Shown: positions 1 through 64,000 of the stretch, in pieces
Layout: each line of letters starts with the position of its first letter
Position numbering within the stretch: position 1 is the first letter of the stretch
Source of the DNA: Sphingobacteriia bacterium RIFOXYC2_FULL_35_18
GTDB lineage: Bacteria; Bacteroidota; Bacteroidia; Chitinophagales; Chitinophagaceae
Reading direction: 5' to 3'
DNA length: 64,000 nucleotides
Assembly (NCBI GenBank): GCA_001829005.1
Contig: MIAG01000004.1
Coordinates: 1 to 64,000 of the forward strand
The notes under the pieces: generated by a model
Seen by the model: only the letters and a program-made list of their open reading frames with translations
What the model was told of the DNA's origin: nothing
The model's database searches: none
Made by a program: the position numbers and the translations under genes

Positions 1-143
1 TCTACTCTAAACAAGTAAACGTAGTCAAAGGTCCTAACGCTGTTCCGGTAAGATTGAACAACGGTGTGATTGGAACACACTTCCTAACATTAGAAGGTAA
101 AGGTGTTAAGTTCGCTCCTACTACTGTAGTGATAGTGAAATAA
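1..143 (+). CDS. C-terminal fragment of an unidentified protein
   Basis: An open frame enters from the left edge and ends at the TAA at 141-143. It gives about 46 residues ending GKGVKFAPTTVVIVK. The alternating hydrophobic and polar residues suggest a beta-strand end domain of a larger, possibly secreted, protein. A strong terminator hairpin follows 18 bases later, which supports a real gene end. There is too little sequence to assign a family or function. Confidence 0.6.
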   Translation, partial: YSKQVNVVKGPNAVPVRLNNGVIGTHFLTLEGKGVKFAPTTVVIVK

Positions 144-161
144 TACAACTACTATAATCTT

Positions 162-199
162 AAAGCCCCGTTCCAATTAATTGGAACGGGGCTTTTTTT
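162..199 (+). terminator. Intrinsic terminator after the partial first gene
   Basis: A perfect inverted repeat of 15 bp (AAAGCCCCGTTCCAA, TTAA loop, then its complement) is followed by a T run. It lies just downstream of the stop at 143 and reads as a Rho-independent terminator for the plus-strand gene. Confidence 0.9.
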
Positions 200-307
200 A
201 TGCAAAATGACTGATAATTAATACTAGATTTTGATATAAGGGATCATATTCCAAATTGAATAAACAGAAATTTACCCATATTTTCTGAACCCTATTTTAA
301 TTTACAA

Positions 308-1114
308 ATGCTATTACTATCATCTGGATTTGTTGGTTTGGCCAGCATTTTATTGGTCTATTTAATCAAAAGATACAAATTGGTAAGAACTACTTGTATT
401 AGCATTTATTTGTTCATTTTTTTGGCGATAGTTGGTTCGCATTACTACCAATTTTATGGAACAAGTGAAAAAATATTAACCTATACTCTTTTTACTTCAA
501 GTACTTTATTCTTTTTGCTTGGCCCTATTTTATATTTCTATGTTAGGATATTATTGAATCACAAGGAAATCAATCTTAAAAAAGACTGGGTTCATTTTAT
601 ACCATTCATCATCTTTATCTTTTGCATTTTTCCTTGGATTACTAGTAGCACAGAAAATAAAATCATTTTTGCAAGAGCAGTATTAAACAATCGCTCATTG
701 CTAATGGTAAACCCAGATAACATTCTTTTAATTGAACCCCAAATTCTACTACTGATTATTCCTGTACATATATTAACCTACTTAATCGTGTGCTTGTATA
801 AAATCATTAAAGATGATGCGGTTAACCCTGGAATTGTGCACACAAATGCAACTGTAAACACTTTAATCTATTTGTTTCTGCTCTTTCAATGTTATGTTGC
901 TATCATGTATAGCCTTGGTTCATTGAGTATTTTTTATCAGAGCAATCTATCTCCAATTTTAGTGACCAATTTCCCACCAGAAAGTTTTAATGGGACTGAG
1001 CATGGTGTGGCAGCACTTATGATTTTGGTTATACTAACAACAGTTCTAGTGTACATCACCGATGCAAAATCAATAGACAAGAGCAATATATCTAACAACT
1101 CTGCTCTTAGATAA
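308..1114 (+). CDS. Membrane sensor module of an AraC-type regulator, lacking the HTH domain
   Basis: This is a 268-residue protein with about six or seven predicted membrane helices. The segment LLGPILYFYVRILL followed by a charged stretch and HFIPF is the hallmark of the N-terminal membrane domain found in Bacteroidota membrane-bound AraC/XylS-family regulators. Those proteins normally continue into a C-terminal double helix-turn-helix. Here the chain ends about 20 polar residues after the last helix (DAKSIDKSN), and the next gene converges directly on its stop, so no DNA-binding part can follow. It may sense a signal and act through a partner, or be a decayed regulator. Family assignment rests on the motif; the function is unknown. 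Confidence 0.6.
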   Translation: MLLLSSGFVGLASILLVYLIKRYKLVRTTCISIYLFIFLAIVGSHYYQFYGTSEKILTYTLFTSSTLFFLLGPILYFYVRILLNHKEINLKKDWVHFIPFIIFIFCIFPWITSSTENKIIFARAVLNNRSLLMVNPDNILLIEPQILLLIIPVHILTYLIVCLYKIIKDDAVNPGIVHTNATVNTLIYLFLLFQCYVAIMYSLGSLSIFYQSNLSPILVTNFPPESFNGTEHGVAALMILVILTTVLVYITDAKSIDKSNISNNSALR

Positions 1115-3508
1115 TTATTCTAATATTTTTACTACCCTGGTCATTTTACCTTGCGCATTTATACCCTCTAAAACGATTTTTAATTTAGTAGAAACATCAT
1201 TGTTATAAAAATCTACAGGATACCTTGGCGACCTTTTATTTGTCATAATATAAGGATTCCAGTAAAGGGTGTTTCTTGTATCTGGATTGAATGAAGCGGC
1301 AGATTTATCGTATACTGGATTATAGAACTCTTTAAATCTAGAATACCCCGCTAAAATAGTACTCTCCATTCCCTTCACATTTTGAGAACCCTTAGAAGAA
1401 CTTCCACCCTTCTTTGTATAAATTACAATTGCGCCACTTGCACCACCTCCGCCTGTACCAAAAAATGGAGGTCTGAATACTTTAAGATAGGCAATATCGG
1501 CAAGGGGAATATTTGCAACCATTGGAACATCTGCTCTTAGTTCATTCAAATAAACATCAGGAGCTCCCCCTCTCCAAGTTAATGTTGCACTTGGTCCATT
1601 ACCTGTAACCTGTAATCCTGCAACTCGTCCTTGAAGAAAAGTAAATATGTCTAATGCTGCTACTGTTCCATCAGTTAAATCAAAACTATACCCATTCATT
1701 CCTGAAAATAATCCTGAAGAATAGGTTTCATCCAATATTTCAATTTTACTTTTTGTTCTAGTTTTTACAACAACTTCAGACAAAGTAGCTGACTCCATTA
1801 GTTTTCGAACTCGTTCTTGTTCTTTTAAAAAATAATTCATTCTAGCTATAGCCATTGAGTCTACCCCTCCCCATACAGGAGGAATGGTGCCTAAATTAAC
1901 TTTTGCTCCATTTTCTTTTCGAAGTAAGCCATTTTCAATTTTTACTTGGGTAGCACTACTTAGTTTTGAATTATTGTTGAACCCATAATATACTTTAACG
2001 GTATCATAAAAGAACAAACCCGGCTGTTCAAAACTCCCATTGGCATCAATAGGCGCAAATAAAAGGTTTTTACTACTGTCTTTTGCAGCCAATACAAAAT
2101 TGAGTTGCTGGTCTTTAACCATACCAGGTTTAATTCCAAACACACTGCCTTTTAAAGACATGAAATCATTCTCTGGCATATATTTTAATTGAGGACCAAC
2201 CCCTGCTTTTAATTGTTCCCAATTAATTTTTCTCCATCCATTGGTCATCATTACTAAATCTAATTTGCTGGTGATACTGTCTGCGTCACTTTGGAAATAA
2301 TAAGAAGGATTGTGCACATACCCTTTAATTTCGCTAGCCAACAAAAAATTGGAATATATAGAATGAGGATCTGTCTCATTTGCATTTGCATCAATTACGG
2401 CAACCGACATATTGGTCATTGTAGTATCTGAAACAATAATTTCAAATCGATTTAATCCTCTTTTATTCAGATTAGTCGTAAGTGAATTTATTTTAGCACT
2501 AAAATCATGTGTATGATTGTTGATGAATGCAATTCTCTCTGCTACTGGAATCCAATCAGAAGTAAATAATGTAAACTGAACAATACCTGTAGGCAACTCT
2601 TCTATTGGTATTTCGGCCCGTTGATAGTTCTTGTCGACCATTTTAAGCCCTACTTTGTACATTAAGGACTGATTCATATGAACCAATAAATTCATTTGCT
2701 TAAAACTTGGACCAGCATTTAGGGATCGTTCAAATTGAAGAAAAGCTTTTTCATTATTGGTTCTAACCGTTAATACTGCTCCTTCAGGTTTGATATCTGT
2801 GATTTTAGTAACACCGCTTCTTCCAAATTCATCGGTCCAGTTTAATTGATATTGTTGACCTGCAATAGGTTTTAACACAAATACCCCCATCCCATCGTGT
2901 TGAACTTTAATACTATCAAGTACTTTCTTTTGGGCATCAATCAAAACACCTTTAATCTTTACTGGAAGGCCAGAATTATGGTATGCTTTAAATGCAACTC
3001 GAGAATTTAGTCCTTCAACTAACATTCCACTTTCGGGGAATACATCAACTTTGGTAGGTGCAGGTAATTTTGCACTAACCAGGTTCCCTCCATTAACTGG
3101 GATATTTTTTTGAAACAAAAAAGCAATATCATCATTCAACATCCACCTTGTAAATGCTTTTACGTGTAAAAATCCTCCATTATAATTGGATGGAATTTCA
3201 AAACTCCCTTTGGCAGTTGACTGATACAAAGGCGAAACGGTTTGTTTTACTAAAACACCGGCTGTGTCGTACCATTCTACATATAAATTCTTGCTTAAAA
3301 TACTGGGCTCGTTTACCGCTAATAAATAGGCTTTATAAAACAGCGTATCACCGGTATTATACCGCGGTCTATCAAAATGGAGATGTATTTTTTCTTTGGG
3401 AGCCCCTTCTGCATATACATTCATCATTGAGTCTAGTTGTTGGCTAAATGCAACTTGCTTGGAGGCCAACAATATTAAACACCCAATTAAGACCTTAAGA
3501 TACTTCAT
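1115..3508 (-). CDS. Secreted macroglobulin-like protein with a TonB-receptor plug domain
   Basis: The ORF track starts at a TTG (3604), but an internal ATG at 3508 opens a clear signal peptide (MKYLKVLIGCLILLASKQVAFSQ), giving 797 residues. The N-terminal part contains beta-rich segments such as KEKIHLHFDRPRYNTGDTLFY, typical of MG2/alpha-2-macroglobulin-like domains. Near residues 580-710 there is a TonB-dependent receptor plug (LSEVVVKTR, GRVAGLQV, GASGAIVIYTKKGG). No outer-membrane barrel follows. Bacteroidota encode many such proteins, probably exported to the periplasm or outer membrane; the substrate is unknown. It is divergent from rlmH, and its stop abuts the stop of the membrane sensor. 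Confidence 0.75.
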   Translation of the reverse strand: MKYLKVLIGCLILLASKQVAFSQQLDSMMNVYAEGAPKEKIHLHFDRPRYNTGDTLFYKAYLLAVNEPSILSKNLYVEWYDTAGVLVKQTVSPLYQSTAKGSFEIPSNYNGGFLHVKAFTRWMLNDDIAFLFQKNIPVNGGNLVSAKLPAPTKVDVFPESGMLVEGLNSRVAFKAYHNSGLPVKIKGVLIDAQKKVLDSIKVQHDGMGVFVLKPIAGQQYQLNWTDEFGRSGVTKITDIKPEGAVLTVRTNNEKAFLQFERSLNAGPSFKQMNLLVHMNQSLMYKVGLKMVDKNYQRAEIPIEELPTGIVQFTLFTSDWIPVAERIAFINNHTHDFSAKINSLTTNLNKRGLNRFEIIVSDTTMTNMSVAVIDANANETDPHSIYSNFLLASEIKGYVHNPSYYFQSDADSITSKLDLVMMTNGWRKINWEQLKAGVGPQLKYMPENDFMSLKGSVFGIKPGMVKDQQLNFVLAAKDSSKNLLFAPIDANGSFEQPGLFFYDTVKVYYGFNNNSKLSSATQVKIENGLLRKENGAKVNLGTIPPVWGGVDSMAIARMNYFLKEQERVRKLMESATLSEVVVKTRTKSKIEILDETYSSGLFSGMNGYSFDLTDGTVAALDIFTFLQGRVAGLQVTGNGPSATLTWRGGAPDVYLNELRADVPMVANIPLADIAYLKVFRPPFFGTGGGGASGAIVIYTKKGGSSSKGSQNVKGMESTILAGYSRFKEFYNPVYDKSAASFNPDTRNTLYWNPYIMTNKRSPRYPVDFYNNDVSTKLKIVLEGINAQGKMTRVVKILE

Positions 3509-3603
3509 GCTTTGTACAATTTTAACTGTAAGATACTTTGTCTGTTGCAACTTACAAAGCAGCACAAATTGGCTACCATTGTTTTGTTGACTATTTTTAA
3601 CCA

Positions 3604-4077
3604 ATGAAACTAAGTTTGATTTCTGTTGGAAAACCCCATGAGCCCTATGTAAAAGAGGGAATCAACGATTTCACTCAAAGGATAAACAAATATTTCAAAG
3701 CAGATTGGTTGATAATACCCACTCCAAAAACTGCGCCAAGTTTATCTGAAACGGAACTTAAAAAGGCAGAAGCAAGTTTAATACTGAACAAAATTGAAAA
3801 AGACGACTATTTGATTTTATTGGATGAAAGAGGAAAATCATTTAGCTCTCCTCAACTGGCTCAATTTATACAACAAAGAGCCAATGAAAGCAATAAGCAA
3901 TTGGTATTTTTGATAGGAGGTGCTTTTGGAGTTGACCCAATTGTAACAAATAGAGCGCAATTAGTTTGGAGTTTATCACCGCTTGTATTTCCACATATGT
4001 TAGCCAGGTTAATTTTATCAGAACAATTATACCGAGCTTGCACCATCATTAGAAACGAAAAATACCACCATATTTAA
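3604..4077 (+). CDS. rlmH: 23S rRNA (pseudouridine1915-N3)-methyltransferase RlmH
   Basis: The protein is 157 residues, the usual length for this SPOUT-fold family. It uses S-adenosylmethionine to methylate N3 of pseudouridine 1915 in helix 69 of 23S rRNA, acting on assembled ribosomes in the cytoplasm. Characteristic segments are MKLSLISVGKP at the start, LDERGKSFSSPQLAQFI, the SAM-binding LIGGAFGVDP near residue 103, and the C-terminal LARLILSEQLYRACTIIRN with a KYHH end. The rhomboid gene follows after 3 bases, so the two are probably co-transcribed. The assignment is secure by sequence. Confidence 0.96.
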   Translation: MKLSLISVGKPHEPYVKEGINDFTQRINKYFKADWLIIPTPKTAPSLSETELKKAEASLILNKIEKDDYLILLDERGKSFSSPQLAQFIQQRANESNKQLVFLIGGAFGVDPIVTNRAQLVWSLSPLVFPHMLARLILSEQLYRACTIIRNEKYHHI

Positions 4078-4080
4078 CCC

Positions 4081-4725
4081 ATGATTACCTTAACCATCAG
4101 CATAATACTCTTAACAAGTCTTATTTCGTTTACAGCTTTTTCAAACCAAAAAGTGTTGGATGATTTAATTTTTTATCCGCCTGCCATTACCAATAGAAAC
4201 CAATGGTACCGTTTTATTACGAGTGGTTTAATTCATGCAGATATCATGCACTTGGTATTCAATATGTATTCCTTTTATTTATTTGGAGACCTAGTTGAAA
4301 AAACATTCGTTCAAATTTTTGGTGAATCAGGTAAAGTCATCTACATCGTTTTATATGTTGTTTCGTTGATTGTTTGTTTATTACCCACTTATTTGAACAA
4401 TCAAAACAACTATCATTATAGAAGTTTAGGTGCTTCTGGAGCAGTATCTGCAGTCATATTTGCTGGTATATTTTTATATCCTACAATGGGAATGGGAATT
4501 TTCCCGATTCCATTTCATATTCCAGGATTTGTATTTGGCCCTTTGTATTTAATCTTATCTGCGTATTTAGCAAAAAAAGGGCATGGAAATATTAATCACT
4601 CGGCGCATATTTGGGGGGCTATATTTGGGATTGTATTTGTAATAATCACCACTAGTTTTATGACCAAGTTTAATGCAATAGAAAACTTCTTAAACGCTAT
4701 TCAATTATACCTCGGATCATTTTAG
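4081..4725 (+). CDS. Rhomboid-family intramembrane serine protease
   Basis: This 214-residue membrane protein has about six helices. It contains HLVFNMYSFYLFG (the His/Asn loop region before helix 2), GASG with the likely nucleophile Ser119, and HSAHIWG with the likely catalytic His176. These match the rhomboid Ser-His dyad, which cleaves substrates within the membrane. The physiological substrate cannot be inferred. The gene sits 3 bases after rlmH, and its TAG stop overlaps the tilS stop on the other strand within the tetranucleotide TTAG. Confidence 0.9.
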   Translation: MITLTISIILLTSLISFTAFSNQKVLDDLIFYPPAITNRNQWYRFITSGLIHADIMHLVFNMYSFYLFGDLVEKTFVQIFGESGKVIYIVLYVVSLIVCLLPTYLNNQNNYHYRSLGASGAVSAVIFAGIFLYPTMGMGIFPIPFHIPGFVFGPLYLILSAYLAKKGHGNINHSAHIWGAIFGIVFVIITTSFMTKFNAIENFLNAIQLYLGSF

Positions 4726-6098
4726 ATACGGGCATACTGAATTTTCAATAATTGTTTGGTAGCCGCGGTATACCTAAATCTATTATCAATGCGTAAGCCA
4801 ATAATGGCAATAATTTTTTTATTAGATTCAAGTACCCAAATTTTTTCTTTATCTGTTTTACTTAATCTGGAGTCAATTAAAAACTTAGCCACTTTTTTCT
4901 TCTTAGACATCCCTAATGGATAAAAATAATCACCCAACGCCCATTGCCTTAACAGCAAGGGAAACTGTATTGCATGGGCATCCAACCACTCAATATTGAA
5001 TTGTTTGCTTTTCAAACTAGTCTTGGTTAATTCATTTGAAACATCAGCAATATCGTGTGAAGAAATAGTAAGTTCCCCTTCTATAAATAAGGTCTTCCCT
5101 ACCCCTACTATTACAATATGATTAGATTCATTTTGTGCGATTGGGGCAATAATCATCCATTGCCTATTCTTTATGATTCGATGACTAGGAGACTGGATAA
5201 AACTACTATTTGTTCCATCCAGTAATTTGATTACTTCAGAAATTTGAGTTGCCGAAAATCCAAAAGGCTCTATCATTTCCCAAGTAATGGTTTGTATGGG
5301 ATTCACTTTCTTCCATTTAAGAACAGGTATATGCCATTCATTTCCCTTTTGCTCAAGCATTTTTTTTAGTTGTTGATGCACTGCTTGCTTATACAAAATG
5401 GTTACTTCAGAGAATCGTTGTGTATTTTGAAAAATATTTTCTTGAACAGATGGAATTACTTTTTCTAATTCAGGAATGATTGAATTTCTTAAAAAATTCC
5501 TGGTATACTGGTTTGTTAAATTTGAAGAATCTACAATAAAAGAAATCCCATTATCTTCAGCATATAATTCAATTTGGCTCCTAAAAAAAGGCAGCAAGGG
5601 TCTCAATATTTTTTTTGATTGATGAAGGGCTGAAATCCCTTTTAGTCCTTCAATACCAGTCCCTCTAAAAAAATGCATCATACTGGTTTCCACAGAATCA
5701 TTCGCATGATGTGCAGTAGCTACCCAAGCATTTTTAAGTGTAATATCATTTAAACGAATTTCATCAAACCAATCATACCTGATTTCTCTGGCAGCTACTT
5801 GAACAGACAATTGCTTCTCCAACATATACTTTTTGGTGTCGATTCTTTTAATCAATAAAGGGACGCCAAGGCTTTCGCATAGAGAAACAACAAATTTTTC
5901 ATCTCGATTACTCTCCTCGCCTCTCAATTGATAATTTACATGAGCAGCAATAAATTCAATCTTTGATTGATGTAATAAATGTGCTAATACAGTACTATCT
6001 ATTCCACCACTCAATGCCAACAAAATTTTTTGTCCTGACAATATCAATGAAGCAAAATAGGTTTGCCAATTCTGTTGGAATTGATTCAATAAGTTCAT
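4722..6098 (-). CDS. tilS: tRNA(Ile)-lysidine synthase TilS
   Basis: The protein is 458 residues. TilS uses ATP to attach lysine to C34 of the tRNA-Ile CAU anticodon, changing both its codon reading (AUA) and its aminoacylation; it is essential in most bacteria. The PP-loop SGGIDS lies at residues 30-35. It is followed by HVNYQLRGEESNRDE and HHANDSVETSMMHFFRGTG, characteristic of the N-type ATP pyrophosphatase domain. The C-terminal part (LRQWALGDYFYPLGM, KVAKFLIDSR) is the tRNA-binding TilS C-domain. A small membrane-protein gene lies 2 bases upstream, implying an operon. Confidence 0.95.
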   Translation of the reverse strand: MNLLNQFQQNWQTYFASLILSGQKILLALSGGIDSTVLAHLLHQSKIEFIAAHVNYQLRGEESNRDEKFVVSLCESLGVPLLIKRIDTKKYMLEKQLSVQVAAREIRYDWFDEIRLNDITLKNAWVATAHHANDSVETSMMHFFRGTGIEGLKGISALHQSKKILRPLLPFFRSQIELYAEDNGISFIVDSSNLTNQYTRNFLRNSIIPELEKVIPSVQENIFQNTQRFSEVTILYKQAVHQQLKKMLEQKGNEWHIPVLKWKKVNPIQTITWEMIEPFGFSATQISEVIKLLDGTNSSFIQSPSHRIIKNRQWMIIAPIAQNESNHIVIVGVGKTLFIEGELTISSHDIADVSNELTKTSLKSKQFNIEWLDAHAIQFPLLLRQWALGDYFYPLGMSKKKKVAKFLIDSRLSKTDKEKIWVLESNKKIIAIIGLRIDNRFRYTAATKQLLKIQYARI

Positions 6099-6100
6099 AC

Positions 6101-6445
6101 CTATTTCTTTACAAAAGACCCTGTTAATGCAGCTAAACCACTGATTAATCCACCTATAATACCGGTAATCAATATCAACATCATATATGAGCCCCCCAAT
6201 GGAAGTATCAAAGCCACTTTTGCGGAAAGGATATGTTCATTGGCTGCATCTTTAATAAAAGCTAAGACTACCCATAATAAGAATAACCCTAGAAACCCAC
6301 TTAAAAAAGATTTACCGGGAGTCTGATGCAATAGTGCAGCAACAACAAAAGAAGTAACCACAAAAACCCACCAAGGCAATTGAGTAAAAAGTCCTGCTAC
6401 AAAAGCCAATAACGCCGTTAAAAATAAGGATACTATAAATTTCAT
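6101..6445 (-). CDS. Small four-helix membrane protein of unknown function
   Basis: This is a 114-residue, very hydrophobic protein with about four predicted membrane helices joined by short loops (for example TPGKSFLSGFLGLFLLWVV). I do not recognise a named domain. It lies 2 bases upstream of tilS and 9 bases downstream of the penicillin acylase gene on the same strand, so it is probably transcribed with them. Its start MKFIVSLFLTALLAF is consistent with direct insertion into the inner membrane. Confidence 0.7.
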   Translation of the reverse strand: MKFIVSLFLTALLAFVAGLFTQLPWWVFVVTSFVVAALLHQTPGKSFLSGFLGLFLLWVVLAFIKDAANEHILSAKVALILPLGGSYMMLILITGIIGGLISGLAALTGSFVKK

Positions 6446-6454
6446 AAAATGTTT

Positions 6455-8923
6455 TTAAGCTTGGGTAAATGTCATTAACCACTTGATGCGTTTATTACTT
6501 GGTGCATCTTTAAGGTGCATAAATAGAATTGGATAATACTTTCCAGTTGCCCAATGTTTCATAAAAGTATCGTAGTACTTGCTTCCTGGATTACCATTTT
6601 GGCCACCAGGATATACCCCATAGGCTTCTATTTCATCGGTCATATGTACAATCATTCTCCAACTTGGGCCATGTGTTTCTGTGGTGGCATTAATAATATG
6701 CTTCCCGCCACCAATTGGCAAATGCAATGAGCTCAAAGCATTAATTTTTAGTAAATGAGAAACCCGAGTATCTTTAAACAACGACCATTCTAATTTACCC
6801 TCTTTTTCTGCTTTTACCAATACAGCAGTGGCTTTTTTAACTGCTTCCATGACTGCATCAGCGATGGTTTCTTTTTTATTTGGTGTTTTTATGTTATCTG
6901 CAAAAGAGTAAAGGCTATCTCTTTTAATACTTTCTAACAAAGTAATTTCATCTGGCCAACCCAAGCTAGTGGTAGCCCCTGAAAATTCATCGGACCAAAT
7001 GGTTGTTTCTAAACTATCCCAAATCACATTAAATACTGTTGCTCCTTTTTCATTCACATCGCTTATTAAATTCCAAGTGCTTAATATATTAATGTACTTT
7101 TTCTCATCAGCAGTTAATGCAGATTGATCAATGTATTTTAATAATATTGGACGAGCCATTTCAGCGAAAACATTGTAATTATCCATTTGAAGACGCTGAA
7201 TATCTTGCGGGGTAGCTTTAGTTAATTCAGTCAACTTTCTATTGATGATTACTCCTCGGTAAACCGGGAAATTACTGGCTGCCCCTAAATAATAAGGATA
7301 CGTTTGGTCTGTCGATTTTTGATTGGCACTGCTTACAAAACCACGCTCCGGATTTTTTATCATTGGATTTTCTTCCGTTGGAATAAAACCTTGCCAAGCA
7401 TAAGCACTATCCTGTCCTGGTAAAATAAAGTCGCCTTGTCTATACCATCTTGCTACAAAATTGGCCTGTTGTTTTAATGCGATATCGCCTGTTTTAGAGG
7501 CAAAAGCAAAATTCTGACCAGTACTATTCCAGTGTGAAATAGCTTCTAAATAATCATCATAATTTTTCGCATGGTTCAGTTTATAAAATGCTAATAAACC
7601 ACTTCCACCATCATGAGCAGTCCATCTTAAAGCAAGATTTTTACCACCTGAACCACTATTCTTATAATTATGGTCGTACATAGTAGGTCCAAACACCGTT
7701 ATTGCAATGTTTTCTTGAATAGTAGCGCTGTCTTTTACTTTAATGGTTTCGATTCTTTTTTCTGCTTTCACCCATTGACCTTTAAACCAATATTCATTTA
7801 AAGTAGTGTCTTTAAATTTCATATCGTAATAGTCTAACACATCTCTTCCAGCATTAGTAACTCCCCAAGCAATACTATCATTAAATCCAATGATAACAGC
7901 TGGTGAACCTGGGAAACTAGCCCCATAAGTACGATGGGTAGGGGTTGATATTTGAACTTCGTACCAAAGAGATGGTAAATTCAACCCTAAGTGTGGATCA
8001 TTGGCAAGTATGGGTCTACCGGATTTTGTTTTTGTTCCACCTACTACCCAGTTATTACTTCCATTGCTTTTATTTGGAATAAAAGGAGCCAATGCTGTTG
8101 AGCTTCCTGCAGTATCACCTAAGTAAGCAGTTTGAACATCCGCAGGAGCAACGGGTTTGATAGCAGGATTTGCATAAACAGTACCTCGAGGAATAATTGG
8201 ATCCAAAGAATCTTGTACATCGGTAAACAACAAATCAAAATCTTTATAGCTGAAATAGTTTCGAGCATTGCTCATTTGCAAATCGGTTACTGCGCCTCTT
8301 CCTGTTAAGTCATAAGACATAAACATCTGGAACAAATAAGTTTTTAAAGAAGTCCAAGCTTCAGGTTTATAATCGAGTAATTTGTACTCAAATGGAATTT
8401 CTTCTGGCTTCAATTGAGCAATATATGCATTCACTCCCTTTGCATAAGCGTCAATGGCAGATTGCATTTCAGGATTATTTTTCTCTACATACGCCTTGGT
8501 TCTTTCAGCCCCATAAACCATTCCAAGTCTTCTAAAAAATTTATCGGTACCAATTCTTTCTTTCCCTACAATTTCACTTAAACGACCTGCCGCAACATGG
8601 GTCTGAAATTCCATCTGCCAGAGTCTAAACTTAGCATGCAAGTATCCCTGAACGTAGTATGCGTCATTATCTTCATCTGCATAAATATGTGGAACCAATC
8701 GATCGTCTATATATACATCAACTTTCCCAGCTAGCCCCTCTAGTTGTATATTATCGTTGTAATTAACATCAGTGGCTTCTGCGTTTTGCCAAAAACCATG
8801 TTGTGGAGATAAAAAATAACCCAGCCTCGGGGTTTTACTTCCCCCAACAGCTAATTGGGTATTAAATAAGTGAACAGCACCCCAAGTTAATAGGGCCGAT
8901 ACAAGCAATGGTACAATCCTCAT
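6455..8923 (-). CDS. Penicillin acylase (N-terminal nucleophile hydrolase) family protein
   Basis: An 822-residue precursor with an N-terminal hydrophobic segment (MRIVPLLVSALLTWGAVHLF) for export. The fold region starting near residue 66 and the segment GYLHAKFRLWQMEFQ are typical of the alpha chain. The junction KSNGSNNWVVGG places the expected autocatalytic cleavage before Ser289, the beta-chain nucleophile. GRPILANDPHLGLNLPSLWYE follows, as in the family. Members hydrolyse amide bonds of penicillins, acyl-homoserine lactones or other N-acyl compounds in the periplasm. The actual substrate here is not evident. Confidence 0.92.
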   Translation of the reverse strand: MRIVPLLVSALLTWGAVHLFNTQLAVGGSKTPRLGYFLSPQHGFWQNAEATDVNYNDNIQLEGLAGKVDVYIDDRLVPHIYADEDNDAYYVQGYLHAKFRLWQMEFQTHVAAGRLSEIVGKERIGTDKFFRRLGMVYGAERTKAYVEKNNPEMQSAIDAYAKGVNAYIAQLKPEEIPFEYKLLDYKPEAWTSLKTYLFQMFMSYDLTGRGAVTDLQMSNARNYFSYKDFDLLFTDVQDSLDPIIPRGTVYANPAIKPVAPADVQTAYLGDTAGSSTALAPFIPNKSNGSNNWVVGGTKTKSGRPILANDPHLGLNLPSLWYEVQISTPTHRTYGASFPGSPAVIIGFNDSIAWGVTNAGRDVLDYYDMKFKDTTLNEYWFKGQWVKAEKRIETIKVKDSATIQENIAITVFGPTMYDHNYKNSGSGGKNLALRWTAHDGGSGLLAFYKLNHAKNYDDYLEAISHWNSTGQNFAFASKTGDIALKQQANFVARWYRQGDFILPGQDSAYAWQGFIPTEENPMIKNPERGFVSSANQKSTDQTYPYYLGAASNFPVYRGVIINRKLTELTKATPQDIQRLQMDNYNVFAEMARPILLKYIDQSALTADEKKYINILSTWNLISDVNEKGATVFNVIWDSLETTIWSDEFSGATTSLGWPDEITLLESIKRDSLYSFADNIKTPNKKETIADAVMEAVKKATAVLVKAEKEGKLEWSLFKDTRVSHLLKINALSSLHLPIGGGKHIINATTETHGPSWRMIVHMTDEIEAYGVYPGGQNGNPGSKYYDTFMKHWATGKYYPILFMHLKDAPSNKRIKWLMTFTQA

Positions 8924-8974
8924 AGCAAATATTTAAAGACTCAAAATAAGCAAATTAGTTCAGAAGCATCCATG

Positions 8975-10297
8975 TTAACGAGCTTCCATAATCAGGAATT
9001 TTTTCCCTTTAATTTTTTCGTCACGCACCCCTTTCAACAATGATGATATCTTTGTTTTTTTAACCGCCACAAAACTATTATGGTCTTTCACAATAATTAA
9101 ACCCAATTCTTCTTTTGTTATCTTGCCTTTTTGAATAAACAAACCCACAATATCCACTTTATTGAGTTTGTCTTTTTTACCTCCGTTTAAATACACAGTA
9201 CCCCATTCTGAAGCAGCAGGAGGCGGTGCATGTAATTTTAAAGAAAAAGTAGGAGGCGTTTCGGGTAAATAATTCGGCAGGGTTTCATCTTCGTGCAAAA
9301 TGAGATATACATTCCCTTTGTTGTTCATTCTAGAAGTACGACCATTGCGATGAGTAAATTCTGCATTGGTAGAGGGTAAATGATAATGAACAATATGATC
9401 AATATCAGGAATATCCAACCCTCTTGCTGCTAAATCAGTAGCAATTAAATATTGAGCTGTTCCATTTCTAAATTTGATTAATGCTTGTTCTCTTTGCATC
9501 TGTTCCATTCCTCCATGAAAAATGGTATTAGCTATACCTAATTCGGCTAATAAACTGCCAGTTCTTTCCACAGCTTCTCGATGATTGCAAAAAATAATGA
9601 CAGGAACCTTTCCTAAAGTACAAATCAAATCATACAGCGTATTCACTTTGTCTTTTTCAGGAGACCATACTGTATGCATTTCAAAAGAAGGTGCTTCATC
9701 CCGACCTTTTAAAAAGTTTAATACCACCAACTGCTTTGGTTCAGCAAATGCAGGAATGGCAATAGATGCAGTAGCAGAAACAAATACTTTTTGCACTTCA
9801 GGTTTTAAGGCTTTAGTGATGTATTCCATATCTTCTTCAAACCCCAGCGCCAATGATTTATCAAACTCATCAAAAATATACAATCGAATTCCCTTTGGAT
9901 CGAAAGTTCTTCTTTTAAGATGATCGGCAATCCTACCAGGTGTACCTACCAATAATGCAGGTGGCTCAACCATACTATTAATTTCTGTTGGCATATCATG
10001 ACCACCATAGGAACAAATGATTTTATATCCAGTTTGCATGGCTTTCCAAACCTGTTCAATTTGAATGGCTAATTCTCTAGATGGAGTTAATACCAAAGCT
10101 TGTACCAATTTCCCTTTAGGATTCAAATGCTCTAACAACGGAATTAAAAAAGCAAGGGTTTTTCCTGATCCTGTAGGAGATAGTAACAACACATTCTTAT
10201 GGTGTATAATATTACTTACCGCAGATTCCTGCATTTCATTTAATGCAGCTATACCCAAATTTTGAAGTGTTTGCTTACTATCGTTTAGTTTAGTCAT
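8975..10297 (-). CDS. DEAD-box RNA helicase with a DbpA-type C-terminal RNA-binding domain
   Basis: This 440-residue cytoplasmic helicase has the Q-motif region, motif I SPTGSGKT (about residues 40-47), motif II in the variant form DEFD, motif III SAT, and motifs V-VI ATDLAARGLDIP and HRNGRTSR. The last 75 residues (VDIVGLFIQKGKITKEELGLI and beyond) resemble the DbpA RNA-binding domain that targets 23S rRNA helix 92 in E. coli. That suggests a role in large-subunit assembly, although the rRNA target is inferred. The gene starts 2 bases downstream of the DsrE-like gene. Confidence 0.9.
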   Translation of the reverse strand: MTKLNDSKQTLQNLGIAALNEMQESAVSNIIHHKNVLLLSPTGSGKTLAFLIPLLEHLNPKGKLVQALVLTPSRELAIQIEQVWKAMQTGYKIICSYGGHDMPTEINSMVEPPALLVGTPGRIADHLKRRTFDPKGIRLYIFDEFDKSLALGFEEDMEYITKALKPEVQKVFVSATASIAIPAFAEPKQLVVLNFLKGRDEAPSFEMHTVWSPEKDKVNTLYDLICTLGKVPVIIFCNHREAVERTGSLLAELGIANTIFHGGMEQMQREQALIKFRNGTAQYLIATDLAARGLDIPDIDHIVHYHLPSTNAEFTHRNGRTSRMNNKGNVYLILHEDETLPNYLPETPPTFSLKLHAPPPAASEWGTVYLNGGKKDKLNKVDIVGLFIQKGKITKEELGLIIVKDHNSFVAVKKTKISSLLKGVRDEKIKGKKFLIMEAR

Positions 10298-10299
10298 AA

Positions 10300-10833
10300 T
10301 TAAAATTTCAACACGGTATACCCTTTTGCGTTATAGGTAGTAATAGTAGTAATTGCAGAAAGTACAGCTTGAAATTCGGGAGCAAGCGTTGAAGGATCAA
10401 CTTTTCTTTTAAACAGCGTTTGACCACAAACGTATAACGGAATGCCCGCCTCTTTTAAAGCTTTAAACAAAGGAAGATTTGGATTATCAACTCCAAATTT
10501 TTGCTTATAGGTTTCATTATTTAAAATAAATGGTACTGCAGGACCATGTACAACAGCAATCATCTTTAAATTTTTAGGATTAACTCCCCCGGCAACATGC
10601 AAATTGGCAATGCGAGCTATGTTTTCAAAATACTCACTTACTTCTTTTGGATTAGGAGCTGCACTAACAATATCAACCAATATTTTGTAGTCTGCTTTTT
10701 TGTCAATTACATCAACTGCAAATGGCACTTCTGTAACATCTCCATATTGGGAAATAAATGGACGCACCACTTTTTGTGCATTAACCATTGATGTGCTGAA
10801 TAGTAGAGCGAAAACTAAAAAAAAGTATTTCAT
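10300..10833 (-). CDS. Secreted DsrE/DsrF-like family protein
   Basis: The 177-residue protein begins with a signal peptide (MKYFFLVFALLFSTSMVNA). The mature part has the alternating alpha/beta pattern of DsrE-like proteins. KMIAVVHGPAVPFIL is followed by FKALKEAGIPLYVCGQTLF, where the cysteine sits at the position used for sulfur transfer in DsrE/TusD proteins. Export is unusual for a classical sulfur relay, so the role is uncertain. It lies between tex (24 bases upstream) and the helicase (2 bases downstream) on the same strand. Confidence 0.8.
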   Translation of the reverse strand: MKYFFLVFALLFSTSMVNAQKVVRPFISQYGDVTEVPFAVDVIDKKADYKILVDIVSAAPNPKEVSEYFENIARIANLHVAGGVNPKNLKMIAVVHGPAVPFILNNETYKQKFGVDNPNLPLFKALKEAGIPLYVCGQTLFKRKVDPSTLAPEFQAVLSAITTITTYNAKGYTVLKF

Positions 10834-10857
10834 ACAATTGATTTATTCTAAGGTACG

Positions 10858-13110
10858 TTATTTGCCAAACTTCTTCTTCAAAGCTTGTAAAGCATCCGTC
10901 ACATTTAAGTTGCTCAAATCTTCTTCTTTTTTTACAGGTTGATTAGAGCGCTTGTGTTGATTGAAGTCTTTCCTGCCCCCCACACCCGCAGCAGGTGCGG
11001 CCTCTGTTTGTTTGATAGAGAGCGCAATTCGCTTGCGGCTCAAATCTACCTCTAATACTTTTACCTGTACTTTTTGCCCAAGTTTTAATGCCTCACTAGG
11101 GTCGGATATGTATCGATTGGCTATTTCGCTCACATGCACCAAGCCATCTTGCTTAACGCCAATATCTATGAATGCTCCAAATCTGGTTAAATTGGTTACT
11201 ACCCCCGGCAATACCAACCCAACAGTAACTTCTTCCATAGAATAAATATTGGCAAATTCAAATTGCTCTAATTCTGATCTTGGATCTAACCCAGGCTTTT
11301 GTAATTCCTTAATAATATCATTCAATGCTAAAACCCCAATTTGATCAGTCACATATTTTTGCGTATTGATCGTTTTTAACATGGATTCGTTCCCAACAAG
11401 AGACGCTACATTGGTTCCTAAATCAGTAGCCATTTTTTCAACAATCGGATATGCTTCAGGGTGAACAGCACTTGCATCTAATGGATGTTTTGCTTTAGGA
11501 ATGCGCAAAAATCCTGCACATTGTTCAAAAGCCTTTGCACCTAATCGAGGGACTTTTAACAATTCTTCTCTGCTAGAAAAAGAACCCAAAGTTTTTCTTT
11601 GTTTAATAATATTTTCTGCAACTGATTCATTAATACCACTCACATAACTCAAGAGTTGTTTACTAGCGGTATTTAAATTTACGCCTACGGTATTTACACA
11701 ACTCACTACCGTTTGGTCTAACTTTTCTTTTAGTCTAAACTGATTCACATCATGCTGGTACTGCCCTACCCCAATACTTTTAGGGTCAATTTTTACCAAT
11801 TCTGCTAAGGGATCCATGAGTCTTCGGCCTATGCTTACTGAGCCTCTTACCGTAATATCATAATCAGGAAACTCTTCTCTTGCAATTTCAGAAGCAGAGT
11901 ATACAGAAGCTCCGTCTTCATTCACTAAAAACACGGGTAAACCAAGATTTAATTTTTTAATAAACTGTTCTGTTTCTCTACCGGCAGTTCCATCCCCAAT
12001 AGCGAATACTTGTATGTCAAATTGCTTTACAAGTTGTTTTATTTTGTACTCGCTATCGTATATTTTATTGGCTTCATGAACATAAATTAAATCTGTAGTA
12101 AGCAATTCACCTGATTCATCTAAACAAACCACTTTGCAGCCCGTTCTATAACCGGGGTCAATCGCCAATACCCGCTTGCTTCCTAAAGGAGCACTCAATA
12201 ATAATTGACGCAAATTTTCTGCAAAAACATTGATGGCTTCTTCATCTGCTTTTTGTTTCAAAGCAGTTCTACACTCCGTTTCTAAACTGGGTTGCAGTAG
12301 TCTTCTGTAAGCGTCTTTGATGGCTTTTTTAATATGGTTACTCGAAGGGCTCATTCCTTTTATAAAAAAGGCTTCAATAGATTCAATTGCATCTTCTTCA
12401 ACTGGTGCAATAGTCATTCGTAAAAATCCTTCTAAGAATCCTCTTAAAATAGCCAGAATACGGTGAGAAGGTATTTTATGAATGGGCTCGGAGAAATCGA
12501 AATAATCCTTGTATTTGATGGCTTCTGCTTCTTTATCGGAAAGTACTTTACTCTGTAGCGTAGCTGTATCTTCAAATAGTTTTCTTAATTGGGCTCTAAT
12601 TTCAGCTTGCTCATTTACTTGCTCTGCTATAATATCTCTTGCACCTTGAAGTGCTTCTTCTATAGTGGTAATTTTTTCATTAAAAAATTTAGTTGCTTCT
12701 TTTTCAGGATCTTCCTGGCCCTGTTCCAATAAAAAATTAGCTAATGGTTCTAGTCCATTTTCTCTTGCAACTACAGCTTTTGTTTTTCGCTTTACTTTGT
12801 ATGGCAAATAAATATCTTCTAATTCAACTATTGTAGTAGCAGCATTTATTTTAGCTTGTAAACCCTCCGTCATTTTACCTTGATCGGTAATGGTTTTTTC
12901 TATAAAGGTTTTACGTTCGGTAAAAGCAAGAATGGTTTTTTGTTCATCTTGAATTTGTTGAATTTGCACTTCGTCTAAATTACCCGTACTATCTTTTCTA
13001 TAACGGGCAATAAAAGGAATGGTAGCACTTTCAGCTAATAAATCTAAAACGGTTTCAACTTGAGTAACGCGCAAACCAAGTTTTGCGGCAATAATTGGAG
13101 CAAACGACAT
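10858..13110 (-). CDS. tex: Tex family RNA-binding transcription accessory protein
   Basis: A 750-residue protein with the full Tex architecture. It has an N-terminal helical Tex domain (residues 1-190), a YqgF-like RNase H fold (about 320-450, VLAIDPGYRTGCKVVCLD), helix-hairpin-helix repeats (about 490-560, LLSYVSGINESVAENII), and a C-terminal S1 RNA-binding domain (about 645-715, GVVTNLTRFGAFIDIGV). Tex binds nucleic acids and is linked to transcription and RNA processing in other bacteria. The tail after the S1 domain is charged and low in complexity. Confidence 0.95.
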   Translation of the reverse strand: MSFAPIIAAKLGLRVTQVETVLDLLAESATIPFIARYRKDSTGNLDEVQIQQIQDEQKTILAFTERKTFIEKTITDQGKMTEGLQAKINAATTIVELEDIYLPYKVKRKTKAVVARENGLEPLANFLLEQGQEDPEKEATKFFNEKITTIEEALQGARDIIAEQVNEQAEIRAQLRKLFEDTATLQSKVLSDKEAEAIKYKDYFDFSEPIHKIPSHRILAILRGFLEGFLRMTIAPVEEDAIESIEAFFIKGMSPSSNHIKKAIKDAYRRLLQPSLETECRTALKQKADEEAINVFAENLRQLLLSAPLGSKRVLAIDPGYRTGCKVVCLDESGELLTTDLIYVHEANKIYDSEYKIKQLVKQFDIQVFAIGDGTAGRETEQFIKKLNLGLPVFLVNEDGASVYSASEIAREEFPDYDITVRGSVSIGRRLMDPLAELVKIDPKSIGVGQYQHDVNQFRLKEKLDQTVVSCVNTVGVNLNTASKQLLSYVSGINESVAENIIKQRKTLGSFSSREELLKVPRLGAKAFEQCAGFLRIPKAKHPLDASAVHPEAYPIVEKMATDLGTNVASLVGNESMLKTINTQKYVTDQIGVLALNDIIKELQKPGLDPRSELEQFEFANIYSMEEVTVGLVLPGVVTNLTRFGAFIDIGVKQDGLVHVSEIANRYISDPSEALKLGQKVQVKVLEVDLSRKRIALSIKQTEAAPAAGVGGRKDFNQHKRSNQPVKKEEDLSNLNVTDALQALKKKFGK

Positions 13111-13145
13111 ATATAAAATTCAATTTTTAGGGAGGCGAAAGTAGA

Positions 13146-14477
13146 TTATTCCATTATACGCACCACACGATGAGGATATCTTTCTAAATACTTACGAAGC
13201 ATAGATTTAATGACTTCATTTTCGGCATAAGGTATTACTGCCTCTTTTATTGCAGCAATATAAGCGGGAGCCGAAGGTTCAGCCATTTCTAAATGATCAA
13301 TAGGGCCCATTCCTATAAATTTTCCCTTTTCAATTAGTATGGCTGTATTGCTTTCTTTAATAATATAAGATGCTTTTTCAGCTGTTATATAATTGAGGGC
13401 TTTTTTTACTTGTTCATTATGAATAATTGGATCGGGCCATTCATTTGGAATGGTTTTGTCTAAAAAACACAATGCTGGATGCAGTTCAAATTCTCTTACC
13501 AATTTCCAAAGTTCACGGTGGGCATCTGCCAATAATGAAAATGATTGCACAGGTTGTGCATTTTTATGCTTTTTATCTATAGCTAATCGTAAATATCCCC
13601 GATTGTCTTCAAACTGATAGATGGCCCAAAGCTGTTCAAACTTTTTCTGACTTTTATTGAATGCCGGCCATAGTCTTTTAATTTCTATGCTTTCAAATAG
13701 AATGGCAATAAATTCAGTGGGGCATTCCGTATAGGAAATTTCATATATCTCTCTCAAGAAGTCCTGTCTTTTTTTACTTAAGTCTAACCCAGTAAAATGG
13801 CTAACTACCCTTTTTTTTATATTTTTTGCCTTACCTACATAGATGACTTTACCCAGTTTATTATGAAAATAATATACCCCAGGAGAATCGGGTAAAGATT
13901 GAATAAAATGTCCAGGTAAATTAGGAGGCATTAATTGTTCCCTGTTTTCTTTCTGCAACATCTCTTTTACTAATCTTTCCCCATTATTTTGTAAAACCAA
14001 GTCTAATACTTTGGCAGTAGCTTTAGCATCTCCCCCAGCACGATGCCTGTTTTCAATTTCAATATTGAGTTGTCTGCATAAATGACCCAACCCATATTTA
14101 GGAAACCCTGGAAAAACTTTTCGGCTTAATCTTATGGTACAAAGCTTTGGAGTTTGCAAGTCAAACCCAGCTTCTTTTAAATGATGCTTCACAAAGCTGA
14201 AATCAAAATTGACATTGTGCGCTACAAATACTCTATTTTTCAATAGGTTATAAATTTGTGGAGCCACTTCATGAAAGGAAGGAGCTGCTTCCACCATTGC
14301 ATTGGTAATGCCCGTCATTCCAATCACAAAGGGAGGTATAGGTTGATGTGGGTTTACTAAAGTTTCATAAACCCCTTCTACTTCGGAACCATTGTACAAC
14401 ACGATAGCTATCTCTGTTATACCATGCTGACTAGGGAATCCCCCTGTTGTTTCAATATCCACTACCGCAAATCGCAT
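13146..14477 (-). CDS. DEDDh exonuclease fused to a GIY-YIG nuclease domain
   Basis: The 443-residue protein joins two nucleases. Residues 1-165 form a DnaQ-like 3'-5' exonuclease with D7 and E9 (VVDIETTGG), D92 (HNVNFDFSF) and HRAGGDAKAT (His145, Asp150), so all DEDDh residues are present. Residues about 198-280 form a UvrC/Cho-type GIY-YIG domain (SPGVYYFHNKLGKVIYVGKAKNIKKRV). The remaining 160 residues are unassigned. Similar fusions occur in Bacteroidota and some actinobacteria and are presumed to act in DNA repair, like Cho incision coupled to trimming. The biochemical role is inferred. Confidence 0.88.
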   Translation of the reverse strand: MRFAVVDIETTGGFPSQHGITEIAIVLYNGSEVEGVYETLVNPHQPIPPFVIGMTGITNAMVEAAPSFHEVAPQIYNLLKNRVFVAHNVNFDFSFVKHHLKEAGFDLQTPKLCTIRLSRKVFPGFPKYGLGHLCRQLNIEIENRHRAGGDAKATAKVLDLVLQNNGERLVKEMLQKENREQLMPPNLPGHFIQSLPDSPGVYYFHNKLGKVIYVGKAKNIKKRVVSHFTGLDLSKKRQDFLREIYEISYTECPTEFIAILFESIEIKRLWPAFNKSQKKFEQLWAIYQFEDNRGYLRLAIDKKHKNAQPVQSFSLLADAHRELWKLVREFELHPALCFLDKTIPNEWPDPIIHNEQVKKALNYITAEKASYIIKESNTAILIEKGKFIGMGPIDHLEMAEPSAPAYIAAIKEAVIPYAENEVIKSMLRKYLERYPHRVVRIME

Positions 14478-14513
14478 GGCTGCAAGATAAGATTTGTAAT
14501 ATTCTTATTGAAA

Positions 14514-14550
14514 TTACAACTAATGATAAAAAATAAGCTCTTAGTTGTAA
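14514..14550. repeat. 10-bp perfect inverted repeat with a 17-nt spacer
   Basis: TTACAACTAA at 14514-14523 and its exact complement TTAGTTGTAA at 14541-14550 flank an AT-rich spacer. No T run follows, so it does not look like a terminator. It sits between the exonuclease/GIY-YIG gene start (minus strand, 14477) and the small plus-strand ORF. It may be a dimeric operator or an RNA hairpin. Confidence 0.5.
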
Positions 14551-14583
14551 CAAATAAGTCAACCAACCGTTTATATACTTGTT

Positions 14584-14847
14584 ATGAGATACTGCAAAAC
14601 TGAAACCCCCAAACTAATTGTAAGCCCCATCATTATGGCTGGACTAGTATTCGGCCTATTTGCTTGTAGTTCTCCAGAGCGGGCTGCAAAAATAATTGGC
14701 AAAAAAGCTACCCAGAAAGTAACCCAGCTTTGTTTACCCAGCCAACTTGATTCTGAAGCTTGTTTATCGGAATTGGAACAATTTTTACGTCCGCCCTCGT
14801 TTTCTGAGTCAATTTCTGACAAAACAGAAATCATTTCTACTTGGTAA
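14584..14847 (+). CDS. Possible small lipoprotein (87 residues), uncertain
   Basis: This ORF fills most of the only gap longer than 300 bases (14478-14918). Its N-terminus has basic residues, a hydrophobic segment (IVSPIIMAGLVFGLF) and a lipobox-like LFAC, followed by a polar 58-residue tail. An almost fully antisense ORF (14571-14834, minus) is equally long and has two hydrophobic segments, so only one can be genuine, if either is. I recognise neither. The plus frame is preferred only because it has a plausible export signal. Apart from this ORF, the gap holds the inverted repeat at 14514-14550 and the valS promoter element. Confidence 0.35.
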   Translation: MRYCKTETPKLIVSPIIMAGLVFGLFACSSPERAAKIIGKKATQKVTQLCLPSQLDSEACLSELEQFLRPPSFSESISDKTEIISTW

Positions 14848-14895
14848 ATAGCCCCTAATCATCTAGAAGATTACAACAAGCTCCTACAGTTTCCT

Positions 14896-14903
14896 TAAAT
14901 TTG
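14896..14903 (+). promoter_or_regulatory. Predicted -7 promoter element of valS (TAAATTTG)
   Basis: TAAATTTG matches the Bacteroidota -7 consensus TAnnTTTG exactly and ends 15 bases before the ATG at 14919. The TTG that the ORF track used as a start (14901) lies inside this element, which argues for the ATG. No convincing -33 box is visible. Confidence 0.55.
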
Positions 14904-14918
14904 CAGCCAATCGATTTT

Positions 14919-17546
14919 ATGGAGCTGAGCAAGAATTATATCCCTACGGAAATAGAAGCTAAATGGTACAAACATTGGATCAATAAGAATTATTTTTCCA
15001 GTAAACCAGATGATAGAGAACCTTATACCGTTGTAATACCTCCCCCCAATGTTACGGGCGTGTTACATATGGGTCATTGCCTTAATAATACCATACAAGA
15101 TATTTTAGTTAGAAGAGCAAGAATGCAAGGTAAAAATGCATGTTGGGTTCCTGGAACCGACCATGCTTCTATTGCTACTGAAGCAAAAGTGGTAGCCATG
15201 TTGCGCGAAAAAGGCATTGCTAAATCTTCCTTAAGCAGGTCGGAGTTTTTAGATTATGCATGGGAATGGAAAGAAAAATATGGTGGCATTATTTTGCAAC
15301 AACTGCGTAAAATGGGCTGTAGTTTAGATTGGGATAGAACCAGTTTTACCATGGACCCCGATTATTACGATTCGGTTATTAATGTATTCTTAGATCTCTA
15401 TAAAAAGGGCTATATATACAGAGGGAAGCGAATGATTAACTGGGATGTAAAAGCAAAAACAGCCCTAAGTGATGAAGAAGTTATTTACAAAGAAGTACAA
15501 AGCAAATTGTACCATGTAAAATACCATCTCGAAAATGGGGGTACTATAACTATTGCTACTGTAAGACCTGAAACTATTTTGGGCGATGCAGCAATATGCG
15601 TGAACCCTGCAGATGAGCGGTACAAATCCCTTCATGGACAATATGCATTTGTTCCATTGATTAATAGAAAAATCAAAATCATTCCAGATGAATATGTTAC
15701 CCTAGATTTTGGAACAGGTGCATTAAAAGTGACTCCTGCACATGATATGAACGACTATCAGCTGGGGCAGAAATACAATTTGGAAATCATTGATACCATG
15801 AACGATGATGGCACAATGAGTGATGCTGCACAAATGTATATTGGGCTTGATCGTTTTGAAGTAAGAAAAAAGATTGTTGCCGATTTAGAAGCGGCTGGCC
15901 ATATTGATAAAATTGAAGAGTACACCAATCAGGTAGGATTTAGTGAAAGAACAGACGCAGTGGTAGAACCGCGTTTAAGTTTACAATGGTGGGTGAGCAT
16001 GAAAGAGTTAGCAGCACCAGCATTAACTGCTGTAATGGATGATGAAATTCATTTTCATCCCGCAAAGTTTAAAAATTTGTATCGCCACTGGATGGAAAAT
16101 GTAAAAGACTGGTGCATCAGCAGACAATTATGGTGGGGACATCGCATACCAGCTTGGTATACACAAGACGGTTCTTTTACAGTTGCTAAAACCGCAGAAG
16201 AAGCATTAACAGAATTAAAAACTGTTACAGGCAACGCCACTTTAACCATTGCAGATATTTACCAAGACCAGGATTGCTTAGATACATGGTTCAGTAGTTG
16301 GCTTTGGCCTTTTGAAGTGTTTAATGGTTTAAGCAAACCCAATAATGAAGAAGTAAATTATTATTACCCTACTAGCACTTTAGTAACTGCTCCTGAAATT
16401 ATTTTCTTTTGGGTTGCTAGGATGATCATGGCTGGCTATGAATACAAAGGCGCTAAACCTTTTAATGACGTCTATTTTACCGGCATTGTAAGAGATAAAC
16501 TAGGGCGTAAAATGAGTAAGAGCCTAGGAAATTCTCCGGACTTACTTGGTTTGATTGATCAATATGGAGCCGATGCAGTAAGGTTTGGAATCTTAATAGC
16601 CTCTCCAGCAGGAAACGATATTTTATTTGATGAGTCTTCATTAGAACAAGGCAGAAACTTTAATAATAAGCTCTGGAATGCGTTGAAGTTGGTAAAAATG
16701 TGGGAAGCCCGTTTAGCCAGCTCTTCAACAGGTGCCGACTCGGAAGAAGCAACATTTGCTATTAATTGGTTTGAAAATAGGTTAAACCAAGTAAGTGCTG
16801 AAGTGGATGAATTGATGACTCAATTTAAATTGAGCGAAACACTGAAAACCATTTACTCATTAATTTGGGACGATTTCTGCAGTTGGTACTTAGAGTGGGC
16901 AAAGCCAGGATTTGAGCAACCAGTAGACCCAAAAGTTTACAATAAAACCATTGAATTCTTCGAAAAATTAATGGAATTATTACACCCTATTATGCCTTTT
17001 ATAACGGAAGAAATATTCCATTTATTAAAAGAGCAAAATGAAGATCTCACCGTAAAATTACAAGGAAAACCCATCCCTGCTGATGAGACTATTTTAGCAG
17101 CAGGAAGTTTATTAAAAGACGTAATTACTAAACTAAGAGACGCTAGAAATAAAAACCAACTAAAGCCAAAAGACCCTGTAGTATTGCATATCATGGCAGA
17201 AAACACCAACGGGTATAAAGCCATTGAACCCATTTTGATGAAACAGGTTAATGCCAGCAGCGTAATGTATACTTCAACTGCTGTAGCAAATACCATTGTG
17301 GTTAATATGGAGAAAGACAAATTCTTTATAGAAGCAGAACAACAATTGGATACTGCTGCCATTAAAGATCGTCTTTTAAAAGACCTTGATTACGAACAAA
17401 ATTTTCTTGCCTCAGTAATGAAAAAGTTGAGCAATGAAAAATTTGTACAAAATGCAAAGCCAGAAATCATTGCTTTAGAAAGAAAAAAACAAGCTGACGC
17501 GGAAGCAAGAATTAAAACAATTGAAGAAAGTTTGAAATCATTGTAA
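14919..17546 (+). CDS. valS: Valyl-tRNA synthetase
   Basis: The start at ATG 14919 is preferred over the tracked TTG at 14901, giving 875 residues, normal for ValS. The enzyme charges tRNA-Val with valine and hydrolyses mischarged threonine. It shows the class I signatures HMGH (in PPPNVTGVLHMGH) and KMSKS (near residue 531), the editing-domain region (ATVRPETILGD), a tRNA-binding anticodon domain, and a C-terminal coiled coil (FIEAEQQLDTAAIKDRL to the end). The stop TAA overlaps the next start as TAATG, coupling it to the acetyltransferase gene. Confidence 0.97.
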   Translation: MELSKNYIPTEIEAKWYKHWINKNYFSSKPDDREPYTVVIPPPNVTGVLHMGHCLNNTIQDILVRRARMQGKNACWVPGTDHASIATEAKVVAMLREKGIAKSSLSRSEFLDYAWEWKEKYGGIILQQLRKMGCSLDWDRTSFTMDPDYYDSVINVFLDLYKKGYIYRGKRMINWDVKAKTALSDEEVIYKEVQSKLYHVKYHLENGGTITIATVRPETILGDAAICVNPADERYKSLHGQYAFVPLINRKIKIIPDEYVTLDFGTGALKVTPAHDMNDYQLGQKYNLEIIDTMNDDGTMSDAAQMYIGLDRFEVRKKIVADLEAAGHIDKIEEYTNQVGFSERTDAVVEPRLSLQWWVSMKELAAPALTAVMDDEIHFHPAKFKNLYRHWMENVKDWCISRQLWWGHRIPAWYTQDGSFTVAKTAEEALTELKTVTGNATLTIADIYQDQDCLDTWFSSWLWPFEVFNGLSKPNNEEVNYYYPTSTLVTAPEIIFFWVARMIMAGYEYKGAKPFNDVYFTGIVRDKLGRKMSKSLGNSPDLLGLIDQYGADAVRFGILIASPAGNDILFDESSLEQGRNFNNKLWNALKLVKMWEARLASSSTGADSEEATFAINWFENRLNQVSAEVDELMTQFKLSETLKTIYSLIWDDFCSWYLEWAKPGFEQPVDPKVYNKTIEFFEKLMELLHPIMPFITEEIFHLLKEQNEDLTVKLQGKPIPADETILAAGSLLKDVITKLRDARNKNQLKPKDPVVLHIMAENTNGYKAIEPILMKQVNASSVMYTSTAVANTIVVNMEKDKFFIEAEQQLDTAAIKDRLLKDLDYEQNFLASVMKKLSNEKFVQNAKPEIIALERKKQADAEARIKTIEESLKSL

Positions 17547-18049
17547 TGATTAGAATTGCAACACTAGACGATATACCCGCTATTCAGCAAATTGCTTATA
17601 ATACCTGGCCTTCTACTTATGGAGCCATTATATCTGAGGAGCAGATTAATTATATGTTAGACTTAATGTATAGCACAGAATCTTTAGTACAACAAATGAC
17701 TAAAGGGCACCAATTTTATTTATTTGCAAAAAGCGATTCAGCAGCCACTAAGGAAAACGAAATAATGGGATTTGCCTCTGTTTCAACTGAATTGGATGGC
17801 ATTTTTAAATTAAATAAACTCTATATAGTTCCTGAAGCCCAAAAAACTGGTGCAGGTAAAGCCCTTTTAACTGCAGTAAAAGATTACGCAGTACAAAACG
17901 GAGGCAAAAAATTGATCCTACAAGTAAATAAGCAAAACCCTGCAATTGAATTTTACAAAAGACAAGGGCTAAGCATACTATCTGAAAATATTTTTGAGTT
18001 AGAAAAAGGGTTTGTGATGGATGACTTCATCATGGGGATTGATTTATAA
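17546..18049 (+). CDS. GNAT family N-acetyltransferase
   Basis: This is a 167-residue acetyltransferase with the GNAT fold. It opens MIRIATLDDIPAIQQIAYNTWPSTY, has the beta4 strand KLNKLYIVPEAQKTGAGKALLTAVKDYA with the acetyl-CoA pyrophosphate loop (QKTGAGKAL), and ends with the typical NPAIEFYKRQGL segment. The acceptor substrate is unknown. Its start overlaps the valS stop by one base (TAATG), indicating translational coupling. Its stop directly abuts the convergent selO stop. Confidence 0.9.
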   Translation: MIRIATLDDIPAIQQIAYNTWPSTYGAIISEEQINYMLDLMYSTESLVQQMTKGHQFYLFAKSDSAATKENEIMGFASVSTELDGIFKLNKLYIVPEAQKTGAGKALLTAVKDYAVQNGGKKLILQVNKQNPAIEFYKRQGLSILSENIFELEKGFVMDDFIMGIDL

Positions 18050-19513
18050 TCAAGTTCCGCAATAAGTAGCATAAAAACCATCCCCATTTTCAGGAGGTGC
18101 CTGATAATTTTCAATATTTTGCGTTGATACATAAGGCGTCTGCAATACTTTTAGAAAAGCATTAAAGGAAGTTAAATCTCCTGTAAACGCTACAGAATCC
18201 AATACTTTTTCTACCCAATGATTTCTTGGAATCACTAACGGATTTTGCGACTGCATTAATTCTTTAGCATGGGCAACACTACTCCCCTGCTTATTCAATA
18301 AAGCCTCTCGCTTTTTTAGCCAATCTGTAAAAAATGAACCGGCATAAATCCCTTCAGGAAAAAGAACAGATTGAATTTGTAAAAAAGAATTGGTATAATC
18401 CGCTTGATTTTCTTTCATCCAGTTTAATAATTCTTTTATTAACTCAACTACTTCATCAGACAATTGATTTTTTTGGAACCCAATCTTGGCGCCCATCATG
18501 GCAGTATACGCTTGTGTATATAAATCGGGGAATAAATTCAATATTTCTTTTGCCAATTCAACCGCTTCTTCTTGATTGTCGTGAATGATGGGTAACAAAG
18601 CATTAGCAAGGCAACTTAAGTTCCAATGTGCAATTCCTGGTTGATTGGCAAATGCATACCTAGCATTGGTATCAATAGAACTAAATACTTTTGATGGGTC
18701 GTATGCATTCATAAATGCACATGGGCCATAATCAAATGTTTCACCTGCTATAGACATATTATCGGTGTTCATTACCCCATGAATAAATCCTACCCGCATC
18801 CAATTCACTATTAAATGTACTTGTTGAATTAAAACTTCTTTTAATAAGGATAAAGCAGGATTTTCTACTGCAGCTGATGGATAATGTCTTGCGAGCGTAT
18901 AATTGGTGTAGGCTATTAAATCATCTTTGGTCAAATAATGATTGACATATTCGAAGCTACCTACTCTTATATGACTTTGCATGACCCTTGTTAAAACTGC
19001 ACCATCTTGAATTTCTTCTCTATACACTTTTTCACCAGTTGTTACTATAGCCAAACTTCTTGAGGTTGGAATACCCAATCCATGCATTGCTTCGCTGATG
19101 AGATATTCTCTCAACATTGCCTTAAGCGTTGCCCTCCCATCTCCCCTTCTTGAATAAGGTGTAGGACCTGATCCCTTCAATTGAATATCAAATCGTTGAT
19201 GAGCAGGGGTTATATGTTCCCCTAATAAAATGGCTCTCCCATCTCCCAGCATGGTAAAATAGCCAAACTGATGACCAGCGTATGCTTGTGCCATAGGGGT
19301 CGACCCTTCCGCTAATTGATTTCCACTGAAGATCTGAGCAAAAGCACCTCCGCTTTCTTCCGTTTGTTCAAGTTGAAGTCCTAATTCTTTTGCCAAAGCT
19401 TGATTGAACAGCAATAAATTAGGGGACTGAACTGTTGTGGGATTGACTAATTCAAAAAATGAATCCCCTAATGATTGGTACGATGTATTAAAATTGAAAA
19501 TAGCGCTAGTCAA
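18050..19513 (-). CDS. selO: Protein adenylyltransferase SelO (YdiU family)
   Basis: A 487-residue pseudokinase-fold enzyme that transfers AMP from ATP to Ser/Thr/Tyr of target proteins; in E. coli it is linked to the oxidative stress response. Diagnostic segments are AYAGHQFGYFTMLGDGRAILLGE, QLKGSGPTPYSRRGDGRATL, and HGVMNTDNMSIAGETFDYGP with the metal-binding Asn and Asp. It ends FYATYCGT, with cysteine near the C-terminus where many eukaryotic homologues carry selenocysteine. An in-frame stop lies 9 bases upstream of the tracked start, so TTG at 19513 appears to be the genuine start codon. Confidence 0.94.
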   Translation of the reverse strand: MTSAIFNFNTSYQSLGDSFFELVNPTTVQSPNLLLFNQALAKELGLQLEQTEESGGAFAQIFSGNQLAEGSTPMAQAYAGHQFGYFTMLGDGRAILLGEHITPAHQRFDIQLKGSGPTPYSRRGDGRATLKAMLREYLISEAMHGLGIPTSRSLAIVTTGEKVYREEIQDGAVLTRVMQSHIRVGSFEYVNHYLTKDDLIAYTNYTLARHYPSAAVENPALSLLKEVLIQQVHLIVNWMRVGFIHGVMNTDNMSIAGETFDYGPCAFMNAYDPSKVFSSIDTNARYAFANQPGIAHWNLSCLANALLPIIHDNQEEAVELAKEILNLFPDLYTQAYTAMMGAKIGFQKNQLSDEVVELIKELLNWMKENQADYTNSFLQIQSVLFPEGIYAGSFFTDWLKKREALLNKQGSSVAHAKELMQSQNPLVIPRNHWVEKVLDSVAFTGDLTSFNAFLKVLQTPYVSTQNIENYQAPPENGDGFYATYCGT

Positions 19514-19542
19514 TGGAACTTATTTTAGTGCAAATTAGTTAA

Positions 19543-20040
19543 TCAATGAACCAATACATGGGTTTGTTTAATCACGCCCATTACAAATACCGACTGCACA
19601 TGTCCTATATTTTCTGCTTGAGACAATTTGTTTACATGAAAATCATAATAAGCATCCATACTTTCTGCTACCACTTTTAACATGAAATCGAATTCACCTG
19701 AAATATTGTAACACTCTATTACTTCATTTAATTCGTGCATTCGTTTAATAAATTTTCCACCTGCGGTTTTATCATGTTGCTTTAAAGAGACATAACAAAT
19801 AACCATTAATCCCTTTTTTACCTTAGTGTGATCAACTAATGTGGCATATTGTTTTATTACACCCGATTCTTCCATTCTCTTAATACGCTCGTGAACAGGG
19901 GTTGTACTCAAATGAACTTGATCAGCAATTTCCTTAACGGTAGCTCTGGCATTTTGCTGTAATAATTTTAAAATGGCAATGTCTTTTGAATCTAAAGAAA
20001 GAGAAACAGTGGATTCGGCTTTTTTAATTGGTCTGGGCAT
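19543..20040 (-). CDS. Lrp/AsnC family transcriptional regulator
   Basis: The 165-residue protein has an N-terminal winged helix-turn-helix (LDSKDIAILKLLQQNARATVKEIADQVHLS) and a C-terminal RAM ligand-binding domain (ECYNISGEFDFMLKVVAESMDAYYDF). These proteins form dimers to octamers, sense amino acids and bind AT-rich repeated sites. It is divergent from ahcY. The 118-base gap between them holds three TATTCTTTA repeats at 31-bp steps, the kind of phased array an Lrp multimer would bind, so regulation of itself and of ahcY is a reasonable inference. Confidence 0.93.
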   Translation of the reverse strand: MPRPIKKAESTVSLSLDSKDIAILKLLQQNARATVKEIADQVHLSTTPVHERIKRMEESGVIKQYATLVDHTKVKKGLMVICYVSLKQHDKTAGGKFIKRMHELNEVIECYNISGEFDFMLKVVAESMDAYYDFHVNKLSQAENIGHVQSVFVMGVIKQTHVLVH

Positions 20041-20055
20041 GGCATTATCCTATTA

Positions 20056-20127
20056 TATTCTTTAATATTGACACAAAATAGACATTTATTCTTTATTTAT
20101 AAATAATTATGCGCTTTTATTCTTTAA
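20056..20127. promoter_or_regulatory. Three phased direct repeats TATTCTTTA, candidate Lrp-family binding array
   Basis: TATTCTTTAA at 20056-20065, TATTCTTTAT at 20087-20096 and TATTCTTTAA at 20118-20127 start exactly 31 bases apart, close to three helical turns. All would face the same side of the DNA. The last copy ends 3 bases before the ahcY -7 element, and the first lies 16 bases upstream of the Lrp-family start codon. The function is inferred. Confidence 0.6.
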
Positions 20128-20130
20128 AAT

Positions 20131-20138
20131 TAGCTTTG
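20131..20138 (+). promoter_or_regulatory. Predicted -7 promoter element of ahcY (TAGCTTTG)
   Basis: TAGCTTTG is an exact match to TAnnTTTG, 20 bases before the ahcY ATG. The third TATTCTTTAA repeat occupies the region between this element and the expected -33 position, so bound protein there would interfere with polymerase. Confidence 0.6.
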
Positions 20139-20158
20139 CGCTACAATAAAATACTATT

Positions 20159-21484
20159 ATGTCTACATTAACATCTACAATTGATTTCAGCTTGCCTTAC
20201 AAAGTGGCTGATATTAGCTTGGCCGATTGGGGTCGTAAAGAAATTCGTTTAGCGGAAGCGGAAATGCCAGGATTGATGGCTTTACGTGCTGAATATGGTG
20301 CTTCTCAACCTTTGAAAGGTGCAAGAGTAGCAGGTTGCTTACATATGACCATTCAAACAGCGGTTTTAATTGAAACATTAGTTGCATTAGGTGCCGAAGT
20401 TAAATGGAGCTCTTGTAATATATTTTCTACACAAGATCAAGCTGCTGCTGCTATTGCTGCTGCTGGAATTGGTGTATTTGCTTGGAAAGGTCAAACTCAA
20501 GAAGAAGCTGATTGGTGCATTGAGCAAACTTTGTTTTTCGGCGGTGCTGATCGTCCATTAAATATGATATTAGATGATGGTGGAGATTTAACCAATATGG
20601 TTTTTGATAAATATCCTGAGTTAATTGCTCATATTAAGGGATTATCTGAAGAAACCACTACTGGTGTTCACCGTTTATATGAGCGCATGGCTAAAGGTAC
20701 TTTACCAATTCCTGCAATCAATGTGAACGACTCTGTTACTAAATCTAAGTTCGATAACAAATATGGTTGTCAAGAATCTTTAGTTGATGCAATCCGCAGA
20801 GCTACCGACGTAATGATGGCTGGTAAAGTTGCCGTTGTTGGTGGATATGGAGATGTAGGTAAAGGATCTGCACTTTCTCTTCGTGGAGCAGGTTGTAGAG
20901 TAATTGTTACGGAGATTGACCCTATTTGTGCTTTGCAAGCTGCAATGGACGGATTTGAAGTTAAACCTATGGCAGTAGCAGTTGCAGAAGCTGATATAGT
21001 GGTAACTGCATCAGGTTGTAGAGACTTGATTACTGAAAAGCATTTCCGTTTGATGAAAGACAAAGCAATCGTATGTAATATCGGTCACTTTGATATTGAA
21101 ATTGACATGGCTTGGTTGAACTCAAATTATGGCAATACAAAAGATACCATTAAGCCTCAAGTAGATTTATACAATATTGACGGTAAAGACGTTATTGTTC
21201 TTGCTGAAGGCAGATTGGTAAACTTAGGTTGTGCTACTGGTCACCCATCATTTGTGATGAGTAACTCTTTCAGTAACCAAACTTTAGCACAAATTGAATT
21301 GTGGTTAAACCACAAGAACTACGAAAACAAAGTGTACGTTTTACCTAAGCATTTAGATGAGAAAGTAGCACGTTTACACCTTGCAAAAGTGGGTGCTCAA
21401 TTAGATGAATTAACCGATGAGCAGGCTGCCTATTTAGGTATCAGCAAAAACGGTCCTTTCAAATCTGATATGTATCGTTACTAG
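20159..21484 (+). CDS. ahcY: Adenosylhomocysteinase (S-adenosyl-L-homocysteine hydrolase)
   Basis: A 441-residue NAD-dependent enzyme that splits S-adenosylhomocysteine into adenosine and homocysteine, removing the inhibitor made by every SAM-dependent methyltransferase. It shows [33 protein letters not shown], the NAD-binding [11 protein letters not shown] near residue 228, and the C-terminal KSDMYRY end that contributes to the neighbouring cofactor site. It is transcribed alone, with a predicted -7 element upstream and a strong terminator 24 bases after the stop. Confidence 0.98.
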
Positions 21485-21508
21485 TATTTTTATTTTAGAA
21501 TAATATGG

Positions 21509-21536
21509 CGCCCCGAGCTTACTCGGGGCGTTTTTA
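21509..21536 (+). terminator. Intrinsic terminator of ahcY
   Basis: A perfect 9-bp GC-rich stem (CGCCCCGAG, CTTA loop, CTCGGGGCG) is followed by five Ts. It lies 24 bases after the ahcY stop. Confidence 0.92.
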
Positions 21537-21560
21537 TTTGTGTGAGCTTTTTATATCATT

Positions 21561-21576
21561 TATGATTACAATCATT
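21561..21576. promoter_or_regulatory. CRP/FNR-type palindrome TATGA-N6-TCATT upstream of the sensor kinase
   Basis: TATGATTACAATCATT has half-sites in the 5-6-5 geometry of CRP/FNR-family operators, with one mismatch in the palindrome. It lies about 80 bases before the kinase ATG. Related sites occur before the nos operon and the fasciclin gene. Confidence 0.35.
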
Positions 21577-21656
21577 TTTATAATTAGCATATACTTTAAT
21601 ATATTTAGAAAAATTTACAATTCCCCCTCGGCTTAATGAAGTGTAATTTTAACACA

Positions 21657-23705
21657 ATGAAAAATAATGCAAACCTTCTTGGTTTATTTTTATCAATATT
21701 TATATGGGGCTGTTCAACCAATCAAGACATTAAAGACTGGGACAACAATGAAAGCTTTGTAGATTCTGTATTGAATCAAATAAGTAAACAAAAGAACACA
21801 ACAAAAAGGAGCGAGATTATGTTTCTCGACTCTGCAATAAAGAAAAAATCATTAAGTCTAAAACAACAGTTACAAGTATACGCCTATAAATCTGGCCTTT
21901 TTTGCTACTATTTACAAAAACTTGACTCCGCAAAGTTGTATGCAGATTCTATGAATTATCTTTTAAAAGATAAAGATCCTAATGACTATCCAAATGCATT
22001 TACCTACACCTATTATACCATAGGTGATGCAATGTATGCAAACAACCAGTTTAATGAAGCATATACCTACTACTTTAAAGCAAGGCAATTCAACACGCTA
22101 AAAAAAGACTATTGTGCATTAAAAGAGTATAGCTATCGAATTGGGATGATTTTATACAACCAGGGTGAATTTAAAAATGCAGCCGACAACTTTAAACAAA
22201 GTTTTTCGGAAGCTTTATTGTGCGAAAAAAATAATGAATATTCTAATTATTACAGAAAACAGGAATTACTCAATAATATCGCATTATGTTTTTACAAATT
22301 AGACCATATCGATAGCGCTTTAACTTATTATAATAAAGCGCTTGAATACATTAGTACTCACCAAAAGGCAGATACCACTACTTTTTTTTATGATGAAATG
22401 GCTAAAGGAGTAGTGTATGGGAATATTGGGGACATACATAAAAAATCAGGAAATATTCAAGAAGCTGAGCGCAACTTTAAGAAGAGCATAGATATCAATT
22501 TACATTCTGGAAGAGAAACGATTGATGCACAACTCAGTTATTTAAAACTAGCCGAGTTATACGCAGAAAAAAAAGAATTTACAAAACTTGGAAATGCTCT
22601 AGCAGAGATTAGAATTTCAATGAACGAGACCCCTAATACAAAAGGTGAAATCAAATGGAATAAGCTATCTTGGAAATATTTTGAGCAAAACAATGAAAAA
22701 GCAAAAGCCCATGATTACCTTGTTAAATTTCTTGAACTTCAAGATGCAGATGAAAAAATAAACAAAAAAATTTATGAAGTAGATATCAATAAGCAGTTAG
22801 AATTATTAGAACAACAAAACCAACTTCATATTGCTCAACACGAAAATGAAGTATCCAGAACTTACCTAATTTCAATTGCTGTAATACTTTTCCTTATTAT
22901 TCTATTAAGTATAATCCTTGGAAGAAATTGGCTTCATTCAAGAAAACATATTAGCACACTTAAAGAGCTCAACGAAACAGTTAGTACTCAAAATGAACAG
23001 TTAGAAATAGCCATGAGTGCTTTGCAAAAAACCATTTCAGAAAAAGACAGTATATTAAAATTAGTTGCACACGATTTACGAACTCCAGTTGCTTCCATAC
23101 CAACAATGGTTGAAATTATTATTGCTGAAGAAGATGAAGCACAAAAATTAGAATACCTTGAAATGATCAAATCTGCATGCAATAGTTCTTTAACATTGAT
23201 TGCAGAAATTATGGCTACAGCAGATATTAGTAATAAAAATATTGAAAAAGAACCCACCTTACTCAATGAGTTTATTAATGATTGTGCCGCAATATTAGAG
23301 TTAAAAGTAAAAGAGAAAAATCAACAACTCATTGTACAACTACCAGATTTAGACACAACGGTCATGTTGAACCCTGAGAAAATGAAAAGAGTTATTTTTA
23401 ACCTTGTAACCAATTCGGTTAAGTTTAGTAAAAAAGACACTACAATTATACTTTCAGCAAAAACCGTTGGCAATAAAGTCTTTATTGAAGTAGCCGATAA
23501 TGGTATTGGCATACCTGAAAAATTAATTCCAGAAATATTTAATATTTCAAAATCAGGGAAACGGAAAGGAACAGATGGAGAAAAGTCTTATGGATTAGGC
23601 TTAAATATTTGCAAACGCATTGTTGAAGCACATGATGGATCCATTAATGTACAAAGCCAAGAAGGAAAGGGCAGCACTTTTACAGTAGAACTACCCTTAT
23701 CCTAA
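21657..23705 (+). CDS. TPR-containing sensor histidine kinase
   Basis: The preferred start is the second ATG (21657, 682 residues), which begins a signal sequence with a lipobox-like IWGC. An exported region of tetratricopeptide repeats follows (for example GDAMYANNQFNEAYTYYFKARQ). After it come a membrane helix (TYLISIAVILFLIILLSIIL), a coiled coil, and the HisKA domain with the phosphorylated His in LVAHDLRTP (residue 472). The ATPase domain has NLVTNSVKFS, DNGIGIP and GLGLNICKRIVEAH. No response regulator gene is adjacent. Such hybrid TPR kinases are common in Bacteroidota; the stimulus is unknown. Confidence 0.9.
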   Translation: MKNNANLLGLFLSIFIWGCSTNQDIKDWDNNESFVDSVLNQISKQKNTTKRSEIMFLDSAIKKKSLSLKQQLQVYAYKSGLFCYYLQKLDSAKLYADSMNYLLKDKDPNDYPNAFTYTYYTIGDAMYANNQFNEAYTYYFKARQFNTLKKDYCALKEYSYRIGMILYNQGEFKNAADNFKQSFSEALLCEKNNEYSNYYRKQELLNNIALCFYKLDHIDSALTYYNKALEYISTHQKADTTTFFYDEMAKGVVYGNIGDIHKKSGNIQEAERNFKKSIDINLHSGRETIDAQLSYLKLAELYAEKKEFTKLGNALAEIRISMNETPNTKGEIKWNKLSWKYFEQNNEKAKAHDYLVKFLELQDADEKINKKIYEVDINKQLELLEQQNQLHIAQHENEVSRTYLISIAVILFLIILLSIILGRNWLHSRKHISTLKELNETVSTQNEQLEIAMSALQKTISEKDSILKLVAHDLRTPVASIPTMVEIIIAEEDEAQKLEYLEMIKSACNSSLTLIAEIMATADISNKNIEKEPTLLNEFINDCAAILELKVKEKNQQLIVQLPDLDTTVMLNPEKMKRVIFNLVTNSVKFSKKDTTIILSAKTVGNKVFIEVADNGIGIPEKLIPEIFNISKSGKRKGTDGEKSYGLGLNICKRIVEAHDGSINVQSQEGKGSTFTVELPLS

Positions 23706-23707
23706 TG

Positions 23708-23938
23708 CTATTGGGTTAATAAAGCGTACAACTCATCTTTCAAATGCAGTCGTTTTTTTCTCAATTCTGTTAATACTTCATCAGCTGGAGTCTCTACTCC
23801 TGATTCAATTCTATGCACTGCATGGTTCACTTCATCATACTCGTCTGAAAGTTTTTTAAAATGCGCATTAGCCACTTTAAATTCAGAAATTCTCGAATCA
23901 AATTCAGGGAATTCATGGTGTAAGTCGTGTTTTTCCAT
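23708..23938 (-). CDS. Small coiled-coil protein, YdcH/DUF465 family
   Basis: A 76-residue, highly charged helical protein (MEKHDLHHEFPEFDSRISEFK, then HRIESGVETP and LRKKRLHLKDELYALL). The pattern of an N-terminal HDL-EFPE segment followed by two helices matches the YdcH/DUF465 family, whose function is unclear. It is divergent from the ClC gene, and its stop lies 2 bases from the kinase stop. Confidence 0.85.
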   Translation of the reverse strand: MEKHDLHHEFPEFDSRISEFKVANAHFKKLSDEYDEVNHAVHRIESGVETPADEVLTELRKKRLHLKDELYALLTQ

Positions 23939-23952
23939 TATGTTGTAGTTTT

Positions 23953-23967
23953 ATAACTTAAAGTTAT
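23953..23967. repeat. Palindrome ATAACTTAAAGTTAT in the ydcH-like/clc divergent gap
   Basis: A 7-bp perfect inverted repeat with a one-base centre lies in the 50-base gap between two divergent starts. The half-motif AAGTTA recurs just to the right (CAAGTTAAAGTT). It could be an operator shared by the two genes; no regulator can be named. Confidence 0.35.
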
Positions 23968-23988
23968 TCAAGTTAAAGTTTAAAATAA

Positions 23989-25167
23989 ATGACAATAATC
24001 AGGTCTTTACTTAAATGGGGCATTTTATGTATTCTGATTTCATTATTTGCGGGTTCTGCTTCGGCGTTATTTTTAGTTTTATTGGATTCTGTAACAACAT
24101 TAAGAACAAAATATACCGGCCTGATTGCTTTGCTGCCTATGGCAGCATTAATTTCTGTAATACTCTATCAAACAATTGGGAAAAAATCTGCTAAAGGGAA
24201 CCAACTAATTGTGGCAACCATAGAACACCCATCTAAGCCCTTAATTGAGTGGATAATGGCCCCTTTCATTTTATTCACCACATTAATTGCCCATCTATGT
24301 GGTGCTTCCGTAGGTAGAGAAGGAACTGCACTTCAACTATCTGCCTCACTTTCCGATCAACTAACCAGACCATTCAAACTAAGTGACTATGAAAGAGCAA
24401 TTCTGCTTAAAGCAGCTGTGGCTGCTGGATTTGGCTCTGTTTTTGGCACTCCCTTAGCTGGTGCATTATTTGCCTTAGAGTTTGCGGATAAGAAAATTCA
24501 TTTCACCAAAAATATAGCCCCAATTTTTATTTGCGGCTTTTTAGCAGACCAAGTTACACTCTGGTGGGGTATTCAACATACTGTATATTCTATTACTCAT
24601 TTACCCGCCTTTAATTTGCTTTCTGGCTTACAAATTTTATTAGCCTCAATCCTATTTGGCGTTATTGCATTTGTTTTTAAAGCTGGTTTAACATTTACTA
24701 AATATTCAACGGCAAAATTGATTCCAAATGAATCATGGAGAGCGGTATCAGGAGGAATATTAATTGCAGTGGTTATTTATTCTACAGCTATTGATGATTT
24801 TATAGGTTTGGGTATTCCATATATCTTAAATGCTTATTCAGCACCAGCAATTCCATTTGCTTTTTTAATAAAATTATTGCTTACTATTTTTTCTCTATCT
24901 ATAGGATTTAAAGGAGGTGAAGTAACTCCATTGTTTTTTATTGGTGCCACCCTGGGGAGTGCACTTTCGTTAATCATCCCCTTACCCATTTCATTCTTAG
25001 CCGGAATGGGCATGGTGGCTGTTTTTGGGGCCGCTTCAAAAACCCCTTTGGCAACAGCACTATTAGCTTATGAGCTATTTGGGAAAGAATATATATTTTA
25101 TGCTTTTGTTATTGCCTTTATAGCTAGTTTTATTGCTGGCAAAAAATCAATTTATCAACCCCAATAA
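23989..25167 (+). CDS. ClC-type chloride channel or chloride/proton antiporter
   Basis: The 392-residue membrane protein has ten or more hydrophobic helices. The selectivity-filter region reads GREGTALQLSASLSDQ (GREGP in classical ClCs), followed by GFGSVFGTPLAGALFALEF and later GFKGGEVTPLFFIGATLG. It lacks the cytoplasmic CBS domains seen in many ClCs. The proline-to-threonine change in the GREGP motif is visible and could affect anion preference; fluoride-exporting CLCs also vary here. Transport specificity cannot be assigned from sequence. Confidence 0.88.
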   Translation: MTIIRSLLKWGILCILISLFAGSASALFLVLLDSVTTLRTKYTGLIALLPMAALISVILYQTIGKKSAKGNQLIVATIEHPSKPLIEWIMAPFILFTTLIAHLCGASVGREGTALQLSASLSDQLTRPFKLSDYERAILLKAAVAAGFGSVFGTPLAGALFALEFADKKIHFTKNIAPIFICGFLADQVTLWWGIQHTVYSITHLPAFNLLSGLQILLASILFGVIAFVFKAGLTFTKYSTAKLIPNESWRAVSGGILIAVVIYSTAIDDFIGLGIPYILNAYSAPAIPFAFLIKLLLTIFSLSIGFKGGEVTPLFFIGATLGSALSLIIPLPISFLAGMGMVAVFGAASKTPLATALLAYELFGKEYIFYAFVIAFIASFIAGKKSIYQPQ

Positions 25168-25168
25168 A

Positions 25169-25714
25169 ATGAACTGGCAACCAGAGTATTTAGAAAATGA
25201 TTTAGTAAAGTTGGTACCACTTGCTGAAACCCATTTTGAACAATTGTATGCTGTTGCATCAGATCCACTCATTTGGGAGCAGCATCCAAATAAGAATAGA
25301 TACCAACTAACGGTTTTTAAAAACTTTTTTGAGGGAGCCATTCTTTCTAAAGGAGCATTTCTAATAACGGATGCTCAAACCAATGAAGCAATTGGTAGTA
25401 GTCGGTTTTGCAATTTCAACGCAGAAAAAAAATCGATTGAAATTGGTTATACTTTTTATGCAAGAAAATACTGGGGCAAGGGATATAACAGATCTACCAA
25501 ACAACTAATGATCAATTATGCCCTTGAAAAAGTAAACACTATTCATTTCTTTGTGGGTGCTGAAAATATTCGCTCCCAAAAAGCGATGGAAAAGCTTGGG
25601 GCGGTCAAATTAGGTGAAGTACTAATGCCTTACTACGGCGAACCTGATCGGTTAAATTTTCAATACCAAATTGACCAAAATTTATGGGATGCTACTAATT
25701 CAAAAGATGAATAA
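25169..25714 (+). CDS. GNAT family N-acetyltransferase, RimJ/RimL type
   Basis: The ATG at 25169, one base after the ClC stop, is chosen over the tracked start inside the ClC gene, giving 181 residues. The sequence MNWQPEYLENDLVKLVPLAETHFEQLYAV and later KSIEIGYTFYARKYWGKGYN, NTIHFFVGAENIRSQKAMEKLG are typical of the RimJ/RimL branch, which acetylates protein N-termini or small molecules. The substrate is unknown. It is probably co-transcribed with the ClC and PepSY genes. Confidence 0.88.
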   Translation: MNWQPEYLENDLVKLVPLAETHFEQLYAVASDPLIWEQHPNKNRYQLTVFKNFFEGAILSKGAFLITDAQTNEAIGSSRFCNFNAEKKSIEIGYTFYARKYWGKGYNRSTKQLMINYALEKVNTIHFFVGAENIRSQKAMEKLGAVKLGEVLMPYYGEPDRLNFQYQIDQNLWDATNSKDE

Positions 25715-25720
25715 AAAATC

Positions 25721-26287
25721 ATGAGAGAATCTAACAATAGGCCAGCACAAGCCAAAATATTAAGAAACTTTAGAAAGTTGCACAGAATTACTGGGGCTTT
25801 GTTATTTGTATTCTTTTTTATTGTAGCCATCACAGGTTCATTATTAGGATGGAAAAAAAATAGTGGAGGCATGATTATGGCCAAATCATACAAGGGAAGT
25901 TCAACACAATTAAAAGATTGGCTTTCAATTGATAGTTTATATCGAAATGCCTGCAATTATTTAAGAGACTCTGTTTCAGCGGACCTGTCAACAGAAGTTG
26001 ATAGAATAGATATAAGAAAAGATAAGGGAATGGTTAAATTTATTTTCACCAATCACTTTACAGGATTACAACTTGATGGCGCTACAGGACAAATATTACA
26101 TATTGAAAAAAGAAGAGCAGACTACATAGAAAAAATTCATGATGGCTCTATTATTGATTTTTATTTTGGTTGGGATGGATATTTTAAACTAATCTATACC
26201 AGCATTATGGGACTCGCATTAATACTATTTACTGTTACTGGGTTTTGGCTTTGGTATGGGCCCAAACGCATGAGAAAGCATGCTTAA
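25721..26287 (+). CDS. PepSY-associated transmembrane protein
   Basis: A 188-residue protein with two membrane helices flanking a periplasmic domain. The N-terminal helix carries the LHRITGALLFVFFF motif, and the C-terminal helix ends with TGFWLWYGPKRMRKH. Both are hallmarks of PepSY-TM proteins, often linked to iron uptake or to ferric and flavin reductases. No heme or iron gene is adjacent, so the role is open. It follows the acetyltransferase after 6 bases. Confidence 0.85.
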   Translation: MRESNNRPAQAKILRNFRKLHRITGALLFVFFFIVAITGSLLGWKKNSGGMIMAKSYKGSSTQLKDWLSIDSLYRNACNYLRDSVSADLSTEVDRIDIRKDKGMVKFIFTNHFTGLQLDGATGQILHIEKRRADYIEKIHDGSIIDFYFGWDGYFKLIYTSIMGLALILFTVTGFWLWYGPKRMRKHA

Positions 26288-26296
26288 ATTTACATT

Positions 26297-27946
26297 ATGA
26301 GCGCGACAGATATTTGGATGCTTATAGCCGGACTGGGATTATTCCTTTATGGTATGTTTCATTTAGAAGACTCCATGAAGCAAATGGAAGGCCGTTCATT
26401 TAAGTTATTTCTACAAAAAAATACTAAAAATAAATTTAAGGCAATACTGAGTGGAACAATCGTTACAGGTGTTTTGCAGAGCAGTTCTATTGTAAACTTA
26501 ATGGTATTATCTTTTGTGGGAGCTGGCATTTTGTCTATGCGAAATGCGATAGCAGTGGTTTTAGGAGCTAATATTGGAGGAACATTTAATAGTTGGCTAG
26601 TTGCATTATTAGGATTTAAAGTAGAGTTAAATAATGTCACTTTGCCATTAATTGGAATTGGTGGCATTTGCTTAATCGTTTTTAAACAAAAAAAAACAAT
26701 CTATCAAATAGCCCTTTTTTGTATGGGTTTGGGTATGCTCTTTTTAGGCCTTCAATTGATGAAGCAGAGTATGGATGCCATGATGACCCAATTTGATTTT
26801 ACTCCTTACCTATCCTATCCACGCATTATTTTTCTTTTATTAGGATTTATCATTACTTCCATTGTTCAAACAAGTTCTGCAACGGTTGTTGTGGTATTAA
26901 CTGCTTTATATGCCCATGTTATACCTATTGAAACCGCTATTTCGGTTGTTTTAGGTGCAGAACTAGGTACTACTGTTAAATTAATTTTAGGTGCAATTGG
27001 TGGCAATTCTGCTAAAAAAAGAGTGGCATTGGGTAATAGTTTATTCAACGTACTTACTTCTGCTGCAGGCTTTATTTTTATTGACCCGATTATACAGTTG
27101 ATTACCCAAACATTCTTAATTAAAGATCCTATTTTGGTTCTAGTAGCATTTCAAACATTTATTAATTTGGCTGGGGTTATATTGATTTATTTTTTCTTGA
27201 ATAAATATGGCAACTTTTTAGAGAACCAATTTAAAGAAGACAAAAAAACGGTACTTCAGTTTCTACAAAATGCAAGTGTAGAAGTGCCTTCTACTATCAC
27301 AGATATGTTGAATAAAGAAGTAGGCCTATACATTGAAAGAGTAATACGTTTTAATTTAACCAGCTTCCATATTAAGCCTAATTGGCTTATCAATAGCGAA
27401 TTTGAGTTCATTTATCAAAGCCAATATGCTAAAAACGACTCGATAGAATTGCCTGAACAATACCAACAACTAAAAGAGTCTGAAGGAGAAATTTTAACCT
27501 ATTATTCAAAAGTGATGTCTCAAATGAAACAGTCTGATGAAATAGTTAGAATAAACAAATTAATAGAAGCCCTTAGAAATGCAATGTATTCAGCCAAGGG
27601 AATGAAAGATGTTTACCAAGATAAAACAGAATTTAGTAATTCAATTAACGAAGTGAAATACGAAATGTACCACCAGTTTCAGTCTGAGTTAAGTGAATTC
27701 TACAAACTGCTGTATGTATCGTTTACAAACAAAGAAATGAATAATGGATTAGAAAGCATATCGTCTTTGTTAGAAAAAAATAAGACCGATTTTGACGAAA
27801 GAATTAATCATATTTATTTTCATGCAGGTCAAAACATGCTTAAAGAAAAAGATATTGCTACCTTATTTAACTTGAACAGAGAATTGTACTCTTCTTGCAA
27901 AGCAATAGCGCTTGCCGTAAAAGATTATAAAGACAAATCAATATAA
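26297..27946 (+). CDS. Na/Pi cotransporter family protein with a PhoU-like tail
   Basis: This 549-residue protein has two inverted membrane repeats containing the paired signatures LQSSSIVNLMVLSFVGAG and VQTSSATVVVVLTALYA, with GANIGGTF and GAELGTTV. These are the substrate-binding QSSS elements of the NptA/SLC34 family. Residues about 320-549 are cytoplasmic and helical, resembling PhoU. It probably imports phosphate with sodium. The gene starts 9 bases after the PepSY gene and ends at a bidirectional hairpin. Confidence 0.92.
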   Translation: MSATDIWMLIAGLGLFLYGMFHLEDSMKQMEGRSFKLFLQKNTKNKFKAILSGTIVTGVLQSSSIVNLMVLSFVGAGILSMRNAIAVVLGANIGGTFNSWLVALLGFKVELNNVTLPLIGIGGICLIVFKQKKTIYQIALFCMGLGMLFLGLQLMKQSMDAMMTQFDFTPYLSYPRIIFLLLGFIITSIVQTSSATVVVVLTALYAHVIPIETAISVVLGAELGTTVKLILGAIGGNSAKKRVALGNSLFNVLTSAAGFIFIDPIIQLITQTFLIKDPILVLVAFQTFINLAGVILIYFFLNKYGNFLENQFKEDKKTVLQFLQNASVEVPSTITDMLNKEVGLYIERVIRFNLTSFHIKPNWLINSEFEFIYQSQYAKNDSIELPEQYQQLKESEGEILTYYSKVMSQMKQSDEIVRINKLIEALRNAMYSAKGMKDVYQDKTEFSNSINEVKYEMYHQFQSELSEFYKLLYVSFTNKEMNNGLESISSLLEKNKTDFDERINHIYFHAGQNMLKEKDIATLFNLNRELYSSCKAIALAVKDYKDKSI

Positions 27947-27981
27947 AAGCGCCTCAATTAGTATACTAACTGAGACGCTTT
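27946..27981. terminator. Bidirectional terminator hairpin between the Na/Pi transporter and hppD
   Basis: AAAGCG-CTCA-TTAGT pairs with ACTAA-TGAG-CGCTTT, with two single mismatches and a two-base loop. It lies between two converging genes, and the short A/T flanks suit both directions. Confidence 0.7.
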
Positions 27982-27996
27982 GCTAAATAATTATTT

Positions 27997-29130
27997 TTAT
28001 AAATTTCCTCTTAAATCTTGTTCTCTTTCTAATGCTTCAAACAAAGCCTTGAAATTTCCTTTACCAAAGCTTTTAGCTCCTTTTCTTTGTATAATTTCAA
28101 AGAAAAGTGTTGGTCTATCTTCAACTGGCTTACTAAATATTTGCAGTAAATAACCTTCATCGTCTCTATCTACTAATATGCCTAATTCTTTCAATGGTTC
28201 AAGGTCTTCATCAATTTTACCCACTCTGCTAATTAAATCATCATAATACGAGTTTGGTACTTTTAAAAACTCAATGCCACGTTGTTGTAATTGGGTAACA
28301 GTAGCAACAATATCATTAGTAGCCAATGCTACGTGTTGACAGCCTTCCCCATCATAAAAATCAAGGTACTCCTCTACTTGAGACTTCTTCTTTCCTTCTG
28401 CAGGTTCATTAATTGGGAATTTTACAAAGCCATTTCCATTACTCATGACTTTGCTCATTAGAGCTGAATACTCCGTAGAAATATCATTATCATCAAAGCT
28501 TAAGATATTTTTAAACCCAAGTACATTTTCATAAAATGCAACCCACTTATTCATTTGATTCCAACCTACATTTCCAACACAATGGTCTACATACAATAAT
28601 CCTGTACTAGTAGGATTATAAGAAGACTCCCATTTTTTGAACCCTGGCAAAAAAACACCTTGATAATTTTTCCTTTCTATAAAGAGATGAACTGTATCGC
28701 CATAAGTTTTAATTCCGCTGATAACAGCTTCTCCATTTTCATCTGTTAGTTTGATGGGTTCCAAATCTGATATTGCTCCACGACTGGTTGTTTGAAACCA
28801 TGCGTCAGCAGCGTCTTCTACCATTAATGCTAGATGCCTTACTCCATCCCCATGTTTATAAATATGATCAGCAATAGGGTTATTCGCCCTAAGTGGAGTT
28901 GTAAATACAAAAGTGAGCTTATTCTGTCTTACGACATAGCTTACCTTGTCTTTGATACCTGTTTCTGGACCAGCATAAGCCAAACTTTGAAAACCAAATG
29001 CAGTTTTATAAAAATGTGCTGCTTGTTTAGCATTCCCCACATAAAATTCTACGTAGTCGGTCCCTTGTAAAGGTAAAAAATCGCCCTGCTTTAAAGCAGC
29101 ATTTAAAGGCAATGCAGAAGATATATTCAT
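27997..29130 (-). CDS. hppD: 4-hydroxyphenylpyruvate dioxygenase
   Basis: The ATG at 29130 (MNISSALPLNAALK) is preferred to the tracked upstream start, giving 377 residues. The Fe(II) enzyme converts 4-hydroxyphenylpyruvate to homogentisate in tyrosine breakdown. The two vicinal-oxygen-chelate domains are visible. Iron ligands are likely the His in YVDHCVGNV, the His in GCQHVALATND and the Glu in LFFEIIQRKG. The C-terminal GKGNFKALFEALEREQ is the helix that gates the active site. No other homogentisate-pathway gene lies nearby. It is divergent from purK. Confidence 0.95.
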   Translation of the reverse strand: MNISSALPLNAALKQGDFLPLQGTDYVEFYVGNAKQAAHFYKTAFGFQSLAYAGPETGIKDKVSYVVRQNKLTFVFTTPLRANNPIADHIYKHGDGVRHLALMVEDAADAWFQTTSRGAISDLEPIKLTDENGEAVISGIKTYGDTVHLFIERKNYQGVFLPGFKKWESSYNPTSTGLLYVDHCVGNVGWNQMNKWVAFYENVLGFKNILSFDDNDISTEYSALMSKVMSNGNGFVKFPINEPAEGKKKSQVEEYLDFYDGEGCQHVALATNDIVATVTQLQQRGIEFLKVPNSYYDDLISRVGKIDEDLEPLKELGILVDRDDEGYLLQIFSKPVEDRPTLFFEIIQRKGAKSFGKGNFKALFEALEREQDLRGNL

Positions 29131-29218
29131 AATTAATGAAAATTTAAATTGAAAAATAAAGTAGACATAGATTAAACAACCAATAGTCAATGACTGATGG
29201 TAAGTGCTTCAATCAATA

Positions 29219-29240
29219 GATAATATTCAATTCTATTATC
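29219..29240. repeat. Inverted repeat GATAATA-N8-TATTATC between hppD and purK
   Basis: A perfect 7-bp inverted repeat with an 8-base centre lies in the 171-base divergent intergenic region. It could be an operator; the AT-rich composition means chance is also possible. Confidence 0.3.
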
Positions 29241-29278
29241 ACTAAATCGTTTATGAGGATAATCGGGTAGCATCGTTG

Positions 29279-29286
29279 CAAATTTA
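29279..29286 (-). promoter_or_regulatory. Possible -7 element for hppD (TAAATTTG on the minus strand)
   Basis: CAAATTTA on the plus strand reads TAAATTTG on the minus strand, matching TAnnTTTG. It lies 148 bases before the hppD start, so it implies a long leader. It is only two bases from the purK element on the other strand. Confidence 0.3.
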
Positions 29287-29288
29287 GT

Positions 29289-29296
29289 TATCTTTG
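29289..29296 (+). promoter_or_regulatory. Predicted -7 element of purK (TATCTTTG)
   Basis: TATCTTTG matches TAnnTTTG and ends only 5 bases before the purK ATG. If it is used, transcription would begin at or next to the start codon, giving a leaderless or nearly leaderless mRNA. Confidence 0.4.
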
Positions 29297-29301
29297 GGCT
29301 T

Positions 29302-30423
29302 ATGAAAATTGGAATTCTTGGTGGCGGACAATTAGGTAGAATGTTGCTTCAAGCAGCAGCTAATTATACAGTAGAAACCTATGTTTTAGAAAATGACCCC
29401 AATTGTCCATCGGCGCATTTATGTCATTCTTTTACCAAAGGAGATATTACTGATTTTGATGCAGTATACCAGTTTGGTAAAAATTTAGATGCTATAACTA
29501 TTGAGATTGAGTCGGTTAATGTAGATGCACTAGAAAAATTACAGGCAGAAGGAGTTAAAGTGTACCCCCATCCTTCCGCTATTCGCATTATCAAAAACAA
29601 GATCACCCAAAAACAATTTTACAAAGACAACGGCATTCCAAGTTCAGCGTTTGTAATAACAGAAACCAAGGAAGATGTATTAAATCATCTTTCACTCTTA
29701 CCCGCAGTACACAAAATTGGTGAGGGAGGGTATGATGGCAAGGGCGTACAAATTATTAACAATAAATTTGATGTAGACAAAGCCTTCAGTGCTGCAAGTG
29801 TTTTAGAAAAAAAAGTGTCCATTAAAAAAGAAATAGCGCTCATTGTTGCAATGAATGATACAGGAGAAACTGCACTATTTCCTGCATCTGAAATGATGGT
29901 TAACCCTGCATTGAATTTATTAGACTACCAAATTAGTCCGGCACTTATCCCAGAAAAAGTACTTTGGGTGGTTGAAGCAGTTGCCATTAAATTAGTTAAA
30001 GCGCTAAATAGCCCAGGATTGTTTGCTGTAGAAATGTTTATTGACCAAAATGATGAAGTATGGGTAAACGAAACGGCACCGCGTGTGCACAATAGTGGTC
30101 ACCATACTATTGAAGCCAATTACTGCAGTCAATATGATATGCTTTGGAGAATCATGTTGCAATATCCATTGGGCAATACAGACCCCATTCTTCCTGCTGC
30201 AATAGTAAATATTATTGGGGAAGATGGTTATAGTGGCAATGCGGTTTATGAAGGATTAGAAGATGTACTTAAAACAGACAATGCTTTCGTTCATTTATAT
30301 GGCAAACAAACCACAAAGCCAGGCAGAAAAATGGGACATGTTACCATTATGCACAAAGATTATCAAGACTTAACACATAAAGCAAATAAGATAAAGAATA
30401 CGCTTAGAGTTAAAGCCAATTAG
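29302..30423 (+). CDS. purK: N5-carboxyaminoimidazole ribonucleotide synthase
   Basis: A 373-residue ATP-grasp enzyme of purine synthesis that carboxylates aminoimidazole ribonucleotide with bicarbonate and ATP, ahead of PurE. It begins with MKIGILGGGQLGRMLLQAA, the PurK nucleotide-fold start, and has HKIGEGGYDGKGVQII, the ATP-grasp glycine loop. GLFAVEMFIDQNDEVWVNETAPRVHNSGHHTIEA carries metal-binding residues and the conserved His pair. purE is not in the window. Its stop overlaps the DUF3078 gene stop within TTAG. Confidence 0.96.
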   Translation: MKIGILGGGQLGRMLLQAAANYTVETYVLENDPNCPSAHLCHSFTKGDITDFDAVYQFGKNLDAITIEIESVNVDALEKLQAEGVKVYPHPSAIRIIKNKITQKQFYKDNGIPSSAFVITETKEDVLNHLSLLPAVHKIGEGGYDGKGVQIINNKFDVDKAFSAASVLEKKVSIKKEIALIVAMNDTGETALFPASEMMVNPALNLLDYQISPALIPEKVLWVVEAVAIKLVKALNSPGLFAVEMFIDQNDEVWVNETAPRVHNSGHHTIEANYCSQYDMLWRIMLQYPLGNTDPILPAAIVNIIGEDGYSGNAVYEGLEDVLKTDNAFVHLYGKQTTKPGRKMGHVTIMHKDYQDLTHKANKIKNTLRVKAN

Positions 30424-31370
30424 CTTCTTTTGGTATTTAATGGCTTTAAAAAACCTATCCCAATTAAACTTTTGGTTTGCAGCCCTGGGGAATTTTTTGA
30501 AGGGCCAAATAATCTTACATCATCATCGTATATAAGATCTAAACTATAGGTTGCTGAGAAGAATTTATTGATTTTAAAAGAGAATAAATTCGTCATAAAT
30601 AAGTCTACATTTTGGGGTCTACTTTGGTAATTGGAAAACAAATCCATTTTGCCTTTATAGGTAACATTCTTAGCAATGGTATTGCTGTAATTTAAAGTGA
30701 TAAAAGCTCCTATTTGATTAAAATTTCCTGCACCTGCGGGCACCCCATATCCTCCCTTATCTGATAATGATTTATTTGCCAACACAATCCACCTTGATGT
30801 GAGTGGTGAAATGAAAATGGATAGATATTGGTCTGGTTTATAATCAAATCCTGCTGATAAGATGATATAAGCTGGTGATAATAAAGAAGAGGTAAAAGTG
30901 GGTTGGTTATTATTGAAAGTATACCCATCAAAAAATTGCGATCGGAAATTTATAAGGGTAGAAACATACCATTTACCTAAAGAATCCATTTTATAACCAT
31001 ACTTGCTCAAATAATCTAAACGGTCATCATTTTTACGACTTCCTAAACTGGTACTTTGAATATACCCTAAATTGACATCTATGGAATTATCCCAAAAATG
31101 TCTCTTATACTTGTACAAAATAAAATAGTTCATATATCCATTGGCGGTTAGAGAAAAATTATCTCCCCCAGACGCCCAGTTACTTAACGAACCTTGCGCT
31201 AGATTGAAACTAAATAACCCTCCTCGTTTCCAGTTCCAGCCTGTTGTATCATTGTCCTTTTTTATTGTTCGGTTGATCTCTCGTTTCAATGCCTGAACCA
31301 CATTGTCTTGCCCTTTCACAATAAATCCGGTTGTTAACAGTATAGCTAACCACAGGAAAATTCTACTCAT
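30420..31370 (-). CDS. DUF3078 family exported protein
   Basis: The ATG at 31370 opens a signal peptide (MSRIFLWLAILLTTGFIVKGQ), giving 316 residues. The motif GSLSNWASGGDNFSLTANGY and the following repeated beta strands match the DUF3078 family, widespread in Bacteroidota and probably a beta-barrel-like outer-membrane protein. It ends with LIGIGFLKPLNTKRS. The function is unknown. A minus-strand TAnnTTTG element lies 17 bases upstream of this start, supporting the choice. Confidence 0.88.
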   Translation of the reverse strand: MSRIFLWLAILLTTGFIVKGQDNVVQALKREINRTIKKDNDTTGWNWKRGGLFSFNLAQGSLSNWASGGDNFSLTANGYMNYFILYKYKRHFWDNSIDVNLGYIQSTSLGSRKNDDRLDYLSKYGYKMDSLGKWYVSTLINFRSQFFDGYTFNNNQPTFTSSLLSPAYIILSAGFDYKPDQYLSIFISPLTSRWIVLANKSLSDKGGYGVPAGAGNFNQIGAFITLNYSNTIAKNVTYKGKMDLFSNYQSRPQNVDLFMTNLFSFKINKFFSATYSLDLIYDDDVRLFGPSKNSPGLQTKSLIGIGFLKPLNTKRS

Positions 31371-31387
31371 GTGTACATTTTTCAATT

Positions 31388-31395
31388 CAAATATA
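31388..31395 (-). promoter_or_regulatory. Predicted -7 element of the DUF3078 gene (TATATTTG)
   Basis: CAAATATA on the plus strand is TATATTTG on the minus strand, an exact TAnnTTTG match, 17 bases upstream of the ATG at 31370. Confidence 0.5.
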
Positions 31396-31458
31396 GGAAA
31401 CCCACGCAATTATTCTTGTATTATCGCTGACAAACTGGCATAGATTGAGGATATTCAG

Positions 31459-31466
31459 TACATTTG
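31459..31466 (+). promoter_or_regulatory. Predicted -7 element of miaB (TACATTTG)
   Basis: TACATTTG is an exact TAnnTTTG match, 18 bases before the miaB ATG. It probably drives miaB and at least the sigma-54 regulator gene that follows. Confidence 0.5.
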
Positions 31467-31484
31467 TAGCTTAATTAACAAAGG

Positions 31485-32912
31485 ATGGAACTGGCTGAAT
31501 TATTGAATAAAAAACACGACGAAGCAAGACAGGGTGAAGCGTTTAAAGCGATTGGTACACCTTTATTGGATGGCAAGAAATTCTATATAGAAAGTTATGG
31601 CTGTGCAATGAATTTTTCTGACAGTGAAGTGGTGGCGTCTATATTGCAAGAAAATGAGTTTAGTGCCACCCCTGATTTTGAGGCAGCAGATTTAATCTTA
31701 ATCAACACCTGCTCTATAAGAGAAAAAGCAGAACAAACAATCAGGAAACGATTAACTGAATTCAGAAAAATTAAAAGAACTCGGCCCGGAATGCTCATAG
31801 GCGTACTCGGTTGTATGGCCGAAAGATTAAAAGCGCAATTATTAGAACAAGAAAAATTAGTTGATTTAGTAATAGGGCCAGATGCTTATCGATCTCTTCC
31901 TGATTTAATTAAAGAAGCTTCTGGTGGACAAAGAGGGGTGAATGTATTATTGAGTAGAGATGAAACATACGGCGATATTGCTCCCGTTAGATTAAACAGC
32001 AATGGAATTACCGCATTTGTATCTATCACAAGAGGATGCAATAATATGTGCAGCTTTTGTGTAGTTCCGTTTACCAGAGGCCGCGAAAGAAGTAGGTCAG
32101 CCAATTCCATTATTGAAGAAATTAAATCATTGGTTACTGAAGGTTATAAAGAAATTACTTTGTTAGGCCAAAATGTAGACAGTTATCATTGGGTAAATGA
32201 GACGGGTAACGAAACCGTAACGTTTGCGAATTTATTAGAACAAGCGGCATTGGTTAGCCCTGATTTAAGGGTTCGATTTAGCACTTCGCACCCAAAAGAT
32301 ATAACAGATGATGTGTTATATACGATGGCCAAATACGAAAATATTTGTAAGTGCATTCATCTTCCAGTTCAAAGTGGCAATACAAGGGTATTACAATTAA
32401 TGAATAGAACCTATTCTAGAGAATGGTACCTAGCTAAAGTGGATCGCATTAGAGAAATCTTACCCAATTGTGGATTAACATCTGATATGATTGCAGGATT
32501 TTGCACTGAAACAGAAGAAGAACACCAAGACACTTTAACCCTTATGGATTATTGTTGTTTCGATATGAGCTATATGTATTTTTATAGTGAACGTCCGGGT
32601 ACTTTAGCTGCTAGAAGATTTAAGGATGATATTTCATTAGAAGATAAAAAACGTCGCTTACAAGAAATTGTAGACAAACAAGGAGAACTCTCTACCAAAA
32701 GTAACTTAAACGATATTGGCAAGACTTTTAAAATATTAATTGAGACTCGTTCAAAAAGAAATGCCAATGATTGGACAGGCAGAACCAGTCAAAATAAAAT
32801 AACCGTATTCCCCAAATCAAATGAAAACCAACAACCGGGTGATTATGTTTGGGTAAAAATTCACGATTGCACCAGAGCTACTCTTTTAGGAACAATTGTG
32901 GATCATCCTTAA
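31485..32912 (+). CDS. miaB: tRNA-2-methylthio-N6-dimethylallyladenosine synthase
   Basis: A 475-residue radical-SAM methylthiotransferase that modifies A37 of tRNAs reading UNN codons. The N-terminal UPF0004 domain has the three cysteines for an accessory 4Fe-4S cluster ([27 protein letters not shown]). The radical-SAM CxxxCxxC is CNNMCSFC, near residue 185. The C-terminal TRAM domain ([11 protein letters not shown] region to the end) binds tRNA. It heads a plus-strand gene run and is followed after 10 bases by the sigma-54 activator. Confidence 0.96.
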
Positions 32913-32922
32913 ACCATTTATT

Positions 32923-34212
32923 ATGGATTTACAAAGTATTAAAAATAGATTTGGGATCATTGGAAACTCCCCTGCTTTAAACCATGCGCTTAACACCGCA
33001 GTGCAAGTTGCTGCTACCGATTTAACAGTTTTGATTGTGGGCGAAAGTGGTGTGGGTAAGGAAGTGTTTTCACAAATCATTCATGCATTATCATCTAGAA
33101 AGCACAATCCATTTATTGCTGTAAACTGCGGCGCTATCCCCGAAGGCACTATTGACTCTGAATTATTTGGTCACGAGAAAGGAGCATTCACTGGTGCAGT
33201 AGATAGCAGAAAAGGATATTTTGAAACAGTGAATGGAGGTACCCTTTTTATGGATGAAATTGGGGAAATGCCTTTAGGCACTCAAGCAAGATTATTAAGG
33301 GTTCTTGAGACTGGAGAATTCATTCGGGTAGGTAGTTCCAAAGTGCAGAAAACAGATGTGAGGGTTATTGCTGCAACCAATAGGGAGTTATTGGAATTTA
33401 CACAGAAAGGTAGATTTAGAGAAGACTTGTATTACCGCTTAAGCACTGTTCCAATAAGGGTTTCTTCATTAAGAGATCGAAAAGACGATATTCTTTTGTT
33501 GTTCAGGAAGTTTGTAGTTGATTTTGCAGAACGCTACAAAACAACACCAGTTCAATTAGATGAAGAAGCAAAAGAAATGCTGATTCAATATCCTTGGCCT
33601 GGTAATATTAGAGAGTTGAAAAATATAGCTGAACAAATTTCTGTACTAAGCCCTACCAATCAAGTTAGCGGCAAAGAAATGCGGATATTTCTTCCTGAAA
33701 AGAAAGACAATAGAATGCCCATGTTGGCTGGTAATGGAGCTAGTACTGGGGAATTTGCCAACGAAAGAGAAATACTGTACAAACTCTTTTTTGACATGAA
33801 AAAAGATGTTACAGAATTAAAAAAGATGTTTGTAGAAATTTTACAAAATCCGTCATTAGCTGGGGCAGCAGCAAATTTTACTAAGGAATCTATCTTAAAT
33901 GACTATGCAGGAAATGTAAATGAAATGCCTGTAATGAATTCGAACAATAATGTAAATTCATTAAACAATGGGCAAAACAATTTACTCCCTGCGAACAATA
34001 ACAACGGATCTTTACCTGTGATTTTAAACAATGAAGACATTCAAGTGCATGAAGAAGTGGAAGAGTCTTTAAATATAATGGACAAGGAAAAAGAACTCAT
34101 CATTAAAGCACTTAAAAAGCACAGAGGTAAAAGAAAAGATGCTTCTTTGGATCTTGGCATTAGTGAGAGAACTTTATATCGCAAATTGAAAGAATATGAT
34201 ATTGATGAATAA
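32923..34212 (+). CDS. Sigma-54-dependent transcriptional activator without a receiver domain
   Basis: The ATG at 32923, just after the miaB stop, gives 429 residues. The AAA+ domain starts almost at the N-terminus with Walker A GESGVGKE, the sigma-54-contacting GAFTGA loop, Walker B (GGTLFMDEIGE) and the arginine-finger region. A linker of about 150 residues follows, rich in asparagine (NSNNNVNSLNNGQNN). The chain ends in a Fis-type helix-turn-helix (KHRGKRKDASLDLGISERTLYRKLKEY). Lacking a receiver or sensor domain, it resembles PspF in layout. It overlaps or abuts lptE. Confidence 0.93.
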   Translation: MDLQSIKNRFGIIGNSPALNHALNTAVQVAATDLTVLIVGESGVGKEVFSQIIHALSSRKHNPFIAVNCGAIPEGTIDSELFGHEKGAFTGAVDSRKGYFETVNGGTLFMDEIGEMPLGTQARLLRVLETGEFIRVGSSKVQKTDVRVIAATNRELLEFTQKGRFREDLYYRLSTVPIRVSSLRDRKDDILLLFRKFVVDFAERYKTTPVQLDEEAKEMLIQYPWPGNIRELKNIAEQISVLSPTNQVSGKEMRIFLPEKKDNRMPMLAGNGASTGEFANEREILYKLFFDMKKDVTELKKMFVEILQNPSLAGAAANFTKESILNDYAGNVNEMPVMNSNNNVNSLNNGQNNLLPANNNNGSLPVILNNEDIQVHEEVEESLNIMDKEKELIIKALKKHRGKRKDASLDLGISERTLYRKLKEYDIDE

Positions 34213-34216
34213 TTGG

Positions 34217-34720
34217 ATGACGAAAAGAATTACCACACTACTATTATTAGTTACGTTTTCAATAAGTGGTTGTTTTGTCTATAAATTTAATGACGCTGTA
34301 ATTCCTACGAATGTAAAAACTGTTAAGATTGGTTTTATTGAAAATAGGGCGAGGTATGTTAACCCACAATTGAGCCCTAAATTAACCGATAAGATACAAT
34401 CAAAAATTACAGGACAGACCAAACTGACTAGAACCAATAATGATGATGCAGATTATGTAATTAATGGGGCCATTACCAACTATGATCCAAGTCAAACGGT
34501 GGGGGTTTCTGCGCAACAAGCCAGTACCAATCGATTAACTGTTACTGTTCATATAATACTTCGCAAAACTTTAGAAAACAAAGTAGAGGAATTTGATGTT
34601 TCTAGAAGTTTTGACTTCTCTGCAAATCTTACCCTGCAGCAAGCAGAAGGGCAATTATTAGATGAAGTTGTTAGGAACTTAACAGACGAAATATTCAACC
34701 GCATATTTAATAACTGGTAA
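34217..34720 (+). CDS. lptE: LptE-family LPS assembly lipoprotein
   Basis: Three in-frame ATGs exist (34196, 34205, 34217). The last gives the cleanest lipoprotein signal (MTKRITTLLLLVTFSISGC, lipobox ISGC), 167 residues, starting 4 bases after the previous stop. The mature part (FNDAVIPTNVKTVKIGFIENRA, then SPKLTDKIQSKI and ADYVINGAITNYDPS) matches the Bacteroidota LptE family, which plugs LptD to place lipopolysaccharide in the outer membrane. Position between the sigma-54 regulator and secG fits an envelope-related operon. Confidence 0.88.
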   Translation: MTKRITTLLLLVTFSISGCFVYKFNDAVIPTNVKTVKIGFIENRARYVNPQLSPKLTDKIQSKITGQTKLTRTNNDDADYVINGAITNYDPSQTVGVSAQQASTNRLTVTVHIILRKTLENKVEEFDVSRSFDFSANLTLQQAEGQLLDEVVRNLTDEIFNRIFNNW

Positions 34721-34742
34721 GAGAGTTGTATCTTTATTCTTT

Positions 34743-35912
34743 ATGAAATTTACGCAGGAAAAAGCTTTAGTTCATTTAACAGGCAGTGCCGACCTCTCTT
34801 CCATCAAAATGGAAGCAATAGAAAAATTGGTACATGACTATCCCTTCTTTTCTCCAGGACAATACTTATTTGCTGCTAAATTAAAAAAAGAAGATCACCC
34901 ATTGGTTGGTTCACAAGCAATGAAAACGGCTTTGTATTTCACCAACCCACATTGGCTTCAGTTTCAATTAGAGGCATTAAAGGATCCAGGAATTGATCAG
35001 GCACCGAAGCAAGAATTAGATACTGCATTACTTCGTTCTATTCGTCAAAAAGACATTGAGTGGGATGAAATGATCAGCTTGCCAAAAATTGAAGAAACAC
35101 TTGAATCTGCTGAAAAAAGTTTTGAAGCACCTGAACTGCCAAACCCCGATATCTCCATTCCAACAATTGAGAGCGTGAGAGAATTAATGAAAGGCATTGA
35201 TCCAATAGATAAACCTGGAACTATTATTCCAGTTATCAGGGAAAATATGCCTTCGGAGCCGGTAGACTATACCCTACCAGAAGTACCTACTAGCGAACCA
35301 TTTGACCCCGTTTTTAGTGCTTTAAACAACCCCGAGCCACTAAATACCCCTGCCCCCATTGAAGCCAAGAAATCTAACCTTGAGCCCCTCTTGCCAGAGC
35401 AGGATTACAGTGAAGAAGAAACAAGCAGTACCATCACCCACCCAGATCAAGACAAGAGTGATGCCAAAATAGCCAGTATTTTATCTAACCAGTTGGCCGA
35501 ATTTAGAAAACCAATTGAAAAAGAGACTGAATTGACCATTGAGCCAGTGCAAGATAAATTACATACCATTGATTATTTTGCCTCACAGGGTATACAAATT
35601 GATTTGAGTAAGATTCCTCAGGACAAACTAACAACCAAACTGAGAAGGTTTACCGATTGGTTAAAGGACATGAAAAATCATAGTCCAAACCCCGAAGACC
35701 TTGGTACTAGCCCAGAACAAGAGAAAAAAGTAGCTGAAACAGCCTTGGTTTCAAATGAGTCTAAAGAAATTTTGACCGAGACCATGGCCGAAGTTCTAGC
35801 TAAACAAGGCCAAATTGATAAAGCAATTCAGCTTTATATCAAATTAAGTTTCTCTAATCCTGAAAAAACCGCTTATTTTGCAGACAAAATTCAACAATTA
35901 AAAGGTATTTAA
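34743..35912 (+). CDS. Uncharacterised protein between lptE and secG
   Basis: A 389-residue soluble-looking protein with no signal peptide. The N-terminal 100 residues are a helical globular region (LVHDYPFFSPGQYLFAAKL). The middle (about 115-280) is acidic and proline-rich (low complexity, probably disordered). The C-terminal 40 residues (MAEVLAKQGQIDKAIQLYIKLS) look like one TPR-type helical hairpin. I do not recognise a function. It ends one base before secG, so it is co-transcribed with the export genes. Confidence 0.75.
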   Translation: MKFTQEKALVHLTGSADLSSIKMEAIEKLVHDYPFFSPGQYLFAAKLKKEDHPLVGSQAMKTALYFTNPHWLQFQLEALKDPGIDQAPKQELDTALLRSIRQKDIEWDEMISLPKIEETLESAEKSFEAPELPNPDISIPTIESVRELMKGIDPIDKPGTIIPVIRENMPSEPVDYTLPEVPTSEPFDPVFSALNNPEPLNTPAPIEAKKSNLEPLLPEQDYSEEETSSTITHPDQDKSDAKIASILSNQLAEFRKPIEKETELTIEPVQDKLHTIDYFASQGIQIDLSKIPQDKLTTKLRRFTDWLKDMKNHSPNPEDLGTSPEQEKKVAETALVSNESKEILTETMAEVLAKQGQIDKAIQLYIKLSFSNPEKTAYFADKIQQLKGI

Positions 35913-35913
35913 A

Positions 35914-36273
35914 ATGATTTATCTGTTTTTGGTTCTGATTGTTATTGCAGCTGTTGGCTTGGCTTTTATGGTATTGATTCAAAATCCCAAAGGCGGTGGA
36001 TTAGCCGGTAATGTGGGGGGAATCAGCAACCAATTAATGGGTGTTAAGCAAACAACCGATGTTTTAGAGAAAGGCACATGGATTTTTGCCGCTATCATAG
36101 CACTTTTGGCATTATTCTCTACGTTGTTTTTAAAAGGAGGTTCAACAGATGTTGATACTGAAGTTCTTCAGAAGATCAATACCACCACAACTACTCCTGC
36201 TCCTGCCGCTACTGGTGTTCAACAAACACCGGCCGCTACAGTACCTGCAAAAACTGATACTTCTAAGAAATAA
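35914..36273 (+). CDS. secG: Preprotein translocase subunit SecG
   Basis: The 119-residue protein has two membrane helices joined by the conserved segment IQNPKGGGLAGNVGGISNQLMGVKQTTDVLEKGTW, diagnostic for SecG, which assists SecYEG-mediated protein export. The tail of about 40 residues is Thr/Ala/Pro-rich, as often in Bacteroidota. A terminator hairpin follows before mltG. Confidence 0.95.
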   Translation: MIYLFLVLIVIAAVGLAFMVLIQNPKGGGLAGNVGGISNQLMGVKQTTDVLEKGTWIFAAIIALLALFSTLFLKGGSTDVDTEVLQKINTTTTTPAPAATGVQQTPAATVPAKTDTSKK

Positions 36274-36292
36274 ATATATTTCCACTTATTTT

Positions 36293-36327
36293 AAACCCTG
36301 CCTTATAAAAAAGACAGGGTTTTTTAT
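36293..36327 (+). terminator. Intrinsic terminator after secG
   Basis: AAACCCTG-CTT pairs with AAG-CAGGGTTT around a short loop, with one mismatch, followed by a T run. It ends 13 bases before the mltG ATG, so it may attenuate rather than fully stop transcription. Confidence 0.75.
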
Positions 36328-36339
36328 TTATTTTACCTT

Positions 36340-37419
36340 ATGGCTCGAAAAAAACAACCTGCTCCAAAATCGACGAACAAGGCTAAAAAACCTTTGTTCA
36401 TTATTGCTATTGCAATTGTATTAATTGCTTTTGTTCTGTATTGGCTATTTGCTACATCAGCAACTGCTTTTGATGAAAAAAGCAGAATGATTACTATAGA
36501 AAAAGACAATACCCAAAAATCTGCTGTTTTAAAAGTTTTTGAAGAGGCCGGAATTCTACAATTTCCTAGTCTTTTAGGCATTGCGGGCGCGCCTTTGAAT
36601 ATTTGGGATAAAATGAAACCGGGCAGGTATGAAATAAAGAAAGGGCAAAGTATTTTTGATATTGTTAGAATGCTTAAGAATGGAAGATTGGCAGAAGTGA
36701 AATTAGTGATCAATCGGGTTAGAACCAAAGCAGAGTTAGCGAAGTTAATCAGCAAACAATTCATGACCGATTCTAGCAAAGTGATGGAATACCTGAGCTC
36801 AAATGATTCATTAGCAATTATTGGGTCAGATACAACCTTATTATTTACCAAAATTATACCAGACACCTATAACTACTTTGCTGATGCGTCTATGCAAACC
36901 ATTCTGCAAAAACTAAGCAATGGTTCAAAAAATTTTTGGGAGAAAAATAATCGACTCCAAAAAGCGGCTGCGATTAATATGACACCGGAACAAGTCTATA
37001 TACTTGCTTCTATTGTAGATGAAGAAACCAATTACGATTCTGATAAATATAAAATTGCTAGTGTATATATTAATCGACTAAAGAAACAAATGCCTTTGCA
37101 GGCATGTCCTACCATTAAATATGCAATGAATGATTTTACTATTACACGTATTTATGAAAAGTATTTAACCAACCCTTCCCCATATAATACCTACAAAGTT
37201 AAAGGTTTGCCGCCTGGCCCTATTTGCACCCCTTCTCCTAAAACCATTGATATTGTTCTAGATGCGCCTCAAACAGACTATATTTATTTTGTGGCAAAGA
37301 GTGATTTTAGTGGGTATCATCATTTTAGCAATAATTACGAAGAGCACAATAGCAGAGCAAAAGAATACCAGAAAAAATTAGATGAATACATGATGAAGAA
37401 AAGGGCTGAAAAACCATAG
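36340..37419 (+). CDS. mltG: Endolytic murein transglycosylase MltG
   Basis: A 359-residue inner-membrane protein with one N-terminal helix (PLFIIAIAIVLIAFVLYWLF) after a basic stretch. A LysM-like segment comes next, then the YceG catalytic domain with ILASIVDEETNYDSDKYKIASVYINRLKK, PLQACPTIKYAMND and the C-terminal NTYKVKGLPPGPICTP. MltG cleaves nascent glycan strands and so sets their length during growth. The catalytic Glu is retained in the DEET segment. The next gene starts one base after its stop. Confidence 0.95.
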   Translation: MARKKQPAPKSTNKAKKPLFIIAIAIVLIAFVLYWLFATSATAFDEKSRMITIEKDNTQKSAVLKVFEEAGILQFPSLLGIAGAPLNIWDKMKPGRYEIKKGQSIFDIVRMLKNGRLAEVKLVINRVRTKAELAKLISKQFMTDSSKVMEYLSSNDSLAIIGSDTTLLFTKIIPDTYNYFADASMQTILQKLSNGSKNFWEKNNRLQKAAAINMTPEQVYILASIVDEETNYDSDKYKIASVYINRLKKQMPLQACPTIKYAMNDFTITRIYEKYLTNPSPYNTYKVKGLPPGPICTPSPKTIDIVLDAPQTDYIYFVAKSDFSGYHHFSNNYEEHNSRAKEYQKKLDEYMMKKRAEKP

Positions 37420-37420
37420 C

Positions 37421-38371
37421 ATGACTAAACTCGAAAGAATTATACTGAATTGGCCTCCTATTGCTTTTGTTATTCGAAAGAGCAAAGCTTTATATATACC
37501 AGGTTTTCAGGGTATTCCTTTGTATGATGTAGTAGTGTTCTTCATTAAACAAGTAAACAAAATAGGGTTGAACGAACGTGCTGCAGCTATTTCATTCAAT
37601 TTAATTATGGCGCTGCCAGCAACCATATTATTCTTATTTTCAATTCTCCCTTATTTCCCCGAATTCCTGAACATTAAGCAACAAATGCTTGCGCTATTTG
37701 AAGACATCAGTCCTAATTCAAATACATATAAAATCATTGCCAATTTGATGGACGACCTTATGCAGAGAAGTTTGGGAGTATTTTCTTTTGGATTTTTATT
37801 GGTGGTGTATTACGCTTCAAATGCAATGATGTCGCTCATTATTACTTTTGATCGCTCCATAATGGAGCACAAACGATTTTTCCTTCATCAGCGTTGGAAA
37901 GCGATACAACTAACTACAATAATTATATTACTATTAATTGCCTCAACATTAATTTTATTAGGACAAGAGCAACTTACTTATTTGTTAAGCAAATTATTGG
38001 GGTTAAAAAAATCAAATCTAGCATGGCTCAATGGCATTAGATGGGTGGTGATTATTGGTTTATTTTTTTATGGAATTGCATTTATTTACAAATATGCTCC
38101 ATCAGTAAAAATCAGGTGGAAACTGATTTCTCCTGGTTCCCTATTAGCCACAGCACTTATTTTAAGTACTACTTTGTTGTTTTCGTATTGGGTTAATAAT
38201 TTTGGAAATTACAATAAGGTATATGGATCAATTGGTACCATCATGATACTAATGATTTTGGCGTACATCAATTCACTGATTCTATTAATTGGTTTTGAAT
38301 TAAACGTGAGTATTACTTATTTAACCCAACATGCTGCTCAAAGGAAAAAATTACAAGAATCAACTAGCTGA
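37421..38371 (+). CDS. YihY/BrkB family inner-membrane protein
   Basis: A 316-residue protein with six predicted helices. Family features are NERAAAISFNLIMALPATILFLFSILPYFP near residue 50 and WKLISPGSLLATALILSTTLLFSYWVNNFGNYNKVYGSIGTIMILM near 230-275. The family was once thought to be RNase BN; its actual function remains unsettled. It is encoded one base after mltG, and its 3' end overlaps the convergent trmH by 12 bases. Confidence 0.92.
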   Translation: MTKLERIILNWPPIAFVIRKSKALYIPGFQGIPLYDVVVFFIKQVNKIGLNERAAAISFNLIMALPATILFLFSILPYFPEFLNIKQQMLALFEDISPNSNTYKIIANLMDDLMQRSLGVFSFGFLLVVYYASNAMMSLIITFDRSIMEHKRFFLHQRWKAIQLTTIIILLLIASTLILLGQEQLTYLLSKLLGLKKSNLAWLNGIRWVVIIGLFFYGIAFIYKYAPSVKIRWKLISPGSLLATALILSTTLLFSYWVNNFGNYNKVYGSIGTIMILMILAYINSLILLIGFELNVSITYLTQHAAQRKKLQESTS

Positions 38372-38950
38372 GAAACTTGCCCATAAAGTTTTTATCTGTT
38401 CTGCTTCAGGATGAGGCTGTGCATTATGATCATACAATCCAGCTGCTTTTCTTTGCCTAAACGCTTCATATATAGCAACCGCACAAGCAACAGAAATATT
38501 TAAACTTGGAATCATTCCAACTTGAGGTATAATAAAATTTCCATCTGCCAAGTCTCTTGCTTCTTTAGTTACTCCTTTGTGTTCATTGCCAAAAACCAAC
38601 GCAATACTGTTGGTGAAATTAATATCATATACCGATTTACTTGACTCACCTAAATAGGTAGTGTATATGGATTGATATTTTGTTCGCAATTCGGCAAAGC
38701 AATCACTAACATTATCAAAAGAATGAATGGTCAACCATTTATTTGCACTACTACTGCTTTTAATTCCAAAATAACCTTCCTTAGGTAATTGGGTATTCAA
38801 CACATAAATATCTTGTATCCCCACTGCATCGCAGGTTCTCATAACAGCGTAAATATTATGAGGATCATGTACATTTTCCATTACCACGGTAAGGCCATGC
38901 TGGCGTTTAGTAATTACTTCTTCTAATTTCTTGGCTCTTTCTGGTGTCAT
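38360..38950 (-). CDS. trmH: TrmH-type tRNA 2'-O-methyltransferase
   Basis: A 196-residue SpoU-family (SPOUT) enzyme, about the length of TrmH. Motifs are HGLTVVMENVHDPHNIYAVMRTCDAVG (motif 1 with the catalytic Arg), ALVFGNEHKGVTKEA (motif 2) and PQVGMIPSLNISVACAVAIYEAFRQR (motif 3, SAM knot). It likely methylates G18 in the D-loop of tRNAs. The exact tRNA position is inferred from TrmH-like length and motifs. Confidence 0.88.
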   Translation of the reverse strand: MTPERAKKLEEVITKRQHGLTVVMENVHDPHNIYAVMRTCDAVGIQDIYVLNTQLPKEGYFGIKSSSSANKWLTIHSFDNVSDCFAELRTKYQSIYTTYLGESSKSVYDINFTNSIALVFGNEHKGVTKEARDLADGNFIIPQVGMIPSLNISVACAVAIYEAFRQRKAAGLYDHNAQPHPEAEQIKTLWASFSAS

Positions 38951-39031
38951 AATGGTACAAACAGGTTGGTATTTTGCGGCAAATAGCTAGGTATTGGAGC
39001 AAAATTGCAATTTAGTCTTGATTTATTAATA

Positions 39032-39039
39032 TATTTTTG
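39032..39039 (+). promoter_or_regulatory. Possible -7 element (TATTTTTG) before the 183-residue membrane protein
   Basis: TATTTTTG fits TAnnTTTG and ends 23 bases before the ATG at 39063. It supports the 39063 start and frame over the overlapping ORF 39005-39373. Confidence 0.35.
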
Positions 39040-39062
39040 TACAGTACCCGTTCGTCAACCCT

Positions 39063-39614
39063 ATGACAGCAAGACTCATCCGTGCAGAGAACTTACTCTG
39101 GGCGGTACCTATACTATTTGGCCTATTGGCCAACTACGCTGCATACAGCGATGTGGCTTTGCTATACATAGACGAAAACTATTACATTTTAACATTCCCT
39201 ACCCTTATTGGTATTTGTTTATTAACAATGCTTATTCCTTTTATGATGCATTCTGTTTTAAGGGATTTAGGACAAAGAAGTTTTTTTGCATCATGGGCAC
39301 ATGTTTTCTTCTCTTGTTTATTAATTGCTACCATTCTCTTTATTTATACCTATGCGTTACCTATAAATATTAAGTGGCGATATTATGTGGGTGAATTGCC
39401 TGCTTATAAAAAATGGTCCTATTACAATACACTTGCTTTGGGTATATTTCAATTATTGGTTTATATACAAGCAGCCTACTTGATTTACGGCGTAGGGGTT
39501 TTAGTAAAACATAGAGTAGACCAAAAAAGACTAGAAAGAGAACATTATGATTACATTATTGATCATTTAGATCAAAGCAATAATGGCGGTCTTTCTAAAA
39601 GTGCAGTAGCATAA
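39063..39614 (+). CDS. Four-helix membrane protein of unknown function
   Basis: A 183-residue protein with four hydrophobic helices (around 10-30, 40-62, 78-100 and 122-148) and a charged C-terminal tail of about 35 residues (KHRVDQKRLEREHYDYIIDHLDQ). I do not recognise the family. The frame is preferred because it spans the whole interval and has consistent membrane topology. The competing ORF 39005-39373 is shorter. It converges on the queuosine transporter gene, 6 bases away. Confidence 0.6.
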   Translation: MTARLIRAENLLWAVPILFGLLANYAAYSDVALLYIDENYYILTFPTLIGICLLTMLIPFMMHSVLRDLGQRSFFASWAHVFFSCLLIATILFIYTYALPINIKWRYYVGELPAYKKWSYYNTLALGIFQLLVYIQAAYLIYGVGVLVKHRVDQKRLEREHYDYIIDHLDQSNNGGLSKSAVA

Positions 39615-39620
39615 GTTTCG

Positions 39621-40403
39621 TTATTCGTTGGCTAACCCCATTGCTTCCCTTTTCATTTTTTGAGCCGTTTCTTTCCCAACGTAGTTTTCGATTTTTTGCT
39701 CAATGAAATAAATTAAAGGTGTCAATATTATGGCCATCGTAAACTTATACATATAATTCACCACCCCAATTGCCAATACCAATTGCCAACTCCATCCATT
39801 TCCAATTTTGAAGGCGATAAACAATACTACAAAGCTATCTACCATTTGGGAAACCATTGTTGACCCAGTGGCCCTTAACCAAACCCATTTTTCACCGGTT
39901 GCTTTTTTAATCTTATGGAAAACAGTCACATCTACTATTTGACTTACCAAAAAAGCTGTTAAGCTCCCTACAATAATCCACATACCCTGACCAAATATGC
40001 CCCCAAAAGCCAATTGCATATTAGGTATACCCTTCTCTACTCCAGAACCTATCCAAAAATCAGCAGGAGGAATTTCCATAGCAGCATAAAACATTATAAA
40101 CGCATAAAGAATTAATACAACGGCTGTATAACTAATTCTTTTGACCGATTTGGGGCCATAATATTCATTTACAATATCTGTTATTACAAATTCAAGTGGC
40201 CATAAAAGTACTCCACAGGTGAGATTAAATGCCAAACCGGATTGTCCAAAAAAGCTAAAACTAAACGGATTTATTCCCAATAGCTTTTCCAGTGAAAAGA
40301 TTTTACCACCAATACATTCGGCAATTAATGCATTGGCAACAAAGAAGGCGGTGATTCCCAAAAAAAGTTTAGTTGGGCGATCATTTAATATTTTACTTAT
40401 CAC
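39621..40403 (-). CDS. yhhQ: Queuosine precursor transporter (YhhQ/VUT family)
   Basis: The tracked ORF begins at 40556, but its first 51 residues are a shadow of the next gene. The stop of the small upstream ORF (TAG, 40405-40403) overlaps a GTG at 40403 in the form TAGTG, giving a 260-residue protein that begins VISKILNDRPTKLFLGITAFFVANALIAE. Family marks are NLTCGVLLWPLEFVITDIVNEYYG, GSLTAFLVSQIVDVTVFHKIK and STMVSQMVDSFVVLFIAF. It imports precursors such as preQ0/preQ1 for tRNA queuosine. Confidence 0.88.
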   Translation of the reverse strand: MISKILNDRPTKLFLGITAFFVANALIAECIGGKIFSLEKLLGINPFSFSFFGQSGLAFNLTCGVLLWPLEFVITDIVNEYYGPKSVKRISYTAVVLILYAFIMFYAAMEIPPADFWIGSGVEKGIPNMQLAFGGIFGQGMWIIVGSLTAFLVSQIVDVTVFHKIKKATGEKWVWLRATGSTMVSQMVDSFVVLFIAFKIGNGWSWQLVLAIGVVNYMYKFTMAIILTPLIYFIEQKIENYVGKETAQKMKREAMGLANE

Positions 40404-40687
40404 TAAGGAAGAATTATAAATACTATAAATTGGATAATTAGTAATACCATATTGGTCACAGCAATCCATAGTGGTAAACGTATGGATGACTTGCTGACTA
40501 ACACCAATCCATACCAAATGTTCGCAATCAAATTCTGGATAGGGGCTACAATCCAACCCAATAATACTACCATAGAACTTAGGTCTTTACTGGGTATAAA
40601 ATCATAGGTCCTTTGTATGATTAAACATAAAATAAATAGCATATTACAGATAAAAGCCATTCTTGTGGCAAATAAAAGTGGTCTCAT
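40403..40687 (-). CDS. Small membrane protein encoded upstream of yhhQ
   Basis: A 94-residue protein with three predicted helices (MAFICNMLFILCLIIQ, MVVLLGWIVAPIQNLIANIW, LWIAVTNMVLLIIQFIVFIIL). Its stop overlaps the GTG start of the queuosine transporter (TAGTG), implying translational coupling and a shared job or a shared mRNA. I do not recognise a named family. Its start at 40687 is 39 bases from the divergent yfhO ATG. Confidence 0.7.
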   Translation of the reverse strand: MRPLLFATRMAFICNMLFILCLIIQRTYDFIPSKDLSSMVVLLGWIVAPIQNLIANIWYGLVLVSKSSIRLPLWIAVTNMVLLIIQFIVFIILP

Positions 40688-40700
40688 ACCATAAAGTTAT

Positions 40701-40708
40701 TAGGTTTG
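40701..40708 (+). promoter_or_regulatory. Predicted -7 element of the yfhO operon (TAGGTTTG)
   Basis: TAGGTTTG matches TAnnTTTG and ends 18 bases before the ATG at 40727. The TTG start used in the ORF track (40706) falls inside it. Confidence 0.5.
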
Positions 40709-40726
40709 CTGCATATTTTAAATTCT

Positions 40727-43219
40727 ATGAACAGGATCAATTGGAAAGCTTTAATGCCACATGCACTTGCGGTGGTGATTTTCTTATTAGTTGCCCTTAT
40801 TTATTGCAAGCCAGCTTTGGAAGGTAAAGTATTGCAACAACACGATGTAACCCAATGGAAAGGGATGGCACAAAATTCTTTTCAAGCAAAAGAACGTACT
40901 GGTCATTTTCCACTTTGGACCAATGGGATGTTTGGGGGTATGCCCGCTTATCAAATCACAGGCATCAGTGAAAACCCAGTATCTGTTGGATATTTAGGGG
41001 ATATTATTTTGTTAGGATTCCCCAAGCCTGTGGGTGTTTTCTTTTTAGCCTGCTTGTGTTTTTACTTTTTAACGCAGGTTTTGAGCATCAATGCATATAT
41101 TGGAATATTTAGCGCTTTGGCATATACCTATGCAACTTATAACCCAATAATATTGGCAGCAGGCCACGACACTAAAATGAATGCGATTGCTTATTTACCT
41201 GCAGTAATTGGCGCATTAATCTTAATCTATAATAAAAAATATATTGCAGGTACTGCATTAACAGCACTATTCACTGCACTTCTTTTAGGAGCCAACCATT
41301 TACAAATTACTTATTATGGTTTTTTAATCATCCTATTTATGAGTGTTGCTTTTGCTATTACCTGTATTAAAGCAAAAGACTGGAAACATTTAGGCAAATC
41401 TGCTGGCTTAGCCATCATGGCCGCTCTTTTAGGGATTTTAGTTAATGCAGTCACTTTATTTACAACTTATGAATATGCTAAAAAAACCATTAGAGGTGGA
41501 AGTGTTTTAGCAGACAGTACTACGAATGTAACTAAAACAGGACTGAGTAAAGATTATGCTTTAAGCTATAGTGTATACAAAACAGAGCCATTGGTAATGA
41601 TGTTCCCTCGTTTTTATGGAGGAAGCAGTGGTCAGCTTGAGGTAGCACAAGAAAAGTCTCAGGCCATAGCTGCATTGCAACAAATGCCACAAGAATTGGC
41701 ACAGCAGGTACAAAGGTACATGCAATTTTATTGGGGGGGGATTGACGGTGTTGGTACATCAGGCCCTCCTTATGCAGGTGCCATCGTATGTTTCCTGGCG
41801 TTAATTGGAATGGTGATTGTAGATAAAAAATATACTTATTGGATGGGAGCAGCCATTGTGTTCACTTTAATGTTGAGTTGGGGTAAATACTTGGAGGGCT
41901 TTAATGTTGCCATGTTAAAATACTTGCCTGTTTACGATAAGTTTAGAGCACCCAGTATGATTTTGGTTGTGCCTACTTTTTTACTTTGTATGTTGGCGGC
42001 TTTGTCTTTGAATACCATCATAAACACTGAAAACAAAACCCTTCTTTGGGAAAAGTACAAGAAAGGATTAATAGTGGTTGCTGCAGTTTTTGGAATTGCA
42101 GTATTGGTTTATTTAACCGCTGACTTTAGTAATTCCAGTGATAAAACTTTGTTAGGGCTAATCAGTAATATTTCAGACGCTACCCAACGCGCTCAAATTG
42201 AAGCACCTGTAAAATCATTTGTAGATGGTTTAAGAGAAGATAGAAAAAGTTTGGTATTAGGAGACTTATTAAGAACACTCCTTTTCTGTGCAGTAGCTGG
42301 AGTTGCTGTATTTGCGGCCATCAAACAAAAAATAAATTCGCTAATCATCATTGCGGTAATTGGATTATTTGCAATGATTGATGTATTTGGTATTAATGCC
42401 AAATACCTGAATGCAGACAATTACCAAGATGCAACAGAGTACGCAAATAATTTTGCGCCTTCAGCAGCAGATCAGGAAATTTTAAAAGACACTGGTTATT
42501 ACAGAGTTTTGAATCTTACTCAAGGCATATCTGATGCATTTAATGGCGGTGCACTTACCGCTTATTTCCATAAATCAGTTGGAGGATATCATCCTGCAAA
42601 ACTGAGTATCTACCAAGATTTAATAGAGAATCAGCTGTATAAGTTCCCTAATTGTATGCCTTCCTTAAATATGCTGAATACCAAATACTTGATTATGCCA
42701 GATCCACAAACTGGTCAAGCAACCGTTCAGCAAAACCCCAACGCATTGGGAGCGGCATGGCTAGTAAAATCAGTTGAATTTAAGGATGGCCCAGCAGCAA
42801 TCATGCAATCCTTATCCAGTTTTAATCCTGCTGAAACGGCATTATTAGATCAAAAAGACAAAACTAGAATAGGCCCGATTCAATTTGATAGTACTGCAAG
42901 CATTCAATTATTAAATAACGAAAATGATGCTGCTAGATATCAATACAAATCTAGTTCCAATCAATTTGCTGTATTTAGTGAAGTATTTTATGACGCGGGT
43001 TGGAAAGCTTATATTGATGGAAAAGAATCCGCTATTTTACAAACTAACTATGTATTAAGAGGGATGGAAATTCCTGCTGGTAATCATACGATTGAGTTCA
43101 AATTTGAACCTGCTTCTTATGCTATTGGCTCTAAAGCAGCAGTAGGATCATCTATCATTATCTGGTTGCTTTTATTAGGAGCTATTATTAACGGTTTCAA
43201 AAAAACGAAAACCGTTTAA
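40727..43219 (+). CDS. YfhO-family membrane protein
   Basis: The ATG at 40727 gives 830 residues. About twelve membrane helices precede a large extracytoplasmic domain and a final helix (GSKAAVGSSIIIWLLLLGAII). QHDVTQWKGMAQNSF, FPLWTNGMFGGMPAYQ and AAGHDTKMNAIAYLPAVIGAL are typical of Bacteroidota YfhO-like proteins, which resemble GT-C glycosyltransferases. In Gram-positives YfhO glycosylates lipoteichoic acid. Here the substrate is unknown. The stop overlaps the next start as TAATG, linking it to two glycosyltransferases. Confidence 0.88.
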   Translation: MNRINWKALMPHALAVVIFLLVALIYCKPALEGKVLQQHDVTQWKGMAQNSFQAKERTGHFPLWTNGMFGGMPAYQITGISENPVSVGYLGDIILLGFPKPVGVFFLACLCFYFLTQVLSINAYIGIFSALAYTYATYNPIILAAGHDTKMNAIAYLPAVIGALILIYNKKYIAGTALTALFTALLLGANHLQITYYGFLIILFMSVAFAITCIKAKDWKHLGKSAGLAIMAALLGILVNAVTLFTTYEYAKKTIRGGSVLADSTTNVTKTGLSKDYALSYSVYKTEPLVMMFPRFYGGSSGQLEVAQEKSQAIAALQQMPQELAQQVQRYMQFYWGGIDGVGTSGPPYAGAIVCFLALIGMVIVDKKYTYWMGAAIVFTLMLSWGKYLEGFNVAMLKYLPVYDKFRAPSMILVVPTFLLCMLAALSLNTIINTENKTLLWEKYKKGLIVVAAVFGIAVLVYLTADFSNSSDKTLLGLISNISDATQRAQIEAPVKSFVDGLREDRKSLVLGDLLRTLLFCAVAGVAVFAAIKQKINSLIIIAVIGLFAMIDVFGINAKYLNADNYQDATEYANNFAPSAADQEILKDTGYYRVLNLTQGISDAFNGGALTAYFHKSVGGYHPAKLSIYQDLIENQLYKFPNCMPSLNMLNTKYLIMPDPQTGQATVQQNPNALGAAWLVKSVEFKDGPAAIMQSLSSFNPAETALLDQKDKTRIGPIQFDSTASIQLLNNENDAARYQYKSSSNQFAVFSEVFYDAGWKAYIDGKESAILQTNYVLRGMEIPAGNHTIEFKFEPASYAIGSKAAVGSSIIIWLLLLGAIINGFKKTKTV

Positions 43220-44355
43220 TGTATTCCAAAAAGCCCAATGTATTGGGAATTGTTTCATTTAAAGTTTTCCCTGCTTTAATGGGAGGACAAAAATATATTG
43301 TTGATTACTATAGAGAACTAGCTAAACAAACTAAAGTTGTTTTAGCAGTCTCAAAAGATAATAAGGAAGCCGCTTCAACCGAAACATCGTTGAACCTGCT
43401 TCCTTTTTTATTTAATCATTGGTATGGATTCTTGAATATTTTTTATTGCTTAAAATTGATTCAACTAATCAAGAAAGAAAAAATAGATGTCATCATCATT
43501 GATCATAGCTATTATGGTTGGTTAGGTATTTTGCTTCGTTTTTTAACTGGTAAAAAATTAATTATTAAATCTGCCAACTTAGAAGCATACCGTTTCAGAG
43601 ATATGGGGAGATGGGGATGGAAATTCTATGAAATGTATGAAAAATGGGTACTCAAACATGCTGATAGAAATTTTTTTATCTCCGATGAAGAAAGACTATT
43701 TGCTATTGAACACTGGAACGTTAATGCAACCATTTCTTTTACGGTACCTTATGGAACATATATAGAAGAACCCTATAGCCAATTAGAAAAAAGTGAAAGC
43801 AGAGAAACAATTTTGAATGGCCATTCACTTTCAGCAGATACCAAATTATTTTTATTTAACGGAACCCTTGATTATATCCCTAATGAAGACGCTCTATATA
43901 TTATTTTAAATGAATTAATACCAAGGCTTAATCAAACAAAATTAAATTATCGAATATTGATTTGTGGAGTACAAATCAAACCCAATTGGGAAGCACAGCT
44001 ATTGGCTTGTCCAACTATTATTTTTAAAGGCTTTGTTGAGCATATTGATTTACATTATAAAGGGGCACATTGTTTTATTTGTCCAGTAACTTTAGGTACT
44101 GGTGTCAAAACCAAAATTACGGATGCACTTGCCTCAGGCTTACCAGTAATTGCATGTAAAAAAAGTTGTGATGGATTCAGTGGAACTTTATTAAAAGAAC
44201 AACTTATTTCAATTGAAGACTATAATTGGGATGCTTTTGCAAACGCAATGATTCAATTACCCCTAAACAAGTTATATGATACTTCAAACGCGTTTTATAA
44301 AGCATTTAACTGGGCTACTATAGTTCGAGAATCCATTTTATATTTGCCTAAATGA
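43219..44355 (+). CDS. Glycosyltransferase, family 4 type (GT-B fold)
   Basis: A 378-residue cytoplasmic enzyme. The N-terminal half has the acceptor-side Rossmann fold (LGIVSFKVFPALMGGQKYIVDYY). The C-terminal half has FLFNGTLDYIPNEDAL, LICGVQIK and the donor-binding VTLGTGVKTKITDALASGLPVIAC, typical of GT4/GT1-like transferases. The sugar donor and acceptor are unknown. It is coupled to yfhO by TAATG and to the next gene by an ATGA overlap, so all three are translated from one message. Confidence 0.9.
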   Translation: MYSKKPNVLGIVSFKVFPALMGGQKYIVDYYRELAKQTKVVLAVSKDNKEAASTETSLNLLPFLFNHWYGFLNIFYCLKLIQLIKKEKIDVIIIDHSYYGWLGILLRFLTGKKLIIKSANLEAYRFRDMGRWGWKFYEMYEKWVLKHADRNFFISDEERLFAIEHWNVNATISFTVPYGTYIEEPYSQLEKSESRETILNGHSLSADTKLFLFNGTLDYIPNEDALYIILNELIPRLNQTKLNYRILICGVQIKPNWEAQLLACPTIIFKGFVEHIDLHYKGAHCFICPVTLGTGVKTKITDALASGLPVIACKKSCDGFSGTLLKEQLISIEDYNWDAFANAMIQLPLNKLYDTSNAFYKAFNWATIVRESILYLPK

Positions 44356-45272
44356 ATCATAGCAAGCTGGAAATATCAGTCGTTATCTGTACGTATAATA
44401 GAGCGCTCTATTTACCAGCGGCATTAGATAGTCTGTATAATCAGCAAATCAATAAAGACTGCTATGAAGTAATAGTAGTCAACAACAACTCTTCAGATAA
44501 CACAGAAAGCGTTTGCACCCATTTTATAGCAACGCATACAGATGCCCATTTTATTTATCTAAATGAACCCAATCAAGGAGCTTCTTTTGCCAGAAATACT
44601 GGAGCAGGAATTGCACAATCTCCCCTACTCTGTTTTATGGATGATGATGCAATTGCGCATCCCAATTACTTGTCACTAATTATTGATTTTTTTAAATCGC
44701 ATGCAGATGCTGGAGGTTTAGGGGGGAGAATTATTCCAAAGTATATACCTGCTGAACCTGTTTGGATGAGCCATTTTGTTTCGTCATTGGTAGGGAATTT
44801 CGACTATAGTAAAGAGATTTGTGTATTTAGTCCTAATAAATATCCCTTAGAGTCTAATATGATTATCAAACGGGATGATTTTAATTTAGTAAACGGATTT
44901 AATACCGCACTACCTGGCGTTAAGGGTACATTAAGAATTGGCGGAGAAGGAAAAGAATTTTTCTTAAAATTGAAAGCTTTAGGGAAAACCATTTATTACC
45001 ACCCTTACATTATTGTTGACCATGTAGTGGAAGTCCAAAAGCTTACCCCTGAATACATGTATAGAGTAGCCAGTGGAATTGGCAGAGGCGAAAAAGTAAG
45101 AACACAATCCATCAGTCAGATAACCTATTTCAAAAAAATTGCAGAGTACCTTTTTAAATTTGCGGCTTCTATCATCTTAGCCCTTGGTTATTTGTTTCAA
45201 GGGTCACCTGCTAAAATGAAACCAGTTATTCAATTTAGAATTGATGCACTAAAGGGATTATTAGGCCATTGA
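44352..45272 (+). CDS. Glycosyltransferase, family 2 (GT-A fold)
   Basis: A 306-residue enzyme beginning EISVVICTYNRALYLPAALDSLYNQ, the GT2 nucleotide-binding start. It has VVNNNSSDNTESV, the NQGASFARNTGAG segment, and a metal-binding DDD in LLCFMDDDAIAHPNYL. A C-terminal hydrophobic segment (FAASIILALGYLFQG) probably tethers it to the membrane. It likely adds a sugar to a surface glycan or lipid-linked intermediate together with the upstream GT4 and the YfhO protein. Confidence 0.92.
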   Translation: MNHSKLEISVVICTYNRALYLPAALDSLYNQQINKDCYEVIVVNNNSSDNTESVCTHFIATHTDAHFIYLNEPNQGASFARNTGAGIAQSPLLCFMDDDAIAHPNYLSLIIDFFKSHADAGGLGGRIIPKYIPAEPVWMSHFVSSLVGNFDYSKEICVFSPNKYPLESNMIIKRDDFNLVNGFNTALPGVKGTLRIGGEGKEFFLKLKALGKTIYYHPYIIVDHVVEVQKLTPEYMYRVASGIGRGEKVRTQSISQITYFKKIAEYLFKFAASIILALGYLFQGSPAKMKPVIQFRIDALKGLLGH

Positions 45273-45301
45273 ATGCGGCATGAAGTAACCCACCGTAAAG
45301 G

Positions 45302-46129
45302 CTAACTAGGTTTTTGCATTCTTTTAAAATGCTTGCTAAAGTATAAAACTTGGTAATCAATGGCATTAGACCAGTATTTCCAATCATGATTTCCTGGTCG
45401 CTCTGTGTATTCATGTGCTATATTCAGCTTTTGCATTTTCTCATGAACCGCCCTATTCATAGGCAATACACGATCTTCCACTCCACATTCAATAATTATT
45501 GACAACGAGTCTGTGGGCTTTTGTTCAATGGCATTTAACACACTCCAGTCATTCCAATATTTTCGATTTACAGCAGTATCCCCTAATATTTTCTCTACGC
45601 CATATCCTTGCCTAATGACGGTTACATGTAATGCACCACTCATGCTTCCTGCAGCACTAAAAGTATTGGAATGTCTAAATCCTAAAAATAGTGCACCATG
45701 CCCACCCATACTCAATCCAGTAATTACCCTACCATTTCTATTTGAAATTGTTTTATACTGTTGGTCAATATATGCAGGCAACTCTTTTGCCACAAATGTT
45801 TCATATCTAACTGAGCTATCAATTGGACTATCAAAATACCAACTGGTTACTGCTCCATCAGGGCAAACAATAATTACTTGGTTTTGGTCGGCTAATTGTT
45901 GAATATGTGGTACACGAGTTATCCAATTTCGATAACTTCCCCCAGCACCGTGTAACAAATAAATAACAGGAAATGATTGCTTAGAAGAAGTATATCCCTC
46001 TGGTAAAATGATAACAGTGGGAATTTTTTTCTTCATAGAGGCACTTGGCACAGCCAAGGTATCTGTTTGAGCAGCAAATGCGCTTCCACTAAAAATTAAT
46101 CCTACTATTATGACTGTCCAAAATTTCAT
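45302..46129 (-). CDS. Secreted esterase-family alpha/beta hydrolase (copy 1)
   Basis: A 275-residue protein with a signal peptide (MKFWTVIIVGLIFSGSAFA). It has LLHGAGGSYRNWITRVPHI, the nucleophile elbow GLSMGGHGALFLGF, an acidic residue region (IIECGVEDRVL) and the catalytic His in TERPGNHDWKYW. This is the esterase D/FrmB-like family that includes mycobacterial antigen 85 and feruloyl esterases. The substrate is unknown. It lies 9 bases downstream of a paralogue that has the same motifs. Confidence 0.88.
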   Translation of the reverse strand: MKFWTVIIVGLIFSGSAFAAQTDTLAVPSASMKKKIPTVIILPEGYTSSKQSFPVIYLLHGAGGSYRNWITRVPHIQQLADQNQVIIVCPDGAVTSWYFDSPIDSSVRYETFVAKELPAYIDQQYKTISNRNGRVITGLSMGGHGALFLGFRHSNTFSAAGSMSGALHVTVIRQGYGVEKILGDTAVNRKYWNDWSVLNAIEQKPTDSLSIIIECGVEDRVLPMNRAVHEKMQKLNIAHEYTERPGNHDWKYWSNAIDYQVLYFSKHFKRMQKPS

Positions 46130-46138
46130 AGATTAAGA

Positions 46139-46936
46139 TTACTGATTAAAAAATTTACTAAAATATAAAAGGTGCCCATCAATACTACTCCCCCAATAGG
46201 CTGAATTATGTGCCCCTGGTCTTTCAGTGTAATCATGAGGAATTTTCTTCTGCAATAACTTCTGGTGCAAATCCCTATTTACTTTTAGGAAAAAATCTCC
46301 ATACCCACAATCAAAAATGAGTTGCAAATCTCCAGGTTGCAAATTCTCCGCAATATTAATGACTGTATTAGCATCCCAATTTGATGGTTGTTCAGCAATA
46401 TCTCCTAATAACTGGCTGAGTTCCCAGTTCTTTGGAAAAGGGCGTATATCTACACCACCACATATACTTCCAGCTGCACCAAATACTCCTTTATTTCTAA
46501 AAGACAAATAAAAAGCCCCATGTCCGCCCATACTCAATCCAGTGATGGCCCTTTTAAAATTAGTGGAATAAGCTGAATCAATATAAGGCACCAATTCTTT
46601 AACCATAAAGGTTTCGTATTGTACTGCAGGATTGATTGGGCTATTCATATACCAGCTATTTCTGCTACCATCTGGCATCACCAGTAGCATATTCATTTGG
46701 TTTGCCTTGGCTTCCAATTGAGGTGCCGACTGTAACCAAGCTCGATGATTACCTCCATGCCCATGTAATAAATAAACAACTGGAAGTTTCTTACCCTTTA
46801 TTAAATTATCAGGCTGAATAACCACTACTTTAATCAGCTTATTCATGCTTTTGCTGTAGACAGATATGGTATCTGTTTTTGCATAAATGATGCAACTGAC
46901 CAATCCTAATAAAAAACTCAAACAAACTTTCTTCAT
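46139..46936 (-). CDS. Secreted esterase-family alpha/beta hydrolase (copy 2)
   Basis: A 265-residue paralogue of the next gene, with a signal peptide (MKKVCLSFLLGLVSCIIYA). It has LLHGHGGNHRAWLQSAPQL, the nucleophile elbow GLSMGGHGAFYLSF, IFDCGYGDFFL and the catalytic His in TERPGAHNSAYW. The shared motifs and order show a tandem duplication that has diverged at many positions. It starts 2 bases after the M1 peptidase stop, so it is probably co-transcribed with the peptidases. Confidence 0.88.
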   Translation of the reverse strand: MKKVCLSFLLGLVSCIIYAKTDTISVYSKSMNKLIKVVVIQPDNLIKGKKLPVVYLLHGHGGNHRAWLQSAPQLEAKANQMNMLLVMPDGSRNSWYMNSPINPAVQYETFMVKELVPYIDSAYSTNFKRAITGLSMGGHGAFYLSFRNKGVFGAAGSICGGVDIRPFPKNWELSQLLGDIAEQPSNWDANTVINIAENLQPGDLQLIFDCGYGDFFLKVNRDLHQKLLQKKIPHDYTERPGAHNSAYWGSSIDGHLLYFSKFFNQ

Positions 46937-46938
46937 TT

Positions 46939-49329
46939 TTACTGCCCTTTTTGCATTGCGTGTTGCATTGGATTAACGCCTGAAGATTGGCCTCTACCTC
47001 TACCCGCCCCTGCTTTGAAAATATTAAATTTAGAAGGCTCAGATACTGTTCCATTAGGCCACTTATTGTTCGACTCATTAATATCTGCTGTCTCCTTTAA
47101 TGGGTCTAATTGAATGGACACCGCTTTTTTTGTAGTCATGAAAAGTTTAGTGACTTTATTTTCATTCTTTCTCCATACTTGTGCTGGAATTTTTTCTGTT
47201 TCTTTTGTGCCATCTTCAAATGTAAATTCTACAATCAAAGGCATAACCAATCCACCTTTATTGGCAAAAGTTATTTCATACAAATGGGTGTTTTGGTATT
47301 TGGCTAAATCTTCTGATGATAATGGTGATGCTGGAGAATTTGCTTGTACTTGAAATTTAAAGGTTGAATCATACCCTTCCAATCCTCTTGTATATCTCCA
47401 ATAAAAGTCTCTTAAACTAGTATCCGCATCTGTTTGGAAAATAATACTTTTATCATTTCTATTTCTTTGTTTAGAAATATCATCAAAAGCAGCTGCTCCA
47501 CTAAATAAGGGTTTGTCTAATCCGCGTGTCATTGGGTTAGTAGCCCTTGGCGCATCCGTATTAGGGGTAGTATTTACAACCGCATGCTTTATATTTTCAA
47601 TAGCAATATCACAAGGTTCTATACTGTAAAACCAACCCCTCCAAAACCAATCTAAATCTTCCGCACTTGCATCTTCCATCGTTCTAAATAAATCTGCAGG
47701 AGTTGGATGTTTAAATGCCCATCTTCTTGCGTATTCTTTAAAAGCATAATCAAATAATTCGCGTCCCATAATAGTCTCACGTAAAATATTCAATCCGGTG
47801 GCAGGCTTTGCATATGCATTTGGACCAAACTGAATAATATTGTCACTATTAGTCATAATTGGTTCTAACTGATCTTTAGGCAAACGCATATAATCGGTAA
47901 TTAATCTAGCTGGACCTCTTCTTGTAGGATACTTATTATCCCATAATTCCTCTGTTAAGAATTGAACAAAAGTATTTAACCCCTCGTCCATCCAGCTCCA
48001 CTGGCGTTCATCACTGTTTACAATCATCGGAAAGAAATTGTGTCCAACTTCGTGAATGATAACACCAATCATACCATACTTAGTTGCTTCTGCATAAGAG
48101 CCATCTTTATTGGTTCTACCATTGTTAAAACAAATCATTGGGTATTCCATTCCGTTGGATGCCTCAATGCTTTGTGCTACAGGATATGGGTATGGGATTG
48201 AGAATTTAGAATAGGTTTTAATGGTATGTGCTACTGCTTTAGTAGAATATTTACGATACAAACCATACGCTTCTTTTGGATAGCCACTCATGCACATTAC
48301 TTTTTTGCCTTCAATATAAACAGGCATTGCATCCCAAATATATCTTCGGCTAGAAGTCCATGCAAAGTCGCGAACATTCTCTGCTTTATACAACCAAGTT
48401 TTAGATGAAGTAGCTTTTCCTTCTGTTCTTTTATTGGCTTCTTCTAGCGTTGCAATTTCAATAGGTTCTTTTGCTGTTTGTGCTTGATTCCAGCGAGTCA
48501 TTTGTGCTGGGCTTAATACTTGACTATAATTTTGACAAACGCCTGTACTCAACACAATATGATCAGAAGGAACAGTTATTGTAACATCGTAGTTACCAAA
48601 TGTTAGGGCGAATTCACCTCTACCAGAGAACTGTTGATTCTGCCATCCTTGGAAATCGCTATACACACATAAACGAGGAAACCACTGGGCCATGGTAAAT
48701 AAATGGTTGCCGTCTTCTAACATCTCATAACCACCTCTTCCAGCAAATGTCATTCGATCAGCAATTTTATAACTCCATGCAACATTGAAAACAAATTTTT
48801 GACCAGGCTTTAAAGGAGCTGGCAAGTCAATACGCATCATGGTTTTATTAATAATGTACTTCAATGGCTTACCCAAAGCATCGGTTAGCTTAGCAATTTT
48901 ATGACCATACCCATTGTCTGATTTTGCAGCCGCCAATTTTTCCAATTGATTGGTAGCAATTGCATTCTCAAGGGTTGATGCATCTTGATAATTGGCATTA
49001 TTCACTGTACTATGTTGATTCTCGTCTAACTGCAACCATATATACGTTAGTACATCAGGAGCATTGTTATAATAAGTAATGGTTTCTGTTCCTTTTAATA
49101 GCAATTTAGCTTCATCTAATTCTGCCTTAATAATATAATCAGCTCTTTGTTGCCAGTATTTTGGACCTGGGGCTCCGCTAGCTGTTCTATATTCATTTGG
49201 AGTAGGCAAAATGGTTCCAAGTTGTTCAAACTTGTTGCCATGATTAGAGGTAGGATTATTCATGATATTTTGTGCATGTGCAATCACAGATATCATTAAA
49301 ACAAAGAGAACAAAAACAATTTTTTTCAT
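46939..49329 (-). CDS. M1 family metallopeptidase (downstream copy)
   Basis: A 796-residue exported protein (signal MKKIVFVLFVLMISVIAHA). The gluzincin motif HEVGH, with the downstream Glu in the WSWMDEG segment, binds zinc. The substrate-binding region around NGMEYPMICFNNG replaces the GAMEN motif of classical aminopeptidases. The last 150 residues are beta-rich. It probably trims peptides in the periplasm or at the surface. Its paralogue lies immediately upstream, with near-identical central segments. Confidence 0.92.
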   Translation of the reverse strand: MKKIVFVLFVLMISVIAHAQNIMNNPTSNHGNKFEQLGTILPTPNEYRTASGAPGPKYWQQRADYIIKAELDEAKLLLKGTETITYYNNAPDVLTYIWLQLDENQHSTVNNANYQDASTLENAIATNQLEKLAAAKSDNGYGHKIAKLTDALGKPLKYIINKTMMRIDLPAPLKPGQKFVFNVAWSYKIADRMTFAGRGGYEMLEDGNHLFTMAQWFPRLCVYSDFQGWQNQQFSGRGEFALTFGNYDVTITVPSDHIVLSTGVCQNYSQVLSPAQMTRWNQAQTAKEPIEIATLEEANKRTEGKATSSKTWLYKAENVRDFAWTSSRRYIWDAMPVYIEGKKVMCMSGYPKEAYGLYRKYSTKAVAHTIKTYSKFSIPYPYPVAQSIEASNGMEYPMICFNNGRTNKDGSYAEATKYGMIGVIIHEVGHNFFPMIVNSDERQWSWMDEGLNTFVQFLTEELWDNKYPTRRGPARLITDYMRLPKDQLEPIMTNSDNIIQFGPNAYAKPATGLNILRETIMGRELFDYAFKEYARRWAFKHPTPADLFRTMEDASAEDLDWFWRGWFYSIEPCDIAIENIKHAVVNTTPNTDAPRATNPMTRGLDKPLFSGAAAFDDISKQRNRNDKSIIFQTDADTSLRDFYWRYTRGLEGYDSTFKFQVQANSPASPLSSEDLAKYQNTHLYEITFANKGGLVMPLIVEFTFEDGTKETEKIPAQVWRKNENKVTKLFMTTKKAVSIQLDPLKETADINESNNKWPNGTVSEPSKFNIFKAGAGRGRGQSSGVNPMQHAMQKGQ

Positions 49330-49372
49330 AATGGTTTATTTAGTCAGAAGCATAAGGATGGCTAAAATACAA

Positions 49373-49402
49373 AATGCCACCCGTATTTAAACAGGTGGCA
49401 TT
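49373..49402 (-). terminator. Terminator-like hairpin between the two M1 peptidase genes
   Basis: AATGCCACC and GGTGGCATT form a 9-bp stem with a 12-base loop. On the minus strand it is followed by ATTTTGTATTTT. It may reduce read-through from the upstream M1 copy into the downstream genes. Confidence 0.65.
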
Positions 49403-49421
49403 CAATTATCTATTTAATCAA

Positions 49422-51815
49422 TTACTTATTGGCTTTCTGCATAGCATTTTGCATAGGATTTACGCCAAATGATACTCCACGAGCTCTACCTGCAGCACCC
49501 TTGAATAAGCTGAATTTGCTTGGTTCAGGTGCAACGCCATTTTTAGGCCAGCTATTATTCCCTTCATTAATATCTGCTGTCTCTCTCATTGGATCTACTT
49601 TAATGCCTTTTGCTTTTTTAGTAGTCATAAAGAGTTTGGTTACTTTTTGTTCATTCTTTCTCCAAATTTGAGCAGGGATTTTTTGAGTTTCGGTGGTTCC
49701 GTCTTCAAAAGTGAACTCTACAATAATCGGCATTACTAATCCACCCTTATTAGAAAAAGTAACTTCATACAAATTTACATTCTTGTATTTGTTTTTCTCT
49801 TCTTCTGTTAATGCAGTTGGTGCTGTTGGTGCAGGAAAAGAGAATTTAACAGTTGAATCATAAGGCTCTATGCCTCTTGTATATCTCCAATAAAAATCTC
49901 TTAAACTGGTATCTACATCTGTTTGGAAAACAATGCTCTTATCGTTTCTATTTCTTTGCTTAGAAATATCGTCAAAAGCAGCAGGTCCACTAAACAAAGG
50001 TCTTGCTAAAGACATCGTTTGAGTAGGAGCTTGTGGTGTAGTTGGAACTGCATCTGGATTCATCACTGCATGTTTAACCGTATCAATGGCAATATCTACT
50101 GGATCAATTCCATAGAACCATCCTCTCCAGAACCAATCCAAATCTTCTGCACTGGCATCTTCCATAGTTCTGAATAGGTCTGCTGGTGTAGGATGTTTGA
50201 ATGCCCATCTTCTAGCATACTCTTTAAAAGCGTAATCAAATAATTCACGTCCCATAATGGTTTCGCGAAGTATATTCAACCCTGTTGCTGGCTTAGTATA
50301 CGCATTAGGTCCAAAGAGAACAATGTTTTCACTATTGGTCATAATAGGCTCTAACTGCTCTTTTGGCAAACGCATATAACCTGCGATTCCCCAAGCTGGG
50401 CCACCTCTTGATGGATATTTATTATCGAATAATTCTTCTGTTAAATATTGAACAAAGCTGTTGATACCCTCATCCATCCAACTCCATTGACGCTCATCGC
50501 TGTTCACAATCATAGGGAAAAAATTATGCCCTACTTCGTGAACAATTACGCCAATCATACCTACTTTGGTTTGCTCACTGTAAGACCCATCTTTATTGGT
50601 TCTACCATTGTTAAAACAAATCATTGGGTATTCCATACCATTAGAAGCTTCAATACTTTGAGCTACTGGGTAAGGATATGGAATAGAAAACTTAGAATAA
50701 GATTTGATAGTGTGTGCAACTACCTTAGTAGAATATTTTCTATATAAGCCATATGCTTCTTTAGGATAGCCACTCATACACATAATCTTCTTTCCTTCTA
50801 CATATACTGGCATTGCATCCCAGATATACCTGCGGCTCGTTGTCCAAGCGAAATCACGAACGTTTTCTGCTTTGTACACCCAAGTTTTTTTCTGCGTGCT
50901 CTTTGTTTTCTCTTTGCTATTGGCTTCAGCTAGAGTAGCAATTTCAACAGGCTCTTTTGCAGTTTGGGCTTGATTCCATCTAGCCATTTGAGCTGGTGTT
51001 AACACCTGAGCATAGTTTTGACAAACACCTGTACTTAATACGATATGGTCAGCTGGTACTGTTAGTGTTACATCGTAGTTACCAAATGCTAAAGCAAATT
51101 CTCCTCTGCCTGTAAACTGCTGATTTTGCCATCCTTGAAAATCACTATATACACATAAACGTGGGAACCACTGTGCCATAGTGAATAAATTATTCCCGTC
51201 TTCTAAGGTTTCATATCCACCTCTTCCTCCAACAGTCATACGATTGGTTACCTTATAACTCCATGCAACATTAAATACGAATTTTTGGCCAGGCTTTAAA
51301 GGACTTGGCAAATCAATTCGCATCATTGTTCTGTTGATGGTATACTTTAAAGATTTACCAGCAGCATCTGTTAATGATGAAATGATATGACCATTGCCAT
51401 TGTCTGTTTTTGCTGCAGCCATATTGTCTAAAGCAGCAGTTGTTAATTGGCGTGGCATAAAAGATGCATCTTGATAGTTCGCATTATTCTTACTGCTGTG
51501 CTCATTCTCGTCTAACTGTAACCATAAATAGGTTAACACATCAGGGGAATTATTAAAATAAGTGACTGTTTCTGTTCCCTTTAATTTAAGATTGGCTTCG
51601 TCTAACTCTGCTTTGATAACATAGTCGGCTCTTTGTTGCCAATACTTAGGACCAGGAGCACCACTTGCAGTTCGGTATTCATTGGGCGTAGGCAAAATAG
51701 TACCTAATTGCTCAAATTTGTTACCGTGATTAGAAGTGGGGTTGTTCATGATGTTCTGCGCCAGACTGCTTAAAGCGAGTACAGAAGCAAAAAATAACAC
51801 CGTAATTTTCTTCAT
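49422..51815 (-). CDS. M1 family metallopeptidase (upstream copy)
   Basis: A 797-residue exported protein (signal MKKITVLFFASVLALSSLA) with the same layout as its neighbour. The mature start is shared almost residue for residue (QNIMNNPTSNHGNKFEQLG), as are HEVGH and the WSWMDEG zinc ligand segment. Differences cluster at residues about 125-145, in the linker near 600 and at the C-terminus. Two complete copies with intact catalytic residues suggest either dosage or diverged substrate preference. It follows hupE after 15 bases. Confidence 0.92.
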   Translation of the reverse strand: MKKITVLFFASVLALSSLAQNIMNNPTSNHGNKFEQLGTILPTPNEYRTASGAPGPKYWQQRADYVIKAELDEANLKLKGTETVTYFNNSPDVLTYLWLQLDENEHSSKNNANYQDASFMPRQLTTAALDNMAAAKTDNGNGHIISSLTDAAGKSLKYTINRTMMRIDLPSPLKPGQKFVFNVAWSYKVTNRMTVGGRGGYETLEDGNNLFTMAQWFPRLCVYSDFQGWQNQQFTGRGEFALAFGNYDVTLTVPADHIVLSTGVCQNYAQVLTPAQMARWNQAQTAKEPVEIATLAEANSKEKTKSTQKKTWVYKAENVRDFAWTTSRRYIWDAMPVYVEGKKIMCMSGYPKEAYGLYRKYSTKVVAHTIKSYSKFSIPYPYPVAQSIEASNGMEYPMICFNNGRTNKDGSYSEQTKVGMIGVIVHEVGHNFFPMIVNSDERQWSWMDEGINSFVQYLTEELFDNKYPSRGGPAWGIAGYMRLPKEQLEPIMTNSENIVLFGPNAYTKPATGLNILRETIMGRELFDYAFKEYARRWAFKHPTPADLFRTMEDASAEDLDWFWRGWFYGIDPVDIAIDTVKHAVMNPDAVPTTPQAPTQTMSLARPLFSGPAAFDDISKQRNRNDKSIVFQTDVDTSLRDFYWRYTRGIEPYDSTVKFSFPAPTAPTALTEEEKNKYKNVNLYEVTFSNKGGLVMPIIVEFTFEDGTTETQKIPAQIWRKNEQKVTKLFMTTKKAKGIKVDPMRETADINEGNNSWPKNGVAPEPSKFSLFKGAAGRARGVSFGVNPMQNAMQKANK

Positions 51816-51830
51816 AATAGTGCTGATTTA

Positions 51831-52412
51831 TTAAAATGGAATTCTTTCCAAAGTCATTTGAAGTGCAATTGCAAAAACACCCCCTGTAATAAACAGAATG
51901 TATTCTCTTCTATTAACTTTAAAAAGGTTTACGAATATAAGTGAAATAAACAGAATGGATAATACAATCAAGAGTTGCCCCGCTTCTAATCCTAAATTAA
52001 ATGCCAAGAGTTCTGGAATAATATTTTCCCCTTTACTCAATAAGCTTTTGAGGTAATTGCTAAACCCCAATCCATGAATAAGGCCAAAAAAGAGGGCAAA
52101 GAAATAGATTAAGGGGAATTTTGCTTTGTATACAAACTTCTTAACAAACACATTACTAATTGCAGTTATAAGAATTGTTACTGGAATCAAAAACTCAATC
52201 CAACTGGTAGAATAATTTAAGATATTGAAAACACTTAATGCTAGGGTTATAGAATGACCAATGGTAAAAGCGGTAATTAACCAAAGCAACTTTTTCCAGT
52301 CTGCAAACTGGTAGCGTATACATAATACTAGTACAAATAAAATATGGTCGATTCCTTTTAAGTCAGCAATATGCTGGTAACCCATTTCAAAAAAGAGACC
52401 AAAATCATTCAT
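51831..52412 (-). CDS. HupE/UreJ-family membrane protein
   Basis: A 193-residue membrane protein with about six helices. The N-terminal HIADLKGIDHILFVLVL contains the histidines and the GxDHxLF motif of the HupE/UreJ family. AFTIGHSITLALSVF provides the second conserved His. Some members transport nickel or cobalt. It is the first gene of the minus-strand run with the M1 peptidases and is divergent from a DUF6702 gene, a neighbourhood that suggests a shared function. The transported metal is not known. Confidence 0.85.
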   Translation of the reverse strand: MNDFGLFFEMGYQHIADLKGIDHILFVLVLCIRYQFADWKKLLWLITAFTIGHSITLALSVFNILNYSTSWIEFLIPVTILITAISNVFVKKFVYKAKFPLIYFFALFFGLIHGLGFSNYLKSLLSKGENIIPELLAFNLGLEAGQLLIVLSILFISLIFVNLFKVNRREYILFITGGVFAIALQMTLERIPF

Positions 52413-52461
52413 TGGAGCAATTTAAATTAAAACCGACATTTGCAGTAAATAAATTGTTTTA

Positions 52462-52950
52462 ATGGCAACAATATTCGCTCAATGGTTAATAAGTGCAAGT
52501 ATAGCAATTTTGCACCCTTTTTTTGTTTCTGTAATCGAAATTGAGCATAATCCAAAAGACGCAACAGCAGAAATAAGTGTTAGAATATTCACAGATGATT
52601 TGGAGAAAACCCTACAGAAACAAAGTACCGGCACCATTGATATCATTAAGCCAACAAACAAAGCCCTTATTGACCAAAAAATTAGTCAGTATATCGGTCA
52701 GAAGCTACAACTGAAGATTAATGGGAAAGCCGTTAAATTCAATTATATAGGCTACGAGATCATTAAGGAGAGTACTTGGTCTTATTTTGAAGTAACCGAT
52801 ATAAAAGAAATGAATGCCGTAGATATTAATTGTTCCATTTTACATGATTTCGAGACCAGCCAGATCAACTTATTTCATGTGAAAAGTAAAGGGAATCAAA
52901 AGAGCTATAAATTGGATTACCCCAATAAAACAACCAGTTTTAGTTTTTAA
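52462..52950 (+). CDS. DUF6702 family protein
   Basis: A 162-residue protein with an N-terminal hydrophobic segment (FAQWLISASIAIL) followed by HPFFVSVIEIEHNPKDATAEISVRIFTDDLE. That is the conserved opening of the small Bacteroidota family I know as DUF6702. The rest is beta-rich and ends at KTTSFSF. It is probably periplasmic or membrane-anchored; the function is unknown. It is divergent from hupE with 49 bases between starts. Its stop overlaps the CNNM/CorC stop within TTAA. Confidence 0.75.
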   Translation: MATIFAQWLISASIAILHPFFVSVIEIEHNPKDATAEISVRIFTDDLEKTLQKQSTGTIDIIKPTNKALIDQKISQYIGQKLQLKINGKAVKFNYIGYEIIKESTWSYFEVTDIKEMNAVDINCSILHDFETSQINLFHVKSKGNQKSYKLDYPNKTTSFSF

Positions 52951-54233
52951 TCCTCGCTTGATAAAGCTTCTGTTGTTGTAACCAACACTTTGTCAATACG
53001 ATGGTTGTCCATGTCTACTATTTCGAAAGTAAACGATTCCCATTCTAAAGTCTCTCCAGTTTTAGGTATTCTTTCTAAATGATGAATGATAAAACCAGCT
53101 AGCGTATTAAAGTCTTGCTCCCACTTCTCCATCCACTCTGTTTTATCAAATTTGCTTAGGAAATCATAAAATGGAATCTGCGCATCAATTAAATAAGAGC
53201 CATCAGCGCGTTCAATAATTTCATAATCTTCGTCCTCTTCTTGAGGTATATCTCCTACTATAGCTTCTAAAATATCATTTAAAGTCATTAGTCCTTGAAC
53301 ACTACCATATTCATCCACAATAAAACATTGGTGTATTTTGGTCTGCTTAAATTTTTCTAAAACCTGGTATGCAGAGTTGTTTTCAGGCACATACATAGCT
53401 GACCGCATGATGGAGAAAATGGTTGCATTTTCATCTGCAGTAAACAAGTCTTTTATTGAAACCACCCCTTTAATATGATCAATATCGTCTTCGCAAACTG
53501 GATAGACAGAGTGGATCATGTCTTGCAACTGAGCCCTTATTTCTCCTACTTTCTTTTCTCCATCTAACCATTCAATATCACTTCTATGCGTCATTAAAGA
53601 AGTAATATTGCGATCACTTAAATGAAAAACCCTTTCAATAATTTCTTGTTCTGCTTCTTCAATGGTTCCCTGTTCTGTTCCTTCACTTATAATTGCTTTA
53701 ATTTCTTCCTCGGTAACTTGATTATCATTGGCTTTAATTCGAAGCATCTTGACTATTAAATGCGAAGACTTAGACAATAACCAAATAAACGGGAAAGTAA
53801 TCCAGCCAGCAACACGCATTGGCCCCGCAACCGATTTGGCAATACCTTCAGGATTACTTAACCCAATCCTTTTAGGAACTAATTCACCTAAAACCAACGA
53901 TAAATAAGTAACGATAATCACAATAATAGTAGTAGAGATTGTTGTACTGTACTCAGCCAAACCGCTAAAACCCGACAACCAAGCCGCTAAAGGTTCCTTA
54001 AACTTATCTCCCGAGAAAATACCTGTTAAAATTCCTATTAAAGTAATGCCAATTTGAACAGTAGACAAAAAAGTATCTGGGTGATTGGCCAATTTGAGTG
54101 CTTTTGCCGCATCTTCATCTCCTTTTGCTGCTTGCGCTTCAAGGCGTGCTTTTCTGGCAGACACTAAGGCAATTTCAGCCATGGAAAAAAGCCCATTGAC
54201 AATTATTAAAAAGAGTATCAGAAAAAATTCCAT
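52947..54233 (-). CDS. CNNM/CorC (hemolysin) family transporter-like protein
   Basis: The ATG at 54233 (MEFFLILFLIIVNGLFSMAE) is chosen; the adjacent ATG at 54236 is equally possible. The protein is about 428 residues. A DUF21/CNNM membrane domain (helices with MAEIALVSARKARLE) is followed by a CBS pair (MTHRSDIEWLDGE, QTKIHQCFIVDEYGSVQGLMTLNDILEAIVGD) and the C-terminal CorC/HlyC domain. CNNM/CorC proteins are linked to magnesium and cobalt efflux. The label hemolysin is historical. A -7 element sits 15-18 bases upstream. Confidence 0.92.
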   Translation of the reverse strand: MEFFLILFLIIVNGLFSMAEIALVSARKARLEAQAAKGDEDAAKALKLANHPDTFLSTVQIGITLIGILTGIFSGDKFKEPLAAWLSGFSGLAEYSTTISTTIIVIIVTYLSLVLGELVPKRIGLSNPEGIAKSVAGPMRVAGWITFPFIWLLSKSSHLIVKMLRIKANDNQVTEEEIKAIISEGTEQGTIEEAEQEIIERVFHLSDRNITSLMTHRSDIEWLDGEKKVGEIRAQLQDMIHSVYPVCEDDIDHIKGVVSIKDLFTADENATIFSIMRSAMYVPENNSAYQVLEKFKQTKIHQCFIVDEYGSVQGLMTLNDILEAIVGDIPQEEDEDYEIIERADGSYLIDAQIPFYDFLSKFDKTEWMEKWEQDFNTLAGFIIHHLERIPKTGETLEWESFTFEIVDMDNHRIDKVLVTTTEALSSED

Positions 54234-54251
54234 CATTTTGGTAAAAATAAG

Positions 54252-54259
54252 CAAAAATA
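54252..54259 (-). promoter_or_regulatory. Predicted -7 element of the CNNM/CorC gene (TATTTTTG)
   Basis: CAAAAATA on the plus strand reads TATTTTTG on the minus strand, an exact TAnnTTTG match just before the start codons at 54236 and 54233. The tracked start at 54254 lies within it. Confidence 0.45.
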
Positions 54260-54265
54260 AGCAGT

Positions 54266-55936
54266 CTAAGGCTTACCATCTAAATCTAAAATGACATACT
54301 TGGGAGTCTCCGTTCCCCTAGTTGCTGGGTTTAAAAATTGAATGGTTAATAATGAAACAGCAAATTGATTTCCTTCATGAACTAAAGTAGCGGAAGGAAA
54401 TAGGTATTTGAAAACGGCAACACTGTCTTTACTTGTCAATACTTTATCTTGGGGTTTGAACAATAATTTATTGGATTTATAGGGGAATATATGCTTTGAA
54501 TAAAAATGAAGTGCATTGCTATTGTGGATCCCGTATAAATTAATCTCTTTTACATTTAGCCGCTTTTCTTTAATGGCTTTTGCAGCATCATTACCCATTT
54601 GAAATTTGAGTAAGTTCGGATAAAAGGTAGTGCTCAAAAAAATATTTACTCCAATACTTGTCATTAAAGCCATGACCAACTGCGTTGGGATTAAAGCCGT
54701 TTTTTTAGCAGCAACCCAAATAAATATACCCAGCCCAACTATTGCCATTACTGGAACTATTTTGGAGACTTCCTCAAATACTAAACTAGTGATAGCAATA
54801 ATAGCGATCCATAGTAGGCCCCAAATAAATAAATGAAAATAGTAAAGTCCTTTTTCCCATTTCACCCACTTTTTCAAGTAAAATAAGTCATATAAAAATT
54901 TAGCAGTGATAACAGAAGCCAAAGGATAAACTACAAATATGTAATGAGGCAATTGGGCCTGGCTTCTTGCTAGTATTAAATAGGTTAATATAAAACCGCC
55001 TGTAGTAATAAATTCTTGTTCATTCGTTATGCGCAATTGTTGTTTTATTAGTGCTTTGATTGCAAAAAATAGTGCAGGCAAAAAGAAAAAAATCCAAGGC
55101 AGAAAACTCCAAAACATATTCTCTAACAAGAATGTAAAATGGCTCATTTCATGATAAAAATTTTCTCCTGTATACCTGCCGAAACTTTGTGTCCAAAAAT
55201 AAAAACGAAGACCAGACTCAATCGGTCTTCCATTTATTAATTTACCTGGCTGTAAATCGTACTGCTGATAAAGCCCCATACACATGGGTAATAGGATGAT
55301 TCCAATTATTAAGATTCCAACTATATACTCCCACCTAAAAAACTGTTTCCAGTTTCTTTGTATTAAAAAATGACTAGCAAAAGCTAGACCCGGAACCATC
55401 AATGCAATAGGCCCTTTGGTCATCAATCCACAACCTATAAAAATAAATGCCAAAACAAAATTTGCCCAGCGCTGGTGTTTAAACCAAACCGCTAGTTGCC
55501 AAATAGAAAGCATTACCCAACCCATCAGCATGGTATCTGTTCTTACGTCGTGGCTAATTAAAAATACTGCTTGAGAAGAAGCCAATACCATTGCGCTCAG
55601 TTTACCAATCGCATCTCCATAATACATTTTCGCAAATTGATAAGTGGCATAAATACCCCCCAACAGCACAAATAAAGAAGGCAGTCTATATGCCCAATCA
55701 TAAACGCCTAATATATGCATGCTGAATGCAGACAACCAAAATAGTAAAGGTGGTTTATCTAAATAATTTTGCCCTTGGTCAAAAATTTGCAAGAAACTAT
55801 CCCGCTCTAGCATTTCTCTACTTATTGAAGCATATTGAGAAGCATCAATATCCATTAGAGGAATTGCAAATATTCCAATTATATAAATAACAATACAACT
55901 TCCAATAACAGCATAAAAGAATTTATTGGATACCAT
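54266..55936 (-). CDS. ArnT-like glycosyltransferase (GT39/GT83 type)
   Basis: A 556-residue polytopic protein. Near the N-terminus DIDASQYASISREMLERDSFL carries the catalytic acidic residues of the first periplasmic loop. NYLDKPPLLFWLSAFSMHILG is the typical KPPL motif of the ArnT/PMT group, which moves sugars from polyprenyl phosphates onto lipid A, proteins or glycans outside the membrane. The acceptor here is unknown. The start overlaps the end of the PAP2 gene by 14 bases, so the two form an operon. Confidence 0.9.
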   Translation of the reverse strand: MVSNKFFYAVIGSCIVIYIIGIFAIPLMDIDASQYASISREMLERDSFLQIFDQGQNYLDKPPLLFWLSAFSMHILGVYDWAYRLPSLFVLLGGIYATYQFAKMYYGDAIGKLSAMVLASSQAVFLISHDVRTDTMLMGWVMLSIWQLAVWFKHQRWANFVLAFIFIGCGLMTKGPIALMVPGLAFASHFLIQRNWKQFFRWEYIVGILIIGIILLPMCMGLYQQYDLQPGKLINGRPIESGLRFYFWTQSFGRYTGENFYHEMSHFTFLLENMFWSFLPWIFFFLPALFFAIKALIKQQLRITNEQEFITTGGFILTYLILARSQAQLPHYIFVVYPLASVITAKFLYDLFYLKKWVKWEKGLYYFHLFIWGLLWIAIIAITSLVFEEVSKIVPVMAIVGLGIFIWVAAKKTALIPTQLVMALMTSIGVNIFLSTTFYPNLLKFQMGNDAAKAIKEKRLNVKEINLYGIHNSNALHFYSKHIFPYKSNKLLFKPQDKVLTSKDSVAVFKYLFPSATLVHEGNQFAVSLLTIQFLNPATRGTETPKYVILDLDGKP

Positions 55937-56570
55937 GTGTTAGTTTATTTTGAATGTCATCTGAAGTAATTTTTCCAGCAGTTTTATTGTTCAAATATGC
56001 CGTTACGAATCCAATTAAAGACCCGAGAATTGCGCCAAAAAAAATATCTAATGGATAGTGCACCCCAACATATACTTGACCATAGGCAATTGTTGCTGCC
56101 CAAATTAAAAAAGCATATTTCCACTTGCCAATGATATTTCCCATCGTTAAACATATATAAATAGCAAAACCAAAATGATTAGTAGCATGTGAGGAAGTAA
56201 AACTATATCCTCCAGAACAACCGTTTAGTAATAGTCGAATTTGATTCATCAAAATAGGATCTCTGCAAGGTCTAGGTCTTTCAAAAAAAGGCTTTATTAT
56301 ACTGCTACTTATTTGATCGGTTAATACAACTGTTACTACTGCAAATAAAATAAAAGCAAAAGCCTTATGTTTAAAATTCACCAAGGACAACACAATGATA
56401 AATAAATACAAAGGCATCCAAGTATTTCCTTCTCTAAACCAAGGATAAACAGCATCAAGTAATGGATGAATATAAACAGTATTGATTTTTAAAAACAATT
56501 CCTGATCTGCTTTTAAAAGCGAATCTAACCAAGTAACTGAAGTACTTAATATAATAAAAATTGCGGACAT
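55923..56570 (-). CDS. PAP2-family phosphatase
   Basis: The ATG at 56570 is preferred to the tracked TTG, giving 215 residues. The three phosphatase motifs are KPFFERPRPCRDP, SFTSSHATNHFGFA (a variant of PSGH with His retained) and YVGVHYPLDIFFG (catalytic His and Asp). It has about six helices. Such enzymes remove phosphate from lipids such as undecaprenyl pyrophosphate. Co-expression with the ArnT-like enzyme fits recycling of a lipid-linked sugar carrier, which is inference. Confidence 0.9.
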   Translation of the reverse strand: MSAIFIILSTSVTWLDSLLKADQELFLKINTVYIHPLLDAVYPWFREGNTWMPLYLFIIVLSLVNFKHKAFAFILFAVVTVVLTDQISSSIIKPFFERPRPCRDPILMNQIRLLLNGCSGGYSFTSSHATNHFGFAIYICLTMGNIIGKWKYAFLIWAATIAYGQVYVGVHYPLDIFFGAILGSLIGFVTAYLNNKTAGKITSDDIQNKLTHGIQ

Positions 56571-56611
56571 AAAAAAAAATATTGAGTGCAAGCTATATTA
56601 TAGTTTTGAAA

Positions 56612-56627
56612 TATGACCATAATCATA
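56612..56627. promoter_or_regulatory. CRP/FNR-type palindrome before the nos operon (TATGA-N6-TCATA)
   Basis: TATGACCATAATCATA is a perfect 5-6-5 inverted repeat, the geometry of CRP/FNR-family operators. Its centre is 29.5 bases upstream of the -7 element, which would place it near -42 to -44 relative to a predicted start. Class II activator sites lie near -41.5. An FNR/DNR-type regulator responding to low oxygen or NO is plausible. Confidence 0.5.
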
Positions 56628-56648
56628 AAATAGGATATTTGGTCTACC

Positions 56649-56656
56649 TAAATTTG
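56649..56656 (+). promoter_or_regulatory. Predicted -7 element of the nos operon (TAAATTTG)
   Basis: TAAATTTG matches TAnnTTTG exactly and ends 17 bases before the cytochrome ATG at 56674. There is no good -33 box, as expected if an activator bound at 56612-56627 replaces it. Confidence 0.55.
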
Positions 56657-56673
56657 TGCTAAATATTTATGTT

Positions 56674-57168
56674 ATGAATAAAAAACCTATCGTATTCTTA
56701 TTAATGACTTCATTCTGCTTAGCTGTAATTGCTTGCGGTGGTGGAGGTCCTAAAGCCGAAGCAACTGCAACAGAGACTGATGCAGCTGCAACAACTACAA
56801 CTGCCACTCCCTCTGATTATGACCCTAAGAGAGGTGAAGGTAAATTCAATGAGTCAAATGTTACACTTGGCGCTTTAGATAATGCAATGGCAACAAAAGG
56901 AGAAGCCATTTCAGCAACAAAATGTACCTCTTGTCATAAACTTACTGAAGAGCGATTAGTAGGACCAGGATGGAAAGGTGTAACTACCCGCAATACTCCT
57001 TATTGGATTATGAACTTTATTTCAAACCCAGATCCAATGATTGAAAAAGATCCTAAAGTACAAGCACAATTAGAATTGTGTTTGGTTAGAATGCCTAATC
57101 AAGGTTTGGTAGACAATGAGGCTAGAGAAATCCTTGAATTTATGCGTAAAAATGATGGCGCTAAATAA
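56674..57168 (+). CDS. Lipoprotein c-type cytochrome of the nos operon
   Basis: The ATG at 56674 gives 164 residues with a lipoprotein signal (MNKKPIVFLLMTSFCLAVIAC, lipid Cys21). A Thr/Ala-rich linker of about 35 residues follows. The single haem site is CTSCHK (Cys84, Cys87, His88), and a Met in CLVRMPNQG is the likely sixth ligand. It is the first gene of the operon and lies 22 bases before nosZ. Clade II clusters often carry such cytochromes, and it is the likely direct electron donor to NosZ. That role is inferred from position. Confidence 0.9.
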   Translation: MNKKPIVFLLMTSFCLAVIACGGGGPKAEATATETDAAATTTTATPSDYDPKRGEGKFNESNVTLGALDNAMATKGEAISATKCTSCHKLTEERLVGPGWKGVTTRNTPYWIMNFISNPDPMIEKDPKVQAQLELCLVRMPNQGLVDNEAREILEFMRKNDGAK

Positions 57169-57190
57169 ATAATAAACCAATTAAATCAAC

Positions 57191-59167
57191 ATGAAACTAA
57201 TACAATCAACTTCGATTGCTGCAGTGATATCTGCTGCTGCATTGTTCTCGTGTAAACCCAAAAGCACAGGTAGTGCAGTAAGTGGAGACGCTGCTGCAAA
57301 AGCTTATGTTGCACCTGGCAAATACGATGAATTCTATAATTTCGTATCTGGTGGATTCAGCGGACAAATGAGTGTATACGGATTACCTAGTGGCCGTTTG
57401 CTTAGGGTAATTCCTGTATTCTCTGTTGATCCTGAAAAAGGATGGGGATATAGCGAAGAAACAAAACCAATGCTAAATACTTCTCATGGTTTTGTTCCTT
57501 GGGACGATTTACACCACACCGAAATGAGCCAGACCAATGGTGAAATCGACGGTAAATGGGTTTTTGCAAATGGTAACAATACGCCACGTTTAGCAAGAAT
57601 TGATTTGAAAACTTTCAAAACTGCTGAGATAATAGAACTTCCCAATAGTGCTGGAAACCACAGTTCTCCTTTTGGAACTGAAAACTCTGAATACATTGTA
57701 GCAGGAACACGTTTTAGCGTTCCTTCTGATGAAGACAACGGTGATGTTCCTATCAATTCTTACAAGAAAAACTTTAAAGGCCATATCTCTTTTGTGAGCG
57801 TTGCAAAAGAAACAGGGGAAATGAAAGTTGCATTCCAATTAAAAACACCTGGCGTAAACTTTGACTTGGCTAGAGCCGGCAAAGGCAAATCACATGGTTG
57901 GTTTTTCTTTAGCTGCTACAATACTGAACAAGCAAGTACTTTATTAGAAGTCAATGCTTCTCAAAAAGATAAAGACTTTATAATGGCAGTAAACTGGAAA
58001 AAAGCAGAGGAATACATCAAAGCAGGTAAAGGCAAAAAAGTAAAAACTAAATATGCCCATAACACTTGGAATGAAGCTACTCACACTGCAACTTCTAAAA
58101 TGGAAGAAGAAGTATTGGTATTAGATGTAAAAGAATTTAAAGACATCGTTTACTTTATTCCTTGTCCTAAATCTCCACATGGTTGTGACGTAGATCCAAC
58201 TGGTGAATACATTGTTGGTTCTGGTAAACTAGCTGCCTTAATCCCTGTATTTAGCTTTGATAAAATTCAACAATCTATCGCTGCTAAATCTTATGATGGA
58301 GATTACGAAGGTATTCCTGTAATTAAATACGAGTCTGCATTATTCGGTGAAGTAAAAAAACCAGGTTTAGGACCTTTGCATACCGAATTTGATGGTAGAG
58401 GAAATGCCTACACTTCTTTCTTTGTATCTTCTGAAGTTGTTAAATGGAATATTAAAGATTTAAAAGTGCTTGACCGTGTTCCAACTTATTATTCTGTTGG
58501 TCACTTAAGCATCCCTGGTGGTAACACTAAAAAGCCAAATGGTAAATACCTTGTTGCGTACAATAAGATCACTAAAGATCGTTATTTACCAACTGGTCCT
58601 GAATTAGCACAAAGTGCTCAACTATATGATATTAGTGGAGATAAAATGCAGCTGATTCTAGACTACCCTACTATTGGTGAACCACACTATGCTCAGTCTG
58701 CACCAGCGGATATCATTAGAAATAATGGACAATTGAAATTATATAAATTGTCTGATAACAAGCACCCTTATGTAACACAAGGTGAAGCAAACGCTAAAGT
58801 AACCAGAGAAGGAAATAAAGTGCATGTTTATATGACCTCTATCCGTTCACACTTTGCGCCTGATAATATTGAAGGAATCAAAGTTGGAGATGAAGTGTAT
58901 TTCCACGTAACTAACTTAGAACAAGATTGGGATGTTCCGCATGGTTTTGCTATCAAAGGAGCTGACAATGCAGAATTATTGATTATGCCAGGTGAAACGA
59001 CTACTTTAAAGTGGTTACCTAAAAAACCTGGTATGTTCCCAATGTATTGTACAGACTTCTGTAGTGCATTACACCAAGAAATGCAAGGATATATCAGAGT
59101 TTCTCCTGCTGGAAGCAATGTGCCGCTTAGCTTTAGTTTAGGAAAACCTGTTCCAGAAACTAAGTAA
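57191..59167 (+). CDS. nosZ: Nitrous oxide reductase, clade II type
   Basis: A 658-residue copper enzyme that reduces N2O to N2. The signal is Sec-type rather than twin-arginine and ends in a lipobox (AALFSC, Cys21). The N-terminal seven-bladed propeller holds the CuZ centre; visible His ligands include LHHTE (108-109), GPLHTEFDG, VGHLS and EPHYAQ. The C-terminal cupredoxin domain has the CuA site: His in VPHGFAI and CTDFCSALHQEM (Cys620, Cys624, His628, Met631). No haem domain follows the CuA domain, unlike the Wolinella enzyme. Confidence 0.97.
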   Translation: MKLIQSTSIAAVISAAALFSCKPKSTGSAVSGDAAAKAYVAPGKYDEFYNFVSGGFSGQMSVYGLPSGRLLRVIPVFSVDPEKGWGYSEETKPMLNTSHGFVPWDDLHHTEMSQTNGEIDGKWVFANGNNTPRLARIDLKTFKTAEIIELPNSAGNHSSPFGTENSEYIVAGTRFSVPSDEDNGDVPINSYKKNFKGHISFVSVAKETGEMKVAFQLKTPGVNFDLARAGKGKSHGWFFFSCYNTEQASTLLEVNASQKDKDFIMAVNWKKAEEYIKAGKGKKVKTKYAHNTWNEATHTATSKMEEEVLVLDVKEFKDIVYFIPCPKSPHGCDVDPTGEYIVGSGKLAALIPVFSFDKIQQSIAAKSYDGDYEGIPVIKYESALFGEVKKPGLGPLHTEFDGRGNAYTSFFVSSEVVKWNIKDLKVLDRVPTYYSVGHLSIPGGNTKKPNGKYLVAYNKITKDRYLPTGPELAQSAQLYDISGDKMQLILDYPTIGEPHYAQSAPADIIRNNGQLKLYKLSDNKHPYVTQGEANAKVTREGNKVHVYMTSIRSHFAPDNIEGIKVGDEVYFHVTNLEQDWDVPHGFAIKGADNAELLIMPGETTTLKWLPKKPGMFPMYCTDFCSALHQEMQGYIRVSPAGSNVPLSFSLGKPVPETK

Positions 59168-59178
59168 ATAGTTTATAC

Positions 59179-59215
59179 AAAAAGGAGCAGTAAATCATAA
59201 CTGCTCCTTTTTTAT
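59179..59215 (+). terminator. Terminator-like hairpin between nosZ and the nosL-fusion gene
   Basis: AAAAAGGAGCAGT and ACTGCTCCTTTTT form a perfect 13-bp stem around an 8-base loop, followed by TTTATTTT. It would end much of the transcription after nosZ and lower expression of the assembly genes. Confidence 0.8.
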
Positions 59216-59230
59216 TTTAAAAATAGAAAG

Positions 59231-60235
59231 ATGAAAATAGAAATATCAAAATTATCAAAATGGTTACTAATCATTAGTGGTATTTTTTTAGCTGTATCAA
59301 TTGTGTTACCAATATGGAGAATTGAACTAGATGCGCCGCAATATCCAGAGGGATTAGGCTTAAAAATATTTTCTTACAAATTAGGAGGTGATGTTGCTAT
59401 AATTAATGGTTTGAATCACTATATAGGGATGCAAACTTTACATGAAGAAAACTTTATTGAATTCACCCTTCTTCCCTATATTATTGGCTTCTATGCTATT
59501 TTAATGTTCATCACAGGAATTAAGGGTGGTAGAAAAATGCTTTACACCACTTTTATTGCTTTTGTAGTATTTGGCATTGTTGCAATGGTTGATTTTTGGA
59601 GATGGGAATATAACTATGGCCATAACTTAGACCCGAATGCTGCCATTATTGTTCCAGGCATGGCTTACCAACCACCACTCATTGGATTTAAACAATTACT
59701 CAACTTTGGAGCTTATTCTATACCAGATATGGGCGGATGGCTATTTATTGGTGCTGGACTTTTATGTTTACTTGCTGTAGCAATCGAGGCAGGGTGGTTA
59801 AAAAAAATAATAAAACCCAAAGTAGTTACCACCGTTTTATTGCTGTTTTTATTTAGTGCATGTGGAAATACACAACCTGAAAAATTGGTTTTAAATAAAG
59901 ACCAATGCGAGTTTTGCAAGATGACTGTTGCAGATGCAAGATTTGGTGCAGAAGCAATCAGCGATAAAGGAAGAATTTACAAATTTGATGATTTAAACTG
60001 CATGATTTCATTTAATAAATCCAATCAGAAAATTGTCCTAAAACAATATTTTGTAAATGACTACAATGCCGATAATCATTTGATTGATGCCACCAAAGCA
60101 TGGTATGTAAAGCATGAAACCATTAAAAGTCCTATGGGTAGCAATACAGCCGCATTTGCGCAAAAAGAAGCAGCTGAGAATTTGGCAAAGTCTGCTGTTG
60201 TTTCAATTATTTCCTGGGAGAATATAATTCAATAA
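59231..60235 (+). CDS. Membrane domain (NosB-like?) fused to the copper chaperone NosL
   Basis: A 334-residue protein. Residues 1-190 hold four helices (about 11-30, 80-99, 103-122, 169-189) with loops rich in conserved-looking residues (GLNHYIGMQTLHEE). A fifth hydrophobic segment, VVTTVLLLFLFSAC (198-211), looks like a lipoprotein signal with lipobox Cys211. The C-terminal 120 residues are NosL, with the copper-binding CEFCKM (Cys226, Cys229, Met231) and KFDDLNCMISF. There is no ATG, GTG or TTG between the domains. The membrane part sits where clade II clusters encode NosB, so that identity is inferred. Confidence 0.85.
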   Translation: MKIEISKLSKWLLIISGIFLAVSIVLPIWRIELDAPQYPEGLGLKIFSYKLGGDVAIINGLNHYIGMQTLHEENFIEFTLLPYIIGFYAILMFITGIKGGRKMLYTTFIAFVVFGIVAMVDFWRWEYNYGHNLDPNAAIIVPGMAYQPPLIGFKQLLNFGAYSIPDMGGWLFIGAGLLCLLAVAIEAGWLKKIIKPKVVTTVLLLFLFSACGNTQPEKLVLNKDQCEFCKMTVADARFGAEAISDKGRIYKFDDLNCMISFNKSNQKIVLKQYFVNDYNADNHLIDATKAWYVKHETIKSPMGSNTAAFAQKEAAENLAKSAVVSIISWENIIQ

Positions 60236-60236
60236 A

Positions 60237-61469
60237 ATGAAGTGTTTTTTTATTGTTCTACTCCTATTTAAAGGATTATCAGCTTCAGGAAAAGTATTCC
60301 ACGTTGGTGCGCAGCATCCATATAAAACCATTAAATCTGCTTTGGCAGTAACCAATGAAGGTGACACTGTTTATATCCATAAAGGTCTATATAAGGAAGG
60401 AAATATAATTGTTCAAAAAGCCATAACGATCATAGGTATTGATCGACCAATATTAGATGGCGACAAAAAATATGAAGTATTATCAATCAAATCGAGCTAT
60501 GTTACAATAAAAGGATTGAGGGTTCAGCACTCTGGTTATGCAAGCTTAGACGACCCAGGAGGGATAAAAGTATACGAAGCAACGAAAGTTACCATTATCG
60601 ATAATGAATTATTCGACAATTTTTTTGGCATATACATTCAATTCAGTACCAATTGCCTCATTAAAAACAACTCCATCATTGCATTTGGCAAAGAAGAACA
60701 AACAATTGGGAATGGAGTGCATTGTTGGAAAAGTGATAGCCTACAAATTATAGGTAACAATATCAATGGTTGTAGAGATGGGGTCTATTTTGAATTTGTA
60801 AATAATTCAGTGATATGGAGAAATATTGTTACTGATAATATTCGTTATGGATTACATTTTATGAATTCAAATAATGATTCATACTTCACCAATATTTTTA
60901 GTAGAAATGGCGCTGGAGTGGCCGTTATGTTCTCTAAAAAAATTACCATGATGAACAATACTTTCAATGAAAATTGGGGAGACGCAGCATACGGATTATT
61001 ATTCAAAGAAATATCTGACTGTCATTTATCGGGAAATCATTTTAACAAAAATACGGCCGCCATTTTCATGGATGGCAGCAATAGAACGATTGTAGAAAAT
61101 AATGTTTTTAGTAATAATGGATGGGGATTGAAAATACAAGCGAATTGCATGGACAATATTATCCAAAAAAATAATTTTATTAAAAACACTTTTGATGTTA
61201 GTACCAATGGCACTTTGCTATTAAATATTTTTTCACAAAACTATTGGGATAAATACAGTGGCTACGATTTAAATAAAGACAAAATTGGAGATGTTCCATA
61301 TAGACCACTAAGTCTGTACTCTGTTATTGTGGAGAGCAACCCCACTGCTATGATTTTGTTCAGAAGCTTTTTTGTGTCGCTTTTAGATCAATCAGAAAAA
61401 AAGATTCCAAGTTTAACACCTGAAAATTTTATTGACAATAAACCACTTATGAGTGCTTTAAGATTATGA
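60237..61469 (+). CDS. nosD: NosD, periplasmic copper-insertion protein
   Basis: A 410-residue exported protein (signal MKCFFIVLLLFKGLSASG) made of right-handed parallel beta-helix (CASH/PbH1) repeats, such as NELFDNFFGIYIQFSTNCLIKNN and GNNINGCRDGVYFEFVNN. NosD works with the NosFY ABC transporter to receive copper from NosL and mature NosZ. GRDGVYF-type turns and the C-terminal NYWDKYSGYDLNKDKIGDVPY are typical. It starts one base after the previous stop and overlaps nosF by ATGA. Confidence 0.94.
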   Translation: MKCFFIVLLLFKGLSASGKVFHVGAQHPYKTIKSALAVTNEGDTVYIHKGLYKEGNIIVQKAITIIGIDRPILDGDKKYEVLSIKSSYVTIKGLRVQHSGYASLDDPGGIKVYEATKVTIIDNELFDNFFGIYIQFSTNCLIKNNSIIAFGKEEQTIGNGVHCWKSDSLQIIGNNINGCRDGVYFEFVNNSVIWRNIVTDNIRYGLHFMNSNNDSYFTNIFSRNGAGVAVMFSKKITMMNNTFNENWGDAAYGLLFKEISDCHLSGNHFNKNTAAIFMDGSNRTIVENNVFSNNGWGLKIQANCMDNIIQKNNFIKNTFDVSTNGTLLLNIFSQNYWDKYSGYDLNKDKIGDVPYRPLSLYSVIVESNPTAMILFRSFFVSLLDQSEKKIPSLTPENFIDNKPLMSALRL

Positions 61470-62170
61470 TTACTGTAGAAAATATAAAAAAGAAATTCGG
61501 AAAACTTGTTGTGCTAAATGGGATTGATCTTACACTTAAAAAAGGTGAGTGCATTGCATTGATAGGTCCTAACGGCTGCGGCAAAACCACTTTAATGAAA
61601 ATCATTTTAGGTATGGTAATGGCTGACAGTGGCAGTATTTTAGTAAATAATGAGTCTATTACTAAGAGCGAATTATACAAACAGCATATAGGCTACATGC
61701 CACAAATTGGAAGATACCCTCAAAATATGACCATCGGTCAAATTATTGATATGGTGAAAGGTATTCGAAACGAAAAAAAACCATTAGACGAAGAATTATA
61801 TAAAGCTTACGAGCTTGACAAGTTATTAGACAAGAAAATGAGTACCCTCAGTGGTGGAACAATGCAAAAAGTAAGCGCAGTACTTTCCTTCTTATTCAAT
61901 CCTAGTATACTTATTCTAGATGAGCCAACGGCTGGCTTGGATCCAATTGCAGCAGAAATTTTGAAACAAAAAATCATTAAAGAAAAAGGAAATGGAAAAC
62001 TAATCATTATAACATCTCATTTATTAAGTGAATTAGATGATATGGTTAGTGAAATCATTTTTATGCAAGAGGGGAATATTATTTTTCATCGAGCAGTAAC
62101 AGCACTTAAAGAATCAACTCAAACAGCGAAAATTTCAAGTGCTATTTTACAAATTTTAAAAAATAAATAG
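61466..62170 (+). CDS. nosF: NosF, ABC transporter ATPase
   Basis: A 234-residue ATPase with Walker A GPNGCGKTT (residues 34-42), Q-loop (GYMPQIGRYP), signature LSGGTMQKVS, Walker B LIILDEPTAGLDP and the switch His in ITSHLLSELDD. With NosY and NosD it forms the membrane machine that loads copper into NosZ. Its ATG overlaps the nosD stop (ATGA), and nosY starts immediately after its stop. Confidence 0.95.
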   Translation: MITVENIKKKFGKLVVLNGIDLTLKKGECIALIGPNGCGKTTLMKIILGMVMADSGSILVNNESITKSELYKQHIGYMPQIGRYPQNMTIGQIIDMVKGIRNEKKPLDEELYKAYELDKLLDKKMSTLSGGTMQKVSAVLSFLFNPSILILDEPTAGLDPIAAEILKQKIIKEKGNGKLIIITSHLLSELDDMVSEIIFMQEGNIIFHRAVTALKESTQTAKISSAILQILKNK

Positions 62171-62938
62171 ATGGGTAGAATTTTTAAATATGTAATGCTT
62201 GATATTTTAAAAAACAAGTTTGTAATTGCTTATATGGTAATGATGTCACTCGTTGCCTGGTCAGCATTTACCCTAGAAGACAATAGTGCTAAAGGAATGC
62301 TCACCTTATTGAATCTGATTTTACTAACCGTTCCGCTAGTTTCTGTTCTTTTTTCAGCCATTTATATTTACAATAGTAGTGAGTTCATTGAACTATTGGT
62401 TAGTCATCCAATAAAAAGAAGTAAGATATGGTTAAGCCTCTATTGGGGGTTATGTGGAAGCTTAGTAACAGCATTTATAATTGGTGCAGGAATTCCATTA
62501 TTATTATTCGCAGAATTCACCATCAGTTTACTAATGCTTGTTGTTGGAATTTTAATTACGGTTATTTTCGTTTCATTGGCATTATTGAGTACCATTATTT
62601 ACCGAGATAAGGCAAAAGGAATTGGATTAACTATATTAATCTGGATATATTTTGCGTTGTTGTTTGATGGCCTTTTGTTGTTTTTAATGTTCCAATTTGC
62701 CGACTACCCTATTGAGAAACCAATGGTATTAATGACTGCATTAAGCCCTCTAGACCTATCTAGAATCTTATTATTGCTGCAACTAGATTCTACAGCAATC
62801 ATGGGATATACTGGCGCCATCTTTAGAAACTTTTTTGGCAATACCGTTGGCATGAGTATTTCGTTTACCCTCTTAATATTATGGTCAACTATCCCTTTTC
62901 TAGTCTCTTTAAAGAAATTCAAGAAAAAGGATTTATAA
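62171..62938 (+). CDS. nosY: NosY, ABC transporter permease
   Basis: A 255-residue membrane protein with six predicted helices, starting MGRIFKYVMLDILKNKFVIAYMVMMSLVAWSAF. The SSEFIELLVSHPIKRSKIWLSLYWGL segment, an amphipathic coupling region for the ATPase, is typical of NosY and related ABC-2 permeases. It directly follows nosF without a gap and precedes the globin gene by 29 bases. Confidence 0.93.
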   Translation: MGRIFKYVMLDILKNKFVIAYMVMMSLVAWSAFTLEDNSAKGMLTLLNLILLTVPLVSVLFSAIYIYNSSEFIELLVSHPIKRSKIWLSLYWGLCGSLVTAFIIGAGIPLLLFAEFTISLLMLVVGILITVIFVSLALLSTIIYRDKAKGIGLTILIWIYFALLFDGLLLFLMFQFADYPIEKPMVLMTALSPLDLSRILLLLQLDSTAIMGYTGAIFRNFFGNTVGMSISFTLLILWSTIPFLVSLKKFKKKDL

Positions 62939-62967
62939 TAAACATTTTTATTTGTTAAAATCATCCA

Positions 62968-63339
62968 ATGAAAAAAGATATAAGCAACAGAGCCGATGTG
63001 GAATTATTGGTCAATAGCTTTTATAATAAAGTCAGAGAAGATGAACTGATTTCATTTTTCTTTTCTGAAATAGTAGCTGTTGATTGGGAAAAACACTTAC
63101 CTGTCATGTATGACTTTTGGGATAATATCTTATTCTACGCAGGAAAGTATGAAGGAAATCCCATGGCCAAGCATAGGGATATACATCAAAAATGCCCCAT
63201 GAAGATGGAGCATTTTCAAAGATGGATTCATTTATTTACAGAAACAGTAGATGAATTATTTGAAGGAAATACTAGTGAACTTGCAAAGCAAAGGGCAACA
63301 AGCATTGCTACTGTAATGCAAATAAAAATGTTCAGTTAA
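62968..63339 (+). CDS. Group III truncated haemoglobin
   Basis: A 123-residue globin of the TrHb3 class. Tyr19 (SFYNKV, position B10), the proximal His69 (MAKHRDIH, F8) and Trp86 (QRWIHLF, G8) match Campylobacter Ctb by eye. TrHb3 proteins bind O2 and NO and are linked to NO or peroxide chemistry and microaerobic respiration. As the last gene of the nos run it may scavenge NO or O2 that would damage NosZ; that is inference. Its stop lies 1 base from the fasciclin gene stop. Confidence 0.9.
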   Translation: MKKDISNRADVELLVNSFYNKVREDELISFFFSEIVAVDWEKHLPVMYDFWDNILFYAGKYEGNPMAKHRDIHQKCPMKMEHFQRWIHLFTETVDELFEGNTSELAKQRATSIATVMQIKMFS

Positions 63340-63340
63340 T

Positions 63341-63898
63341 CTATTTAGGCAATAGAACATCATTAATTACATGGATGATTCCATTAGAAGTAACTATTGA
63401 GGCTACCACTTCAGAACCATTTACAAAAACCTTATCATCTTTCTTGGTAATTTTTACTTTACCGCCGTTTACTTGTTCAAATTCTTGACCATCTTGCATG
63501 TATTCAGCTTTTAAAACACCTACATAAGTATGGTATTCTAATATATTTTTTAAATCTGCCTTTTTTTCAGGCTTTAATAAATCATCTACTGTTCCAGCTG
63601 GTAATTTTTCAAAAGCAGCATTTGTTGGAGCAAATACAGTAAATGGACCGGCATTACTCAATGCATCCACCAATTCTGCGGCTTTAACTGCTGCAACTAA
63701 CGTGCTATGGTCCTTGCTGCCAACAGCAACTTGAACAATATTAGGATTAGATGTTTCATCCTGTACCGCAGATTGACCTGCGCCAGTTTCAGTAACGGTT
63801 GCAGGGCTTGCATTTTCCGTTTCAGTTGTATTTCCGTTTGAGCATCCGGTAGCAAAAAGTAGAACTAGTCCAGATAAAAGGATTGCATTTTTTTTCAT
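63341..63898 (-). CDS. Fasciclin-domain lipoprotein
   Basis: A 185-residue protein with a lipoprotein signal (MKKNAILLSGLVLLFATGC) and a Thr/Glu-rich linker. One fasciclin (FAS1) domain follows, with the H1 motif GPFTVFAPTNAAFEKLPAGTVDDLL, the central YH (EYHTYVG) and the H2 end NGIIHVINDVLLPK. FAS1 domains mediate adhesion or protein contacts at the surface. It converges on the globin gene and is the last gene of the window; 102 bases of AT-rich DNA follow. Confidence 0.93.
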   Translation of the reverse strand: MKKNAILLSGLVLLFATGCSNGNTTETENASPATVTETGAGQSAVQDETSNPNIVQVAVGSKDHSTLVAAVKAAELVDALSNAGPFTVFAPTNAAFEKLPAGTVDDLLKPEKKADLKNILEYHTYVGVLKAEYMQDGQEFEQVNGGKVKITKKDDKVFVNGSEVVASIVTSNGIIHVINDVLLPK

Positions 63899-63948
63899 AA
63901 AATATGTTTATTGTTTAAGCGAAGTTCTAAAATAGCATTAAATAGTTA

Positions 63949-63964
63949 TATGATTTCAATCACA
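63949..63964. promoter_or_regulatory. CRP/FNR-type near-palindrome TATGA-N6-TCACA upstream of the fasciclin gene
   Basis: TATGATTTCAATCACA has the 5-6-5 geometry, with one mismatch, centred about 58 bases before the fasciclin ATG. It shares the TATGA half-site with the element before the nos operon. It could also serve a gene beyond the right edge. Confidence 0.4.
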
Positions 63965-64000
63965 TTTTAAGATAATTTTTATCCTATTTTTTGAGAACTA

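Follow-up and report, generated by a model that had tools for sequence, protein, structure and literature searches.

A recurrent NosB-NosL fusion in Bacteroidota carries a conserved internal lipoprotein signal and is probably a precursor of two proteins

N2O is a greenhouse gas for which clade II organisms act as sinks. NosB, a protein without a known function, is reportedly indispensable for N2O respiration in Wolinella. NosL, a predicted lipoprotein, serves CuZ as a Cu(I) chaperone. In the stretch of 64,000 nt analysed here (hereafter: the window), one open reading frame, nosBL, spans both a multi-helix membrane domain and a NosL domain, with a lipoprotein signal located inside the chain. 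This locus raises the question of whether two genes have genuinely been joined, how often this has happened, and what becomes of a signal of this kind in the middle of a membrane protein.

The gene order nosZ-nosBL-nosD-nosF-nosY in the window is that of a clade II nos cluster, with nosBL between nosZ and nosD:

56656-57168, plus strand: c-type cytochrome with a lipoprotein-like signal, upstream of nosZ (PF00034)
57191-59167, plus strand: nosZ, clade II Sec-dependent N2O reductase (TIGR04246, E = 3.2e-282), with an N-terminal lipobox (ALFSC)
59231-60235, plus strand: nosBL, fused NosB-NosL gene, 334 aa in one open frame, stop codon included
60237-61469, plus strand: nosD (PF05048, E = 3.2e-35)
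61466-62170, plus strand: nosF, ABC ATPase (PF00005, E = 5.1e-30)
62171-62938, plus strand: nosY, ABC permease (weak match to PF12679, and position after nosF)

Within nosBL, the following parts were distinguished:

59231-59800, plus strand: NosB domain, residues 1-190 (AlphaFold2, alignment, and synteny with nosZ and nosD in other phyla)
59801-59821, plus strand: positively charged n-region KKIIKPK, residues 191-197 (sequence, and net charge in the fused set)
59822-59860, plus strand: h-region VVTTVLLLFLFSA with the lipobox, residues 198-210 (sequence, and lipobox-anchored column analysis)
59861-59863, plus strand: Cys211, predicted site of lipidation by Lgt and of cleavage by LspA (invariant in the aligned and in the non-redundant fusions)
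59864-60232, plus strand: NosL domain, residues 212-334, with C226-x-x-C229-x-M231 (PF05573, 7osf, 7og7)

This layout had been anticipated in the original prediction, according to which four N-terminal helices are followed by an internal lipoprotein signal and a complete NosL with the motif CEFCKM, and it agrees with the sequence, the AlphaFold2 model and the match to PF05573. In the model of the full chain, computed with 66 fusions (mean pLDDT 89), the predicted transmembrane helices comprise residues 7-23, 77-98, 101-131 and 167-187. These four long helices are followed by a shorter internal helix at residues 196-208 and then by the NosL fold. The NosB domain modelled alone (pLDDT 96.7) consists of four helices and an extracytoplasmic sheet.

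The N-terminal half contains LNHYIGM (residues 61-67) and YGHN (residues 129-132), both given as NosB motifs in PMC9697520. The residues N62, H63, Y64, G66 and M67 (NHYxGM) are invariant in 70 aligned sequences, including those of Thermomicrobium, Deinococcus and Gemmatirosa. Thermomicrobium roseum (L233) and Deinococcus ficus (L235) each have a stand-alone homologue between nosZ and nosD, the Gemmatirosa homologue is about 45% identical, and a search for NosB on plasmids supplied outgroups; four plasmid-derived rows were omitted from the structure work. The motifs, together with the place that the homologues from other phyla occupy in the cluster, identify the N-terminal half of the product as NosB, as had been guessed earlier. 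No solved structure related to NosB by sequence was found. By fold, the model weakly matches claudin/TARP-like four-helix proteins with an extracellular sheet (E = 3e-3, TM about 0.4), a likeness which may hint at an accessory-subunit role of NosB.

The identity of the C-terminal half follows from residues 222-332, which match the Pfam family NosL PF05573 with E = 2.1e-15 and 57.7 bits against a gathering score cut-off of 24. By sequence, the NosL part matches NosL as present in the NosDFYL complex 7osf (E = 5e-7), and its best PDB match by fold is S. denitrificans NosL 7og7. The motif CEFCKM occupies residues 226-231, with C226, C229 and M231 invariant in the fusion alignment. A search of the genome with the NosL model returned a single locus, nosBL, which is hence the only NosL of this genome. 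As a separate observation, the first cysteine of the NosL CxxC motif has seemingly been lost in one fused clade belonging to one family (L137, L140, L142, L144, L154), and the internal lipobox cysteine is kept there.

Three further assemblies (L023-L025) with 97-100% identity contain the identical uninterrupted fusion, and it is also uninterrupted in relatives at 39-78% identity; more than 100 relatives from many genera possess it. A merger of two genes by a sequencing or assembly error, the objection raised along with the original prediction, might be suspected from the run of adenines (aaaaaaaa) just ahead of the junction, but with the open fusion shared by independent assemblies and more than 100 relatives its probability is practically nil; this explanation is ruled out, and the fusion stands. 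Its proposed origin, the in-frame joining of adjacent nosB and nosL genes, found support as well, since Hymenobacter and dozens of further Bacteroidota have a split nosB-nosL pair at this place, with nosZ on one side and nosD on the other.

A NosB-NosL fusion ("NosB-L") has already been published for Flavobacterium azooxidireducens and Dyadobacter fermentans in PMC9697520, where van Spanning 2011 and Hein et al. 2017 are credited with earlier reports, including that on D. fermentans. With these proteins nosBL shares the domain order, the place in the cluster (nosZ-nosBL-nosDFY) and the motifs LNHYIGM and YGHN, whereas the genome of the window belongs to another genus and groups with Sediminibacterium. 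No mention of an internal lipobox, a processing model or a survey of recurrent fusion was found in the accessible text of PMC9697520. More widely, a universal internal lipobox, its constraint, the number of fusion events and a maturation model were not found in the literature searched, a weak negative as few subscription papers were covered. To our knowledge, the counts of state interchanges, the universal lipobox cysteine in the fusions and the rarity of the strict motif in other ORFs, all reported below, are new.

The initial homologue searches yielded 93 ORFs with both halves in 102 loci, and NosB was present in 133 of the 395 genomes of a phylum survey, the taxonomic labels of which are partial. 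A comparison of fused and split forms in Bacteroidota had been suggested at the outset; taken together, the initial loci, the survey and the fetched regions comprise 123 fused and 98 split loci plus 14 with NosB but without NosL in the stretch, showing that the fusion is common. In the split pairs the two genes are adjacent in the order nosB-nosL, with a median gap of only 2 bases between the nosB stop codon and the nosL ATG, and both genes are in the same reading frame in 18 of 90 pairs. Hence, a small change suffices to fuse them.

In a tree of 193 NosB+NosL pairs, built without the junction by a quick search and with modest support in places, the fused or split state changes at least 19 times, compared to 53-76 times with shuffled labels; the tree itself does not tell gain from loss. 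When branches with support below 80, 90 or 95 were collapsed and resolved in the most favourable way, 16, 15 and 10 changes, respectively, were needed. Judged by these phylogenies, Bacteroidota have switched between the two states at least 10-19 times. Apparent returns to separate genes, with nosB closed by a stop codon, were seen in L010 (same genus), L063 and L111/L114; in L010 and L063, a separate ATG for nosL follows shortly after the nosB stop. In these loci the membrane protein and the lipoprotein seem to have regained a gene each, and the two halves therefore work apart. That NosB has been joined to the copper chaperone NosL again and again is evolutionary evidence for a shared step, the supply of copper to NosZ.

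At the junction, the sequence reads in full KKIIKPK-VVTTVLLLFLFSA-C211, with the lipobox ending in FSA before C211. Its counterpart in split NosL is the signal peptide, as expected if the segment is the old NosL signal peptide, the origin that had been proposed for it. In the fused set, the mean net charge of the 18 residues ahead of the hydrophobic run is +3.6 (at least +2 in 94%), a bias consistent with a signal peptide, a cytoplasmic linker and a periplasmic NosL; the hydrophobic run has a median length of 13 in both fused and split forms. Of the ORFs that contain NosB, 72 of 78 satisfy a strict internal-lipobox rule, compared to 6 of 836 among the remaining ORFs, the chance rate being that of the window and the fetched loci; the internal lipobox therefore exceeds chance.

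The lipobox cysteine is kept in 102 of 102 non-redundant fusions, a count that is partly by construction, since the residue was chosen by rule (the cysteine after the hydrophobic run) and set by hand in L072. In a separate MAFFT alignment C211 is invariant in 66 of 66 sequences, and this independent alignment, the background scan and the column at position -1 do not rest on the rule-based choice alone. Over about 27 substitutions per site of all-fused branches, the cysteine column underwent 0 changes compared to 51-66 at each of the positions -12 to -2. Among the fusions, 98% have Gly, Ala or Ser at position -1, compared to 11-48% at positions -13 to -2, and charged residues do not occur at -12 to -3. 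The split NosL lipoproteins are alike, with the cysteine in 91 of 91 and Gly, Ala or Ser at -1 in 96%. These column patterns indicate that the internal signal is under selection.

We consider it fairly probable that the nosBL product is a precursor of two proteins and is cut into NosB and a lipidated NosL. NosB would insert N-in with four transmembrane helices, which would place its C-terminus on the cytoplasmic side. The positive linker and the old NosL signal peptide would then insert as a fifth hydrophobic segment and take NosL across the membrane, Lgt would lipidate Cys211 and LspA would cut before it. The products would be NosB in the membrane, which might retain what is left of the signal as an additional helix, and a NosL lipoprotein that faces the periplasm and, once freed, would bring Cu(I) to the NosDFY/NosZ maturation pathway. 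We infer the in vivo topology, the lipidation, the cleavage and the benefit of the fusion, which is likely 1:1 synthesis and co-delivery of both factors. The lipobox constraint is a requirement of Lgt and LspA, not of a plain fifth helix. The precursor is favoured because the conserved features match the needs of these two enzymes and because the genome encodes one Lgt, one LspA and a single NosL.

Alternatively, the old signal might now be a plain fifth transmembrane helix which holds NosL permanently to NosB in the inner membrane, tying copper delivery to NosB. Such a tether would require no unusual signal processing, AlphaFold2 places a helix at residues 196-208 within one chain, and the many recurrences of the fusion are as expected if proximity is useful. 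Yet a plain helix needs neither an invariant cysteine nor Gly, Ala or Ser at -1, both of which persist over the roughly 27 substitutions per site, and a cysteine occurs anywhere in the windows of the NosB helices TM4 and TM1 in only 23 and 39 of 102 fusions, respectively. As the repeated re-splitting also argues that a tether is dispensable, we regard this arrangement as unlikely. The invariant cysteine could be reconciled with a preserved tether if Lgt modified Cys211 while LspA was inactive on it, so that a diacylglycerol anchor in mid-chain kept NosL at the membrane. We judge this to be improbable, as LspA is encoded in the genome and Gly, Ala or Ser at -1 is the rule of a cleavable lipobox; moreover, we know of no precedent for a lipidated, uncut cysteine in mid-chain.

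A separate lipoprotein NosL could also arise from the same mRNA if ribosomes additionally initiated near the junction, and an in-frame Met is indeed found 14-34 residues ahead of the cysteine in 43 of 102 fusions. This share is no higher than chance (expected fraction 0.48 from the Met content of NosB), unlike in the split genes, 83 of 92 of which have a Met at that place, and the gene in the window has neither ATG nor GTG in frame from residue 186 up to Cys211. Internal initiation is thus very improbable and was dropped.

Returning to the precursor, the lipobox cysteine in all 102 fusions makes internal cleavage by signal peptidase II likely, but does not prove it: the conservation is a sign of constraint rather than of cleavage, and the constraint could serve lipidation alone. 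LspA normally acts on N-terminal signals, we know of no characterised internal LspA signal, and a search for literature on internal lipoprotein signals found none. Against a precursor it may also be held that mere separation of the products offers no evident selective reason for repeated fusion. Weighing these points, we see a slightly better than even chance that NosB-NosL is a repeatedly evolved precursor in which the lipoprotein pathway acts in the middle of a polytopic protein and LspA yields NosB and lipidated NosL. If true, this would, as far as we know, be the first account of an internal lipoprotein signal in such a role; signals of this kind would escape prediction tools restricted to N-termini.

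FbcH of Bradyrhizobium is a cytochrome b/c1 precursor which is cut at an internal signal peptide. In both, a polytopic membrane protein precedes an internal signal, and a signal peptidase cut there, which is a prediction for nosBL, gives two proteins; FbcH involves signal peptidase I and a cytochrome, whereas nosBL has a signal of the lipoprotein (peptidase II) type. Stand-alone NosL (Paracoccus, PMC6530538; 7og7, 7osf) shares with nosBL the NosL fold, CxxCxM and the lipobox cysteine, but its signal is N-terminal and not located after a four-helix NosB domain. With stand-alone NosB (Wolinella; L233 and L235 from Thermomicrobium and Deinococcus) nosBL has in common the four-helix membrane protein, NHYxGM and the location between nosZ and nosD, whereas the stand-alone form is unfused and its NosL is elsewhere or absent from the stretch seen.

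Lipoprotein-like signals were also observed in the neighbouring genes. At the NosZ N-terminus (57191-57280) the signal closes with the lipobox AALFSC, in which the cysteine is followed by KPKSTG. Among related NosZ N-termini (NosZ in L023-L102), 64 of 75 fit a simple lipobox rule and SCKPK is very common, which makes it probable that these Bacteroidota have NosZ as a lipoprotein anchored in the membrane and not as a soluble periplasmic enzyme. The cytochrome upstream of nosZ has the lipoprotein-like signal CLAVIAC, followed by GGGG after the cysteine; hence, lipid anchoring may extend to electron donor, enzyme and chaperone alike. Directly after nosY, on the same strand, positions 62968-63339 encode a truncated-haemoglobin-like protein (PF01152, E = 6.6e-7).
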